Source: Roseibacillus persicicus (GTDB lineage Bacteria > Verrucomicrobiota > Verrucomicrobiia > Verrucomicrobiales > Akkermansiaceae). Taken from it: 64,000 bases of DNA. The position numbers and the translations under genes were made by a program. This document shows, piece after piece, positions 1 to 64,000 of the stretch. The stretch is taken from NCBI RefSeq assembly GCF_014651675.1, contig NZ_BMXI01000013.1, forward strand, positions 87,862-151,861, given 5' to 3'. Within the stretch, counting starts at the first letter, position 1, and the number at the start of each line of letters is the position of its first letter. The notes below the pieces were generated by a model. That model saw only the letters and a program-made list of their open reading frames with translations. It was not told the DNA's origin and did not search any database.

Positions 1-56
1 CCGACAACCGACAACCGACAACCGACAACCGACAACCGATAACCGATAACCGATAA
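1..56. repeat. Heptanucleotide tandem repeat, 8 units
   Basis: Five perfect CCGACAA units (1-35) are followed by three CCGATAA units (36-56), so the array changes by a single C-to-T transition between blocks. Read on the other strand the units are TTATCGG and TTGTCGG. The same heptad family occurs at 9089-9144. The array may continue left of the window. It lies upstream of the ion channel gene; no function can be assigned. Confidence 0.9.
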
Positions 57-97
57 CATCCGTGCGCGAAAAAGGCCTTCCTGAAATCCAATTGCAT

Positions 98-105
98 CTG
101 TTAGA
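98..105 (+). repeat. Dispersed octamer CTGTTAGA (first of 18 exact copies)
   Basis: CTGTTAGA or its complement occurs, by hand count, at 98, 1146, 6794, 8024, 8727, 10175, 10945, 12784, 19158, 19959, 21188, 21511, 23758, 26553, 27620, 28495, 39515 and 53744 (left coordinate). CTGTTAGG adds eight more (2802, 10660, 14727, 17266, 23268, 25080, 25618, 28763). Both orientations are about equally common. Copies lie in intergenic DNA and in genes, read as Leu-Leu-Glu/Asp, Leu-Thr or Ser-Asn depending on frame, so protein sequence does not explain them. Almost all lie left of 40 kb. The role is unknown. Confidence 0.75.
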
Positions 106-165
106 GTTCCCAAACAACAACCCCACTGCAGCCGAGTTTCTTGTTCTGTCGACAGAGGGGCCTCA

Positions 166-1014
166 TTGCTCGCTCTTGAGTCGACCCTCTGCTCTGTGGT
201 AGGCCTTTGGCCTCGCTTGATGAAGAACGAACCACACGCTCACCCTTGGCAAATCGCGGTTCTGATTTTGTCCGTATTCTCCCTCATTACGGTCGCCTTC
301 TTGGGGCTGGGCAGCTTGAATCCCGAATCGCGGAGAGTCCTCGAAATTGCTGACGACCTCATTTGCATCATCTTTCTCGGAGACTTCTGTTGGGTATTCG
401 CGCGGGCTCCGAACAAAAAGGAATATCTAAAATGGGGTTGGCTGGATTTGCTTTCCAGTATCCCGGCGAGCCCGTGGCTGCGGATTGGGAGGCTGGGGCG
501 AGTGATTCGCTTGGTGCGAGTCCTACGGATCATCCGCAGCTTGGCAGGGTTGCGAGCGGTGCTCGATCGCTCGCGGGCGACGTCCGCCTTTATCTTTGTT
601 CTCACAACCTCTTTTGTCGCAGTGGTTGTCGGTGCGCTTTTGGTTCTGGAGCACGAGGCCGGTCACGATGGGTCCATCCAGTCTGGTGAGGATGCCATTT
701 GGTGGGCTTTCGTGACCATGACGACCGTGGGCTATGGCGACTATTTTCCGGTGAGTCTTGGCGGTCGAATGATTGCGATTGTTCTTATGATCTTTGGCAT
801 TGGACTCTTTGGCACCTTCACCGGATACATTGCGAACTGGTTTGAGGTTCCCGGGGAGAAAGAGGACCAAAGCCGGGACGAGCAGATTCTACGGGAGATT
901 CGACTCCTTAGGAATGAGGTCGCTGAACTCAAAAAAGATAAAGGCGCTGGCGGGAAGGACCCCGAGTCCACCTGCTTGCCCTCACCCTCAGAATCTCCTC
1001 ACGAAAAAACCTAG
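166..1014 (+). CDS. Voltage-gated potassium channel (Kv-type, six TM)
   Basis: Inner-membrane K+ channel subunit of 282 aa. The pore carries the selectivity filter TVGYGD (residues about 187-192) between S5 and S6. An arginine-rich S4 voltage-sensor helix with Arg roughly every third residue lies at about 106-124. The hydrophilic tail (about 234-258) looks like a coiled coil that could help tetramer assembly. The TTG start at 166 has an AGAGGGG-like ribosome site about 7 nt upstream; an ATG at 220 would place the start directly before S1 and is the main alternative. The stop codon lies inside the left arm of a terminator hairpin. The family call is secure; ion specificity is inferred from the filter. 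Confidence 0.9.
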   Translation: MLALESTLCSVVGLWPRLMKNEPHAHPWQIAVLILSVFSLITVAFLGLGSLNPESRRVLEIADDLICIIFLGDFCWVFARAPNKKEYLKWGWLDLLSSIPASPWLRIGRLGRVIRLVRVLRIIRSLAGLRAVLDRSRATSAFIFVLTTSFVAVVVGALLVLEHEAGHDGSIQSGEDAIWWAFVTMTTVGYGDYFPVSLGGRMIAIVLMIFGIGLFGTFTGYIANWFEVPGEKEDQSRDEQILREIRLLRNEVAELKKDKGAGGKDPESTCLPSPSESPHEKT

Positions 1015-1034
1015 GGCGAAAGACCCTAGGTTTT
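1006..1034. terminator. Bidirectional hairpin terminator between convergent genes
   Basis: AAAACCTAGGG (1006-1016), loop CGAAAGA, CCCTAGGTTTT (1024-1034): an 11-bp perfect stem with an A-run on one side and T-run on the other, so it can work in both directions. It separates the rightward channel gene, whose TAG stop at 1012-1014 is part of the stem, from the leftward OmpA lipoprotein gene ending at 1085. Confidence 0.85.
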
Positions 1035-1084
1035 ACAAAGTTGCCGCCGAGAGCGGACTGGCCAGTTGAAAGGCGGAGGCCTCT

Positions 1085-1780
1085 TTACTGCTGGGGCACG
1101 ATGTGGATTTCCACGCGGCGGTTCTGGGCTTTCCCTGCGCTGCTGCTGTTAGAAGCAATCGGCTGGGTTTCGCCGAAGCCTTTCACGATAAGACGTTGGC
1201 CGTTCACCTTGCGGCTGGCGAGGTAGTTCGCGACGCTCAAGGCACGTTGCTCGGAGAGTGTCTGGTTGTAGGAATTGCTTCCGTCGGAGTCAGTGTGGCC
1301 TTCCACGGTGACCAAAGTCTTGTCGAACTTGTTCAGCACGAGAGCGACGGAGTCCAGCGTGCTGGTGACCTGGGGTTGTAGGTTTGCGCTCGCGACGCTG
1401 AAGGTCACGTCGTTGGGCATATTGAGAATGAGATTGTTGCCTTCGCGGGTCACGCTGACGCCGGTGCCCTGAAGTTGGCGACGAATGAGGGTCTCCTGTT
1501 GGTCCATGTATTGGCCAATGCCGCCGCCACCGACGAGACCGATGCCCGCACCGATAAGGGCGCCGCGACCAGCATCACCGTCGCCGGTATTGTTGCCAAT
1601 GATCGCTCCCAGGCCGGCGCCGACCAGAGTTCCGATGCCGGCTCCTGCCGCAGTCTTCGAGACCTGCTGCTCGCCAGTATAGGGATTGGTAGTGGTGCAG
1701 TTGGACAGTCCGAAGGAAACCATAGCTGCGAGAGCGAGGCTGGACACGGTATGGCGGGAAAGAACGGATGATTTGTTCAT
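1085..1780 (-). CDS. OmpA-family lipoprotein with glycine zipper (YiaD-like)
   Basis: Outer-membrane lipoprotein of 231 aa expected to bind peptidoglycan. The chosen ATG at 1780 gives a short basic N-terminus, a hydrophobic segment and a lipobox-like LSNC with Cys28; Asn at -1 is slightly atypical. A glycine-zipper stretch (GAGIGTLVGAG and similar, about 45-90) follows, then an OmpA C-terminal domain with VEGHTDSDG and a NRRVEI end, the normal peptidoglycan-binding pattern. The frame stays open upstream to 1858, with an ATG at 1834 preceded by AAGAAGG, but that start would put about 18 extra residues before the signal peptide. Divergent from the flavin reductase gene. YiaD-like by domain order only. 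Confidence 0.85.
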   Translation of the reverse strand: MNKSSVLSRHTVSSLALAAMVSFGLSNCTTTNPYTGEQQVSKTAAGAGIGTLVGAGLGAIIGNNTGDGDAGRGALIGAGIGLVGGGGIGQYMDQQETLIRRQLQGTGVSVTREGNNLILNMPNDVTFSVASANLQPQVTSTLDSVALVLNKFDKTLVTVEGHTDSDGSNSYNQTLSEQRALSVANYLASRKVNGQRLIVKGFGETQPIASNSSSAGKAQNRRVEIHIVPQQ

Positions 1781-1875
1781 GATGGGGAAGCTATCAGCTG
1801 GGGATAAAACGTCAACGGGTCGGGGTGTATTCATTCCTTCTTTGACAAGGGGGGACAATCGCTCAAATTAATCTC

Positions 1876-2397
1876 ATGAAGATTCTCTCTCTCGGTGGTT
1901 CGACCAGCTCCCAATCTATCAATCGTCAACTGGCCCGCTATGCCGCCGGACTGGTGGCCGATGGCGAGGTCACCGACCTCGATCTACGTGAATTCGAGCT
2001 CCCACTCTTTTCGGTCGATGAGGAAGAGGCGAATGGAGTGCCGCAGGGGGCGAAAGACTTTCTCGCCCTCATCGATCAGCACGACGCGATAGTCGTTTCT
2101 CTTGCCGAGCATAACGGGAGTTACACTGCGGCCTTTAAGAATCTCTACGACTGGGCTTCACGCGAGCGCTACGAAGTCTGGGGCGGCAAGCCCATGCTAC
2201 TGATGGCGACCTCGCCCGGCGGACGGGGAGGGGCGGGCGTTTTGGCTGCTGCCGAAGCGACCTTTCCCCGCATGGGGGCGGACCTTCGCGCGACCTTCAG
2301 TCTGCCGGGTTTTGGTGACAATTTTGACTCCGAAGCCGGCGTCGCCGACGAGGTCTTGAAGGCTAAACTCGACGAGGCTGTTAGTCGATTGGGGTAA
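1876..2397 (+). CDS. NAD(P)H-dependent FMN reductase family protein
   Basis: 173-aa flavodoxin-fold oxidoreductase of the FMN_red family, probably reducing flavin or quinone-type substrates with NAD(P)H in the cytoplasm. It opens with MKILSLGGSTSSQSINRQLA, the phosphate-binding loop typical of the family, and has an EHNGSYTAAFKNLYDW segment corresponding to the conserved flavin-site region. Length is normal. It is a single gene, divergent from the OmpA lipoprotein and convergent with the unknown exported protein, with only 6 bp between the stops. The substrate cannot be told from sequence. Confidence 0.88.
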   Translation: MKILSLGGSTSSQSINRQLARYAAGLVADGEVTDLDLREFELPLFSVDEEEANGVPQGAKDFLALIDQHDAIVVSLAEHNGSYTAAFKNLYDWASRERYEVWGGKPMLLMATSPGGRGGAGVLAAAEATFPRMGADLRATFSLPGFGDNFDSEAGVADEVLKAKLDEAVSRLG

Positions 2398-2403
2398 GGA
2401 AGT

Positions 2404-3639
2404 TCACTCCGCTTCGTCCCAATACTTTTTAATAGCGGACTTCACCGCAGAGTAAACCATTGCTCGTTTAACCTCGGCAAAAAGCATTTCCATGGCCGTG
2501 AACCCGTCGACGGTATCGGCATCGAGTTGTTCCTCCGTGAGGACGTCATCGAGTTTGAAGCCTTCGCTAAATGATTTGAGCAAGGTGGTTTCAATTTTTT
2601 CGCGGTGTTCCAATAGCATCATGGCCCTGATGGTCTTCCACTCCAGCCGTAAGGGATCGTCTGCGTCCTGCTCCTCGAATTTCTTACGAGCAACCGATAT
2701 AATACCGTCAAAGAGTCCAGCCCACTTCTCCTCAGGTAAGATGATACTGTGGCAGTCGGGAAGAGCGAGGCTGAGGTAGTCGCCCAAAGCGGTGCGTGAA
2801 TCTGTTAGGAATTTCTGAAACTCCGCCGGGGAGACTTCACCTTTATCGACTGCGGCGACAAGAACGGCCGCGAAGTAAAGATTGAGTTTTAAAAAGAGAG
2901 GGCTTTGCGCAAAGTTCTGAACTTCGAGGTTTTTCGGGCGATGCTCAGCGATGACTGCCTGAACTTCTTCGCGGCTGGGGTTGAGCTTGAGTTCGCTCAG
3001 CTCAAGCTTACGATTTTCTATAGTTGCAAAGGTTTGTTTGAGGAGAAGACCGGACTTGGCGTCGACTCGATAGATGACTTTATCCGAAGTTTGAAAAGTG
3101 AAAGAGTCTTCGTCTTTGCTGAGAAGAGTGCTTTCAGGAAGATCGGAGTCGGCCGCTATCCAAGGGAATTTCTCCTTCGAAGAGATGAGCATATTGCTAT
3201 TGATATCGGACTCTCCCAGTTGGAATCCCGGGACCCAAAGACTGCTATTGGTCTCGGAGCTGTCCCCCATTTGGGAGAGTAGTTCTTTGAGTTTGGTGAA
3301 AACCAGAGGCAGGTCGCTGTAATGCAAGGCTTCCGTAGAAGAGCCTGTTATCAATCCCACTTCTGGGGAGAAAAGCTGTAGCATTTTCAATGAATCTCCA
3401 TCTGCCTCGTTGGGTTGAAACTCCATCACGACTGCGTTCAATCCTTCATCCCGATGGGTGGCCAAGGTAAGACGCATCTTTTTTCCAAGCTTTGCCTGAA
3501 CATCATAGCGAGCGATGTAGCTCTCGAGTTGGGCATGGTTCTCATGAAGATGGGTGAGAGCCTCTTCCTTTTCATTCGGCTTGTCTGCGTGCAGATACAA
3601 TGTGCAGGCCGTCAGAAAGAGCAAGATACGGAAAAACAT
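2404..3639 (-). CDS. Exported protein of unknown function
   Basis: 411-aa protein with a short, strongly hydrophobic N-terminus (MFFRILLFLTACTLYLHA) that reads as a signal peptide; the mature part is hydrophilic and rich in Glu, Lys and Leu. A stretch around YRVDAKSGLLLKQTF resembles the way some periplasmic LolA-like or DUF-type proteins compare a measured value with a stored one, but no family is recognised and this is not a functional claim. The C-terminal third looks mostly helical. There is no clear operon partner, and the gene is divergent from the Usp-DUF389 gene. Existence as a gene is supported by length, signal peptide and lack of a competing frame. Confidence 0.72.
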   Translation of the reverse strand: MFFRILLFLTACTLYLHADKPNEKEEALTHLHENHAQLESYIARYDVQAKLGKKMRLTLATHRDEGLNAVVMEFQPNEADGDSLKMLQLFSPEVGLITGSSTEALHYSDLPLVFTKLKELLSQMGDSSETNSSLWVPGFQLGESDINSNMLISSKEKFPWIAADSDLPESTLLSKDEDSFTFQTSDKVIYRVDAKSGLLLKQTFATIENRKLELSELKLNPSREEVQAVIAEHRPKNLEVQNFAQSPLFLKLNLYFAAVLVAAVDKGEVSPAEFQKFLTDSRTALGDYLSLALPDCHSIILPEEKWAGLFDGIISVARKKFEEQDADDPLRLEWKTIRAMMLLEHREKIETTLLKSFSEGFKLDDVLTEEQLDADTVDGFTAMEMLFAEVKRAMVYSAVKSAIKKYWDEAE

Positions 3640-3738
3640 ACCTAACTCCTATCTCTTCGATTTTCAGGTGGCAAGAAGGGAGATCTTGTTGATTCAAGGT
3701 TTGCGAAACAAAATCCTCAGGGTCAGTCTCTTTGCCAG

Positions 3739-5289
3739 ATGATTCTGTTAGTCATTCGCAATGAGGCCGAGGCCAGTCAAATGTTTGCGTGGGCCAGCCG
3801 CTTTGCGGAGGGGAGCCGCTCAGCGTTGGAAATCGTGGTGGCTCTGGATGGCGAAGGGCAGGGGAAGATCAGTGAAGAGGAATCCAAGGAGGCTTGGGTT
3901 CAGCGCATGCGGGATTCCCTCCCGGACTGGGCCAAGTTGTCGTGGTGCCGGTCGTCCAATCGCTTGCAGATTCTGTTGGATGAGTTGGGCAAGCAGGAAG
4001 TCGAGCTTCTGGTCGTGGGTAAGCACAACTCATCGGATCGGGAGGACCCGGATGTGATGCTTTCGCGGGGGCTGTTCGAGCGTGCGACTTGTCCGGTTCT
4101 GGTGATGCGTTTGGGCGAAGGAATGCCTGATAGCCGCGAGGTGCTGGTTCCTTGTTCCGGTGGCCGTCACTCGCGCCGGGCGCTCAAGCTGGCCTTTGGC
4201 TTTGCCCCTGATCGGGTTACGGCCTTGTTCGTCACCGTCGATGCGGATGAAGTTTCCCACTTGGTAGGCGATAATTTTCTCAAGAAAGCCATCGAGCGCG
4301 CCGAAGTCTCCAAGGACCAAGTCCGTCGCAAGGTGGTCCTCAGCGGGAATGTCAGGGAGGGCATCCGCAAGGAAATCGAGGAAGGTGACTACGGCCTCGT
4401 GATTGTGGGAGCCGGTGCGCAGGGGCGGGTGCGACGCAAGTTGTTCGGTATCGTTCCCGCTCGGCTCTTGCGGGCGGAAGCGGGGCTTGCGGTGGCTGTC
4501 CTGCGCGCGCCCAAGGCGGTGTCCCATCGTTTTCGCGACTGGTTGGCCTCTCGCATCGCCCTGACTGTTCCCCAGCTCTCGCGCGATGATCGCATTGCAC
4601 TGATGGAAGAGATTGAGGGAAAGGCGCGTTGGAATTTCGACTTCGCGGCTCTGATGGCAATGGCCACCATGATTGCCTCTTTGGGTTTGTTAGCCAATAG
4701 CGGAGCAGTGGTGATTGGGGCCATGTTGGTCGCTCCTCTGATGATGCCACTCATCGGCAGTGGCCTCGCTCTGGTGCAGGGGAATTGGCCACTTTGGACC
4801 CGCAGTATCAAGGCGGTGTCCCTGGGCTTTCTCGCCGCTTTGGTCATTGGACTTTTTTCCGGGCTTCTCGCCAGCTGGACGGGATTTTCCCTCACAGAAG
4901 AGCTTGCCGCTCGTGGCAAGCCGACCCTCCTCGATCTGGGCATCGCGTTTGTCTCTGGTGTGGCGGCCTCCTATTGCCTCGCCCGACCCAAATTGAGCGG
5001 GGCTCTCGCGGGAGTGGCCATTGCCGCAGCCTTGGTTCCGCCCATTGCGACGGTGGGGATTTCCATCGGGCTGGGTCAGCTGAATAATGCAACCGGCGCG
5101 GCGCTGCTCTTCGGCACGAACGTCGTGACCGTGATTCTGGGAGCCGCAGTGAACTTTTGGCTCGCCGGGTTGCGTGGCCACGGTCAAGGCGGCGAGTGGC
5201 GTCGCCGGATCTTTATCCTGCTCATGCTTGCCAGCATCGGTTGCGCCGTGCCTTTGACTCTCTATTTGTTAGAGAATCTGGGGAATTAG
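3739..5289 (+). CDS. Universal-stress-protein / DUF389 membrane fusion
   Basis: 516-aa protein. The first ~250 residues look like one or two UspA-type nucleotide-binding folds: the segment LLVVGKHNSS resembles a Usp GxxG phosphate loop and LVIVGAGAQGRVRRKLFG is the matching loop of a second copy. From about residue 300 the chain is a run of hydrophobic helices with the DUF389 pattern (NSGAVVIGAMLVAPLMMPLIG, then ARPKLSGALAGVAIAAALVPP). DUF389 proteins are inner-membrane proteins of poorly defined function. The architecture suggests an adenine-nucleotide-sensing module regulating a membrane unit. ATG start at 3739, inside a CTGTTAGT copy of the dispersed motif. A single gene. Confidence 0.85.
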   Translation: MILLVIRNEAEASQMFAWASRFAEGSRSALEIVVALDGEGQGKISEEESKEAWVQRMRDSLPDWAKLSWCRSSNRLQILLDELGKQEVELLVVGKHNSSDREDPDVMLSRGLFERATCPVLVMRLGEGMPDSREVLVPCSGGRHSRRALKLAFGFAPDRVTALFVTVDADEVSHLVGDNFLKKAIERAEVSKDQVRRKVVLSGNVREGIRKEIEEGDYGLVIVGAGAQGRVRRKLFGIVPARLLRAEAGLAVAVLRAPKAVSHRFRDWLASRIALTVPQLSRDDRIALMEEIEGKARWNFDFAALMAMATMIASLGLLANSGAVVIGAMLVAPLMMPLIGSGLALVQGNWPLWTRSIKAVSLGFLAALVIGLFSGLLASWTGFSLTEELAARGKPTLLDLGIAFVSGVAASYCLARPKLSGALAGVAIAAALVPPIATVGISIGLGQLNNATGAALLFGTNVVTVILGAAVNFWLAGLRGHGQGGEWRRRIFILLMLASIGCAVPLTLYLLENLGN

Positions 5290-5317
5290 TGCCGAGACAG
5301 AAATGGGTGTTGGATTT

Positions 5318-5437
5318 GGACCAAGATGGATGGGATAGATAGGATTTAGACGGGAAAATTGGAAGGGTTTCGCAATTGTTGAGATCCGAGCTCCCGCCTC
5401 TTCCTCGAGAATCAGAATATCCTATCCATCCTGGTCC
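5318..5437. repeat. Imperfect inverted repeat in intergenic region
   Basis: Left arm GGACCAAGATGGATGGGATA (5318-5337) pairs with right arm TATCCTATCCATCCTGGTCC (5418-5437), two mismatches over 20 bp, with an ~80-bp centre. Similar phrases such as caggataaacaggattc occur at about 25023, so this is probably a dispersed palindromic repeat and not a simple terminator. It lies between convergent genes. Confidence 0.6.
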
Positions 5438-5468
5438 CCATTCAAATGAGTGAAAGGTCCCCACAGGA

Positions 5469-6251
5469 TTAAACCGCTTGCAGAAGGCTCGCGACCAATC
5501 CGATCAGGCCGCCGCAGACTCCACCCCAGACCACGAGCCATCCCAAGTGAGTGTGAATCATTTGCTGGATGATTTCCTTCACGGTTTGGGGAGTGAGCTC
5601 TTCGAGGCGCTTGTCTACGATGAGGCTGACCCGCTCTAACAACTCGGAATGCTCGGTGCCGCTGCCTTCTCCCATCAGGAGGGCCTGTAGCTTCTCTTGA
5701 AAGTCTTCCGAGGCGACGATGGTCTTCATCGACTCTCGCATTTTTTCCACAAAGTCGGGCTTGATCGGATCCAATGCGGCGGCGCCTCCGAACATCGCGA
5801 GCGCTCCGCCGAACTGCGATTCCATCACCGCGGTCTTCAGGGCCTCGAACGAGGGGTCGAGATCGACGGAATCAATCAGCGGGGAAAGATCGGCAGACGA
5901 CTTTCCTTCCTCACCAGTCCCTTCGAAGAAACGAGCAACATTTTCCCGCGTGAAAAACTGCTGCATGATGAGCTGGTGGATACCGTTTTTGAATTCCTCG
6001 AAACGCGCGGGAATCACTCCCGAACCGTAGAAGCCAGGCACCTTTTCAAAGAGCATATGAATCGCCAGCCAGTTGGTCAGCGCACCCGAAAACGCGAAGA
6101 GCCCGATGTTCAGGATCGGTCCTCTCCAAGGCTCGCTTAGAAAGAAGCCGACCACCGCCAGCAAGGCGGCGATCGCGTTCGTAATCAGGCTTTTGTTCAG
6201 GAGCGGTCCTTTCTTGACTGAGGTTTGGGATGAAGAATCGTTCGTTGTCAC
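5469..6251 (-). CDS. DUF445 family membrane protein
   Basis: 260 aa with DUF445 features: an N-terminal hydrophobic pair (NAIAALLAVVGFFLSEPW and LNIGLFAFSGALTNWLAIHMLFEKVP), the conserved GVIPARFEEFKNGIHQLI segment, a helical middle, and a C-terminal hairpin (HLGWLVVWGGVCGGLIGLVASLL). Proteins of this family (YheB/YjiN-type) are inner-membrane proteins of unknown function. The length is on the short side for the family. ATG start. The gene is convergent with the Usp-DUF389 gene and, 70 bp upstream, follows the helicase gene on the same strand, so the two could be co-transcribed. Confidence 0.85.
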   Translation of the reverse strand: MTTNDSSSQTSVKKGPLLNKSLITNAIAALLAVVGFFLSEPWRGPILNIGLFAFSGALTNWLAIHMLFEKVPGFYGSGVIPARFEEFKNGIHQLIMQQFFTRENVARFFEGTGEEGKSSADLSPLIDSVDLDPSFEALKTAVMESQFGGALAMFGGAAALDPIKPDFVEKMRESMKTIVASEDFQEKLQALLMGEGSGTEHSELLERVSLIVDKRLEELTPQTVKEIIQQMIHTHLGWLVVWGGVCGGLIGLVASLLQAV

Positions 6252-6321
6252 AGTGATGGAAATTCACCTAAGCCCTTCCTTCGCAGCTGTCACGAATTTC
6301 CTTGCGAGATCCACCCGCGTT

Positions 6322-9075
<2,754 letters not shown>

Positions 9076-9088
9076 GGGGGTGGGGGGA

Positions 9089-9144
9089 GTTGTCGGTTGT
9101 CGGTTGTCGGTTGTCGGTTGTCAGTTGTCAGTTGTCAGTTGTCA
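9089..9144. repeat. Heptanucleotide tandem repeat, 8 units
   Basis: Four GTTGTCG units (9089-9116) then four GTTGTCA units (9117-9144), 7-bp period, followed by a decayed GTTGGTT. It is the same family as the array at 1-56, again with a block-wise transition at one position. It lies 14 bp upstream of the helicase start codon, within its likely leader, where a change in copy number could alter promoter or leader spacing. Confidence 0.9.
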
Positions 9145-9239
9145 GTTGGTTGCGATTGCAGGGGACGGGAGATTGGATGGGATAGGCAAAGCGAAAAGGC
9201 GAGTGAGGAGGGGTCGGAACAAGGACGGGCGGGGAGCCA

Positions 9240-9540
9240 TTGTTAGCCCCAACGGGGCCTAACACGGTAGCCCAGGGCATCGCCCTGGGTCTCCGGTTCG
9301 AAGCGAAATCAAGGCGAGCTGGTGATGGCAAAGTTCTCCCGCCATCCCGATGCGATTTATCTCACCATGATTCGGCGCAAGCCTCTGTCGTCTGCGTCGA
9401 CAGTTCACCCTGGGAAGAGACTTTTGCACTCACTTCGGGAAGGTCTTTGAACTGACCCATCGCACACTCGTTCGCAATTTCCCTCCCTCTCTGACCCGGG
9501 GTTGCACCCCGGGCTATCCTCCCCGTTGGGGCTGACGGGG
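9240..9540. repeat. Pair of inverted palindromic (REP-like) elements
   Basis: The left element has hairpins GCCCCAACGGGGC (9246-9258) and CCCAGGGC-ATC-GCCCTGGG (9271-9289). The right element, inverted, has CCCGGGG-TTGCA-CCCCGGG (9495-9513) and CCCCGTTGGGG (from 9521). Read on the minus strand the right element has the same order (AGCCCCAACGGGG, then TAGCCCGGGG hairpin). The left element is bordered by TGTTAG and CTAACA, which pair to extend its first hairpin. These are typical dispersed intergenic palindromes. No gene is seen between 9145 and 9621. Confidence 0.75.
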
Positions 9541-9621
9541 CTTTGTCTTTGCTGGGGTGCTTGTTGTCTCTCGGATTCTCCCGGAGCTCCCTTTTCTTCG
9601 CCTGACCTGGCTTTCGACTGG

Positions 9622-10239
9622 TTATCGATTCTCGAGTTCTGCGATCCGGGCTTCGAGTTCGGCAATTTTTTGCTCCATTTCCTGTCGCCAATCGTCGCTT
9701 GCGGGTTCGGCTTCGGGCTCGGTTGGGCTGGTGCCGTTTTCGGCTAACAGGTGGCGGAAGGTTTCCACTCGGCGGCCGGCTCCTGATGGGATGCGTTCGA
9801 CGAGGGGGCCGTGCGGGTATTCGATGAAGCCGGTGAGAATTTCTTCGATCTGGTCTAGGCTGTCGAAGGCGTAGAGGCGTTCGGTTCGTTGCTTGATTTC
9901 GCCCGTGGTTTGGGTGCCGCGAAGGAGTAGGACGGTCAGCACTGCACGCTCGGCATCGCTGAGGTCGAGAACGTCGGAGAGCTCGTGTTCATACTTGGGC
10001 GCCCGGCCGCCAAGGACCTTGGTGACGAGGTAGTCTTCGGAGAGCAAGCGAATGGCTTCGCTGACCTCGTCGGCGGTGTAGTTGGTGATGGGGTTGCGGG
10101 AGGAGCTTTGGTTGCAGGCGGTGACCAGACTGTTGAGGGTGAGCGGGTAGAGGTCGGGGGTGGTGACTTGTTTTTCTAACAGGCAGCCGAGGACGCGCGC
10201 GGAGACGGGGGTGAGCTGGAGTTCGGGGAAGTGTTTCAT
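9622..10239 (-). CDS. yceH: YceH family (DUF480/UPF0502) protein
   Basis: 205-aa cytoplasmic protein. It starts with the family signature LTPVSARVLGCLLEKQVTTPD and continues with YPLTLNSLVTACNQSSSRNP, two winged-helix-like DNA-binding folds. The C-terminal ~30 residues (EMEQKIAELEARIAELENR) form a heptad coiled coil, as in many YceH homologues. The biochemical role of the family is unknown. ATG start at 10239. A single gene between two intergenic repeat elements. The symbol follows family resemblance to E. coli YceH. Confidence 0.9.
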   Translation of the reverse strand: MKHFPELQLTPVSARVLGCLLEKQVTTPDLYPLTLNSLVTACNQSSSRNPITNYTADEVSEAIRLLSEDYLVTKVLGGRAPKYEHELSDVLDLSDAERAVLTVLLLRGTQTTGEIKQRTERLYAFDSLDQIEEILTGFIEYPHGPLVERIPSGAGRRVETFRHLLAENGTSPTEPEAEPASDDWRQEMEQKIAELEARIAELENR

Positions 10240-10248
10240 GATTGGGGG

Positions 10249-10343
10249 AATTTAACCACGAAGGACACAAAGGACGATTCAGTTGAGCTTAAAAAATTCC
10301 AGAACCCCGGCTTTGTGCCCTTCGTGTTCTTTGTGGTTGAAAT
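10249..10343. repeat. Inverted repeat of the AACCACGAAGGACAC type
   Basis: Left arm starts TTTAACCACGAAGGACAC (from 10251) and right arm ends CTTTGTGGTTGAAAT (to about 10343); the arms match over ~24 bp with about four mismatches. The core phrase is a widespread intergenic repeat in environmental bacteria. It fills the gap between yceH and the kinase-pyrophosphorylase gene, and might serve as that gene's 3' hairpin. Confidence 0.65.
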
Positions 10344-10346
10344 TTC

Positions 10347-13300
10347 TTACCAAGAACAGATCGACTCAATGTGCTTCGCCGAGCCGTCCCGGAGCCATCC
10401 GTCGAGCTGCGCGGGGTCCTTGAGCTGCTGTCCACGCAGGCGGGAGACTGCGAAGAATCCGCAATTGGCCTCGGGCAGGGTGGTGAGGTCGCCCCAGAGC
10501 TTTTCGAACTGGGTGACGGGGAAGATGTCCTCTTGCCCGTGACCCCAACGCTTCTTGACGTCCTTCAGGGTGATGTAGGTCGGCAAACGTTGCGCGAGGC
10601 GACGCAGGGCGCCTTGGATGAGCGGGGTGTTGTTTTCCAGAATCTCAGTACGAGTGAGCCCTAACAGGAACAGGAATTGGTCGATGTCGATCCAGGTGGT
10701 GAGGGTGTTGTAGTAGGTCAGATTGAACTCGGCTTCTTCATCGGGCATGGCGAGCCCTTCCACCAGACGGGGGACGCCATTGACGCGGGCGAGTCCGCCT
10801 CCTCTGTCCTCCAACCGTCGATTGATGACTTCGAAAGTGAGCCCCTGTCCCGACTGACGATGGAGACCCAACAGAGTGGGATCGAGGTTCGCTCCGAGGG
10901 TGTCGATGTTGTGAAGGAGCAGGGTCTTGAGCTGGGGGCGCTCTTCTAACAGCTTCTTCAAAGTGCCATTGAGAATGAGGTTCGGGATTTCGAAAAAGTG
11001 TCCCACAGGATGGAGGCACTGCAGCGGAAGGTTGTCGGTGTAGTCGCTCGCCTGGCCGCTTTGTTTGGCCCAGTTGATGAGCGCGGCGCGGCCGGATTCG
11101 CGCACCTTTTGCTGCTGTTCGTCGAGACGCTGTTGGGCCGTTTCTTCCCAAGCAAAACGCAGGTCGCGCTCGGTGGGGACCATGCGGAGTCCAACCGATT
11201 GGCCGGGGGAAAGAAGGAGCGGGCCCGGGTAGTGATAGTTCTTCACTGACTCGAGGAAGGCCCGGGTGGGTTCGTGGGTGAGGAAGGAGGTGGTGAAGAG
11301 ATGGGGGACGGTCTTTTGCGCCGCTTGGCCAATCAGGCGGGACTTGGCGAGGTGGACCTCCAGGAAGGTGCGGAAGTTTCCAGCCAGAGGGGCGAATGGA
11401 TTGAGAGCCTTGCAAGTGCCTGCTCCGCCAGTCCAGCGCGAGCCAGCTCCGGCGGCGAGGGTGACGACTGCGACCTCGCCATTGCGGAGGGCGGTTTCTC
11501 CCAGCTGTTGGGCGCCTGCGGAGGTCTGGGTGGTGGTGTCGAAGAGGTCGTCGGGATCAACGTCCTGCAAGTCGGTGGAGGAGGGAAGACGGTTCTGGGA
11601 AAGGCCAAGTCGTCCATTGAGGAGGTCTTCGCGGATGGACTCGTGCAGCTTGCGGTCGAACCCATTTTGGATCAAAAGACTTGTTAGACTGTCCTTGCCG
11701 GGTTGGCTGTTGTCTTGCTCCTTGGGAAGGACGCTGTTGAACAACTGGTTGATGGAGCCTTGGAAGCGGGGATGATTGAGGCAGGCATCGTGGTAGCGGG
11801 AGAGGTCCTTGCGCTGAAGCTGGGTGAGGCGCGGTTGAGCCTTCCGCATGAGAAGGGGGACGTGGATCTGATAGTAGTCGGGGGGAAGAAGGCCGTCGGT
11901 GAGTTCGGCGGTGGTGCCATTGGGATTGATGGCAAAGTCATAGACCACGGGATCCATGGCGAAGGGGAGGGCTTTCTCGAGACGTTGCTTCTCCGAGAGC
12001 ATGAGCTCGGCCAATTTGGCCTGTGCTTCGGCCTTGCGGTGGGGAGCAAAGATAAAGCCCATGCCGCCGCCGGACATTCCGCCCAGCATCCAGAAGCCCC
12101 AGAAGTCATCGCCAAAGTGCTGGAAGACTCGCGCGATGAGAGTCTCGGTGAACAGGTTGGTGGCCCAAGGGATGATGGTTTGGAGGGGGCCGTAGAAGTT
12201 GCGCGTAGTGGCGTTGCCCAGGGCCTGGATGTCGCCTTTTTTCAGGGCTTCCACGAGTTCTTCCAGCAGGGCGAGGGCTTCTTGGCGGGCTTTCCATTCT
12301 TTCTCGGAACGGAGGAGATATTTCTCGCTGACCATCTCGAGGATGGGGCCCACGTTTTGCGCCATGCCGCCGTGCACGAGAACCAGTGAATCCTGGAGGG
12401 CCTGGCGGGCGGAGGCTGGAATTTCGTTTTCGTCAAAGACGTGGTGGGTGGGCATCAGGCGACCGCGTGAGATGCCGTGTTCGGGGTCGGTCGGGCCCGC
12501 CTGTTCGCCGGAGATGAGTTTGATCCCCGGCCAGACTCCGCCGGAATCCTGCCAGCCACCACCCGAGCCGCCAATCCACTCGCCCAGAATGGCGCGGGCC
12601 AGGACGAGACGGCGCTCGTTTTCCTCCAGGGGGCCGGTGAGAGATTGGGTCTGGCCGGTGGCGCGCATCAGCACGCCAATGAGAGCGGCGAGAAGGTTGG
12701 TGGAGACCGCGAGGCGCGAGCCCTTGGGGATGTTGTTGACCGAGGAGACGAGCTCGATGCCGCGTCCGGGGCCCATTAGTTTTTCTAACAGGTGGGAAAG
12801 TTTTTGGCCCGAACCTTCGATGCCGGGAGGGACGATACCGGCGGCGATGACCGCAGCCTTGAGGAGGCCGAGGTAGTCCTTCGCGAAGTCGAAGACTTCC
12901 CCGAGGCTGTCGATGGTGGCGGTGGCCTTGAGGTCGACGGAGGTCAGGCGGATGACGGGCTCGTCAATGATGCGGAGGTAAGCTTCCACTGGGGGGGCGG
13001 TCTCGCTATCGCGTCCATGCACCCCGAGGTCGACGGAGACGTTGATGACCTTGGCCCCTTCGGGAAAGTCCATCCCGAGGAAGAAAATGTCGGACCAGGC
13101 GCTGTGGGTCAGGTCCATGCGGACGGGGGTGCGTTCCAGCAGGATGGGCGAGCTGCCATCGGCGGCGGGCGTGAGGAGTTCGGGACGCACGCGCAGGGGA
13201 TGGTCGGCGGGATGACCCATGCGGAACATCCACTGATTGCCGCGTACGGTGCGGACGGACTTGCGGACCTGGTCTGCGAGGGTCTGGAAAGCGAGCTGGT

Positions 13301-13655
13301 GGTAGGCGCTTGCGAGGGCCGAGGAAATGGCGTCGCCAGGTCCTTCGTTCTTTTGGGTTGTTAGGAAAGTCTCGATGGCCTCCTGGAAGCGTCTTTCCAA
13401 AAGGTGCTGGTGACCTTCGAAAGGAATCTGCCCTACTGAGTCGCCCATCAGCTTGGGCGGCAGGTGAAAGCGGTGCAGGGCGTGGAGGAAAAAGAGGGCC
13501 CGCACCCGGTGATAGAGGTTGTCCGATTGGCGGCGGAACTGGTCGAGTTCGTCAGCCTCGATGAGGAGTTGCGCCAGAGAAAGGTTCTCGCAGGCCTTGG
13601 CGAGGGCAGTGTCGCGAACGGAGGCGTCGGAGCTGATGATGAGTTCGGAGAGCAT
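10347..13655 (-). CDS. GHMP sugar kinase - UDPGP pyrophosphorylase fusion
   Basis: 1102-aa two-domain enzyme. Residues ~1-200 form a helical region of no known family. About 200-560 resemble fucokinase-type GHMP kinases: IPKGSRLAVSTNLLAAL (~307; usual PxGSGLGTSS), GGSGGGWQDSGGVWPGIK (~370) and GMSGGGMGFIF (~528). About 725-1060 resemble UDPGP-family uridylyltransferases: LAAGAGSRWTGG (~731), a KALNPF lysine and LLHNIDTLGANLDP (~915). The likely job is to phosphorylate a free sugar at C1 and then activate it with a nucleotide. In Bacteroides FKP and plant FKGP the pyrophosphorylase comes first; here the order is reversed and the transferase type differs. The kinase loop is altered (GLGTSS to RLAVST). 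The sugar is unknown. Follows the nucleotidyltransferase gene by 78 bp. Confidence 0.82.
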   Translation of the reverse strand: MLSELIISSDASVRDTALAKACENLSLAQLLIEADELDQFRRQSDNLYHRVRALFFLHALHRFHLPPKLMGDSVGQIPFEGHQHLLERRFQEAIETFLTTQKNEGPGDAISSALASAYHQLAFQTLADQVRKSVRTVRGNQWMFRMGHPADHPLRVRPELLTPAADGSSPILLERTPVRMDLTHSAWSDIFFLGMDFPEGAKVINVSVDLGVHGRDSETAPPVEAYLRIIDEPVIRLTSVDLKATATIDSLGEVFDFAKDYLGLLKAAVIAAGIVPPGIEGSGQKLSHLLEKLMGPGRGIELVSSVNNIPKGSRLAVSTNLLAALIGVLMRATGQTQSLTGPLEENERRLVLARAILGEWIGGSGGGWQDSGGVWPGIKLISGEQAGPTDPEHGISRGRLMPTHHVFDENEIPASARQALQDSLVLVHGGMAQNVGPILEMVSEKYLLRSEKEWKARQEALALLEELVEALKKGDIQALGNATTRNFYGPLQTIIPWATNLFTETLIARVFQHFGDDFWGFWMLGGMSGGGMGFIFAPHRKAEAQAKLAELMLSEKQRLEKALPFAMDPVVYDFAINPNGTTAELTDGLLPPDYYQIHVPLLMRKAQPRLTQLQRKDLSRYHDACLNHPRFQGSINQLFNSVLPKEQDNSQPGKDSLTSLLIQNGFDRKLHESIREDLLNGRLGLSQNRLPSSTDLQDVDPDDLFDTTTQTSAGAQQLGETALRNGEVAVVTLAAGAGSRWTGGAGTCKALNPFAPLAGNFRTFLEVHLAKSRLIGQAAQKTVPHLFTTSFLTHEPTRAFLESVKNYHYPGPLLLSPGQSVGLRMVPTERDLRFAWEETAQQRLDEQQQKVRESGRAALINWAKQSGQASDYTDNLPLQCLHPVGHFFEIPNLILNGTLKKLLEERPQLKTLLLHNIDTLGANLDPTLLGLHRQSGQGLTFEVINRRLEDRGGGLARVNGVPRLVEGLAMPDEEAEFNLTYYNTLTTWIDIDQFLFLLGLTRTEILENNTPLIQGALRRLAQRLPTYITLKDVKKRWGHGQEDIFPVTQFEKLWGDLTTLPEANCGFFAVSRLRGQQLKDPAQLDGWLRDGSAKHIESICSW

Positions 13656-13733
13656 GGATGGCGGGAGAAAGTGGATTGAGACGGAGAAAGCGGGCGGAAG
13701 ACTCGCGGTTTGTGCGCAGCCTTTGGACGATGG

Positions 13734-14567
13734 TTAGGCAAGCAGTTCGATGATGGTGGCCATCACTTCGTCGCGGTGTGGACCGGCCAGAGAGAGCGCG
13801 AGTTGAGCCCGCAGGAGGCCGTAGCGTTCACCGAGGTTGAAGCGCTGGCCATCGATGCGCAGCGCGAGGTATTCGCCGTTGTCGGCGAGGAAATTGAGGG
13901 TCTCGGTGAGGCCGATTTTCTCTGAGGGCGAAGTGGTCTCCAAACGAGCGAGGAGATGGTCGATGGCCTTGGCGGGCAGGACGTGCATGCCAAAGAAGCA
14001 GAGGTAATGCCCCGCGCGGAGACCTGGCACGATGAGCTCTTGCTCGGCCAAAGTGGGGGTGGGTTTCTCGCTGATACTAGAAACATCGTAGGTGTGCTGG
14101 GTGCCTGCCCGCAGGGTGGCGGCGACGGTGCCGTAGAGATGGAGTTGGGATTCGTGAGTCGGTTGCACGCCCGAGATGGTCGCGTTCTCGCTCTTCGCCA
14201 AAGCAATGATCTGTTGCACACACGAGGTCTCTCCCAAGGAGCGGAAGAGGTGGTCGCCAACCAGTAGGAGGAAGGGGGCTTCACCTACGAATTCCGCTGC
14301 CAGTGAGACCGCGTGCCCATAGCCGAGGGCTTCCTTTTGCTCGATGAAAGTCAATCGCTCGGCGTAGGGACCTGCGGCAAGCTGGTAGCGCTCCTCTTCG
14401 CCCGGAGGAATGACGATGGCGGCAGCTTCCAGGCCGGCGCTAAAGACCTCGGCGAGAAGGATTTGGAGAGCGGTGCGGGTTTCGCCCTTGGAGTCAATGA
14501 GGGTCTGGAGCGGGAGGTGTTTGTCAACCGGATTGGCTGAAGTGATGACGGCTTTGGTAACGTTCAT
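13734..14567 (-). CDS. GalU-like sugar nucleotidyltransferase, signature-degenerate
   Basis: 277-aa protein with the overall GalU/RfbA nucleotidyltransferase fold: FIEQKEALGYGHAVSLA and LLLVGDHLFRS are the segments that hold base and metal, and IGLTETLNFLADNG is the C-terminal family motif. The N-terminal GxGTRxxPxT...PK signature, which binds NTP phosphates, is replaced by TSANPVDKHLPLQTLIDSKG. Catalysis may therefore be impaired or different; a regulatory or partner subunit is possible. It is the upstream member of a two-gene leftward unit with the kinase-pyrophosphorylase fusion, 78 bp away. ATG start at 14567. Confidence 0.78.
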   Translation of the reverse strand: MNVTKAVITSANPVDKHLPLQTLIDSKGETRTALQILLAEVFSAGLEAAAIVIPPGEEERYQLAAGPYAERLTFIEQKEALGYGHAVSLAAEFVGEAPFLLLVGDHLFRSLGETSCVQQIIALAKSENATISGVQPTHESQLHLYGTVAATLRAGTQHTYDVSSISEKPTPTLAEQELIVPGLRAGHYLCFFGMHVLPAKAIDHLLARLETTSPSEKIGLTETLNFLADNGEYLALRIDGQRFNLGERYGLLRAQLALSLAGPHRDEVMATIIELLA

Positions 14568-14634
14568 GGGCGAGAGCTTTTGACCTAGAAGGCCATAGCG
14601 TTCACCCGGATGGAAGGCGAGCCTGTTTTGGTTT

Positions 14635-16488
14635 CTATCGGTGCAGCGTGGGGGTCAGCCACAGGGCCCAATCATAGCCTCTACCGTCCCCGCCATCGCT
14701 GGTGATCAGCTCCAATTGTTCGACTCCTGTTAGGTCGATCTTGTAGGGATGGTTTTCTCCTGCGCGGATGACGGGGGAGTGATAGACCTCGCGCCCATCG
14801 GCTTTGATAATGAAGATGCAGCTGCCCTGCATGTTTTCCGCCAGGCCGCAGGAGCCCGTCAGGGTCTTCCAGCCTTTGGCCAGCTCGTAGCGGTGTCGGG
14901 CGGGGGCGTGCGCGTAGATTCCGTGGGGAAAGAGTTTGCCGCCGGACGCGATGAGCAGGTCGGCATTGGGGAGGTGGTCGTAGGCGGGTTGGCCATAGCC
15001 GACCTTGACCTCAGCGGGCTTGATATCGCTGAGGGGGATACTCTTTCGTTCCACAGGAACGTTGCTCGCAGGGGTTTGCTCCTTGTTGGTGATGCCCGCG
15101 ACGAGGCGACGGGCGAGCTCGTTGATTTCGTCCAATCTGGGACTGGGACCGAATTGGGAGTGGAGCTTGTCGAAGGCGGCTTGCAGACGGGAATGATCCC
15201 GGGTGTTGAGAGCTTTGACCAAGGGGGCGAGGGCGAAGCTGGTTTGCAGGGTGGAGACCTCGGGCTTGCCATTGCGATCCACCGAGTAGGAGTAGGTCAT
15301 GCGGTTGGTGGCTCCGTTGGCATGGCAAATGAGAATGCGGAGCTCGGCAGCGCTGTTGGGACGCAGTTGATTGCAGTCGAGGGTAAAGCGTCCTTCGGCA
15401 TCCGGGATCGCCGTCACGGTGCGGGCATCGTAATCGCCGTGACCGACGGGGTCGAGATAGGCGATGATGCCGTAGGCGGGCACGTTGGCGGTGACCCGCC
15501 CGGAAAAGGTGAAGGATTTTTTCCCGGGGGTCACAATGAGGTCGTGCAAGGTGGCCCGGGCATGGATGTTGAGGTCTTTTTCCGAACGGGAAAAAAGCGG
15601 CTGGGAAGCGAGTCGCAGGGCTCCCGCGAATTGCAGATGGGAGCCTCGGCCCTCGTTGCGGAGCTCGTCTCCATAGGTCCGGTTGCCATCACCCATTAGG
15701 GCCCGGTAACCCTGCTTGCGCCAGCTCGGCGACTCCCGATTGTGGGGCAGGGAGAGCGCGTGGCCAAGCTCGTGGGCGATACCCCCGATGAAGATGGAGT
15801 TGTGTTTGCCCAGCGAGATCTTTCCATATTGGGCATCGTCTATCAGAGGCTCCTTTAGCAGGAGATTGGGCACGTCGAGTTCCGGAGAGTCCAGCTGCCA
15901 GGCGTTGCCCCCGCGATGGGAGCCACCCGCGTAGTAGGGGGACTTGTGGGAAAAGGTTTTCTTCTCGGCATCCCAGGTCGCCAAGTTGCAAAAGATGAGC
16001 AAAGTCTCGTGATTGGGGTCCATGCCAGCCGCGCGCAAAGTCGGCAGACACTCTTCGCGGATGGCGCTACCGGACTTTCCGTCGTATTGGGCAAAGGGCT
16101 TGTCGCCTCGGACCAGATGAATTTTCAAAAGTCCATCGCCATCTTTCTCCAAGGGAAAGACGAGGGGGCCAAATCCCTGGCGCTCCATCTCGCTGCGGTA
16201 GAAGTTCTGGATATGGTCCATGATGCGGGTCAGGCGCTCGCGGTAGGCTGCGGCGGGCTCGCGGTCGGAGGGGGTCCAATAGACGACCCGGAGGGTTCGT
16301 TTGGATGGGATGGGATTTTCGGCCTGCCAAGCACTCAGAATCTGGCGGGCTTGGGCTGCTTGTTCTTGCAGGGAGTTCGGGAGGGCGGGGGCTGGGCTTG
16401 GTGACGGCTGTTTCTGGTTCTCGGCAAAAAGCCAGGCACATATCCCGAAGAGGATCAGGAGAATGGTAAGGGGGAGCCTCTGCTTCAT
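14635..16488 (-). CDS. Secreted metzincin-like metalloprotease with NPCBM domain
   Basis: 617 aa from the chosen ATG at 16488 (MKQRLPLTILLILFGICAWLF, a clear signal peptide or anchor); the open frame runs 19 codons further upstream without a signal-like sequence. The zinc-binding motif HELGHALSLPH (~239) fits HExxHxxxxxH of metzincins, though Ser replaces the usual Gly. The C-terminal ~130 residues (from DIKPAEVKVGYG to the end, including ASGGKLFPHGIYAHAPARHRYELAKGW) form an NPCBM putative carbohydrate-binding module. A protease tethered to glycan is a sensible reading for polysaccharide- or glycoprotein-rich habitats, but the substrate is unknown. Divergent from the esterase gene. Confidence 0.83.
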   Translation of the reverse strand: MKQRLPLTILLILFGICAWLFAENQKQPSPSPAPALPNSLQEQAAQARQILSAWQAENPIPSKRTLRVVYWTPSDREPAAAYRERLTRIMDHIQNFYRSEMERQGFGPLVFPLEKDGDGLLKIHLVRGDKPFAQYDGKSGSAIREECLPTLRAAGMDPNHETLLIFCNLATWDAEKKTFSHKSPYYAGGSHRGGNAWQLDSPELDVPNLLLKEPLIDDAQYGKISLGKHNSIFIGGIAHELGHALSLPHNRESPSWRKQGYRALMGDGNRTYGDELRNEGRGSHLQFAGALRLASQPLFSRSEKDLNIHARATLHDLIVTPGKKSFTFSGRVTANVPAYGIIAYLDPVGHGDYDARTVTAIPDAEGRFTLDCNQLRPNSAAELRILICHANGATNRMTYSYSVDRNGKPEVSTLQTSFALAPLVKALNTRDHSRLQAAFDKLHSQFGPSPRLDEINELARRLVAGITNKEQTPASNVPVERKSIPLSDIKPAEVKVGYGQPAYDHLPNADLLIASGGKLFPHGIYAHAPARHRYELAKGWKTLTGSCGLAENMQGSCIFIIKADGREVYHSPVIRAGENHPYKIDLTGVEQLELITSDGGDGRGYDWALWLTPTLHR

Positions 16489-16644
16489 ATAGAATCTACG
16501 TGTCCCTTGGTGGGAGATATGTCGGAATTGTTCATTATTTTGCATTTTTCCTGAATAAGTGAAGCCCTGGTCTGGGTAGGGGCAAATGGCAACTTTCGTC
16601 CTTCATTCTTGGCAGGCGGCCGAGGAGAACCTCATAGTCGGGCG

Positions 16645-17541
16645 ATGTTTAAACCAATACTAGCGATGATCGTTTCGGCAACTGTTGGGCTGCAAGCTGA
16701 GCAATGGGTTAATCTGTGGCCGGGAGAAGCTCCCGGGGCTCCGCGGCCACCCGCTGGAGCCGAGACCGTGGGGGAAGGCGGTCGCTACACGGACGTGGAA
16801 GTTCCGCAGTATCAGCTCTTTGTGCCAGAGAAGCCCAATGGTCAAGCGCTCGTGATTCTGCCCGGGGGAGGGTATTCCATCGTCTCAATGGAAAACGAGG
16901 GCACTGGCGTGGGCAAGTGGTGCGCCGAGCGGGGAATCACCGCCATGGTGGTGAAGTATCGGGTCAGCAAGAAAGACGACTTTGGCTACCAATTCCCAGT
17001 GCCGCAGATGGATGCGCGCCGGGCCATCCGGACCATGCGGGCCAAGGCGGAAGAGTTGGGAGTGGAACCGAACAAGATCGGCATTATGGGCGCTTCCGCC
17101 GGGGGGCATCTGGCCTCCACTTGTGCGACTCTTTTTAACGAAAAATTCGAGGCCGAGACCGAGGACGATATCGATGCCTTGAGCTGCCGGCCGGACTTTG
17201 CGGTTCTTCTTTATCCCGTGATTGGGATGGATAGTTCGTGGGGGCATGGCGGCTCCGCTCGACGTCTGTTAGGTCCGGAACCTTCGGATGAACTTCGCGA
17301 AAAGTGCGCCACCCATCTGCAGGTGAGCAAGGAGACGCCGCCGACCTTTCTCGTGCATGCTTCTGACGATGGGGCGGTGCCGTTGCGAAATTCCGCTGAA
17401 TTCATGAGTGCTTGTGCGGAAAAGAAGGTTCCGGTGAGTGCGGCGGTCTATTCCACTGGTGGACATGGCTTTGGCTGGCAGGGGCGGGGTTCGGCCAAGG
17501 GCTGGATGTCGGACTTGGAGAAATGGTTGAAAAGCCTGTAG
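16645..17541 (+). CDS. Secreted alpha/beta hydrolase (acetyl-esterase type)
   Basis: 298 aa with a signal peptide (MFKPILAMIVSATVGLQA). The fold is an alpha/beta hydrolase of the BD-FAE/acetylxylan-esterase kind: oxyanion segment LPGGGYSIVSMENEG, nucleophile motif GASAGGH (GxSxG), acid residue region HASDDGAVPL, and histidine GGHGFGW. Such enzymes deacetylate plant or algal polysaccharides in the periplasm or outside the cell. I chose the ATG at 16645 because the signal peptide begins there; the frame opens at 16609. Divergent from the protease gene, and convergent with the DeoR regulator. Confidence 0.88.
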   Translation: MFKPILAMIVSATVGLQAEQWVNLWPGEAPGAPRPPAGAETVGEGGRYTDVEVPQYQLFVPEKPNGQALVILPGGGYSIVSMENEGTGVGKWCAERGITAMVVKYRVSKKDDFGYQFPVPQMDARRAIRTMRAKAEELGVEPNKIGIMGASAGGHLASTCATLFNEKFEAETEDDIDALSCRPDFAVLLYPVIGMDSSWGHGGSARRLLGPEPSDELREKCATHLQVSKETPPTFLVHASDDGAVPLRNSAEFMSACAEKKVPVSAAVYSTGGHGFGWQGRGSAKGWMSDLEKWLKSL

Positions 17542-17634
17542 ACCGCTGGGGACTCCTCCGGGAACGCTCTCCACCGTTCAGCTTCACTTTACCCGCTGCT
17601 CGGGGGTTGAGTGACGCAAGCTGTTTTCCGAATC

Positions 17635-18420
17635 TTAGCTCGGCTTCCTTGATTTTTTTGCCAAAGCACGGACCACTTTGACTCCGCAATTTTCGAAGCG
17701 GGCGATGATTTCGGGACTGGCCTCATCATCGGTGACGAGGGTGTCGACCTTTTCGATATCGGCAAAGCAGTAGGCGCTTCGCTCACCGAGTTTGCTGCTA
17801 TCGGCGAGGATGATGACCCGATCCACTTTCTCGATGAGACGCTCCTTGAGCACACCATGTCCGTGATTGAGGTCCATCGCACCGCGTTCGGGATCCAAGG
17901 CATCGACGCCGAGGAAGGCGGTGCGAATGACGAAGCGCTTAAAGGCGTCCTCTGCAGAAGCACCCGTGTAGCTGCGGGATCGATTCTCATACTCGCCCCC
18001 GGTGCAGATTAAAGTGAGGTCGGCACGCTCGGCCAGGCTGACGACGATGTGGTGGGCGTTGGTGATCACGGTCAGCGGAATGGCGGGGAGATGATCGGCC
18101 AGGCGCAGAACGGTCGAGCTGGCATCCAGAAAGATGGTCTCGCGCGGTGAAATCAGTTGGGAGGCCGCCACGGCGATCAGTTCTTTAGCGCGCTCGTTGA
18201 TAGCGGTGCGCTCGGGGAGGGGGAGCTCGAATCGTTCCGAGCTGAGCCGAATCGCTCCCCCGTGCTTGCGGCCGAGCCGGCCCATCTTTTCCAACGCGGT
18301 GAGGTCCTTGCGAATGGTCTCGTCGGAGACTTCGAACTCGTCCACCAAATCCACCGTCCGGACAAAGCCTTCCACCTGAAGTTTGCGGAGGATGAGATGT
18401 TGGCGTTCAGATGCGAGCAT
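17635..18420 (-). CDS. glpR: DeoR-family transcriptional repressor, likely GlpR
   Basis: 261-aa DNA-binding regulator. N-terminal helix-turn-helix: RTVDLVDEFEVSDETIRKDLTALEKMGRLGRKHGGA, the DeoR signature. The C-terminal DeoRC sensor domain contains IFLDASSTVLRLADHLP and GVDALDPERGAMDLNHG, which bind a phosphosugar in relatives. The frame starts at 18462, but MLASERQHLILRKLQVEG from the ATG at 18420 is the normal DeoR N-terminus and was chosen. It is divergent from glpF-glpK-glpD, which makes glycerol-3-phosphate the likely inducer; the symbol rests on this context, not on a distinguishing motif. Confidence 0.8.
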   Translation of the reverse strand: MLASERQHLILRKLQVEGFVRTVDLVDEFEVSDETIRKDLTALEKMGRLGRKHGGAIRLSSERFELPLPERTAINERAKELIAVAASQLISPRETIFLDASSTVLRLADHLPAIPLTVITNAHHIVVSLAERADLTLICTGGEYENRSRSYTGASAEDAFKRFVIRTAFLGVDALDPERGAMDLNHGHGVLKERLIEKVDRVIILADSSKLGERSAYCFADIEKVDTLVTDDEASPEIIARFENCGVKVVRALAKKSRKPS

Positions 18421-18630
18421 AAGACTCTGTAGAAGATGAATTATTTTCCCAAGAAAGTCCAATTGGAATCTGCGATAAAACCAAGCCCGTCTACGAGTAA
18501 TTGTTGGACTTCGCTTTCCCTTCTCTTGGAAAGCGTCTGAGACTCAGGGAGTCGTCTTGAAATGTTGGTTTTAGGGCCTTGGGGGCGTGTGAAAAACTGA
18601 TGGACGGAACCGCAATTGAGCGCATCTTTA

Positions 18631-18668
18631 GGAATCATATTCCGTGCCAATCTTCGGGGGAATATTCC
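18631..18668. promoter_or_regulatory. Candidate operators (two GGAAT-ATTCC palindromes) upstream of glpF
   Basis: GGAATCATATTCC (18631-18643) and GGAATATTCC (18659-18668) are two palindromes with the same half-site, 28 bp apart start to start, in the 336-bp gap between the DeoR regulator and glpF. Paired identical half-sites in a divergent regulator-operon gap suggest repressor operators. They do not match the E. coli GlpR site, so the link is inference. An octamer-like ACTAACAG follows at 18680. Nothing else is evident in 18421-18756. Confidence 0.5.
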
Positions 18669-18756
18669 AAAATTTCACAACTAACAGGATATGAAAACCA
18701 ACCAGTCACTCGGCCTGAACGCTCGTCGTCAGGAAAACCTCTTACTCTAGCATGGA

Positions 18757-19530
18757 ATGAATCCTTATCTCGCAGAATTTGTTGGAACGGCCATTTTGAT
18801 TCTTCTCGGCAACGGGGTGGTTGCCAATGTGGTCCTGAACAAGAGCAAGGGGCAAAACGGAGGATGGATGGTCATCACCGCAGGTTGGGGACTGGCAGTG
18901 ACGATGGCGGTCATCGCGGTGGGCCGAATTTCGGGCGCGCACATCAACCCGGCGGTTACGGTCTCCTTGGCCGTGACAGGAGATTTTGCTTGGGCGCAGG
19001 TTCCCGGCTTCATCGCAGCCCAGATCGCGGGCGGAATGGCTGGGGCGACCTTGGTTTGGTTGACCTATCTGGCCCACTGGGAGGAGACCGATGATGAGGG
19101 AGGCAAGTTGGCCTGCTTCGCAACGGCTCCGGCCATCCGCAAGCTGACCCCAGCCTTTCTAACAGAGGTGATTGGGACCGCGATGTTGGTCTTCGGGATT
19201 TTGTCCATTGGTCAGATTGGTGCCGGGGTGCCCGCTGCGGAATTGGAAGGTCTTGAGGCTATCCCGACTTCCTTGGCCGGAGTGGTGGCCACCTGGTGGA
19301 GTCCTTTGCTCGTCGGTCTGCTGGTTCTCGCAATTGGTCTCTCGCTGGGTGGGCCCACCGGATACGCAATCAACCCCGCGCGTGACCTCGGACCCCGCAT
19401 CGCCCATCAACTTTTGCCCATTGCTGGCAAGGGGAAATCGGATTGGTCCTATGCTTGGATTCCCATCGCCGCACCGCTGATTGGCGGGCCGCTTGGAGCC
19501 CTCCTCTACCGTGCTCTTTTCCCTTTGTAG
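18757..19530 (+). CDS. glpF: Glycerol uptake facilitator (aquaglyceroporin)
   Basis: 257-aa inner-membrane channel of the MIP family. Both pore motifs are present: HINPAVT near residue 70 and AINPARDLGPR near 210; the Asp after NPAR is typical of glycerol-conducting members. It has six hydrophobic segments plus the two half-helices and the usual length. First gene of a rightward glp operon, 35 bp before glpK; the product lets glycerol in for phosphorylation by that kinase. ATG start at 18757. Likely controlled by the divergent DeoR repressor. Confidence 0.93.
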   Translation: MNPYLAEFVGTAILILLGNGVVANVVLNKSKGQNGGWMVITAGWGLAVTMAVIAVGRISGAHINPAVTVSLAVTGDFAWAQVPGFIAAQIAGGMAGATLVWLTYLAHWEETDDEGGKLACFATAPAIRKLTPAFLTEVIGTAMLVFGILSIGQIGAGVPAAELEGLEAIPTSLAGVVATWWSPLLVGLLVLAIGLSLGGPTGYAINPARDLGPRIAHQLLPIAGKGKSDWSYAWIPIAAPLIGGPLGALLYRALFPL

Positions 19531-19559
19531 AACAACTCTCCCCTGCCCTAACCTAATAG

Positions 19560-22627
<3,068 letters not shown>

Positions 22628-22633
22628 GGCTTT

Positions 22634-23746
22634 TTAACCCTCCAGCACGAGGTTGGGGTCCGTGAACTCGAGTTCATGGGCCTCGGCCACGGGCTTGGAG
22701 GTGAGCTTGCCTTGGAAGGTGGAGAGACCGCTTCGCAAAGGTGCGTTCTCGCGAAGCGCATCCTCGATCCCGCGGTCGGCGAGGAGAGTGAGGTAGCCTT
22801 GGGTCACGTTGTTGAGGGCTTGCGTTGCGGTTCGCGCGTAGGCCCCGGGCATGTTGGCCACGCAGTAATGCAGCACGTCCTCTTCGAAAAAGGTCGGATC
22901 ATCGTGAGTGGTTGGGCGGGTGGTTTCGGCGCAACCTCCTTGGTCGACCGCGATGTCAACGAGGACCGAACCCGGTTGCAAGAGTTGCAGCATCTCGCGG
23001 GTGATGAGCTTGGGAGCAGCGGCCCCTGGAACCAATACCGCGCCAATCACGAGGTCGGTGCGGGGAAGAATCTCGGCGAGGTTGGCTTCGGAAGAATAGA
23101 GGGTTTGCGCGCCACTCATGGTGACATCGAGAAAGCGCATGCGGTCGAAGTCGACCTCCAGAATCGTCACGTCCGCTCCGATGCCATTGGCCACACGGGC
23201 GGCATTCATTCCGGCGGTGCCACCTCCGATGACGGTCACCCGACCGGGGGGAACCCCAGGGATGCCGCCTAACAGAATGCCTCGTCCACCCCGATGCTTG
23301 GCCAAATGATAGGATCCTACCATCGCTGACATCCGGCCGGCGATTTCCGACATGGGTTCCAGCAGCGGCAGGTGACGGTCCACGGAGACCGTCTCATAGG
23401 CGATAGAGGTGCAGCCACTGGTCATAAGGCCTTCGGTCAACTCTTTGGACGCCGCGAGGTGCAGGTAGGTGAAAAGGGTATGGCTCTCGTTGAGTAGAGC
23501 GATCTCGGAGGCCTGGGGCTCCTTGACTTTGACGATGATGGTCGCGGCATCGAAAACAGATGCGGCATCGGGCAAAAGAGTGGCGCCAGCTGCGCGGTAG
23601 TCTTCATCCTGATAGGAGGAGCCGATTCCCGCTCCTTCCTGAACAAAGACTTCGTGCCCTCGTTTGGTCAGGGTCTTGACCGTGGAAGGAATGACCGAGA
23701 CCCGGTGCTCCTGGGACTTGATTTCAGTGGGAATGCCGATTTTCAT
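22634..23746 (-). CDS. ald: Alanine dehydrogenase
   Basis: 370-aa NAD-dependent enzyme, L-alanine + NAD+ to pyruvate + NH3. The N-terminus [20 protein letters not shown] is the alanine-dehydrogenase signature; the NAD site is [24 protein letters not shown] (GxGxxG). Normal length. The last gene of a leftward amino-acid catabolic run, 26 bp after kbl and convergent with glpD only 6 bp from its stop. Acts in the cytoplasm and feeds alanine to pyruvate. Confidence 0.95.
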
Positions 23747-23772
23747 TTGTGTGCTTTTCTAACAGAAAGTGT

Positions 23773-24945
23773 CTAACGTGCTTCTTTGAAGGCCGCGATG
23801 GCTTTGTCCAGGTCATCGCGGGTGTGGGCCGCTGAGATCTGGGTGCGGATGCGGGCCTTGCCCTTGGGAACAACAGGGAAGCTGAAAGCGATGACGTAGA
23901 GGCCGAGGGTGAGTAGTTTGTCCGCCAGTTCCTTCGCCTTCACCGCATCATAGAGCATGACGGGAACGATGGGCGTGTCGCCGGGCAAGAGGTCGAATCC
24001 GGCTTCGGTCATTTGCTCGCGGAAGTAGTTGGTGTTTTCCCAAAGCTGCTTGCGCAAAGCGGGACCTTCTTCCTCTAACAAGTCGAGGACCGCGATGCTG
24101 GCGGCGACGATGGGAGGAGCGATGCTGTTGGAAAAAAGGTAGGGGCGCGAGCGCTGGCGGAGGAGATCAATGATGGGTTGGGAGGCGCAGACGAAGCCAC
24201 CACTCGCACCGCCCAAGGCCTTGCCCAGAGTGCCGGTGATGATGTCGATGCGCCCCATGACGTCATGATGCTCGTGGGTGCCGCGTCCGGTCTCGCCCAT
24301 GAAGCCGGTGGCGTGGCACTCGTCCATCATCACCATCGCGCCATACTTGTCGGCGAGGTCGCAGAGCTCGGGCAATTTGGCGGAGCAGCCGTCCATGGAA
24401 AAGACGCCGTCGGTGGCGATGAGGATGTTCCTCGCACCCGCTTCCTGAGCCGCCTTCAGCTGGGCCTCGAGGTCGGACATGTTGGAGGTCTCGTAGCGAT
24501 AGCGCTTGGCCTTGCAGAGTCGGATGCCGTCGATGATGGAGGCGTGATTGAGGGAGTCGGAAACGACCGCGTCCTCGGGCCCCAGGATGGTTTCGAAGAG
24601 TCCTCCGTTGGCGTCGAAGCAGCTCGAGTAGAGAATGCAATCGTCGGTGCCGAGGAATTTGGCGAGTCGGCTTTCCAGTTCCTGGTGGATGGATTGCGTG
24701 CCGCAGATGAAGCGGACGGAAGCGAGGCCGAATCCCCAGTCGTCCAAGGCCTTGTGAGCGGCGGCGACGACCTCGGGATGATTGGCGAGGCCGAGGTAAT
24801 TGTTGGCGCACAGGTTGATCACCTCGCCAGCGTCAGGGACGGCGATGTGATTGGACTGGGGCGTGGTGATGGTGCGCTCGGACTTATAGAGACCGGCGGA
24901 TTCGATTTCGGAGAGTTGTTCTTTGATTTGGCTGGTGAGAGACAT
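23773..24945 (-). CDS. kbl: Glycine C-acetyltransferase (2-amino-3-ketobutyrate CoA ligase)
   Basis: 390-aa PLP enzyme of the alpha-oxoamine synthase family. It splits 2-amino-3-ketobutyrate with CoA into glycine and acetyl-CoA. Signals: [44 protein letters not shown] and the Schiff-base lysine in [14 protein letters not shown]. Downstream of tdh with a 137-bp gap that holds poly-T stretches and a caggataaacaggattc repeat. It is functionally paired with tdh (threonine to glycine) as in many bacteria. Confidence 0.96.
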
Positions 24946-25082
24946 GACGGGGCTTTGGGACGGTGTGGACAGAATGAACGGAATTCTTTTTTTGGACGAA
25001 TAGTTTGGGTGTTTTTTTTTGGCAGGATAAACAGGATTCTTTGGTTTGGATTGTTGATTCTGTTTTTTGCTTCGTCGTGCTG

Positions 25083-26108
25083 TTAGGCCCAGTTGAGGAG
25101 GACTTTGCCGCAGCTTCCTTCGTTCATGAGCTCGAAGCCCTTTTCGAATTCCTGATAGGGAAAGCTGTGGGTGATGATGGGATCGAGGTTGAGGCCGGAC
25201 TGGAGCATGGTGGTCATTTGGTACCAGGTCTCATACATCTCGCGGCCGTAGATGCCCTTGATGTGCAGTCCGTTAAAAACCACTTTGTTCCAGTCGATAG
25301 CAACATCGTTTTCGGGAATTCCCAAGAGCGCGATTTTGCCACCGTGGGACATGTTGTTGATGAGGTCGTTGAAAGCGGTCTTGTTGCCCGACATTTCCAA
25401 CCCGACATCGAAGCCTTCGGTCATGCCGAGCTGCTTTTGCACGTTTTCGACCTTTTCGCGAGTGACATTGACGGTGCGGGTGGCCCCCATCTCGGTGGCG
25501 AGGTCGAGGCGTTGGTCGTTGAGGTCGGTGATGACCACGTGACGGGCCCCGGCATGAACGGCAATGGCGGCGGCCATGCAGCCAATCGGGCCGGCTCCGG
25601 TGATGAGAACGTCTTCACCTAACAGGGGAAAGGAAAGGGCGGTGTGGGTGGCGTTGCCGAAGGGGTCAAAGATGGAGGCGATGTCGCGCGAGATGCCTGC
25701 CGCATGCTTCCAGACATTGGTAGCGGGCAGGGCGATGAACTCTGCAAAGGCGCCGGGGTGGTTCACCCCGACACCCGCCGTGTCCTTGCAAAGATGCCGG
25801 CGTCCAGCCAAGCAGTTGCGGCAGCGTCCGCAGATGAGGTGACCTTCGCCGGAAACGAGGTCGCCTTCCTTGAGGTAGTCCACGCGTTCGCCAATGGCGA
25901 CGATCTCGCCTACGAATTCGTGGCCGACCACAAGCGGGACCGGTATGGTCTTTTGTGCCCAGGCGTCCCAGTTGTAGATGTGGAGATCCGTGCCGCAGAT
26001 CCCGGTGCGGTCGACCTTGATGAGGACATCGCGGTCGCCGATGGTTGGTTCCGGCACGTCGGTGAGGGTGAGGCCGGGTGCGGCGGTGGCTTTGACTAGA
26101 GCTTTCAT
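25083..26108 (-). CDS. tdh: L-threonine 3-dehydrogenase
   Basis: 341-aa zinc-dependent alcohol-dehydrogenase-family enzyme: L-threonine + NAD+ to 2-amino-3-ketobutyrate. Catalytic zinc region [13 protein letters not shown] and [10 protein letters not shown]; structural zinc cysteines [18 protein letters not shown] loop [13 protein letters not shown]. The GTDLHIYNW segment separates threonine dehydrogenases from other relatives. Product goes to Kbl, encoded downstream. The stop codon TAA lies inside a CCTAACAG copy of the dispersed octamer family (25080-25087). ATG start at 26108, 34 bp from sdaA. Confidence 0.96.
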
Positions 26109-26142
26109 GGTGGTTTGATTAAAAAGAACTGGGCTATTGATT

Positions 26143-27507
26143 CTAACACTCGGTGTAATTCACGGCCAAGCCGCCCCGGGAAGTCTCCTTGTATTTGGCC
26201 ATCATGTCGTGTCCGGTCTGCAGCATGGTGGCGATGACTTTATCGAGGGAGATGTGGTGGTTCTCGGTTGAACACAGGGCGAGGCGGGCGGCATTGATCG
26301 CCTTCACTGACGCCATCGCGTTGCGCTCGATGCAGGGAATTTGCACCAGCCCGCCGATGGGATCACAAGTCAGACCCAGGTTGTGTTCCATCCCGATTTC
26401 GGCCGCGTTTTCGACTTGGGCAGGGGTGCCTCCGAGGAAGGCGGCGAGGGCTCCGGCGGCCATGGAGCAGGCGACCCCGACTTCGCCCTGACAGCCCACG
26501 TCGGCACCGGAGAGCGAGGCGTTGGTTTTGTAGAGATTGGCAATGGCCGCTGCTGTTAGAAGAAAAACGTGCACGGGATGATCGTGAGGGGAAGACTTGA
26601 ATCGGATGGCATACTGCAAGACTGCAGGAATGATGCCAGCCGCCCCATTCGTGGGGGCGGTGACGATGCGCCCGCCTCCCGCATTCTCCTCATTCACCGC
26701 CAGGGCAAAGAGGTTGACCCAGTCGAGCACTTGGAGCGGATCGTGGGGTTCGGTGCTGGCTTCCAGTCGGGCAAAAAGGGCGGGAGCACGACGTTTGACC
26801 TTGAGTCCGCCCGGGAGGGTTCCGGTTGATTCGCAGCCCATGCGAATGCTCTCCTGCATGGCTTGCCAGACTTGGTCGAGATAGTGGCGTGTCTCCGCCT
26901 CCTCGCGAAAGCTGGCCTCGTTGGCGAGGGTCAGCTGCGCAATGGAGAGCTCGTGCTGCGCGCACAGATCCAAGAGTTCAGCCGCATTGCGATAGGGGTA
27001 GGGGATGGCGGTCTTCTCGCTCTGATGCTGGCCTTTGAGCTGTTCTTCAGAAGCGATGAAGCCCCCGCCCAAGGAATAGGTTACGGATTCGTGAACAGGC
27101 AGATCGTCTTGGTCGAGCAGGACAAAGTGCATTCCGTTGGGATGCAAAGGGAGGCTTTTCCCCCGATGAAAGACCAAATCCGAACGCGGATCGAAGTGCA
27201 CTCTTTTCCCCGAGGGTAAAGTGACGCGTTGGCTTTCCTCCACGGCTGCCAGGAGGGTGGGGATTTCCGCCACGGGCACGTCGACCGGCGTGTGCCCCAG
27301 AAAGCCGAGGACGATGGCCTGGTCGGTATGGTGCCCGCGTCCAGTGGCCGCGAGGGAGCCAAATAACTCGCACCGGAGGCGAGCGCCTTCGTGCTCCCCG
27401 GGCAGGCTCTCGACGAAATCACGGGCAGCCTTCATCGGTCCCACCGTGTGGGAGGAAGATGGGCCAATGCCGATGGTGAAGAAGTTGAGAACGCTTTCGG
27501 GGTGCAC
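26143..27507 (-). CDS. sdaA: L-serine ammonia-lyase, single-chain, iron-sulfur type
   Basis: 454-aa [4Fe-4S] enzyme deaminating L-serine to pyruvate. The N-terminal beta domain starts [20 protein letters not shown] and the C-terminal alpha domain has [22 protein letters not shown] and [23 protein letters not shown], which carry the cluster cysteines. Single-chain SdaA length is as expected. It begins with GTG at 27507. Located 34 bp upstream of tdh and 21 bp after the PIG-L gene, so the run can be one transcript devoted to Ser/Thr/Ala breakdown. Confidence 0.95.
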
Positions 27508-27528
27508 GGTATTGTTCGGAACTGACGG

Positions 27529-28359
27529 TCAAAGATAGGGCGAGAGCCCGGACTGGACCTCATCCTTGAACTCATTGATGAGGTTGAGGGTGAAGTCGAT
27601 CGGCGAGAGGTTAGGATCCTCTAACAGGGGCATGAGGTCGAGGCCGAAGATGAGCTGGGTCGCATCGTCCGTGGCGTGTGGATTGGAGAAGGTGGCGTTG
27701 GCAGTGCGACGACCGATGATGGCGTGGTGGTAGTTCTTGCCGCCTGCGATTTGCGAAAGGAAGAGGTTGTTCAGCTCCGCCGCCAATTCAGGGCGGGCGG
27801 AAACGTTCATCGCCACTTTCCGATCATCGGGCACCCAGTCCAGGTCGCGCCAGACCTCACAACCAATCCAAGTCTGTGGCTGTTGATCCTTGGGCAAAGA
27901 ACGCAGCGCCTTCAAGGTCGCCGCGAAGACGGCCAAGTGGCTGGGATGCTTGTCGGCGGGGCTGTGGGTGTAGAGAGTGTGGGGTGTGGTGGCGCTGAAG
28001 ATGTCGGCGAGCTCTTTGCCGAGCTGGGCCTGGCCCTCGGTGCTTTTCACCATGCTGGAGGGATGGCGCAATTGATACTGGGCTGCATACTGTCCCAAGC
28101 GGGCGGCCTCGTCTTGCTCCTGATGGCGGACTTCCTTCATCTGCTCGTCAGTGTGACCGGCGAAGGGACCGGTCCGGGCTGAACCTCCGCCGTCGGTGCA
28201 GGTCACTCCGCTGAACCAATTACTAGGATTCTCGTAGCAGGCGAGAATGCCATGAAAGGCCATGAACTCCAGGTCGTCCTGGTGGGCTCCGATCGCCAGG
28301 TGTGTGGTCCGGGAAAGAGCTTCGGGGAGGGGTTGGTTGTCAGGAATATACGGTGTCAT
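27529..28359 (-). CDS. PIG-L family (LmbE-like) N-deacetylase
   Basis: 276-aa zinc hydrolase of the PIG-L/LmbE group, which remove acetyl groups from N-acetylglucosamine-type substrates. The zinc-binding motif AHQDDLEF (family AHPDD) is near residue 25; a second histidine cluster is THSPADKHPSHLAVF. The Pro-to-Gln change in the motif also occurs in relatives. It heads the leftward amino-acid catabolic run, where a link to serine or threonine is not obvious, but deacetylation of an aminosugar is compatible with the carbohydrate genes next door. ATG start at 28359. Confidence 0.85.
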   Translation of the reverse strand: MTPYIPDNQPLPEALSRTTHLAIGAHQDDLEFMAFHGILACYENPSNWFSGVTCTDGGGSARTGPFAGHTDEQMKEVRHQEQDEAARLGQYAAQYQLRHPSSMVKSTEGQAQLGKELADIFSATTPHTLYTHSPADKHPSHLAVFAATLKALRSLPKDQQPQTWIGCEVWRDLDWVPDDRKVAMNVSARPELAAELNNLFLSQIAGGKNYHHAIIGRRTANATFSNPHATDDATQLIFGLDLMPLLEDPNLSPIDFTLNLINEFKDEVQSGLSPYL

Positions 28360-28593
28360 TCGATGAAGAGTATTCGATAGTGTTGAAAAGAATTCTTGGA
28401 ATTCTCGACCGGACTGTGTGGAGCGCGAATGAGGAGGAACAGAACTTAGATCGGAGTCCGAATTGTATTTTTTGTGTAATCAATGCGGACGATGCTGTTA
28501 GATTGGGTTCTGGAGAGCCGGGTTTCGCGGTCTGTGATGGGCAAGTCTTTCAAGGTTCGTTTTTCATTCACGATGACGGTTCCGCTTCTCGAC

Positions 28594-29994
28594 CTATACG
28601 AGAGCGGGCAGCGAAGCCGCAGCAATTGCCTGGCCATGTCTCTTGTTAGTTTCGTCCGGGGTGTGGAGTTTGATAGACTCGGCCAATTCGGGGTAATAGG
28701 CATGGAGAACCTCCCGGGCGGTTTCGAGAAGGATCTCGCCTCCGTCGCCTGAGGTCACGCGGCCTAACAGGAGCACATGTTTGAGCGGATAGAAGCGGGC
28801 GTAGAGAGGCAGGCAATGGCCGAGGTAGTTGCCGATGGTTTCAAAGATTCGGGCTGCGCCCGTGTGACCTTCTAGCAGAGCCATTTGAACCTCAACGAGT
28901 TGTTCGGGGAACGGCATGTTGCCGAAGTCGAATCCGGCAGCAGGGGCGAGGCGGGCCACTGCTTGTTGGGAAAAGCACTGCACTCCGCATCCAACGTCTC
29001 CCGACCACTCGTCGGCGGGAGCATCGGGTCGCATGTCCACGGGGCAAAAGGCGAGTTCGTTGAGCCATGAGGTGATGCGGCCATTGGGGTCGCAGTACCC
29101 GGCTGCAAGAGAGGTGCCCATGGCGATACCAAGGATGCTATGGGTTTTCAACGAGAGAGCCGCCGCCAGCGCGGTGACCTCGCCATCGTTGATGACGTCG
29201 AAGGGGACATCATTCCATTCCTTGGCCAAGTCTTTGAAAATATTTCGAACCTGACCCTCGAAAACATCAGCATCAGTCACTCCCCGGAAGAGTGAGGCCG
29301 CGCGGACTTCGTTATTGATGTAGACCCCGGCTGCGGAGCCTCCGATGGCATCGACGTGGGGCAAGTGTTCGGCGGCGGATTGGAGCGACTGTCGGATCCC
29401 TTCGAGGTGATAGTTCGGATCCGATTGAAAGTAGGGGTCCCAAGGCACTTCCTCGGAGAAGACCACTTTGCCATCGATGACGGCAGCTGTCTTGCGGTCC
29501 GATCCGCCGAGATCGAAGCCGATGCGACACCCCTGCAGGTGTCCTCCCAAGGTCGTGGTCTTGTCCAGGGCCGGGGGGAGCGTCGCTGCGGAATCGTGGT
29601 GCTCCACGGTGAGATCTTCGCGGAAAATCTTTTGTCCGATGAAGCCAAAGTCGAACACCCGGGCTCCGGTGGCGCTGTAGGTTGCTCGCAAATAGTCGGC
29701 CAGGCGCCGGGGGCCGCAGAAGTGGATTCGCGAGCCGCCTTGCATCCAGAGTAGAAACTTGAGGGTGCGCTCTATGTAGCGTTCATTGAGCTCCGAGAAT
29801 TCTCCCCCGTCAGGTAGCAACCGCATGGAGTGATGGAAGCAGGTGCCGTCTGGTCGAGCGAGGGCCAGAATAGTCCGGGTGGATTCCGGATTTTGCGAAG
29901 CTTGTTCGTCGTAGTGTTGGAAGAAGAGAGAAGCAGGTTGAAAACCAGGGTCGAGTGTCTCGCTGGTTTTCAGTTTGAGTTCGGCACTCGTCAT
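28594..29994 (-). CDS. ROK-family sugar kinase-like protein
   Basis: 466-aa protein whose C-terminal ~300 residues have the ROK/actin-like ATPase layout: phosphate 1 IGFDLGGSDRKTAAVIDGKVVFSE, middle NDGEVTALAAAL (ROK NDANAAALGE region), GIAMGTSLAAGY (phosphate 2). The usual CxCGxxGCxE zinc motif is replaced by GCGVQCFSQ. The N-terminal ~150 residues are extra and unassigned. A sugar kinase function is likely from fold and from the divergent transporter/oxidoreductase/DUF1080 genes; it is longer than typical ROK proteins (~300-320 aa). ATG start at 29994. Confidence 0.8.
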   Translation of the reverse strand: MTSAELKLKTSETLDPGFQPASLFFQHYDEQASQNPESTRTILALARPDGTCFHHSMRLLPDGGEFSELNERYIERTLKFLLWMQGGSRIHFCGPRRLADYLRATYSATGARVFDFGFIGQKIFREDLTVEHHDSAATLPPALDKTTTLGGHLQGCRIGFDLGGSDRKTAAVIDGKVVFSEEVPWDPYFQSDPNYHLEGIRQSLQSAAEHLPHVDAIGGSAAGVYINNEVRAASLFRGVTDADVFEGQVRNIFKDLAKEWNDVPFDVINDGEVTALAAALSLKTHSILGIAMGTSLAAGYCDPNGRITSWLNELAFCPVDMRPDAPADEWSGDVGCGVQCFSQQAVARLAPAAGFDFGNMPFPEQLVEVQMALLEGHTGAARIFETIGNYLGHCLPLYARFYPLKHVLLLGRVTSGDGGEILLETAREVLHAYYPELAESIKLHTPDETNKRHGQAIAAASLPALV

Positions 29995-30004
29995 GCCTCG
30001 ATTC

Positions 30005-30022
30005 TAGACTGCAGACAGTCTA
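30005..30022. promoter_or_regulatory. Inverted repeat TAGACTG-CAGA-CAGTCTA, candidate operator
   Basis: A perfect 7-bp stem with a 4-nt centre lies 10 bp upstream of the ROK-kinase start and 114 bp before the MFS permease start, in the divergent intergenic region. It could be a regulator-binding site or a leader hairpin; there is no regulator gene next to it. Inference only. Confidence 0.45.
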
Positions 30023-30135
30023 AAGTGCAAACAATAATACAAGTTTACCATAAAAGACTTTTCATTTTAGATCTCTTATTTAGATCTTGTTGAGAAGCGA
30101 TTGTCCAACTCGCGTAGAATAGCCTACACAACTCT

Positions 30136-31479
30136 ATGACCAATACCCAGACGACCAGCGGGGCGACAGTGAAGCTGTCGGTGATGATGTTTCTCCAGTT
30201 CTTTGTCTGGGGGTCGTGGTTCGTCACCCTTTTCCTTGTTCTGGGTAAAGTGAATCTAGGCAGCATCATTGCGGACTCCTACAGTACGGCCCCGATTGCC
30301 GCGATCATCGCTCCCTTGTTTCTCGGTCTCGTTGCCGACCGGTTCTTTTCCTCTGAAAAGGTGATGGCGGTCTTGATGCTCATTGGGGGAGCTTTGATGC
30401 TGGCCGTCCCCGGTGCGATTGCCAGTGGCAACGGCACGCTCGTCTTCTGGCTCTTTATGGGCCACATGCTTTGTTATATGCCTACCTTGGGCTTGGGAAA
30501 TACCATTGCCTTCTCGAACGTTCCACGGGATGTGTTTCCCAAGGTTCGGGTCTGGGGCACCATCGGTTGGATCGCCGCCGGTCTCGTCGCCGGGTTCCTC
30601 GGTTGGTCGGATAGCGTGAACTTGTTCCGCATGGCCGGATGGGCGGCAGTGATTTTGGGAGGCTTCTGTTTCCTCCTGCCGAATACCCCGCCGCCGAGCG
30701 CAGGCCAGCCAGTGAATATGCGGGCTCTTCTCATGCTGGATGCCTTCGCTCTACTCAAGCGTCCTCCCTTTTTGGTCTTCATCGTTTGTTCGACCCTCAT
30801 CTGCATTCCTTTAGCTTATTACTATTCCAATGCTTCCGCCTTCCTCGGCAACATGGGCTTCGAGCAAGCCGCTTCCGCGATGTCCATTGGGCAAATGTCG
30901 GAGATTATCTTCATGCTCTTGATCCCGTTCTTCTTCCGCAAATTGGGGGTGAAGAATATGATTCTCATCGGGATGGGAGCTTGGGTTCTCCGCTATCTTC
31001 TCTTCGCCTTTGGCGCGCCGGATCAGGTGGCCTGGATGCTCTTCCTGGGAATTGCGCTCCACGGAATTTGCTACGACTTCTTTTTCGTCACCGGCTTCAT
31101 GTTTACCGATCGGGAAGCGCCCAAAGCGGTTCGCGGCCAAGCCCAGAGCATGTTGGTGTTCTTCACCCAAGGGGTGGGGATGTTGATTGGTTTTCGGGTT
31201 GCGGGGGCGAAGCTCGGTCCCGTGGCTGAGTCGACTGGGGACTTGAGCACCGCGATCGCCGCTGGACGAAGCGGGGGAGACCTGACCTTCGCCCAGCAAC
31301 TTTCGCAGATGTTCTCGGTGAGCATGCCGGAAAGCGTTTCTCCGGACCTTTTGGGAAAGACCTCTGATTTGTGGAAAGCCTATTGGATGTTCCCAGCCTT
31401 GATGGCGGCTGCCATCGGAGTGCTCTTTTTCGCGACCTTCTGGGACAAGTCCAAGGGGGAAGAGAAGGCCGATTCCTAG
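30136..31479 (+). CDS. MFS permease (nucleoside/sugar symporter type)
   Basis: 447-aa inner-membrane major-facilitator protein with about 12 hydrophobic segments. FFVWGSWFVTLFLVLGKV and FVTGFMFTDREAPKAVRGQAQS are family features of NupG-like nucleoside:H+ symporters and related sugar permeases in PVC bacteria. The first gene of a rightward run with the oxidoreductase and DUF1080 genes, and divergent from a ROK kinase, which favours a carbohydrate substrate. ATG start at 30136. Substrate is not determined by the sequence. Confidence 0.85.
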   Translation: MTNTQTTSGATVKLSVMMFLQFFVWGSWFVTLFLVLGKVNLGSIIADSYSTAPIAAIIAPLFLGLVADRFFSSEKVMAVLMLIGGALMLAVPGAIASGNGTLVFWLFMGHMLCYMPTLGLGNTIAFSNVPRDVFPKVRVWGTIGWIAAGLVAGFLGWSDSVNLFRMAGWAAVILGGFCFLLPNTPPPSAGQPVNMRALLMLDAFALLKRPPFLVFIVCSTLICIPLAYYYSNASAFLGNMGFEQAASAMSIGQMSEIIFMLLIPFFFRKLGVKNMILIGMGAWVLRYLLFAFGAPDQVAWMLFLGIALHGICYDFFFVTGFMFTDREAPKAVRGQAQSMLVFFTQGVGMLIGFRVAGAKLGPVAESTGDLSTAIAAGRSGGDLTFAQQLSQMFSVSMPESVSPDLLGKTSDLWKAYWMFPALMAAAIGVLFFATFWDKSKGEEKADS

Positions 31480-31508
31480 ACGGAGCGAATTCCTGAATTC
31501 TTTAAGTA

Positions 31509-32588
31509 ATGAGTGACAAAAAATTGCGAGTATTGTGTGCCGGAGCAGGTCACATGGGGGCGTCCCATGCGCGGGCCTATGCGGCTTTGGATGGATTTGA
31601 GATTTGTGGAGTGGTGACTCGCTCCGAGGGTTCGCGTGCGAAGCTGATGGAGGAATTGGGTGGCGATATCCCCGGCTTCAATGACTTTCACGAGGCCTTG
31701 GCCGCGACCAAGCCGGACGCGGTTTCCATCTCCACCTACCCTGATACTCACGCCGAATACGCGGTGGCCGCTATGGAAGCCGGGGCCGATATTTTTGTGG
31801 AAAAGCCTCTCGCCGAAACAGTCGCCGAAGCCGAGAAGATCGTCGCCAAGGCCCTCGAACTCGGCCGCAAGGTGGTCATCGGTTACATCCTTCGCGTTCA
31901 CCCCAGTTGGGTGAAGTTCATCGAGATGTCGCACTCCCTCGGCAAGCCCCTGGTGATGCGCATGAACCTCAATCAGCAGTCCAGCGGTGAAAACTGGGAG
32001 ACGCACAAGAATCTCATGGCCTCCATTCCGCCGGTGGTGGATTGCGGCGTTCACTACGTGGATGTGATGTGCCAGATGACGCGCTCGAAGCCGATTCGGG
32101 TCAGTGGAATCGGCGCTCGCCTGAGCGACGAATTACCGGAAGGCATGGTCAACTACGGGCAGCTGCAAGTGACTTTCGAAGACGGATCCGTCGGTTGGTA
32201 TGAGGCTGGCTGGGGCCCGATGATGAGCGAGATGGCTTTCTTTGTGAAAGACGTCGTCGGCCCCAAGGGCTGCGTCACCATCGAGGCCAAGGACGCCGGT
32301 GCGGGGGGAGCCTCCGACAACGTCGATGCCCACACCAAGACCGAATCCCTCCGCCTCCACCACAGCGAGCTCGGCCCCGATGGCAAGTTCGCGAAAGCCG
32401 ACGAGTGGATCGATACCGAGGACGAGCCGGACCACGACGAGCTTTGCAAACGTGAGCAGGAATACTTCCTGAAGGCCATTCAAGAGGACCTCGACCTCAG
32501 CGACCACATGAACGATGCCCTCAACTCCATGCGTATCGTCGCGGCGGCTCACGAGAGCTTTTTAACGGGCAAGATGATCGAGCTCTAA
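31509..32588 (+). CDS. Gfo/Idh/MocA family oxidoreductase
   Basis: 359-aa NAD(P)-dependent sugar or inositol dehydrogenase. Rossmann start LRVLCAGAGHMGASHARAYAAL and the conserved EKPLAET segment (EKP contains the catalytic lysine) are present, followed by the C-terminal alpha/beta domain. Members of this family oxidise a ring hydroxyl to a keto group. 29 bp after the MFS gene and 12 bp before the DUF1080 gene, so they are one unit: uptake, oxidation and hydrolysis of 3-keto-glycosides is a reasonable reading, known for such neighbours in PVC bacteria. Confidence 0.9.
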   Translation: MSDKKLRVLCAGAGHMGASHARAYAALDGFEICGVVTRSEGSRAKLMEELGGDIPGFNDFHEALAATKPDAVSISTYPDTHAEYAVAAMEAGADIFVEKPLAETVAEAEKIVAKALELGRKVVIGYILRVHPSWVKFIEMSHSLGKPLVMRMNLNQQSSGENWETHKNLMASIPPVVDCGVHYVDVMCQMTRSKPIRVSGIGARLSDELPEGMVNYGQLQVTFEDGSVGWYEAGWGPMMSEMAFFVKDVVGPKGCVTIEAKDAGAGGASDNVDAHTKTESLRLHHSELGPDGKFAKADEWIDTEDEPDHDELCKREQEYFLKAIQEDLDLSDHMNDALNSMRIVAAAHESFLTGKMIEL

Positions 32589-32600
32589 TATTTTCTAACA

Positions 32601-33929
32601 ATGAAACGACTTACGGGATTTCTAGTAATTGGCCTCGCCGGCATGGCGTGGGGGGATTGGCTGAACCTCAGCGGAGGCGAGGACCTCACCGGTTGGAAGA
32701 CCGGGGAAGGCGCAACCGAAGTAGCGGGTTACGTCCTCGAAGACGGCGTCATCAGCTCGAAGCCGGGCTGCTCCAATTTGGTGAGCGCCAAGGAGTATGA
32801 AGACTACATTCTGGAGTTCGAGTTCAAGCTCACTCCTGGTGCCAACAATGGGCTCGGGATCCACTACCCGGGACAGGGCGATGCCGCTTACAAAGGGATG
32901 GAGATTCAGATTCTGGACAACACCGCCGAGAAGTATCAGGGCAAGCTGAAGGACTATCAGTGGCACGGCTCGCTCTACACTTTGCAAGCGGCCAAGAAGG
33001 GTTTTCTCAAACCGGTGGGGGAGTGGAACTTCGAGCGCGTCACGGTGCGTGGTCCCCGCGTTTCGGTCGAGTTGAACGGCGTGACCATCCTCGATGCCAA
33101 TCTCGATGAGCTGAATGAAAGTCATCCCAAGCACGAAGGCGCCAAGCGTCGCAAGGGGCACATCGCCTTCTGTGGTCACGGCGACGTCGTGAGCTGGCGC
33201 AAAGTGCGCATCACCGAAGTGCCTTTTGGGAAAGATGCCGAGGAGGCCCACTATTTGCCTACGGGTGAAAAAGATGAGCGTTTTGCTGAGATGGGTTACG
33301 AAAGTCTCCTGGCGGCGGGCGACCTTTCGCAGTGGAAAATGGATGCCGGTCAGGAAGGCCACTGGGTAGCCAAGGATGGCTGGAAGATTACCTACGATGG
33401 AAAGAGCGAAGCCAAGGACAAGAACCTATGGGGAACGAAAGATTACACCGACTTCGAGCTCGTGTGTGACTGGCGCTTTGCCGACAAAGGCCCCACCAAA
33501 GCCCAACCCATCGTGCTGCCAAACGGCCTCGATATGCGGGGAGCTAAGGACGAGGTCATGCGGGCGGAAGTGGAGGAACTCGACAGCGGAATCTACCTTC
33601 GTGGGAGTGCTCAGACCCAAGTCAACATGTGGAACTGGACCATTGGTTCGGGCGAGGTCTACGGGGTGCGCAACTCGGCCGTCGGACTTCCCTACAAAGC
33701 TGCCGTCACTCCCCGGGTGAAGGCGGACAATCCTTCTGGTGAATGGAATCGCTTCGTCATCCGCATGGTGGGCGAGGAGCTCACTGTCTATCTCAATGGC
33801 AAGTGCGTCCTCTTCGAGGCGACCCTTCCTCCCGTGAAAAAGTCCGGCCCCATCGCCCTGCAACATCACGGAGCCGCCATGGAGTTCGGCAACCTGTGGG
33901 TGAAAGAGCTCAAGGGAGCTGACGAATAG
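32601..33929 (+). CDS. Secreted protein with two DUF1080 (3-keto-disaccharide hydrolase) domains
   Basis: 442 aa with a signal peptide (MKRLTGFLVIGLAGMAWG). Two copies of the DUF1080 concanavalin-like fold: the first from ~20 to ~215 (GGEDLTGWKTG, DYILEFEFKLTPGANNGLGIHYP, YQWHGSLYTLQAAKKG), the second from ~230 to the end (AAGDLSQWKMD, ELVCDWRFADKG, LDSGIYLRGS). DUF1080 proteins hydrolyse 3-keto-glycosides, the products of Gfo/Idh/MocA-type oxidation. Start ATG 32601 lies directly after TTCTAACA, a variant of the dispersed octamer. Co-directional with, and 12 bp from, the oxidoreductase gene. A strong hairpin terminator follows. Confidence 0.9.
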   Translation: MKRLTGFLVIGLAGMAWGDWLNLSGGEDLTGWKTGEGATEVAGYVLEDGVISSKPGCSNLVSAKEYEDYILEFEFKLTPGANNGLGIHYPGQGDAAYKGMEIQILDNTAEKYQGKLKDYQWHGSLYTLQAAKKGFLKPVGEWNFERVTVRGPRVSVELNGVTILDANLDELNESHPKHEGAKRRKGHIAFCGHGDVVSWRKVRITEVPFGKDAEEAHYLPTGEKDERFAEMGYESLLAAGDLSQWKMDAGQEGHWVAKDGWKITYDGKSEAKDKNLWGTKDYTDFELVCDWRFADKGPTKAQPIVLPNGLDMRGAKDEVMRAEVEELDSGIYLRGSAQTQVNMWNWTIGSGEVYGVRNSAVGLPYKAAVTPRVKADNPSGEWNRFVIRMVGEELTVYLNGKCVLFEATLPPVKKSGPIALQHHGAAMEFGNLWVKELKGADE

Positions 33930-33956
33930 AGTCTCTCTGTCCTTTTCAAATTCATC

Positions 33957-34004
33957 GCCCTATCGACGGTTCCCACGAATCGTTGATAGGGCGAAATCGT
34001 TTTT
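33957..34004 (+). terminator. Rho-independent-like terminator after the DUF1080 gene
   Basis: GCCCTATCGACG (33957-33968) pairs with CGTTGATAGGGC (33981-33992), 12 bp with one G-T wobble; loop of 12 nt; T-run at 34000-34004 after an 7-nt gap. It closes the MFS-oxidoreductase-DUF1080 unit. Confidence 0.7.
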
Positions 34005-34058
34005 AGGACCCTCCTTTTTGTCGAGCTGTAGGACCTTCGATAGGCTGCACACCTCAAG

Positions 34059-36314
34059 CTAGTTCTGAGGCGCTGGCCGGGCGCTGAGTTTCGCGATGTG
34101 GATGATGAGTTTCTGGATGTTGAACTCGTTCTGCACGAACTGGTGGTGCAGCTCGTCCATGGTCTCCGGACCATAGGCGGCGACGGGTTGTTGGACAAGG
34201 TGGTGAAAGAGATGCTGGATAAAGGCGCGATGGGCATCGGAGCTTTCGATGGCGATTCGGGCCAAGTCCTGCGGGCCGCCAATGGGGATTTCCTGATCGT
34301 CGGGGGTGGGGTAGACGCTCTTTGTGTCGATGGGTTTGTTATTTTCCTTTTCGCGAAAGCGACCCACGGCATCAAATTGTTCCAGGCTGAATCCGACCGG
34401 GTTGATGATCTCGTGGCAGGACATGCAGGAGGCGTCTTTGGTGAGCTGGGTCACCTTTTCCCGCATCGTGAGGGTGGGATCGAAGTCGGCATCCTTGAAC
34501 TCGATCGCCTCCGGGGGTGGCTTGAGATAGCGACCGAGAACATTGCGGCCCAGATAGACCCCACGGTGGATGGGCGAGGTCTGCTTGTTGTAGGAAAAGG
34601 CTGCGAGAAGATAGGGATGGGTGAAGACTCCCGCTCTCTTCTTGTCCGGAGCCGGAAGGCGCTCGAAGTGAGCGGGCCTGTTCGGGCTCCCGTAGAACTC
34701 GGCAAGGCGACTATTGAGATAGAGATCCGGCGTGGTGAAAAGCTGGCGGTAGTCCGAGCTCTGCGACCAAATGACTTCATTGAGAAAGAGGTCCAGCGAG
34801 ACCCGCAAGTCGGCGATGAGTTCTTCGTCAAAGCCTGGGAACATCTCCGAGTCCTTGCGCAAATCTTCCCGTTCGGAGAGCGCGAGCCAGTGGTGGAAAA
34901 AGCGTCCCACCTTCTGTCTGGCGCGCGGATCCTGCAGCATGCGGCTGGCTTGCTTCTGTAGTTGCCAGTCTTCCTTTAACTCATCCTTTTCCGCCGCTTT
35001 CCAGAGTTGGTTGTCGGGGACGGAATCCCAGAGCGCGAGCGCGAGACGACGGGCGACCTGATAGCTGTCCTCCCGAGCCCCGAGTTCGGGATAGAGAAAA
35101 TAGGGCGAAGAAAGGGTCAGCAGGAGAGAGCGGCGCAGGGCCTCCTCGGGATCGTACTGGGCGAAAAATTGGTCCACGTAGCGCTCCTGCTGTTCCGGCG
35201 ACAAGGGGCGCGCAAAAGCCCGCTTGGCGAAGGTGCGGCAAAAGGCGGCGAGCTTCTCCGCGCGTTCGGGCTGCTTGGGTTTTGATTTGGTCAGGCTGTC
35301 CAAATAAGGTTCTAACAAGGCGATGGTCTCCATGGCGGAGTTCGCGGTGGCGTCCTGCCAAGCCTTGGAAACCGACGAGCCCCGTTCGTAGCCCAGCGAG
35401 GCATCATCAGCGGGAAAGGAGGTGGTCACGATGGCTATGGTGGGGGCATTCTCGGGCCAGAGATGCCTCGTCGGAATGGCTTCCCAGGTTCCGTGCGGTG
35501 GTTTCCACTCTACGACCAAGGAAGAGACTTTTTCCTGAAAGCTGAGGTAGTCGACCTTGATGGATACCGGGTAGCCGCCGAGCAGTTCGGCCTCGCCCGT
35601 AAGCACGCGCATTTCGTTGCCGGAGGAAACCCAGCCATCGATCAGGGTTCCTTCTTCGCGCCAGATTTCGTTGAGGAAAAGGCGGGCTCCGTTCGGGGTC
35701 TTGAGCCGAAATTGATAGCGGCCACTTTCGGGTGGCATCAGGCTGCCGAGCCAGGTGATCTCGAATTCTTCGGGATTGAGGTTCTCGATGGGTTCGTTGG
35801 TCGCGAGGTCGAAGGCCGCTTGTTCTTCGACCCGCTCGAGGATTTTTTCCTTCTTTCGATTGTCTTTGCCTTCGCGGAAGGAGTGATAGACCGCCTTCAA
35901 TCCGCGACTGCCGGGATCCGTGCGACGCCAATTGAAAGAGGCCACGACGTCAGCGATGGCATTGCGATGCTGATGCTGGGTGAGACGGAGGAGCGATTTA
36001 CGAACAGGCTTGAGACGCTCTTGGGCCGCGGGCGAATAGAAGGCCCCGTGAATATATTCCGCCACCGCGAGAGCATCTTCGTCGACCACGAGGTCCTCCT
36101 CGTCCTCGGGCATGGTGCGGTGAATATACTTGGCGAGGGAGGCGATGGATCGCTTGCCCACCAGCGCTTCATCGTATTCTTCGTCCACCCCCTCGCCCTG
36201 TTCGCCGTGGCAGGAGACGCAATGCTTCTGATAGATGGCGAGGCCGTCCGGCTTGCCATCTTGGGAAAACAGACCTGCGCTCAGGAGGATAAGAAGTGAG
36301 AGAGTGCGTAACAC
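34059..36314 (-). CDS. Planctomycete-type cytochrome protein with PA14 domain (DUF1587/1592/1588/1585)
   Basis: 751-aa secreted protein. Signal peptide MLRTLSLLILLSAGLFS, then a cytochrome-c haem site KHCVSCHGEQGEG near residue 32. A DUF1587-like region follows, then a PA14 lectin-like domain (about 190-300; ESGRYQFRLKTPNGARLFLN and YPVSIKVDYLSFQEKVSSLVVEW). The second half matches DUF1592, DUF1588 and DUF1585: ALRRSLLLTLSSPYFLYPE, HRGVYLGRNVLGRYLKPPP and a second haem-like CMSCHEIINPVGFSLEQFD. Such proteins are widespread in Planctomycetes and Verrucomicrobia; redox activity is known only by inference. GTG start at 36314. A singleton, convergent with the DUF1080 gene. Confidence 0.9.
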   Translation of the reverse strand: MLRTLSLLILLSAGLFSQDGKPDGLAIYQKHCVSCHGEQGEGVDEEYDEALVGKRSIASLAKYIHRTMPEDEEDLVVDEDALAVAEYIHGAFYSPAAQERLKPVRKSLLRLTQHQHRNAIADVVASFNWRRTDPGSRGLKAVYHSFREGKDNRKKEKILERVEEQAAFDLATNEPIENLNPEEFEITWLGSLMPPESGRYQFRLKTPNGARLFLNEIWREEGTLIDGWVSSGNEMRVLTGEAELLGGYPVSIKVDYLSFQEKVSSLVVEWKPPHGTWEAIPTRHLWPENAPTIAIVTTSFPADDASLGYERGSSVSKAWQDATANSAMETIALLEPYLDSLTKSKPKQPERAEKLAAFCRTFAKRAFARPLSPEQQERYVDQFFAQYDPEEALRRSLLLTLSSPYFLYPELGAREDSYQVARRLALALWDSVPDNQLWKAAEKDELKEDWQLQKQASRMLQDPRARQKVGRFFHHWLALSEREDLRKDSEMFPGFDEELIADLRVSLDLFLNEVIWSQSSDYRQLFTTPDLYLNSRLAEFYGSPNRPAHFERLPAPDKKRAGVFTHPYLLAAFSYNKQTSPIHRGVYLGRNVLGRYLKPPPEAIEFKDADFDPTLTMREKVTQLTKDASCMSCHEIINPVGFSLEQFDAVGRFREKENNKPIDTKSVYPTPDDQEIPIGGPQDLARIAIESSDAHRAFIQHLFHHLVQQPVAAYGPETMDELHHQFVQNEFNIQKLIIHIAKLSARPAPQN

Positions 36315-36339
36315 AAGGGCTGTTTACGCAGCGGGAGAG

Positions 36340-36364
36340 GCCACCTTTTCAGGAGGTGGCTTTT
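36340..36364. terminator. Hairpin GCCACCT-AGGTGGC with short T-run
   Basis: GCCACCT (36340-36346) and AGGTGGC (36354-36360) with TTTT at 36361-36364 on the + strand. It sits exactly at the end of the truA relic and before the cytochrome gene. On the minus strand it would follow the relic's stop codon, so it may be the original truA terminator; on that strand no T-run follows. A weak call. Confidence 0.4.
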
Positions 36365-36419
36365 AGTAACTCATCTGCAGGAGGGTGAGCCCATCCGCCG
36401 GGGCGCAGAGGGCTGCGAC
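36363..36419 (-). pseudogene. truA 3'-end relic (C-terminal ~18 codons)
   Basis: On the minus strand this encodes VAALCAPADGLTLLQMSY then TAA. The intact TruA in the window ends PPLCAPADGLTLLQVSY. Only the last ~15 codons match; before them an in-frame TGA follows immediately upstream, so no start or upper part remains. Of the codon differences in the shared part, most are synonymous (TAT/TAC, AGC/AGT, CTA/CTG, CTG/CTC, ACT/ACC, TTG/CTC, GGC/GGG), the pattern of two functional alleles that diverged under selection, not of random decay. The alpha-L-rhamnosidase gene lies exactly between this relic and intact truA. Confidence 0.82.
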
Positions 36420-36439
36420 TCAGGGTTTGGCCGCAGCCT

Positions 36440-39343
36440 TTATTTCACCAGAAAGGTGTGGGTGCCCGCAGTGACTTCCAATGTTTTCTTCGGCAGCGTG
36501 ATGGTGGCGGTGGTGTTGGGTGGAATCACGGTGGTCATCTCGATACCAGCGTCCGTCTTCTTCCATGAGTTGCTCGCAGTGCCATAGCGTGTTTCGAGGG
36601 TGGCCGAGGCCTGGGTGAGGGGATGGCCCTCGAAGGCTGGCTGAATCAGGATGTGCTTATAGCCGGGGTTGGCGGGATCGGGGGCGAGGCCCGCGAGGCG
36701 TTCGTATAGAAATTCGCCCACGGCCCCATAGGCATAATGGTTGAAGGAATTCATCGCGGCATCGCCAAAGCCATCGGCCTTGGTGTAGCTGTTCCATCGT
36801 TCCCAAATGGTGGTGGCACCCTGGTCGATGGAGTAGAACCAACTGGGGTATTCGCTGGTGAAGAGGACCTTGCTGGCAGTCTCGAGTTCGCCGACCTTGT
36901 CGAGGGTTTGGCAGAGAAGGGCCGTTCCGATGAAGCCGGTGTTGAGCCTGTTGCCATCCGCCTCGATGCGCGCAACGAGATGCTCGGTTGCCATCGTGGC
37001 AAGATCCGCAGGAAGGAGGTCAAAGGCGAGAGGCATGACATAGGCGGTCTGCGTTTCGACCGGCAAGGTGGTCTTTCCCTCCTTGTCAAAGTATGTGCTG
37101 GCGACGGCGGCCGCGATTCCTTGCGCAAGCTCGCGGTAGCGTTTTTCGTCCTCAGATTTGTTCAGGATGCGGGCACAGTCGGCTGCGATTTGGCAACCGC
37201 GTGCGAAAAAGCAGGAGCCGAGAAAGTCGCGAGGGGTCTCGCCGTAGCGTGTTTCGGGCTGTCCGGTGGCGGGGTTCTCGGGGCCCGCCAGCTTCTCGGT
37301 TCCATGATAGAGGATGGGTTGGAGCCAGTCGCCGAACCCCTCATCCCGTTGAATGAGGTTGCCCTTCAGGTCGCTTTCGTATTTGGAGAGCCGGAGTTTG
37401 ATCGCTTCGTAATTGTCGGAGAGAATCTTGCGATCACCCGTACGGAGATAGACCTGCCAGGGGATGAGGTAGATGGCATCCCCCCAGCCGGGAGCGTTTC
37501 CCCAGTTCTTGTATTTGCCAGGTGGAATGATGTTGGGGACCATCCCGTCGGGATGTTGGTCGATGCGCATGGACTCCATCCAACTGGTGAAGAAGGCGTG
37601 GGTATCGAAGTTGTAGAGGGCCACCGGCGAGAAGGCCTGGGCATCACCGGTCCAGCCCAGACGCTCGTCGCGTTGGGGGCAGTCGGTGGGGATGTCGAGG
37701 AAGTTGCCACGCTGGCTCCACTCGATATTCGATTGCAGCTTGTTCAACCTCTCATGGGATGAGGTGAAGCTGCCGGTCTGTTGGAAATCGGAATGGAGAA
37801 CAAGTCCGCGTATCCAATCCAGCTGGGGTTCATGCTCCGCGTCGTAGCCTTCGATCTGCGCATACTGGAAGCCGAAGAAGGTGAGCGAAGGGCGATACTC
37901 AATGACGCCGTCCTTCGCCGGGAGATAGGTCGCCAGCGAACGGGCCTTGCGATAGTTTTCGCGATAGAGCGAACCATCGGCATTCAGCATCTCCGCTACC
38001 GTGATGGTGACCAGTTGATTCCTTTTGACGGGAATCTTGATCGCGAAGGTGCCGACGATGTTTTGGTTGAGATTGTAAATCACGCTGCCATCCTTGCGTT
38101 GGTCGAGGTTGACGGGGTCGACCTCTTTGGTGATTTTTACTGTTTGAAAGGCTTTGGGACGGAGCAGGGGCTTTTCTTCCACATCCTTGGTCTCCACCGG
38201 GCGAAAGCTCTCGGGGGTGATTCGACGATGGGCGTCGTAGTCCTCGCCATTGTAGATATCAGCCATCACGATGGGGCTCGCGGTGGAGACTTGCCAGCTT
38301 TCGTCAGTCACGATCTTGACCTCGCCATCGCACTCGAGTTGGGCAAGTAACTCGGGCACTTCGCCCCAATAGCTGTCCAGAATAGTACCCGCATACCAGC
38401 CCTTGGCGACCTTCACCCGGAGCTCGTTCTCTCCCGCTCGTAAAAGAGAGCCGACATCATAGGTCAGTGTTTCAATCTTTTCGTGATAGTTGGTCCAGCC
38501 TGGTGTCATGAAGTCATCCCCGACCTTTTGGCCGTTCAGACTGGCCTCGAAGATTCCGCGTGAGGTCAGGTAGAGACGCGCATTCTCGGGGGCGTTCTCG
38601 AGGGTGAAAGTTCTCTGGAAGGTTGGCACCGGCTGGGTGCTTTCGGCGGGAAAGTCAACGGACTCGCCATCTTTCACGGTGGTGGTTTGCTCGTGGCCAG
38701 CTTTGCGATAGGTCACGACAAAGGTCTTTTCGACATGGGGCACGAGGTCGCCGGGAGGAAAGACTGCGGGATTACCGACTTGGATTGTAAGCGGTTCGCT
38801 GCTGGTGGCCAGAAAGGCGGTCAGCTTTTCGGTGAGGTCGACCCGCAAACCGCCTTCCTTGGGATCGCCATAGGTAGCGCTGACAATGTGATAGATTTTT
38901 TCGAGGGTGGGAGCTGCCCCCTGATTGATCCACTTTCCTTTCCAATTCTCGTTGGAGAGAAGTCCCAGCTCGAGTTTGGTCCATTCGCTCCAAGGGGATT
39001 CGCTTTGTTCCTGGTCCCAATAGCGCACCCGCCAACGAAGCTGATCGCGGGATTGTAGCGCAGGGCCCTGATAGGGGACATAGACCGACTGCGAGGAGAG
39101 AACTTTGCCCGAGTCCCAGACTTCCTGAGTTCGGGGATTGGTCGCCAGAATTTGGTAAGCCGTCTGGCGGGCACCCGGGCGGTCGTCCTGCATTTTCCAA
39201 GAAAAGGAAGGAACGGCATCGTGAAATCCGAGAGGAGCTTCCCGACCTTCGTTGACCGAAAGTTGAGCGGGTGCCAGAGGAGCTGCCTGCGCGGAAAGAG
39301 TGAGTGAAAAGGTGGAAAAAAGACAGAATAGGGCGGCTTTCAT
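36440..39343 (-). CDS. Alpha-L-rhamnosidase (GH78), secreted
   Basis: 967-aa exported glycoside hydrolase. Signal peptide MKAALFCLFSTFSLTLSAQA. N-terminal Ig-like region with SVNEGREAPLGFHDAVPSFSWKM, then Bac_rhamnosid_N-type beta modules (residues ~240-420), and the (alpha/alpha)6 catalytic domain from ~560: DIPTDCPQRDERLGWTGDAQAF contains the GH78 acidic site, and IDQGATTIWERWNSY is a second catalytic-region motif. The C-terminus is a beta domain. It removes terminal rhamnose from plant or algal glycans, which fits the acetyl-esterase and sugar genes elsewhere in the window. It sits between a truA relic and the intact truA, so probably arrived at this spot by recombination. Length is normal. 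Confidence 0.93.
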   Translation of the reverse strand: MKAALFCLFSTFSLTLSAQAAPLAPAQLSVNEGREAPLGFHDAVPSFSWKMQDDRPGARQTAYQILATNPRTQEVWDSGKVLSSQSVYVPYQGPALQSRDQLRWRVRYWDQEQSESPWSEWTKLELGLLSNENWKGKWINQGAAPTLEKIYHIVSATYGDPKEGGLRVDLTEKLTAFLATSSEPLTIQVGNPAVFPPGDLVPHVEKTFVVTYRKAGHEQTTTVKDGESVDFPAESTQPVPTFQRTFTLENAPENARLYLTSRGIFEASLNGQKVGDDFMTPGWTNYHEKIETLTYDVGSLLRAGENELRVKVAKGWYAGTILDSYWGEVPELLAQLECDGEVKIVTDESWQVSTASPIVMADIYNGEDYDAHRRITPESFRPVETKDVEEKPLLRPKAFQTVKITKEVDPVNLDQRKDGSVIYNLNQNIVGTFAIKIPVKRNQLVTITVAEMLNADGSLYRENYRKARSLATYLPAKDGVIEYRPSLTFFGFQYAQIEGYDAEHEPQLDWIRGLVLHSDFQQTGSFTSSHERLNKLQSNIEWSQRGNFLDIPTDCPQRDERLGWTGDAQAFSPVALYNFDTHAFFTSWMESMRIDQHPDGMVPNIIPPGKYKNWGNAPGWGDAIYLIPWQVYLRTGDRKILSDNYEAIKLRLSKYESDLKGNLIQRDEGFGDWLQPILYHGTEKLAGPENPATGQPETRYGETPRDFLGSCFFARGCQIAADCARILNKSEDEKRYRELAQGIAAAVASTYFDKEGKTTLPVETQTAYVMPLAFDLLPADLATMATEHLVARIEADGNRLNTGFIGTALLCQTLDKVGELETASKVLFTSEYPSWFYSIDQGATTIWERWNSYTKADGFGDAAMNSFNHYAYGAVGEFLYERLAGLAPDPANPGYKHILIQPAFEGHPLTQASATLETRYGTASNSWKKTDAGIEMTTVIPPNTTATITLPKKTLEVTAGTHTFLVK

Positions 39344-39536
39344 GAAACGTTCTCTATGGAGTCTGCAAAGGGAAGGTTTTCAGGCAGACTTGGCAAGCAG
39401 ATACCACGTTGGAGGGACTCTTCAGCGAGCCTCCCGCGTTCCCAACAGCCGGGGTGAAAGGATGCCAACACGAGATTGCCTTGCTCCCGGCGGAGGGAAG
39501 AAAAAGTAGCTAGACTGTTAGATTGGGAACGTTCGG

Positions 39537-40289
39537 CTAATAGCTGACCTGTAGCAGAGTCAAGCCATCCGCCGGGGCGCAGAGGGGCGGCTTGCGGCCC
39601 TCGCTATTGGTGTCGTCCAGCAGGTCGCTGACCTCGTCGAGGCGCAGGCGGCCTTGGGAGGCTTGCACGGCGGAGCCGGTGAGCATGCGGACCATTTTGT
39701 AGAGAAAGCCATTCCCGACAAAGGTCAGGAGGTAGCCATCGGGCGTGGTCTCGAAGTCGCTGCGCGAGATGGTGCGGCAATAGTCGGTGTCGGCGGTTTC
39801 GTTGCCGCGCTTGGCGCAAAGATTGCGAAAGTCGTGCTCGCCGAGATAGAGCGCGAGGGCTTCTTCCAGGGTTACGGGATCGAGTTGGCGGGGAAGGTGC
39901 CAGGCCAAGCCCGCATCCAGGGGAGGGAGAACGGGGGCGAGGGACAGGCGGTATTGATAGGTCTTTTCCTTGGCCGAAAAACGGGCGTGAAAGTCCGGGG
40001 CCGTCTCCTCGCAATCCATCACCCGAATGGTGGACGGGAGTTTGGAGTTGAGGGCGGGCAGATAGTTGAAGGGGTTCATCGACGAGGTTTCGGGCGCGTC
40101 GAAGTGAACGACCTGACCGAGAGCGTGAACTCCCGCATCCGTCCGACCGGCGTGGTGAACCCGAATCGGCTCCTTGACGACCTCGGCCAAAGCGGCCTCC
40201 AGCCTATCCTGCACCGTGTTGCCATTGGGCTGGGTGGCGTAACCGGCAAAGGGGCGCCCGTCATAGGCGATGGTCAACTTGAGGCGCAT
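39537..40289 (-). CDS. truA: tRNA pseudouridine(38-40) synthase
   Basis: 250-aa enzyme making pseudouridine at positions 38-40 of tRNA anticodon stems. Family motifs: AYDGRPFAGYATQPNGNTVQDRLE, catalytic-aspartate HHAGRTDAGVHALGQVVHFD, FLYKMVRMLTGSAVQ, and the C-terminal PPLCAPADGLTLL. Length is typical. ATG at 40289. It is the intact copy corresponding to the relic at 36363-36419. Isolated in gene order, with an octamer CTGTTAGA (39515-39522) just after its stop. Confidence 0.95.
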   Translation of the reverse strand: MRLKLTIAYDGRPFAGYATQPNGNTVQDRLEAALAEVVKEPIRVHHAGRTDAGVHALGQVVHFDAPETSSMNPFNYLPALNSKLPSTIRVMDCEETAPDFHARFSAKEKTYQYRLSLAPVLPPLDAGLAWHLPRQLDPVTLEEALALYLGEHDFRNLCAKRGNETADTDYCRTISRSDFETTPDGYLLTFVGNGFLYKMVRMLTGSAVQASQGRLRLDEVSDLLDDTNSEGRKPPLCAPADGLTLLQVSY

Positions 40290-40445
40290 GGTGGGAAAAA
40301 CCTAATGTTCAAAAACTCAAAAACCAAAGTCTGAAGACTCGGTTCCAGATAGCTTGGGAGTCGAAGGAACCCCAAAAAACTCCAGAGCATTCGTTAGAAG
40401 AATTTTGTTCATTCTGTCCAAACACTCCGAAGCATTAAAAGCCAA

Positions 40446-41201
40446 CTACTTGATTTCTAGTAGTTCGACATCGAAGACGAGGGTGCCGCCGGGAGCGCCG
40501 TTGCCGGGGTTTTCGCCATAGGCGAGATCGGCGGGGATCCAGAAGCGACGCTTTTCTCCTTCGACCATGAGCTGAACGCCTTCGGTCCAACCTTTGATGA
40601 CTCCGTTGAGGGGGAATGAAATGGATTCGCCGCGCGCGACGGAGCTGTCGAAGAGCTCGCCATCGGTGGTCCAGCCGGAATAGTGAACTTCGACCAGAGA
40701 GGTGGCGGAGGGATTCTTGGAGCCGGTTCCTTTTTGCAAAACGCGGGACTTGAGGCCGGAAGCGGTGGTCTCGGCATCGGCGGGAGCGGCGGCGACATCC
40801 TCGGGGGTCTTGGGAGGCTCGGGAGCTTTCTTGAACTCGAAGAGTTCGACGTCGAAGACCAGCATGCCACCGGGGCGACCACCGCCGGGGTTTTCGCCAT
40901 AGGCGAGTTCGGCAGGAATCCAGAAGCGGCGCTTTTCGCCCGCCACCATGAGTTGAAGGCCTTCGGTCCAGCCTTTGATCACCCGGTTGAGAGGAAAGCT
41001 GATGGTCTGTCCGCGCTCGACGGAGCTATCGAAGAGTTTTCCGTCTGTGGTCCAGCCGGAGTAGTGAACGGTCACGGTATCGGCGGCGCCGGGCTTTTCG
41101 GAGCCGGTGCCCGCGGTGAGGACTTTGGAAGCGAGGCCGGAAGAGGTCTTTTCGGCATCGGCGGGTGCGGCGGCTACGTCGGAGGGTACTTCGAGTTTCA
41201 T
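40446..41201 (-). CDS. Tandem FKBP-type peptidyl-prolyl isomerase
   Basis: 251 aa formed of two FKBP folds joined by a Pro-rich linker (~125-135): copy 1 from DVAAAPADAEKTSSGLASKVL to LVFDVELFEFK, copy 2 from DVAAAPADAETTASGLKSRVL to LVFDVELLEIK. The copies are close repeats of each other, including the linker phrase DVAAAPADAE, which argues for a recent intragenic duplication. Both keep the active-site residues HYSGW, LFDSS, VIKGW, LAYGENP and FDVEL, so both should isomerise Xaa-Pro bonds. There is no signal peptide, so it acts in the cytoplasm unless the start is further upstream. ATG at 41201. Confidence 0.92.
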   Translation of the reverse strand: MKLEVPSDVAAAPADAEKTSSGLASKVLTAGTGSEKPGAADTVTVHYSGWTTDGKLFDSSVERGQTISFPLNRVIKGWTEGLQLMVAGEKRRFWIPAELAYGENPGGGRPGGMLVFDVELFEFKKAPEPPKTPEDVAAAPADAETTASGLKSRVLQKGTGSKNPSATSLVEVHYSGWTTDGELFDSSVARGESISFPLNGVIKGWTEGVQLMVEGEKRRFWIPADLAYGENPGNGAPGGTLVFDVELLEIK

Positions 41202-41470
41202 GATTTTGGGCAGCCAAGCTCAGGGAAGACCGCCCGCAGTGCAACCCGAAAGACAATCAAGAGCTTGAGGGGCGAGGGAGCTCTTTTGGTCCTCGGCCGT
41301 CGTTCCCGAGAAAGCCATTCGAACTCGTGGAAATGCATGCGGGCCGAGGGCGATCTTTTGGAGTGCGCGCAGCTTGCTGCCGCTTTGGGGTGGATGGGTT
41401 CGTTCTTTGAAGTGCACGGGAAGAGCAAAGCTTGCTTGCTCGACCTAGGGGTTACTTCGAATTTGGGAGT

Positions 41471-42254
41471 GGAGGTGGTCGAAGGGCGGGGTGAGCGGGC
41501 TTTTTCCATTAGCCGTCACCGGGTGAGGCTCGAGGACGCTAAGGGGCTTCGAGGTTTCAGAGAACCGGGGCAGTGGGGCGAGTGGGGGCACTCGCGGTCC
41601 TTTTATCAAAAAGGCCCTACCGGAGCATGGACATTCCTGTCCATGGGCAGAGCCCCGGGGTGTCAGAGGTTTTGGGAGGGACGGATTTGGTGCGGACGGA
41701 CCGTGCCAGGGACAGGAATGTCCCTGCTCCATCGGGAGGGCTGTTTTGACAAAACAGCCGCGGATGTTCGGGGAAGGTCCCCGGGCCTCCGGCCGTTGTC
41801 CGCGAGAGAACCCTTCGAATATTCCTGACCATCCGCGGTCCCTTTATCAAAGGGACCCTACCGGAGCATGGACATTTCTGTCCATGGGCAGAGCCCCGGG
41901 GTGTCAGAGGTTTTGAGAGGGACGGATTTGGTGCGGACGGACCGTGCCAGGGACAGGAATGTCCCTGCTCCGTTGGTAGGGCTGTTTTGCCAAAACAGCC
42001 GCGAATGTTCGGGGAAGGTCCCCAGGCCTCCGGCCGTTGTCCGCGAGAGAACCCTTCGAATATTCCTGACCATTCGCGGTCCCTTTGTCAAAGGGACCCT
42101 ACCGCGCGGGTTTCTTTAGAATGGAGATGGTTGAAGGGCTGGGTGAGCGGGCTTTTTTCCATCAGCCGTCACCGGGTGAGGCTCGGGGGCGCTAAGGGGC
42201 TTCGAGGTTTCAGAGAGCCGGGGCAGTGGGGCGAGTGGGGGCACTCGCGGTCCT
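41471..42254. repeat. Structured repeat block: 241-bp tandem units between ~130-bp direct repeats
   Basis: Tandem units begin with GCGGTCC at 41594, 41835 and 42076, a constant 241-bp period, with the third unit only ~30 bp long. Each unit carries four palindromes: GGTCCCTTTATCAAAGGGACC, CATGGACA-TTCC-TGTCCATG, GGGACAGGAATGTCCC and GGCTGTTTTGACAAAACAGCC (with small variations). The tandem is bracketed by a direct repeat, about 41471-41600 and 42123-42254, of the phrase gtgagcgggctttttccat...ctcgcggtcc. Overlapping 77-aa ORFs exist in each unit but their differences are mostly non-synonymous, so they are not genes. No other gene is seen between 41202 and 42288. Confidence 0.85.
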
Positions 42255-42288
42255 TTGGGGTTTGGGGACCTCCGGTCCGTCCTTTTTC

Positions 42289-43089
42289 CTAGAAGCCGGT
42301 GGGGAAGGGGAGATTCTCTCTTTGAATCTCCTGCACGATTTCGCTGACAGAGGGGCCGAGGTTCGTGGGGTCGGTGGGGCGGAGGGACTCCACTGTTTCG
42401 ATTGGGTTCAATCGGTTTGTTCGGTAGTTCATGTAGCCCTGACCAAGGCTGACGCCGTCGGCTTCATGAATCTCGAAGTGCAGGTGAGCGAGGTATTGTC
42501 CTCCAGCGTTGCCCACGCGACCGATTTGCTGTCCGCGCACAACTGGTTCGTCGAGGGGAACCTCGATGGTGGCGAGGTGGGCATACATGGATTGGATGAG
42601 CCGTCCATCCGGCAGGCGGTGGGCGATGAGAATGGTTTTTCCCCAACTGGGATCGGGTTCGCCGGCGTAGATGACGAGACCGTTGCCGATGGCATAGACG
42701 GGGTCGTTGAGGTCGCTGTTTTGCCCACCGATTCCGTTGAGGTCATCACCGGTGTGACGGCCTCCGCGGCTCGCATTCATCTCCCAAAAAGGCTGGGCAT
42801 TGTAAGTCAAAGCCCCGTTGGCGCTGCCCATGGGGTAGTCCAGACGGCTGGCGACTGGCACGCGGAAGAGGTCGATGCCGGTGAGTATTTCGATGCGCGG
42901 GTCGAAGCTTGGGACCTTCCAGCCATCTTCGAATTCACGGGGCTCGCCATCGGGTGCGTCGGCATCCTGGGCGGTGCGCAGGCTGCGGATGGTGGGTCGC
43001 TCGGTCTCCCGCTGGCCCCAGATGGCGTAGGCCAGAAAGGTCGCGGCGAGAACCACGACGGCGATGGTGAGACCGTGGCGAATCTTCAT
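42289..43089 (-). CDS. M23 family metallopeptidase
   Basis: 266 aa with an N-terminal membrane anchor (IRHGLTIAVVVLAATFLAYAIW). The LytM/M23 fold lies in the C-terminal half: RHTGDDLNG provides the first zinc ligands (HxxxD), IAHRLPDGRLIQSMYAHL and LAHLHFEIHEAD the HxH site. It cleaves peptidoglycan cross-links or acts as a scaffold for amidases; all metal ligands are present, so activity is expected. Adjacent, with no gap, to the OmpA-domain gene upstream, so one leftward unit for the envelope. ATG at 43089. Confidence 0.92.
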   Translation of the reverse strand: MKIRHGLTIAVVVLAATFLAYAIWGQRETERPTIRSLRTAQDADAPDGEPREFEDGWKVPSFDPRIEILTGIDLFRVPVASRLDYPMGSANGALTYNAQPFWEMNASRGGRHTGDDLNGIGGQNSDLNDPVYAIGNGLVIYAGEPDPSWGKTILIAHRLPDGRLIQSMYAHLATIEVPLDEPVVRGQQIGRVGNAGGQYLAHLHFEIHEADGVSLGQGYMNYRTNRLNPIETVESLRPTDPTNLGPSVSEIVQEIQRENLPFPTGF

Positions 43090-44490
43090 CTAGTTGCCAA
43101 AGTCGAGATAGATTTCGGTGCGTCGGTTTGCGCGGCGTCCCTCGGGATTGTCTTCTCCGGTCTCGGTCTCGTTGGGTCGGCGGGGTCGGCTTTCACCCTC
43201 GGCGACCAAAATGATTTGGCTGGCTTCCACGCCTTGCTCGATCAGGTAATTGCGCACGGCGGCGGCCCGCTTGGCGGAGAGCTCGCGATTGTATTCGTCG
43301 CTGCCCAAGGCATCGGCGTGTCCGCTGAGGGTCAGCTTGCGATTGGGGTCGGTGCGCAGGACGTCGGAGACGATGGCCAATTGGCGCTGGGTGCGGGGGG
43401 CGAGAGTCTCCTCATCGAAGCCAAAGAAAATCACGAGGGTCTCGCCGCCTTTGGGATTGGGGACGAGCGGGGTGTAATAGACATCGCCGCCAGCCACGCG
43501 GGTGGCGTAATCAGCGAGGAGGGAGTCGAGGTTGATCTCGGTGACTTTCCACGGGTCGGTGGGCTTTTCCCGCATCAGGTTGACTCCGAACTGAGCAGGC
43601 TTGTCGACCTCGCTGGTGAGCACGTTGGCGAGGAAGCCGGCCGTGGTTTCGCGGTTGAACATGGCCCGCAGAGGCTTGTCGGGATTGAGGCGGTATTTGC
43701 CTTCTTCGAAGAGAATGCACATCGCGGCAATCTTGGCGTCGGAGACCATCTCGGTGTTGGCAAAGGACTTGGCTTTGGAGAAATTCTGCGAGAGAGCGGC
43801 CTGGAGAAAGGAGTCGCTGACGGAGAGCGAGTCTTCCTCCGCCGGGGTCAGGGCAGGTCCTTTTTCGTCGACGGCAGGCGAACCTCCCGGAGCAGGTTGG
43901 CCCTCGGGAGTGGTGGCTGGCATATCGGCGAGGGCGGCTTCGGGCAGACGAACCTTGTCCACCGACCATTGGCCGTTGGCTCCCCGCGTCATGTCGAGGA
44001 AAAGGGGCTCGGCCCCGTCCTCCCACTCCAGCGCGAAACGCTTGCGGCGGTTGATTTCCAGCTCGCCCACTTCGCGCACTTGCTTCAGGCGAAAGCCGTT
44101 TTCGCCCGCCATCGCTTGCAGGCGTTTGAGGGCCTCGGGGGAGACCCCGGCACCTACTCCACCGAGTGCGGAGGAAGCGCGGTCGAGGTCGCCGGTTTCC
44201 ATAATCTTCGCCACCGTGGCGGCCACGTCTTCGGGGCGAACAGCTTCCACGCGGACATTGAGATTTTCGAGAATCTCGGCTGAAGTTTCTTCGATTCCAG
44301 AGGCGGGCAGGGTGGTGGAATCGGCGGGTTGTTGGGTCACCTTGGGCTGCTCGGCAGGAGGTGCGATGGGGGTGGGGGATTCTTTCGCCCCGAAGAGAAT
44401 GTAGTAAAGTCCTCCCCCGGCGATTCCGAGCACTAGGAGGATTGCTGCGACCAGCGGCAACCAATTCCGTTCTTCTTCCTCGTAGTCCAT
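43090..44490 (-). CDS. Inner-membrane-anchored OmpA-domain protein
   Basis: 466 aa: short acidic N-terminus MDYEEEERNW, one TM helix (LPLVAAILLVLGIAGGGLYYILFG), a long periplasmic part, and a C-terminal OmpA/MotB domain (~350-460) with LTLSGHADALGSDEYNRELSAKRAAAVRNYL and RRANRRTEIYLDFG. The domain binds peptidoglycan, so the protein should bridge inner membrane and wall. It is directly upstream of the M23 peptidase (stop and start are adjacent), which suggests a joint role in wall remodelling. ATG at 44490. Divergent from the PH-domain gene. Confidence 0.88.
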   Translation of the reverse strand: MDYEEEERNWLPLVAAILLVLGIAGGGLYYILFGAKESPTPIAPPAEQPKVTQQPADSTTLPASGIEETSAEILENLNVRVEAVRPEDVAATVAKIMETGDLDRASSALGGVGAGVSPEALKRLQAMAGENGFRLKQVREVGELEINRRKRFALEWEDGAEPLFLDMTRGANGQWSVDKVRLPEAALADMPATTPEGQPAPGGSPAVDEKGPALTPAEEDSLSVSDSFLQAALSQNFSKAKSFANTEMVSDAKIAAMCILFEEGKYRLNPDKPLRAMFNRETTAGFLANVLTSEVDKPAQFGVNLMREKPTDPWKVTEINLDSLLADYATRVAGGDVYYTPLVPNPKGGETLVIFFGFDEETLAPRTQRQLAIVSDVLRTDPNRKLTLSGHADALGSDEYNRELSAKRAAAVRNYLIEQGVEASQIILVAEGESRPRRPNETETGEDNPEGRRANRRTEIYLDFGN

Positions 44491-44654
44491 GGATGCTATT
44501 TACCCCGCAATTGGTCCGGTCGCAATCGCAATACGGTCCTTCGCGCCGCTATCTTGTTCTGTAAAAAGGAGATCCGCGGGTAAGAATCGGGTCTTCCAAT
44601 TTTGGACAACTCTTGCAATCGACCTGAGGGCCGGGAAGAGCTATTGATCATCTC

Positions 44655-45182
44655 GTGGAAACGAACGAAATCAACGAAGACGAAGATATCATCTGGCGTG
44701 GGCATCCCTCGCAGCTTCTTAATCTAGGCACTCACGTCGTCTGTGTCTTGCTGGCGGCCGGGATTGTGGTGGGGGCGATTCTTTCGGGGATTTTGCCTTT
44801 GATGGCCTTGGCCTTGGTGCCGTTGGCTTGGGCGTTTTGGAAGTATCTCACCATTCGCTGCCGGGTTTTCGAGCTCACGAGCGAGCGATTGCGTCTTTAT
44901 GAAGGCGTTCTCAACCAGGAGATCGGGGAGGTGGAGCTTTACCGTGTGAAGGACACCAACTTGATTCGTCCCTTTTGGCTGCGGGTCTTTGGCCTGGCCA
45001 CGATCAAGGCCGATACCTCGGACCGTTCCCATCCCATCGTTGATTTGGAAGCGATTAAGGACGGGGTCAAGGTGCGCGAGCTGCTTCGCAAGCAAGTGGA
45101 GAAGCTTCGTGACAAGAAGCGCGTTCGCGAGGTCGACTTCGACGGTTCGGGCGATGGAGATGAGCTGGAGTTTGAGAGCTAG
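44655..45182 (+). CDS. PH-domain (bPH2) membrane protein
   Basis: 175 aa with an N-terminal short cytoplasmic part, two hydrophobic segments (LGTHVVCVLLAAGIVVGAIL and LPLMALALVPLAWAFWKYL) and a bacterial PH domain (RCRVFELTSERLRLYEGVLNQEIGEVELYRVKDTNLIRPF). The C-terminus is charged (VEKLRDKKRVREVDFDG). Typical of YdbS/YdbT-like proteins of unknown function. A GTG start at 44655 is the only reasonable start in the frame. A likely terminator follows, then ftsK. Confidence 0.85.
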   Translation: METNEINEDEDIIWRGHPSQLLNLGTHVVCVLLAAGIVVGAILSGILPLMALALVPLAWAFWKYLTIRCRVFELTSERLRLYEGVLNQEIGEVELYRVKDTNLIRPFWLRVFGLATIKADTSDRSHPIVDLEAIKDGVKVRELLRKQVEKLRDKKRVREVDFDGSGDGDELEFES

Positions 45183-45204
45183 GGCTGCTCTGGCTAAGGG
45201 TGAA

Positions 45205-45223
45205 GAAAATCTCGCGATTTTTT
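45205..45223 (+). terminator. Weak hairpin terminator after the PH-domain gene
   Basis: GAAAATC (45205-45211), loop TCGC, GATTTTTTC: a 6-7-bp stem merging into a T-run, 23 bp after the stop codon at 45182 and before ftsK. AT-rich, so weak. Confidence 0.5.
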
Positions 45224-45302
45224 CCCCTCAAATGGCTTGGGTGACTTTTAGTTAAACAAACTTGAATTTTAATTTAAATGAGGGGAGTCTTGGGGCCGCC
45301 CC

Positions 45303-47819
45303 ATGGCTCGTCCTAAAAACAAATCCAAACGCAAAGCCCCCGCCAACGAACGCGTCTCCCGCAATGCGTGGGGTTTCGGACTGATTGCGCTGGGGTTTTT
45401 GCTCCTGCTTTCCCTTATCTCCTACAGTCATAGTGACTTGGAGAACTTGCCTTTCTTCAATCGTTGGTCGGTGGAGACCACGGGGGGAAAGGCTGGAACC
45501 CAGAATTTAGTCGGGCCGATTGGGGCCATCTTGGGCTGTTTGCAGTTCCAGTTCTTTGGTGCGGCGGCTTGGTTTATTCCTCTGGGTGTGGCTTGGTTGG
45601 GGTTTCGTCGTCTCAAATTGGAAGGTCAATTCGGTTGGCGGACTTGGGCTGGGTTCTCAGTTTTCCTCGTGAGTGCGGCTTGTTTGGCTGGTGTTCTGGG
45701 ATGGTGGGACAACTGGGCGGCCCGCAACGTGATTCCCGGCAAGGCGGGCGGAATCATCGGTTACTACATCGGGTTGGGGGTCTTTTATAAGCTACTCAAT
45801 CTGGGCTCGGTGATTGTGCTGGGCTTCATCTATCTCACCAGTTTGGTGCTCTTCTTGGGGCTGCATCCGGTTTCGTTCTTTAAAGAGACTTACGCTCACG
45901 CGGTTGCCCTCTGGGAGGCCAAGCGGGGCAGTGCCCCTTCCAGTCGCTCGGTCGCTCCTGCCCGCAAATCGCCTGCGCGCAAAAAGTCTCAACCCAAGCC
46001 CAAGCCGGTGGTGGAGGAAGAAGAGTGGGAGGAAGAAGAATACGAAGAGGAGGAAGCCGCAGTCGAAGTCGAGGAGGACGGACAGGTTGCCCTCCCGCTG
46101 CGTCAGGTTCCCGAGCCCAAGATCGTCGACGGTGCCCAGCGACGCGGGCCCGATGCCAATTTGGCGCGTCCTTTCGAACGCAAAAAGAAGGAGCACACCA
46201 CGATTTCCACTGATGGCTTCGAGGACTACGAGCTGCCAGGCTTTGACTTGCTCGATTACGATTCCGACGCCGCCGAGCCCGTCGAAAGCAATCACGACGA
46301 ACTCTACGCCACCCAGCAGACCATCATCGAGACTCTGCGCGCCTTCAACGTGGAGGTCACCGCAGGCGACATCACGCGTGGTCCTACCATCACCCGCTAT
46401 GAGATCTATCCGTCGCTGGGATTGCGGGTCTCCAAGATTGCCGCGCTCGAGTCCGACTTGGCGCGGGCGACCTGTGCCGAGCGCATCAACATTCTCGCCC
46501 CCGTGCCGGGCAAAGACACCGTCGGGATCGAGATCGCGAATGACAATCGCGTCCCAGTCGCCTTACGCGAACTTTTGCAGGATCCCGAGTTCCGGTCTTC
46601 CAAGAAGAAGATCCCGCTCGCGCTGGGGAAAGATGTCTACGGCAACGCCGTCATTGGCGACCTTGCCGCCATGCCCCACCTGCTGGTTGCAGGGGCAACG
46701 GGTTCCGGTAAGTCGGTTTGTATCAACTCCATCATTGCCTCCATTCTTTACAAGTTCAGCCCGGACGAGCTGCGTTTCATCATGGTCGACCCCAAGGTGG
46801 TGGAGATGCAGATGTATAACAAGTTGCCCCACCTCGTGGTGCCGGTGGTGACTGATCCTCGCAAGGTGATTGGAGCCCTGAAGTGGACCGTTGATGAGAT
46901 GGAGCGCCGCTATAAGATTTTTGCGAAGCTGGGAGTGCGGAACTTTGACTCCTTCAACAATCGTCCCCGTCCCGAAGTGGAGGAGGCGACCGAGGAGCTG
47001 GAGCTCGCGCAAGATCCCGATGCCGAAGGCGAAGAAGAAGAGGAATTGGTTGATGCCGAGCACCTCGAGTCCATTGCCCGCGCGCTGGAAGATGGCGACC
47101 TGGGACCCATGGACATGGATGGGGAAGATGACGACGAGCGCATCGAGGAAGACGCCATCCCCGACCGTATGCCCTACATCGTGGTCATCGTGGACGAGCT
47201 CGCCGACCTCATGCAGACCGCTCCGGCTGATGTCGAGTCCGCCATTGCGCGGATTGCGCAGAAGGCCCGGGCTGCTGGAATCCACCTCATCATCGCGACC
47301 CAGACACCGCGTGCGGACGTGGTCACGGGTATTATCAAAGCCAACATCCCATCCCGCATCGCCTTCCAGGTCTCGTCCGCGCTCGACTCGCGCGTGATTC
47401 TCGATTCCAAGGGAGCGGAGAAGCTGGTGGGCAAGGGCGACATGCTCTTCCTGCCGCCCGGATCGGCCAAGCTCGAGCGTTCGCAGGGTGCCTTTGTCTC
47501 CGACGAAGAGGTGGAAGACATTGTCGACTTCTGCTCCAACCAGACCGAGCAGCGCTTTGAAAAGAGTATTCAGGACACCATCAATTCCGGTGGTGCCAGC
47601 GACAGCGGCGATGACGATGTCTCCGATGAGGATGAAGAAATCATCACCCGGTGCATCGACGTCATCATGACCGAGAATAAAGCGAGCACCTCGCTCCTCC
47701 AGCGTCGCCTGCGCCTCGGTTACACCAAGGCCGCCCGCATGATGGATATCATGGAAGGACGCGGCATCATCGGACCAGCCGACGGAGCCAAGCCGCGTGA
47801 TATTCTGATTCGCCAGTAG
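45303..47819 (+). CDS. ftsK: FtsK/SpoIIIE DNA translocase with acidic motor insert
   Basis: 838-aa septal DNA pump. About four TM helices within the first ~190 residues, an acidic and Lys-rich linker (~220-260), the RecA-like motor with Walker A GATGSGKS (~465) and Walker B IVVIVDELADLM (~625), and a C-terminal gamma winged-helix domain (LLQRRLRLGYTKAARMMDIMEGRGI) that would read polar motifs. Between FDSFNNR and MPYIVVIV there is a ~67-residue, strongly acidic insert (553-618), longer than in E. coli (~45) or B. subtilis (~20) from memory. ATG start at 45303. A singleton, longer than the 500-bp gap regions on both sides would predict. Confidence 0.94.
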   Translation: MARPKNKSKRKAPANERVSRNAWGFGLIALGFLLLLSLISYSHSDLENLPFFNRWSVETTGGKAGTQNLVGPIGAILGCLQFQFFGAAAWFIPLGVAWLGFRRLKLEGQFGWRTWAGFSVFLVSAACLAGVLGWWDNWAARNVIPGKAGGIIGYYIGLGVFYKLLNLGSVIVLGFIYLTSLVLFLGLHPVSFFKETYAHAVALWEAKRGSAPSSRSVAPARKSPARKKSQPKPKPVVEEEEWEEEEYEEEEAAVEVEEDGQVALPLRQVPEPKIVDGAQRRGPDANLARPFERKKKEHTTISTDGFEDYELPGFDLLDYDSDAAEPVESNHDELYATQQTIIETLRAFNVEVTAGDITRGPTITRYEIYPSLGLRVSKIAALESDLARATCAERINILAPVPGKDTVGIEIANDNRVPVALRELLQDPEFRSSKKKIPLALGKDVYGNAVIGDLAAMPHLLVAGATGSGKSVCINSIIASILYKFSPDELRFIMVDPKVVEMQMYNKLPHLVVPVVTDPRKVIGALKWTVDEMERRYKIFAKLGVRNFDSFNNRPRPEVEEATEELELAQDPDAEGEEEEELVDAEHLESIARALEDGDLGPMDMDGEDDDERIEEDAIPDRMPYIVVIVDELADLMQTAPADVESAIARIAQKARAAGIHLIIATQTPRADVVTGIIKANIPSRIAFQVSSALDSRVILDSKGAEKLVGKGDMLFLPPGSAKLERSQGAFVSDEEVEDIVDFCSNQTEQRFEKSIQDTINSGGASDSGDDDVSDEDEEIITRCIDVIMTENKASTSLLQRRLRLGYTKAARMMDIMEGRGIIGPADGAKPRDILIRQ

Positions 47820-47873
47820 CCTATTCTTTTTGCCGAGTCCTGAGTCGATAGAGTTTTGCGAGAACCTAGCTCG

Positions 47874-47905
47874 AGCAAAGAGTTGAATGCATATCTCTCT
47901 TTGCT
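47874..47905. terminator. Hairpin after ftsK
   Basis: AGCAAAGAG (47874-47882) and CTCTTTGCT (47897-47905) form a perfect 9-bp stem with a 14-nt loop, 55 bp after the ftsK stop. No T-run follows, so a factor-dependent end or an mRNA-stabilising hairpin is possible. The rest of 47820-48075 shows nothing recognisable. Confidence 0.45.
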
Positions 47906-48075
47906 GAACAAGTCGCCGAACGGGCTCGACGGGTGAACGAAGTCAGAAGCCCAATTTCTCGGGGAATCGTTGTAATGTCGGTCGTTCGGAGTGCTTTTGC
48001 GGTCGGCTTGAAGTCTTGTTCAAACCCCGAAACTTTTCAGTTTCTGACCATCGCACTTTGCAGTAAGGTCCGCCC

Positions 48076-48393
48076 ATGGCTATCGAAGAGCAGCGTAAAG
48101 TGGTAAGTCCTTGGGCGGAGACAACGGCGGACGTGGGTTCGGCCGTTCTGGGGGCTGCAGTCGGAATCATTGTTGGAGATCTGATCAAGGAAGAAGCTCG
48201 TAAGCCTGTTGCCTTCATCGTCGCCTGTCTGGGAGTGGCGGCTATCGTTCCCGCTGCTGTTGACGGAGTGCGCGAAGTGGTTGCGGGTCCCAATACTCGT
48301 CGCGGGGTCAAGCGCACCTTGCGCTCCATCCGTGATGCCGGGGCGAGCACTCGCGAGGACTTGGTCAGCGAAGATGAGCTCTTCGTGGGCTAG
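48076..48393 (+). CDS. Small membrane protein of unknown function
   Basis: 105 aa. Two hydrophobic stretches (TADVGSAVLGAAVGIIVGDLI and KPVAFIVACLGVAAIVPAAVDGVREVV), basic tail with RRGVKRTLRSIRD. It is glycine- and alanine-rich and resembles small YtxH-like proteins, but no family is secure. It could be translationally linked to the next small gene, 24 bp downstream. ATG at 48076. Evidence for being real: normal codon use, sensible membrane pattern and lack of any better frame. Confidence 0.65.
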   Translation: MAIEEQRKVVSPWAETTADVGSAVLGAAVGIIVGDLIKEEARKPVAFIVACLGVAAIVPAAVDGVREVVAGPNTRRGVKRTLRSIRDAGASTREDLVSEDELFVG

Positions 48394-48417
48394 GAGGTCA
48401 CGAACAACGAGCACGAG

Positions 48418-48696
48418 ATGCGATTCTTCGAAGAACTCGAGTTTGCGCATCTCGCCCAGACCCGGGGTGAACGATTCATCATACGCCTGGTGGAAATGTA
48501 TGCCCGTTGGCGGGATAGCTCCTTGGTCGTCGCGGGGCTTTGGATGCTAATTTTCATCTTTGGCGGCAAAGATGTCCCTCTCTTTTTCGCCACATTGGCC
48601 ATGGTTTCTTTTTTCAGCCTTTTTCTGAGTCAGATTTGTCACACCGTGGTGAAGATTTGGCGCAGGCAGGACGAAGCGAATGGGAACGGAGTTTAA
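48418..48696 (+). CDS. Small membrane protein of unknown function
   Basis: 92 aa: a soluble helix (MRFFEELEFAHLAQTRGERFIIRLVEMYARWRD) then two TM helices (SSLVVAGLWMLIFIFGGKDV and LFFATLAMVSFFSLFLSQICHTVVKIW) and a charged end. No family is recognised. It follows the 105-aa gene by 24 bp in the same direction and precedes selD by 144 bp. ATG at 48418. Moderately supported by membrane topology and co-orientation. Confidence 0.6.
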   Translation: MRFFEELEFAHLAQTRGERFIIRLVEMYARWRDSSLVVAGLWMLIFIFGGKDVPLFFATLAMVSFFSLFLSQICHTVVKIWRRQDEANGNGV

Positions 48697-48840
48697 GCAG
48701 ATGTTAGAAGCAAAGGAGCCGGCGGGTCTGCGGGCCGTTGGTTGGGGCTTGGTTTCCCGTCGAAGGGCTCTCGCGACTTGTTGGGCCAAGCAGCTTTTAT
48801 CGATTGCGGGTTCGGCTGGGAGGTTTACCCTCTCGGCATC

Positions 48841-49893
48841 ATGAGTCGCGAGGATATCAAACGCCTGACCGAACTCTCATCCTGTGCTGGATGAGCGTCG
48901 AAGCTTTCCCAAGCGGATCTGACGCAAGTTTTGCGTGGTCTGGCTAATATCAATGACCCCAATTTGCTGGTCGGTTCCACCTCTTCGGATGACGCGGCGG
49001 TCTATCGTTTGTCCGATAGCCAAGCCCTCGTGCAGACCCTCGACTTCTTCACCCCCATCGTCGACGATCCTTATCAATTTGGCCAAATCGCGGCCGCCAA
49101 CTCGCTCTCCGATGTCTACGCCATGGGGGGGCGGCCCATTACCGCGATGAATATTGTGGCGGTGCCCACCGACGAGATTTCCTTGGAAACTGTGAACGCC
49201 ATCCTGCGTGGCGGGGCTGACAAGGTGGCGGAGGCAAATTGTGTGCTCGCCGGTGGCCATACTGTCCAGAACCCCGAGCCGCTTTATGGACTTTCGGTGA
49301 CGGGCCTCGTGCATCCCGAGAAAGTGATTTCCAACGCGGGTGGACGGGAGGGGGATGTCCTCCTTCTGACAAAACCACTGGGGACCGGAATTCTCTCCAC
49401 TGCGGTTAAGCGTGGGCTGGAAATTGGTGACCTGGAAGCAAGGGCGGCCAAGTTGATGGCCAGCCTCAATACCCCCGGAACCCCGGTGGCGGAGGCCGGT
49501 CTGACCACTTGTGGCACAGATGTGACCGGATTCGGTCTCTTGGGTCATCTTTTGGGAATCTGCCGGGAGTCGGGAGTGACCGCCCACCTGGATTCCAGCG
49601 CCATCCCGGCCATCGACTCGCGAGTTCTTTCCCTCATTGCGGAAGGTTGCGTCCCGGGAGGAACACGCAAGAATCTGGCAACTGCCGAGCCCCAGGTTTC
49701 GTTTGGTGCGGATGTTAGCGATGAGATGAAGATTCTCCTGGCTGATGCTCAGACCTCCGGAGGGCTCCTCTTGGCTATTGCCCCGGATAAGCTCTCTCAA
49801 GCGGAAGATATTCTGCATGAGGCAGGCGCTCCGATCGTGGTTCAGATTGGAAGCTTGCAGAGTCAGCAAGGTTCCAATGTGATCGTGAGCTGA
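48841..49893 (+). CDS. selD: Selenide, water dikinase, selenocysteine-containing (TGA at 48892)
   Basis: 350-aa enzyme making selenophosphate from selenide and ATP. From ATG 48841 the frame reads MSREDIKRLTELSSCAG, then TGA (48892-48894), then ASKLSQADLTQVLRGL and on into a complete SelD: DDAAVYR, VDDPYQFGQIAAANSLSDVYAMGG, LAGGHTVQ, TDVTGFGLLGHLLG, LADAQTSGGLL. In known SelD the residue at the TGA is the catalytic Cys or Sec (CAGCxxK-type), so the TGA must be read as Sec18. An ordinary caller would begin at 48931 and lose the whole active-site segment. It implies that the genome has the SelA/SelB/tRNA-Sec machinery, which is not in this window. In the same direction as the two small genes. 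Confidence 0.93.
48895..48937 (+). promoter_or_regulatory. Candidate bacterial SECIS hairpin(s) after the selD UGA
   Basis: Two foldings follow the TGA at 48892. (a) GCGTC (48895-48899) with GACGC (48921-48925), inner GCTT/AAGC and loop TCCC. (b) ACGCAA (48922-48927), loop GTT, TTGCGT (48931-48936), whose loop is ~33 nt after the TGA. They share bases so only one can form. Bacterial SECIS elements lie directly downstream of the UGA in the coding region and present a short loop to SelB; which of these, if either, is the true element cannot be settled by eye. Confidence 0.5.
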
Positions 49894-50300
49894 ATTTTTT
49901 TTGGAACTGAGAGCGGTCCTTCATTACCACTTTTTCGGCTGAGCAAACTACCGATTTCCCTCAAGATGGAATCTCGTCGCTCGATTGGATGATGATCAGG
50001 TTGGCTTCTTTTGAAGAGAATTCGTTGTGAATTATCTCTCTTATATACAAAGAGATAGAGAGATTGGAGCCCTTTCCCGAGCCACTCAAAAATAGGTATC
50101 CATGATTGGGTTGAGTGGAAGCGGAAAATTCGCTAAGACATGGTCACATTTTTTGTAAGTGTTTTGTAATAAAACCAATAATTAAGATGTCCGTAATTTC
50201 CGTCTTGCCTGAGGAATGCAACTTGGTGCACTATCGAACCCGATAACTCCTAGGAGTTATCACTGTTCAATTTCACCCTTAGTTTACCCCCTTATCCCCC
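49894..50300. other. 407-bp intergenic region, lower GC, no gene seen
   Basis: Between selD and the PEP-CTERM gene. It holds AT-rich stretches (for example TTTTTTGTAAGTGTTTTGTAATAAAACC near 50150 in part), a weak TCTCT...AGAGA inverted repeat near 50039-50058, and the 20-bp palindrome at 50242-50261. No tRNA, ORF or RNA gene is recognisable. It may carry the promoter of the PEP-CTERM gene. Confidence 0.6.
50242..50261. promoter_or_regulatory. Perfect 20-bp palindrome GATAACTCCTAGGAGTTATC
   Basis: The palindrome is complete with no central loop, 40 bp before the PEP-CTERM start codon at 50301. A loop-free palindrome fits a dimeric protein-binding site better than a terminator hairpin. A regulator for it is not apparent. 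Confidence 0.5.
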
Positions 50301-51086
50301 ATGTGTTCCCGCGTTCAAAAGGGAGTCCAGAGACCCGCTCTCTGGCCTCTCAATCGAAGTGTATTAGCTTGTCTTCTACCCGCTGTTTTCGCTCTTTCGA
50401 CAGCTCAAGCGCAATCTGCCACCGTCCAGATTGATTGGGGGACATCCACGGTCGCGCAAAAAATCATTACCAGTACTGGGGCGCCAATCAGCCAGCCCGA
50501 GTTTTCCATTGAGCTGGGAGCCTTCGCATTGGGTTTTACTCCGACGGCTTCGAATTACAGTGAGTGGGTCAACAATTGGATGGTTTTTGATGCCGTGACC
50601 TCCCCGGATACGGATACCAGCGGTGCGGGAGGGACTCAAGCCGATGCCTTTATTTCGGTGGGAGTGAACTCACGATTTGTCGGAACCGGGTTTCTGGAAA
50701 CCGGACAGACCTCGACTTCAGAAGACTCCAATGGCACCGACGTTTTCGCTGCCGGAGAACAGGCGTATGTTTTTATTAGGAACTCCGATACTCCTGATGA
50801 GAATGCCGAGTGGCTACTCTACACCAGTTCAGTGGACAACTCCTGGGAGTTCCCACAGGCCGAAGGGGGCCAATCCCAATTCCCTGCCACCTGGTATGTG
50901 TCCGAAGCGGACCAAGCCATCTGGGGTGCGGTCAATGGGACGGTAACTGGCGGGGGACCTCACACGGATACGAGCACTGACTTTGTGCTTCGAACCCATA
51001 CTTTTGTTCCCGAGCCGAGCTCGTTCTTCCTTTTATTCATTGGTCTCGGTGCCTCTTTGACAAGGCGTAGCAGGTCTCTTGCCTAG
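50301..51086 (+). CDS. PEP-CTERM sorting-domain surface protein
   Basis: 261 aa: N-terminal signal peptide (LNRSVLACLLPAVFALSTAQAQS), a ~190-residue beta-rich, acidic, Asp/Thr/Ser-rich body, and a C-terminal tripartite PEP-CTERM signal: VPEPSS, hydrophobic FFLLFIGLGASL, basic TRRSRSLA. Such tails are cut by an exosortase (EpsH/XrtA type) in bacteria that make extracellular polysaccharide; the exosortase is not in this window. Cargo function is unknown. ATG at 50301 is far ahead of the hydrophobic region (~19 residues), so the true start might be later. Same direction as the giant gene, 93 bp upstream of it. Confidence 0.9.
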   Translation: MCSRVQKGVQRPALWPLNRSVLACLLPAVFALSTAQAQSATVQIDWGTSTVAQKIITSTGAPISQPEFSIELGAFALGFTPTASNYSEWVNNWMVFDAVTSPDTDTSGAGGTQADAFISVGVNSRFVGTGFLETGQTSTSEDSNGTDVFAAGEQAYVFIRNSDTPDENAEWLLYTSSVDNSWEFPQAEGGQSQFPATWYVSEADQAIWGAVNGTVTGGGPHTDTSTDFVLRTHTFVPEPSSFFLLFIGLGASLTRRSRSLA

Positions 51087-51179
51087 TGCCGATCGCAGCG
51101 AGTTCGAACTGCCTTTTCATCGAGTTCGCGAACCCTCTTTTCCCCCTCCCTTTCCAAAACTGTACTCCCACCCCTCGTT

Positions 51180-54100
51180 ATGAAGCCCCAAATTCACCCG
51201 CCCTTCGGAAAATACTTTGGCCTTGCTCTGATAGCATGGTTCATTCTCTTACAAGCCGCCTTGGACGCGGCGCCAATCGTCGACAACAATGAAGGAACTT
51301 GGACGAACACCTTCAATGACGAGCTCGGAACGTTTTCGTTGAGCAATGTGTCGGTCGATGTTTTCGCGGGAACAACGAGCCTGGATTCTGGTCAGGCGGC
51401 CGGTTCACAGACCTCGGTAGTCATTACGCCGCCTAGCTTCGATGCTTGGGACAAGCTCTGTCTGGATGCGAGCTACGGCAGCAATGATGCTCTGGACATC
51501 ACACTCCTGGACCCCAACAACGGAGATGCCCCCATTGTGGGATTCGTCGATCTCGATCTATCAAATTTTGATACGGAGGGTTGTTTGGATATCAGTGGTT
51601 TGGATGCAGCGGCTTATCCTGAAATTCGTGTGAGGGTGGATTACAAGCGTGGCGCGACTGCACCGGTGGTGCGCGAGATGACGGTGACCTGGAATCCCCA
51701 GACCGTGATTCTTTTCGACAAGAAAACGGTCGAGACCATTCCTGCCGGGGTGCAGTTTCCCTATCAGGTCCGACTTTCCGCCAACTTCGTCAATGCGCAG
51801 AACGTAATCGTTTGGGATACGTTGCCGATGAATGGTCGGGGCATAGCTTACCCCGCTGACTACGGGCAGACGGATGAGCCCATCATCGGACAAATCTCCG
51901 AGGGTGGAATCTTCACGGCGGACGGAACGACCGATGCCGCAACGGGTGCCCCCTTGCCATCCTTCCCCGATGGGATGTCGTCGTTTCCGGTGAACTCAGT
52001 GGTTTGGTATTTCGACGAGATCGAGGCCGGAAACTCTCTGGTGCTTCAGCTGTTTGTGGAAGCTCCCAATGGCACCTTGAATTCCACCATCTACCGCAAC
52101 AACGCCAACGTTCATGTCGACAACGGCGAGGACAAAGTCGCGGAGGAGGTCGAGACTGTTATTACCTCCGAGCCTGCTCCGAATATGACCAAGGCGGGAG
52201 CGACTCTGGCTGCTCCGGGGGTGACCCGCGTCTTTGGTCTGAATGGTGAGAACTACGTGATTGCACGAAACAGCCCGGGCATCAGTGATACGCTGACCTT
52301 CCGCATTCGTGACCCCTTCGGTCCTGTCGACGGGAACGACTATGATGAGGAAAATCGGTCGCGAATGTATAACACCGTCATCTACGACGACCTCTCGGGC
52401 CTCATCGATCCCAATGGGGATGGCGACACGAGTGACTCCTATCTACTCAACCCCAGCAATCCGGCCCACTCCTTGTCGGCGATCAAGTTCAATGCTGATG
52501 GGACCACCACCACGATACCCGCGACCTTCACTTCGACTGCGGTCACAGTTCACACCACTGAGGTTCCCGCGCAGAGTGTCTATTGGGATTTTGGCACTTT
52601 AGAGGTAGGCGATGGTTATCAAATCGAGTTCAAGGTCGACTTGGCATCGGACATTCCCCAGCTCACGGAGTTCACCAATACTGCTGGGCTTGATTCTGAT
52701 CAGACCGAGTTGTTGAGCGACGAACTCCCCATGATTGTGGATGTGCCGATTGGTGGCTGTTTCTGTAAGTTTGGCTATTTTCCACACTACCTGCCGAAGG
52801 AGCAGGATGTTCCCTGTGGCTTGGATATCGACGGAGTCGTTCCGGTTGTCGCAGGCGACCCTGTTCAGTATCGTCTCTACAACACGAACTGCGGAGTCAT
52901 TGAGCTGAATGATGTGGTCTACTTCGATCGTATTCCCGCCGAGGTGGCTTTTGTTTCGGCCTCACTTCACAATCGTCGCAGTAAAGAAGACATCACCACT
53001 GCCGAAGGGGCGACGGTTTGGTTCTACGTCGGGAGCGATCCTGCTTACGACGATCCTGAGGTTCATCCTCCCTTCGACTATTCCGTTCTCCCCGGAACAG
53101 CCCCTGCGGATTGGAGTCAGACCCAACCTGCAACGGTAACTTGGGTGGCGGTTCATCATCCATCGATGCCGTCCTTTATCGACTTTCCCGATGATCCGGG
53201 TTCTCGCGTTTATGCGGCCTTCAATACCACGGTCTCGACTCCAGCCGACCCCTGCGATGAATTCTGGATTGAGAACTGGGGTCTCGCAAAAGTCTATCGC
53301 AAGACTGACGGCACCCTCCAAACACTCACCGAGCCTTTTTCTTATAAGAACGACGACTTGACCCGGGTGAAGCCTCCCCAAGGCGAGTTCTTCATCGATT
53401 CGGAAGCGGCGGGCGTCACGCCGGTAACCGTGATTCCGGGTGTTGCGGAGTATTCATTGATTGTGAAAAACGAGTCCGCCGACTCTGGACTCGTTGGCTT
53501 GGATGCCTTCAGTGATGTGACCGTCGATTTGCAGCTCACACCGGTCAATGTGAACGGTATTCCTACCTACCCTTCCATCCAGGGAGTTGATGGAGGAACG
53601 ATTACGAATTTCGATCCGATTAATGGTAACGTGACTCTTCAGTTGGGTCGCCAGCTAGCCCCGGGCGAGGAGGCTACCGTTGCGATGGAACTCGGCTTCC
53701 CCAACGGGACTGAGAATCTTTCGGTCTATACCGTGAACGCCAATCTAACAGGGTTTGACGACCTTTGTTCTCCGTTCGAAGCCAGCATCCAAACGAGTGG
53801 TATTGTTTCCGGAACTCCGCTCTTGCAGGCTAACAAAGACGATGTGCTCAATGTCATCGGGACGGGCGAGGAAGTGACCTATGAGGTCAACTACCGAAAC
53901 GTTGGAACGGCGACTTCGGTGAATACTTGGGTGGTCGATCGGATTCCGTTCCGGACGACCTTTGTCGATGCGACGGCGCCGAATGGTGAGGAAGTCTGGT
54001 TCACTGACAAGCTGCCGCCTTCCATGCCGGCCAACCAAATCAGTGTTCTGAACCCGGTTGATTTCAGTGTGATTAGCGGAAACTTCACACCGGGACTCTT

Positions 54101-57100
54101 GGACGACAATGGAACGCCAACGGACTACTCCGACGATACTTGGACAAGCCCCTTTGGTGACCAGACCACTTGGATTGCCTACAAGGTCGATGATCCAAGC
54201 CTCTCGCCTCCCCAGTTGGATGTCTCGGCGTCCTACAAGACCGTCACCTTCACTGTGGTCAATGATGACAATGGAACAACCGTTGGAACCGATGGCTCGC
54301 CCGAGGGGACGGTTATTTTCAATGAGTTGGTGATCTTCTCCGACACCAACCTGCAGGCCGTGGGCAATGAGGTGCGCACCACGGTTGAGTCTTTCCCGGG
54401 TCTTCAGATTTCCAAGTCTAGCAACAAAGATCTCGTTACCGCAGGAGAGCGCTTTCGCTGGAACGTGGACTATATCAATAACTCCGGTTTCACCGATGAT
54501 ATCGTCACCATCACTGACTACTTGCCCAAGAATGTGGACCTGCGCCGTATTCGTCACGAATGGAACGATATCGCTGTTTCAAACGGTCAGGTAGCGGGTG
54601 AGATTGACATCAAGACTGATCCCAACGTTACGATCACGAACAATGCGGATGGATCAAAAACAGTTGAGGTGCGCATTGCCGGTTCTCCCGGCCTCAAGGA
54701 TGACTTGCTGACCGGGGAAGGCGGACGCCTGACCTTCATCGTGCGTTCACTTTCTACCGTCGCATCCGGAACCGAGAGCATCAACACGGTGCAGGGCTTT
54801 GCCTCGAACGAACGCTCATCCGTCGTCGTCAGCGACAGCGACCCCGTGACCATCGCTAATCCGGATCTCACTTTGAGCAAAATTGCCAGCACGACCGAGC
54901 CTAAAGATGGCGACCTGATCACCTTTACCCTGCTGGTGGCGAACCGTGGTTTGAATGAAGCCAACGACGTCGTCATCACTGACACTCTGCCTACGGGCAT
55001 GAGCTTTGTGGAAGGCAGTACCCAGATGCTCACCCCGGGCTATGCGATTCTGGATGATCCGACTGGTGGGGATAGTGTTCTGACTTGGACTTCGCTCACC
55101 CAAGATGGTGGAGCGATGGGGGTCCTCCCCGGACAGTCTGCGGATGTCTTCATCAGCTATCAGGTTCAAGTGACGGGAGCGGCAGGGGATACCCTGACTA
55201 ACGTTGCGGAGGTGACCACCTCCGATGTGGAAGATTCCAACTATGACAACAGCGATGAGCAGGAGGTCGTGCTGCCTTTCCCAGATCCAAAGATTACCAA
55301 GTCAGCGGTGAGCGTCGCCCAAGCAGGGGAGACCGTTGTATGGACCATTTCCTATAGCAATGGGACCAACAATGATGCCCCTGATGTTACGATCATTGAC
55401 GCGATTCCATCCGGTCTCTCGTTCAACAGCGTTTTGCTCCCTGCCGGAGTGACCGCTTATTACACCGATGCGCCAAGTGCTCCGACCTTCACCCCCGGGA
55501 CTTCGGGCGCGGGCTGGTCGACGTCTCCACCGGCGACGGTCACTTTCATAGCCTTTGAGGTAGGGACGGTTCCTGCCAACGCGGGGGATACCGACATTCT
55601 GGTGAGCACCACGATTCCCGGGGGGACTGCACCAGGAACAGCCTATATCAACACGGCCACGATCTCGACGAGTGCACAGGAGAGTGATGACCCCGAGGAT
55701 CCCGGTGATGGTCCGGATAACAACGTCGCCACCGCGATGACTCAGATTCCGGGTGTTGATATGGCGATTGCCAAGTCTGCCAGTGCCGAAGGCAGTGTGC
55801 CTGGATTGCGCCCTGGTGATCCGATTACCTATACGATCGAAGTGACCAACACGGGAACTCAGACCGCCTACGGAGTGAAAGTTGAGGATGTTTTGCCTGC
55901 TAACTTCGTGCCGCATCCCACCGCCTTCAATGGCTTTGCGACAGTCGAGGCGACGGATGACGATGGCGCAAGCGTAACTCTCGAAGATGGTGTCGGCGCG
56001 CCAGTGACATTTCCCGTCAGTGCGACCTTGGATACTCTTTCCCCTGCAGGTGGTGATACCGTTACCTGGTATTTCGGCACCACCGCCAACACTGGTGACG
56101 CAGACTACTATCGAAATATTGGTGTGCCAGTAGGAGCTATTATCACCTTTACTTATCAAGGTTTTGTTGCCGAGACCGCCGCAGATGGCGAGACCGTCAA
56201 CAACGCGACGACCCTGGTTGTTGACAACCAGAGTGACTCGGATCCGGCTGAGGACTTCCTTTCGAACAATTCCGATGATGTGTCAACACGTGTCTACCGT
56301 CCCGAGTTGAGCATCGCCAAGAGTGTGGTCAATGATTCCGATCAGGATGAGACTTGGACGGAGTCCGGGGAAACTCTCACCTATTCGATCGAATACAATA
56401 ATACTGGTAATGCGGATGCGGATGACGTGGTCATCTCCGAAATCATCCCGGCAGGCACCAGCTACGTTCCAGGGTCTCTTGAACTGCCGGCCGGAGCAGG
56501 GGTGGTTTGGAGCCCGAATGCGGATGAACCTGAAAGTTTCGAAGTGCAGTTTGATACTCTTCCCGCGCCAGCGACATTTGATGGCATTCCCGGCTATGGG
56601 ACAGGAACGGAGGTTGATCCGTTCACTGACCTTGTCGCTTTGGGAGGTGTTCCGACTGGCACCTATTGGTTCCGTATCGGGGGCCTGAGCTTCCAAGGTT
56701 ACGTCGACGGCGATACTGCTGGCGGAGGCTGGTTGATGATTCTCAACTATGTGCACCAGGGTGGGACGAATCCCGAGCTGGAGGTGCGCAGCACGAACCT
56801 TCCTCTGTTTTCTTCCAATGCCTTGGGCGACGATGAAAGCGGATCCGAGAACTGGGGTCATGTGAGCAACTCGCTCGCGGCGGCTCTCGATTTTGATACC
56901 TTGAGATTCTACGGGGAGACTAGTGCTCACTCTCGCTTGGTTCACTTCCGGACTACGGATGACTTTAAAGTCGGAACGAGCTACGTGCAAACGGGTGCGG
57001 GGAATTTCAATACCCTTCATGCGGATGGAACATGGCTGGCGATTCCCGGACACAGCGGTATCGGACCTGCCCTAAGCACGTCGGAACTATCCAATCAGGG

Positions 57101-60100
57101 AGACAACGCCCTGACTGCCCTCCCGTTCTATGACAACGGAGAAGCCAACTGGGCCATTCGCCACAATGGGGATGACTGGGAAGTCGATGAGGTCGTGGGC
57201 GACGCTAGTGAGGATACCATCCATCGGGTCTTTGTTAGAAAAGAACCACTTGGTAGTGCGGGTGCTGTTCTCTGTCTCGAGTCTCGTCCGATAGTGGAGG
57301 TGGAGAGCTATCTCTCCGAAGTCAGTTCGGTCGATGCAGGATATGATACCCATGTGTCATTTGATACCGATCGGGATAATGATGGGGCCGGAGGCACGGA
57401 TGACCCTGGTCATACCAAGGCCCATCAATCGACTTACCATGCAATCGGTGATGTGAATGGTGATGGAGTGGTCGACTACATCGTCGGTTCCCCTTACCGC
57501 GACCTGGATGAAGCCAATGAGCAGGACCTAGACAATGTGAATTTGGGTTCAGTGATCGTGAATCTAATGAACGCTGATGGTACAGTGGCTTCTGCCATTG
57601 AATTGGGAAGAGGGACCTCAGCTGCGAATGGACACTTGTCCAATCTGGCTGCCTTCGACTTGTTTGGCTTCTCGGTAGAACCAATTGGCGATGCTGACGG
57701 AGATGGAGTGCCGGATGTGGCGGTTGGGTCGTATGGAACGAACCTTTTGAATACGAATAGGGGTTCGGTAACCTTCCTGTATCTCAACAACGATGGAACC
57801 CTGAAAGGGACCTCGCAGATTGTCTCGGGTTCGGCGGGATTCGTAACAGTCAATGGTCTGACTCCTGCGGATAACGACACTTCACAGGGGCTGGGCCGAA
57901 GCTTGACCTATATCGAAGACTTCGCAGGAAGCGGAGAGTCAGTCCTCGTGTCGGGTGATGTGAACTTGGATGGTAGCGGTGAAACTAACTCCGGAGGCTA
58001 CTATATGATGTGGCTGGAGCGTGATGGTTCTGGGAATTTGACTGGCAACGTGACGAAGTTCATCAAGATGCAGGATGGTCGGGACCCATTGCTTGATGGA
58101 GTTTTGCAAACCAGCGACCTGTTCGGATATGATGTCGAGTTTGTTGGCGACATCGACGGAAATGGCGCGGAAGATCTTTTGGTTGGGGCCTCCGGAGATG
58201 ACGACGGGGGTGCAAACCGAGGTGCGGCTTATCTCCTGCTCTTAGAGACCTCAGGTGAGATCTCGGATGTTGTGAAGTATTCCTCGACTTCCTCGAGTTC
58301 CCTAGCCCTCGATGATGCTGATAATTTGGGATATGGTGTCGCGGTCATTGGTGACCTGGATGGCGATGGCATCAATGAGTTCGCCATTTCTGCTGCGAAT
58401 GATGATGACTACAGCGTGGGTTCGGGCAGCTCGAGCAATCTCGGGGCGACCTACGTGATTTTCCCGAACGCCGATGGTTCGATTCGCGAGTATCAGAAGC
58501 TCAGTCCCACTGAGAATAACGGTTATCTCTTTCTGCCGGGTCAAAACGGCGGTCAGCGGATGAATAGTTACGATGTCGATGACGACGGGATCAACGAGCT
58601 CTTCTATGGAACGCAAACTAATGGTGGAGTTCTCTACTCGACCGGTGCGGCCAACCCCTCCTACACCTATCCTGGTGGAGTCCCCACTCCGACCTTTGGA
58701 ACGGTAAGTAAAGGATCGCAAGTGGACGATCCGGGGGTGGTCGTGGTGAAGCTTCGCGGAGGGACCAATGCTTATGCCACCTCGGTCACGGAAGATTTTC
58801 CAATTTCTGCGAACGGCACTCTTACGAGTTGGGACAAGCTTTTGGTCAGCGCTGATGCTGACGAGGCTGTTACCATCACTTACGAGATTCTCGACAGCAG
58901 CGGTTCGAGTTCACTGTTCGGTCCTGATGAGCTGGAAGATGGATTCGCGGACATCTCGGACATCGATATTTCGAATACGGATATGATCCTGCGAGTAACC
59001 ATGACTAGCACGGACGCGACCGCGACAGCTTGTTTAAATTCCTGGCGGGCGACTTATGTGGTGGAAGAAGTGCCGAGCTTCAGCTTCCAAGTGGTAGTGG
59101 ATGATCCTGCTCCAGCAGGTCAAAGCACGGTGGACAATACCATCTCGATTGCCACGAGCACTCCTGAGATCGATGATAATCTTGCCAATAATACTGCGGA
59201 AGATTCCATCAATCTTCGCCTGACGGACTTGGTTGTCACCAAGGTCGTGGATACCGGTGCGGTAAAGGAGAGTGCGGGAGAGACCATTAATTATACGGTG
59301 GCTTGGGAGGTCTTGGGACCACAAGGTGCAATCAATACGGTGGTGACCGATGTCTTGCCTGCCAATACTGTCTATGTTGCTGCGAGTGGATCGCCAACAG
59401 TGGATAATAACTATCAGGGAAGCGGTTTGACGGCTCTGATCTGGAGCCTTGGAGATCAACCAACTGGTGCGAGTGGAAGCTTTACCGTTCAGGTCACGGA
59501 AAGTGGCGGAGTGGCTGGTGATAGCCTGAACAACGTGGTCACGATCGAAAATGAACGGCAGGAGACCGACTACGACAACAACGACGCAAGTGCTCTCACG
59601 GTGATTACCGATGCAAATGGCTTGGCGAATGTTTGGATTGAGAAAGTAGCGGATACTGAGGTGGTCGACCTCTATGGAAGCGGTTCTTTCACCATCACCT
59701 ACGGCAACAATGGCAATGGCGATGCCGAGAACGTGGTGATTTCCGATACTCTGCCTGCGGGCTTGGTGATTCAGTCTGTGTCGCCGGGAACACTTGGCTC
59801 CTCCAACGACTTCAGTTATTCCGCCGGGACCTTGATTCCTGGGGAGACAGGTTCGATTACGGTGACCTTTGCGGTGGACCAGGCCTACATGACGTCAAAC
59901 TGGGGTGAGATTCAGGTTAATATCGCAAATATTTCGACTTCGAGCACAGAGACGGATCTGGGGGATAATAGTGACCCGGCGGAAGTAGACGTGATTCTCG
60001 AGCAGCTCGCTAGTTTGAGCGGAAAGGTCTATCACGATGACGATCGTGCCGATGGAGATGCGGGTGCTGATAACTTGGGCAACCTTGATGTCACCGAAGC

Positions 60101-63100
60101 TGGCATCCCAGGGGTGACGATCACTCTGACTGGAACTGATATCTTTGGAAACTCAGTAGAGTTGGCCACGGTCACTGATGAAAATGGCGACTATAGCTTC
60201 GCGGGAATCAATCCGGGAACTTATGATGTGATTGAGACCCAGCCTGCCGGTTGGTTCTCCACCACTACGGATTCTGGAGACGTCATCGATACCTCTGCCT
60301 CCCCGAGCAGCACGACTGCTGACCAAGGAATGGCGGGTTCAGATACGATAACGGGAATTACTCTTGCTGGCGGAGAGCGCGGAGTGGACTTCAACTTCGG
60401 GGAAGACCTTGCTTCACTCGGTGACACGGTCTGGATTGATGGTAACGGCGACGGCCTACAGGATGCAGGCGAGGCCGGCGTGCCTGGCGTCACGGTGCGG
60501 GTCTACGATGCGGCGACCGAGGCCGTGGTTGGAGTGACGACCACTGATGCACAAGGCAATTACCTCTTCGATGACCTCTTGGCTGGCGACTATTACGTCG
60601 AGTTTGACTATGCGACTTTGCCCTTCGGATATGGGCCAACTGCACAGAATGTCGATGGGGATGATTCCGGCGGGGATACCAATACCGACAGTGACGCCGA
60701 TGTCGTCACCGGACGGACCCAGACCGTCACCTTGGCTGCGGGCGACTCCGATACTGACCTCGATCTCGGATTGATTGGTCCTCCGGTTGGAACGATCGGA
60801 AACTACATCTGGCACGATGAGGACAGCAATGGCTACCAGGATGACGGTGAGCCGGGGCTCGCAAACGTGAAGGTCGACCTCTACGACGGAGACGGCAATG
60901 TGATTGCAACGACCTACACGGATGCTGATGGGGGCTACCTCTTTACCGAGCTTCCCGCCGGGGAGTATTACGTGAATGTCGATGAGACGACCTTGCCAAC
61001 TGGCTTTACCCAAAGCCCGCTTACCAACATGGGTGGCGACTTCGGCAATCAGGATGATTCGGATAATCCGGGAGCGGGAGATTATGGTTATCCCGTCTTG
61101 TTAGGCGGAACCGAGCCAATGGACAACAGCACGGCGGACTTTGGCTACAATATCAATCCGGCAGGGGAAGTGAACGATCCGACCGCTACGGTTGGTGCGG
61201 AAATGGCAGCCTTGGGAGACTTCATCTGGATCGATGCTGATGGCGATGGCATTCAAGATGATGGCGAGGCACCCGTTGCGGGGGTTGAGGTTACGCTCTA
61301 CGGAGACGCTGATGGCAATGGGATCTACGATACTGTCGTTGCCACGGCGACAACAGACAGCAATGGTCGCTATTACTTCGATGGTTTGGTCCCTGATGCC
61401 TATGTCGTGGAAGTGACCGATAGTGCGACGGCGAGCCACGATATTCTTGGAGCTGACTATACCCAGACCGGCGACCCGGACCACTTTGCTACAACGGACC
61501 CTAGTCCGGCAGCGAATGACAATTCGAGCCAACCTATCGTCTTGGCTCCAGGAGATGTCTTCTTGAATGCGGACTTTGGCTACCAACCTGAGGGGACTGC
61601 TCCGCTCGGTAGTATTGGCGATGTCGTCTGGAACGACCTCGATGGAGACGGCTTTGAAGATGCCGGTGAGCCTGGTATCGGGGGAGTCACGGTGAGCCTA
61701 ATCGATGACCTCGATGGCGATGGAGTTTGGGATGTGGGTGAGCCGATTATCAATACCACAACCACTGCGAGTGATGGCAGCTACCTCTTCGATAACTTGC
61801 CTTATGACGACTACATTGTCTGGGTGAACGATACCGAGGGTGTTTTAAGCGGCTTGGAGCAGACTCATGATGCCGATGGAGTGGCTGGCACTCCGAACCA
61901 GAGTGCGACCACGATTGACTCGGGAACACCGGATGTGACGGACCAAGACTTTGGCTACACGACGGGTGAAGCGCTCGGCTCGATCGGTGATACCATTTGG
62001 GGCGACCTCGACAACAGCGGTGGTGATCAATCGTCGCAGGGCAACGAGCCTGGTCTCGCTGATGTGACAGTCAACCTCTATGCTGATGACGATGGTGATG
62101 GCTTGGCAGATGATGTGAATGGCGATGGCTCCGTTGATGCTGCTGATATCATTGCGACTACCGTGACCGATTCGGACGGCAACTACCTCTTCGATGGCTT
62201 GCCGCTGGGAGGCTACGTGGTTGAGGTTGATACTTCGAGCTTGCCCGCAGGCTACCAAACCACCGCGACGCACGACAGCGATGGGAATAATGACTCTTCG
62301 AGTCCGGTGCTTCTTACGGAGGCAGCTCCAGACAACCGAGCGCAAGACTTTAGCTATCCAACCGATGGCACTCTCGGCGCGATTGGCGATACCATCTGGG
62401 CGGACGATGATGGAAATGGAAGCCAGAATAGTGGCGAGCAGGGCATCCCCGGTGTCACGGTTGAGCTCTACGATGCCTCCGGATCTACTTTGATTGCGAC
62501 AACTGTTACGGACTCGAACGGCAACTACCTTTTCCCGAATCTTCCTTTCGATGATTACACGGTGGTGGTGGATACCGCCACTCTGCCGGAGGGCTATGAT
62601 GTGAATCCAAGCGGAGACCCGGAGAATGATGGTGACAGCAGCAGTGCGGTCACGGTTGATGGCGGAGCACCAGTGAATCTGGCGCAGGACTTTGGCTATC
62701 CGCCAGCTACCCCGGGCGCTCCAGTTGGAAGCATTGGCGACACGATCTATGCCGACCTCGATGGCAATGGGACGCAGGATACAAATGAGCCGGGATTGGT
62801 CGGCGTGACCGTCACCTTGACCGATGGTTCCGAGACCTGGACCACGGTTACGGATGAGAATGGGTATTATCACTTCCCGAATCTCGATCCCGACCCGGCG
62901 ATTTCCTACACGGTGCAAGTTGATACCTCGACTCTGCCTCCCGAGTATCATCCTGTTCCCACGGAGAGTGGAAGCGATGGAGGAACGGATGATTCCTCGA
63001 CATTGAGCTTGGATGTTACGGATGCGTCCACTCGCAACAACGATGCGCAGGACTTCGGATTCCAACCCGCAGCAGAGACTGGTTCCATAGGCAATTATGT

Positions 63101-64000
63101 TTGGCTGGATGCCGACGGTGCGGGAGATCAGAACGAAACGAACACCGGCATTCCCGGAGTGGTAGTCGAACTCTATGATGAAAATGGAGAGTTGATTGCG
63201 GTGACCGAAACCGGACCCGATGGAAGCTACTACTTCGGAGGCCTGCCTCTCGATGATGGGAGCGGAGCAGCTGGGGCCGACTATACGGTGAAGATTGCCG
63301 ATAGCAATTTCGACTCCGGTGGGGTTTTGCAAGACTTGGACAACACCTTCGACAATGATGGTGGTTCGGACTCTGTGAGTGTGGTGACCTTGACCAGTGC
63401 CACCCCCGACAATGTTGACCAGGACTTTGGCTATGTCTCAACCGATAATGGTAGCATTGGAACGACCATCTGGAATGACGTTAATGGTGACGGGATTCTC
63501 GATGGCGGCGAAAGTGGAATCGAGGGAGTGACCGTGGTTCTCTATCGTGATGTCGATGGCGATGGAGTTGTTGACCCAAGTGATGCCTCAATCGGAACTA
63601 TGACCACGGATGCCAGTGGCGAGTATCTCTTCGAGGGCCTTCCTCTCGGAGACTACATTGTGGTGGTGACTGATGAGAACAACGTGCTCGACGGTTATTG
63701 GCATAGTGAAGGCCCAAGCCCGGGCACTGATGGCAACAGTCAGGTGGACAGTGGTTATCCTGTAACCATCGATTCCGCTGACCCGGACAACGATACGGCA
63801 GACTTTGGCTACTACAAAGATCCCGCCGCAGTGGGCAATTACGTCTGGCTCGATGCTGATGGAGATGGTGTCCAAGAAAGTGGAGAGTCGCCTATTCAGG
63901 GAGCAGTCGTCACTCTCACCATCACCTATCCTGATGGCACCGAGGTGTCGGTGACTGATATCACGGATGAAAACGGCCATTACTCATTTGGGAACCTTCT
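51180..64000 (+). CDS. Giant surface protein, DUF11 / FG-GAP / SdrD-B repeats (open at window end)
   Basis: At least 4273 codons, running past the right edge in one uninterrupted frame. Signal peptide MKPQIHPPFGKYFGLALIAWFILLQAALDAA. Then ~9 DUF11-type Ig-like repeats (51.7-56.4 kb; e.g. TFTLLVANRGLNEANDVVITDTLP at 54.9 kb), an FG-GAP beta-propeller (57.4-58.6 kb; VNGDGVVDYIVGSPYRD, DIDGNGAEDLLVGASG and related), two more DUF11 repeats (59.2-59.9 kb), and from 60.0 kb at least 11 SdrD-B/Cna-B modules of ~110-130 aa, each with a GSIGDTVW start, DxDGDGxxD calcium loop, TDxxGNYLF and DFGY end. Modules start near 60417, 60786, 61210, 61606, 61978, 62376, 62728, 63081, 63450 and 63831. Such stalks serve as adhesins. 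No C-terminal anchor is in view. Confidence 0.95.
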   Translation, partial: MKPQIHPPFGKYFGLALIAWFILLQAALDAAPIVDNNEGTWTNTFNDELGTFSLSNVSVDVFAGTTSLDSGQAAGSQTSVVITPPSFDAWDKLCLDASYGSNDALDITLLDPNNGDAPIVGFVDLDLSNFDTEGCLDISGLDAAAYPEIRVRVDYKRGATAPVVREMTVTWNPQTVILFDKKTVETIPAGVQFPYQVRLSANFVNAQNVIVWDTLPMNGRGIAYPADYGQTDEPIIGQISEGGIFTADGTTDAATGAPLPSFPDGMSSFPVNSVVWYFDEIEAGNSLVLQLFVEAPNGTLNSTIYRNNANVHVDNGEDKVAEEVETVITSEPAPNMTKAGATLAAPGVTRVFGLNGENYVIARNSPGISDTLTFRIRDPFGPVDGNDYDEENRSRMYNTVIYDDLSGLIDPNGDGDTSDSYLLNPSNPAHSLSAIKFNADGTTTTIPATFTSTAVTVHTTEVPAQSVYWDFGTLEVGDGYQIEFKVDLASDIPQLTEFTNTAGLDSDQTELLSDELPMIVDVPIGGCFCKFGYFPHYLPKEQDVPCGLDIDGVVPVVAGDPVQYRLYNTNCGVIELNDVVYFDRIPAEVAFVSASLHNRRSKEDITTAEGATVWFYVGSDPAYDDPEVHPPFDYSVLPGTAPADWSQTQPATVTWVAVHHPSMPSFIDFPDDPGSRVYAAFNTTVSTPADPCDEFWIENWGLAKVYRKTDGTLQTLTEPFSYKNDDLTRVKPPQGEFFIDSEAAGVTPVTVIPGVAEYSLIVKNESADSGLVGLDAFSDVTVDLQLTPVNVNGIPTYPSIQGVDGGTITNFDPINGNVTLQLGRQLAPGEEATVAMELGFPNGTENLSVYTVNANLTGFDDLCSPFEASIQTSGIVSGTPLLQANKDDVLNVIGTGEEVTYEVNYRNVGTATSVNTWVVDRIPFRTTFVDATAPNGEEVWFTDKLPPSMPANQISVLNPVDFSVISGNFTPGLLDDNGTPTDYSDDTWTSPFGDQTTWIAYKVDDPSLSPPQLDVSASYKTVTFTVVNDDNGTTVGTDGSPEGTVIFNELVIFSDTNLQAVGNEVRTTVESFPGLQISKSSNKDLVTAGERFRWNVDYINNSGFTDDIVTITDYLPKNVDLRRIRHEWNDIAVSNGQVAGEIDIKTDPNVTITNNADGSKTVEVRIAGSPGLKDDLLTGEGGRLTFIVRSLSTVASGTESINTVQGFASNERSSVVVSDSDPVTIANPDLTLSKIASTTEPKDGDLITFTLLVANRGLNEANDVVITDTLPTGMSFVEGSTQMLTPGYAILDDPTGGDSVLTWTSLTQDGGAMGVLPGQSADVFISYQVQVTGAAGDTLTNVAEVTTSDVEDSNYDNSDEQEVVLPFPDPKITKSAVSVAQAGETVVWTISYSNGTNNDAPDVTIIDAIPSGLSFNSVLLPAGVTAYYTDAPSAPTFTPGTSGAGWSTSPPATVTFIAFEVGTVPANAGDTDILVSTTIPGGTAPGTAYINTATISTSAQESDDPEDPGDGPDNNVATAMTQIPGVDMAIAKSASAEGSVPGLRPGDPITYTIEVTNTGTQTAYGVKVEDVLPANFVPHPTAFNGFATVEATDDDGASVTLEDGVGAPVTFPVSATLDTLSPAGGDTVTWYFGTTANTGDADYYRNIGVPVGAIITFTYQGFVAETAADGETVNNATTLVVDNQSDSDPAEDFLSNNSDDVSTRVYRPELSIAKSVVNDSDQDETWTESGETLTYSIEYNNTGNADADDVVISEIIPAGTSYVPGSLELPAGAGVVWSPNADEPESFEVQFDTLPAPATFDGIPGYGTGTEVDPFTDLVALGGVPTGTYWFRIGGLSFQGYVDGDTAGGGWLMILNYVHQGGTNPELEVRSTNLPLFSSNALGDDESGSENWGHVSNSLAAALDFDTLRFYGETSAHSRLVHFRTTDDFKVGTSYVQTGAGNFNTLHADGTWLAIPGHSGIGPALSTSELSNQGDNALTALPFYDNGEANWAIRHNGDDWEVDEVVGDASEDTIHRVFVRKEPLGSAGAVLCLESRPIVEVESYLSEVSSVDAGYDTHVSFDTDRDNDGAGGTDDPGHTKAHQSTYHAIGDVNGDGVVDYIVGSPYRDLDEANEQDLDNVNLGSVIVNLMNADGTVASAIELGRGTSAANGHLSNLAAFDLFGFSVEPIGDADGDGVPDVAVGSYGTNLLNTNRGSVTFLYLNNDGTLKGTSQIVSGSAGFVTVNGLTPADNDTSQGLGRSLTYIEDFAGSGESVLVSGDVNLDGSGETNSGGYYMMWLERDGSGNLTGNVTKFIKMQDGRDPLLDGVLQTSDLFGYDVEFVGDIDGNGAEDLLVGASGDDDGGANRGAAYLLLLETSGEISDVVKYSSTSSSSLALDDADNLGYGVAVIGDLDGDGINEFAISAANDDDYSVGSGSSSNLGATYVIFPNADGSIREYQKLSPTENNGYLFLPGQNGGQRMNSYDVDDDGINELFYGTQTNGGVLYSTGAANPSYTYPGGVPTPTFGTVSKGSQVDDPGVVVVKLRGGTNAYATSVTEDFPISANGTLTSWDKLLVSADADEAVTITYEILDSSGSSSLFGPDELEDGFADISDIDISNTDMILRVTMTSTDATATACLNSWRATYVVEEVPSFSFQVVVDDPAPAGQSTVDNTISIATSTPEIDDNLANNTAEDSINLRLTDLVVTKVVDTGAVKESAGETINYTVAWEVLGPQGAINTVVTDVLPANTVYVAASGSPTVDNNYQGSGLTALIWSLGDQPTGASGSFTVQVTESGGVAGDSLNNVVTIENERQETDYDNNDASALTVITDANGLANVWIEKVADTEVVDLYGSGSFTITYGNNGNGDAENVVISDTLPAGLVIQSVSPGTLGSSNDFSYSAGTLIPGETGSITVTFAVDQAYMTSNWGEIQVNIANISTSSTETDLGDNSDPAEVDVILEQLASLSGKVYHDDDRADGDAGADNLGNLDVTEAGIPGVTITLTGTDIFGNSVELATVTDENGDYSFAGINPGTYDVIETQPAGWFSTTTDSGDVIDTSASPSSTTADQGMAGSDTITGITLAGGERGVDFNFGEDLASLGDTVWIDGNGDGLQDAGEAGVPGVTVRVYDAATEAVVGVTTTDAQGNYLFDDLLAGDYYVEFDYATLPFGYGPTAQNVDGDDSGGDTNTDSDADVVTGRTQTVTLAAGDSDTDLDLGLIGPPVGTIGNYIWHDEDSNGYQDDGEPGLANVKVDLYDGDGNVIATTYTDADGGYLFTELPAGEYYVNVDETTLPTGFTQSPLTNMGGDFGNQDDSDNPGAGDYGYPVLLGGTEPMDNSTADFGYNINPAGEVNDPTATVGAEMAALGDFIWIDADGDGIQDDGEAPVAGVEVTLYGDADGNGIYDTVVATATTDSNGRYYFDGLVPDAYVVEVTDSATASHDILGADYTQTGDPDHFATTDPSPAANDNSSQPIVLAPGDVFLNADFGYQPEGTAPLGSIGDVVWNDLDGDGFEDAGEPGIGGVTVSLIDDLDGDGVWDVGEPIINTTTTASDGSYLFDNLPYDDYIVWVNDTEGVLSGLEQTHDADGVAGTPNQSATTIDSGTPDVTDQDFGYTTGEALGSIGDTIWGDLDNSGGDQSSQGNEPGLADVTVNLYADDDGDGLADDVNGDGSVDAADIIATTVTDSDGNYLFDGLPLGGYVVEVDTSSLPAGYQTTATHDSDGNNDSSSPVLLTEAAPDNRAQDFSYPTDGTLGAIGDTIWADDDGNGSQNSGEQGIPGVTVELYDASGSTLIATTVTDSNGNYLFPNLPFDDYTVVVDTATLPEGYDVNPSGDPENDGDSSSAVTVDGGAPVNLAQDFGYPPATPGAPVGSIGDTIYADLDGNGTQDTNEPGLVGVTVTLTDGSETWTTVTDENGYYHFPNLDPDPAISYTVQVDTSTLPPEYHPVPTESGSDGGTDDSSTLSLDVTDASTRNNDAQDFGFQPAAETGSIGNYVWLDADGAGDQNETNTGIPGVVVELYDENGELIAVTETGPDGSYYFGGLPLDDGSGAAGADYTVKIADSNFDSGGVLQDLDNTFDNDGGSDSVSVVTLTSATPDNVDQDFGYVSTDNGSIGTTIWNDVNGDGILDGGESGIEGVTVVLYRDVDGDGVVDPSDASIGTMTTDASGEYLFEGLPLGDYIVVVTDENNVLDGYWHSEGPSPGTDGNSQVDSGYPVTIDSADPDNDTADFGYYKDPAAVGNYVWLDADGDGVQESGESPIQGAVVTLTITYPDGTEVSVTDITDENGHYSFGNL

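Follow-up and report, generated by a model that had tools for sequence, protein, structure and literature searches.

A selenophosphate synthetase gene with an in-frame TGA at its catalytic position in Roseibacillus persicicus, a probable selenoprotein gene with a CxxU motif

It was found that the selD gene of Roseibacillus persicicus has an in-frame TGA codon where the catalytic residue of selenophosphate synthetase is encoded. The gene lies at 48841..49893 (+ strand) of the window, the 64,000-nucleotide stretch of DNA analysed here, which belongs to contig 13 of a 5.28 Mb genome that is 97.5% complete. With a high degree of confidence, the selD product is predicted to be a selenoprotein in which selenocysteine (Sec) is inserted as residue 18 at UGA 48892 in a SelB-dependent manner, takes part in catalysis, and supports the supply of selenophosphate to both SelA and SelU. 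A selD gene that itself encodes a selenoprotein is a known arrangement; here it comes with a minority active-site motif that is common to the Akkermansiaceae family. The first-pass annotation had already claimed that selD is a selenoprotein gene with its catalytic residue at TGA 48892, and the reading frame, the alignment, the machinery genes and the conservation of the codon all agree with this claim. The CxxU motif, SelU and the further candidate selenoproteins described below go beyond what that annotation had pointed out.

When TGA is translated as Sec (U), the selD frame encodes 350 amino acid residues, with Sec at residue 18 and a terminal TGA stop codon at 49891-49893. The only internal TGA of the frame is codon 18 (48892..48894, + strand), in the context MSREDIKRLTELSSCAG-TGA-ASKLSQADLTQVLRGLANINDPNLLVG..., and the active-site segment quoted earlier, RLTELSSCAG-U-ASKLSQADLTQVL, matches the translation of 48841-49893. 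The frame is bounded upstream by a TAA at 48694. The start of the protein is conserved in relatives as MSREDIKRLT/MTREDIKRLT-like sequences. Gene calling with translation table 11 yields a truncated ORF (48931..49893, + strand) of 320 amino acid residues that begins with a TTG codon, and this ORF is devoid of the active site, just as had been foreseen for an automatic call from 48931. The 3′ arm of a hairpin described below opens with this TTG codon at 48931. Selenoprotein genes are frequently mis-annotated (PMC4561486, PMC13188914). The present result corrects one such annotation, since standard gene calling would miss the active site of SelD.

The identity of the product is clear. With Cys substituted for Sec, it scores 380.2 bits against TIGR00476 (cut-off 125) over residues 8-317, and it has the Pfam domains AIRS and AIRS_C. 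Among named SelDs, the one from Roseibacillus ishigakijimensis is the closest (85%), and further near matches are labelled Akkermansiaceae. The best match among solved structures is E. coli SelD (3u0o; E=1.2e-76), which is homologous over residues 4-349. In this alignment, U18 lies opposite Cys17 and K21 lies opposite K20, and the DDAAVY and TDVTGFGLLGH motifs are kept. In E. coli SelD, Cys17 and Lys20 are the residues that act in catalysis. The alignment with Cys- and Sec-SelDs that the first-pass annotation had proposed sets the TGA against the catalytic Cys. The E. coli enzyme shares the catalytic Lys and the nucleotide-binding motifs with the present SelD, but it has Cys17 and is therefore no selenoprotein. 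The known bacterial Sec-SelDs (PMC4561486) belong to the same enzyme family and share the catalytic Sec position, the in-frame UGA with a downstream hairpin, and the selA, selB and selC genes. They differ from the present SelD in that most sampled Sec-SelDs lack a Cys three residues ahead of Sec (CxxU).

Is the TGA codon conserved among relatives? At the internal codon, 30/30 loci read in the Akkermansiaceae family have TGA, as do 104 of the 109 loci read in total, the other five (5/109) having TGC or TGT for Cys. When 195 genomes of the family were searched, each full-length close SelD had one internal TGA, and two distant SelDs (45-46% identity) had none. No relative read has a frameshift at the site, which had been named beforehand as an observation that would speak against Sec. 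In the eleven codons preceding the TGA, the variation among family loci is 0.082, 0.066 and 0.489 at codon positions 1, 2 and 3, respectively. This third-position bias indicates that the codons ahead of the TGA are translated. The terminal stop codon of the family selD genes is TAA in 16, TGA in 8 and TAG in 5 cases, and it is codon 332 or 333 counted after the Sec codon. The interchange of the three codons suggests that TGA acts as a stop at the gene end and as Sec only at codon 18.

The genome has the genes for decoding UGA as Sec. The proposed search for selA, selB and selC revealed all three: selA (458.9 bits), selB (324.1 bits, a frame of 644 amino acid residues) and a tRNASec gene (59.6 bits) with the anticodon TCA assigned by ARAGORN. 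The absence of selB and tRNASec, which had been set out as a ground for rejecting the Sec reading, is thereby excluded. A gene for SelU, the tRNA 2-selenouridine synthase, was found at C3:354435-355346 (341 bits). SelU is not adjacent to selD in this genome; over the family it tracks SelD. Among the 195 family genomes, 63 have both Sec-SelD and SelB, 6 and 6 have only one of the two, and 120 have neither, while the corresponding counts for Sec-SelD and SelU are 68/1/8/118; the p-values of these co-occurrences are only descriptive because related genomes are not independent. The 12 genomes (12/195) that have SelB or Sec-SelD without its partner fit with incomplete assemblies. In six family genomes (G007, G034, G079, G125, G129 and G137), SelB and SelU were found and SelD was not, possibly due to assembly gaps. 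Two other family genomes (G160 and G100; loci L178 and L179) have a Cys-type SelD with the sequence GAGCGCK beside selU and lack selB, as expected if Sec-SelD requires the decoding machinery. These Cys-type SelDs branch separately in the SelD tree, and their genes were likely acquired laterally.

A hairpin at 48922..48936 (+ strand), ACGCAA-GUU-UUGCGU with 6 bp, is the predicted apical hairpin of a bacterial SECIS. It was assessed by RNA folding (z-score) and by pair counts (covariation) across relatives, in answer to the suggestion of the first-pass annotation that a SECIS be sought downstream of the TGA. The segment 48914-48944 folds with -11.9 kcal/mol (z=-2.97), and the spacing from the UGA to the loop G is 33 nt. 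The apical loop GUU opens with G, in agreement with the rule that a bacterial SECIS has a G in the apical loop (PMC1794560). Among 27 distinct relatives, the pairing is kept in 99.4% of cells and falls to 16-59% when the hairpin partner is slid. Two of the six pairs (2/6) vary on both sides in these relatives: G-C replaces the outer A-U pair in 5 sequences and the inner A-U pair in 8. The paired changes are located at codon positions 1 and 3. In the outer pair, the Thr codon ACG becomes GCG (Ala) and the Arg codon CGT becomes CGC; in the inner pair, the Gln codon CAA becomes CAG and the Leu codon TTG becomes CTG. Over a longer stretch of 49-54 nt, the folding energy was not better than that of shuffled sequences (z of -0.3 to -0.4). 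An extended lower stem (GAUC/GGUC) is present in the R. persicicus sequence and is not conserved in relatives, and it was dropped from the prediction. Thus, the claim is limited to the apical hairpin. Synonymous conservation over the hairpin (0.45) does not exceed that of other parts of the gene (mean 0.37, maxima 0.62) and is not counted as evidence, and Rfam gave no match at the gathering threshold over the window.

I found five further proteins in the same genome, by searching for AhpC-TSA and thioredoxin domains, that have a thioredoxin fold and an in-frame TGA at the position of the active-site Cys (C2:266277-266621, C17:109401-109757, C10:127622-127993, C3:38211-38501 and C16:156038-156277; loci L143, L144, L145, L146 and L138). 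One is of the peroxiredoxin type, with the motif TPGUIKQC (TxxU), and the others have the UxxC motifs GNWUPFC, SASWUPPC, SDTUPPC and SASWUGPC. The SASWUGPC candidate on contig C16 is encoded about 0.5 kb from the tRNASec gene. The motifs of the five have counterparts among the protein families listed from ocean metagenomes (PMC2398784). Together with SelD, the number of candidate selenoproteins is six, which is a minimum because the genome was scanned in part. Three PF00384 matches were considered as Sec formate dehydrogenases and rejected; they were read as NuoG-like, NapA-like and YdeP-like proteins, with active sites devoid of TGA. No AhpD-like protein (PF02627) was matched in this genome, and no readthrough TGA with a Cys/Sec redox motif was found in the window besides that of selD. 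The genome thereby documents, for a verrucomicrobial family, a full system of Sec decoding with six or more candidate selenoproteins. Literature searches, incomplete in coverage, yielded no description of a Sec-SelD from Verrucomicrobiota or of such a Sec system in the family.

Could the TGA be an ordinary stop codon? The gene might be broken by a nonsense mutation, or the TGA might be an error of sequencing, and translation would restart at TTG 48931 and yield a protein truncated at its N-terminus; the table 11 ORF of 320 residues is what this would look like. However, separately assembled genomes of the family have the TGA at all 30 loci, and protein-level selection acts on the codons that precede it. 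Moreover, the truncated form would have neither the catalytic residue nor the Lys, and its TTG sits within the hairpin. A broken gene is therefore extremely unlikely. Even closer to negligible is the chance that TGA codes for an ordinary amino acid throughout this genome, as it does in translation tables 4 and 25. Such a change would account for the readthrough in the selD frame, but TGA, TAA and TAG replace each other as terminal stops at the same position of the same genes, the readthrough candidates found are TGAs at redox active sites, and the genome encodes tRNASec, SelA and SelB.

It has been proposed that SelD is the single selenoprotein of some bacteria (PMC1794560). By analogy, the Sec system might exist solely for making a SelD that serves SelU. 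The presence of SelU, its tracking of SelD over the family and the lack of a Sec formate dehydrogenase among the three Mo-protein matches are in line with this. Nevertheless, five other proteins have a TGA at a thioredoxin-fold active site, so that the single-selenoprotein scenario of PMC1794560 is not applicable, and a system dedicated to SelD is very unlikely here.

Judging from the genomic evidence, the favoured reading, a Sec-containing SelD serving both SelA and SelU, would operate as follows. SelB carrying Sec-tRNASec (anticodon UCA) would bind the hairpin just 3′ of UGA 48892, and Sec would be inserted at residue 18. Located in the mobile N-terminal loop of the enzyme, Sec18 would then act as the catalytic nucleophile, and selenophosphate synthetase is expected to convert selenide and ATP into selenophosphate. 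SelA may use this product to make Sec-tRNA, both for SelD and for the thioredoxin-fold selenoprotein candidates, of which there are at least five, and SelU may use it for tRNA selenouridine.

The active-site loop has one more feature. SelD residues 15-18 are Cys-Ala-Gly-Sec (codons 48883-48894), and the Cys15 codon TGT (48883..48885, + strand) makes up a CxxU motif together with Sec18. A Cys stands at this position in every family Sec-SelD that was read (SCAGU, SCGGU or ACGGU). Among relatives outside the phylum, 4/73 have it, one of them with Cys instead of Sec. In the same class, G346 has Sec without the Cys (TSAGU), and G206 and G519 have CxxC. The family Sec-SelDs group with the class relatives in the SelD tree (support 100/100), and this tree requires 8 switches between Sec and Cys, of which well-supported branches force no fewer than 6. 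In ocean metagenomes, CxxU occurs in approximately 5.6% of single-domain Sec-SelDs, and CxxC occurs in all Ndh-SelD fusions (PMC2398784). The arrangement in the active-site loop is the same in those proteins and in the R. persicicus SelD, but the latter is a stand-alone SelD and its motif is found throughout one bacterial family. Cys15 and Sec18 might form a reversible selenenylsulfide, either for redox-switched selenophosphate synthesis or with Cys15 as a resolving Cys for selenium delivery, alongside the candidate thioredoxin-fold selenoproteins. I regard this redox role of Cys15 as a conjecture, and a rather doubtful one. The family-wide CxxU offers a ready comparison for the role of the extra Cys in SelD.

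Downstream of selD, an ORF at 50301-51086 encodes a protein with a signal-like N-terminal segment and a C-terminal VPEPSSFFLLFIGLGASLTRRSR tail that resembles a PEP-CTERM sorting signal.
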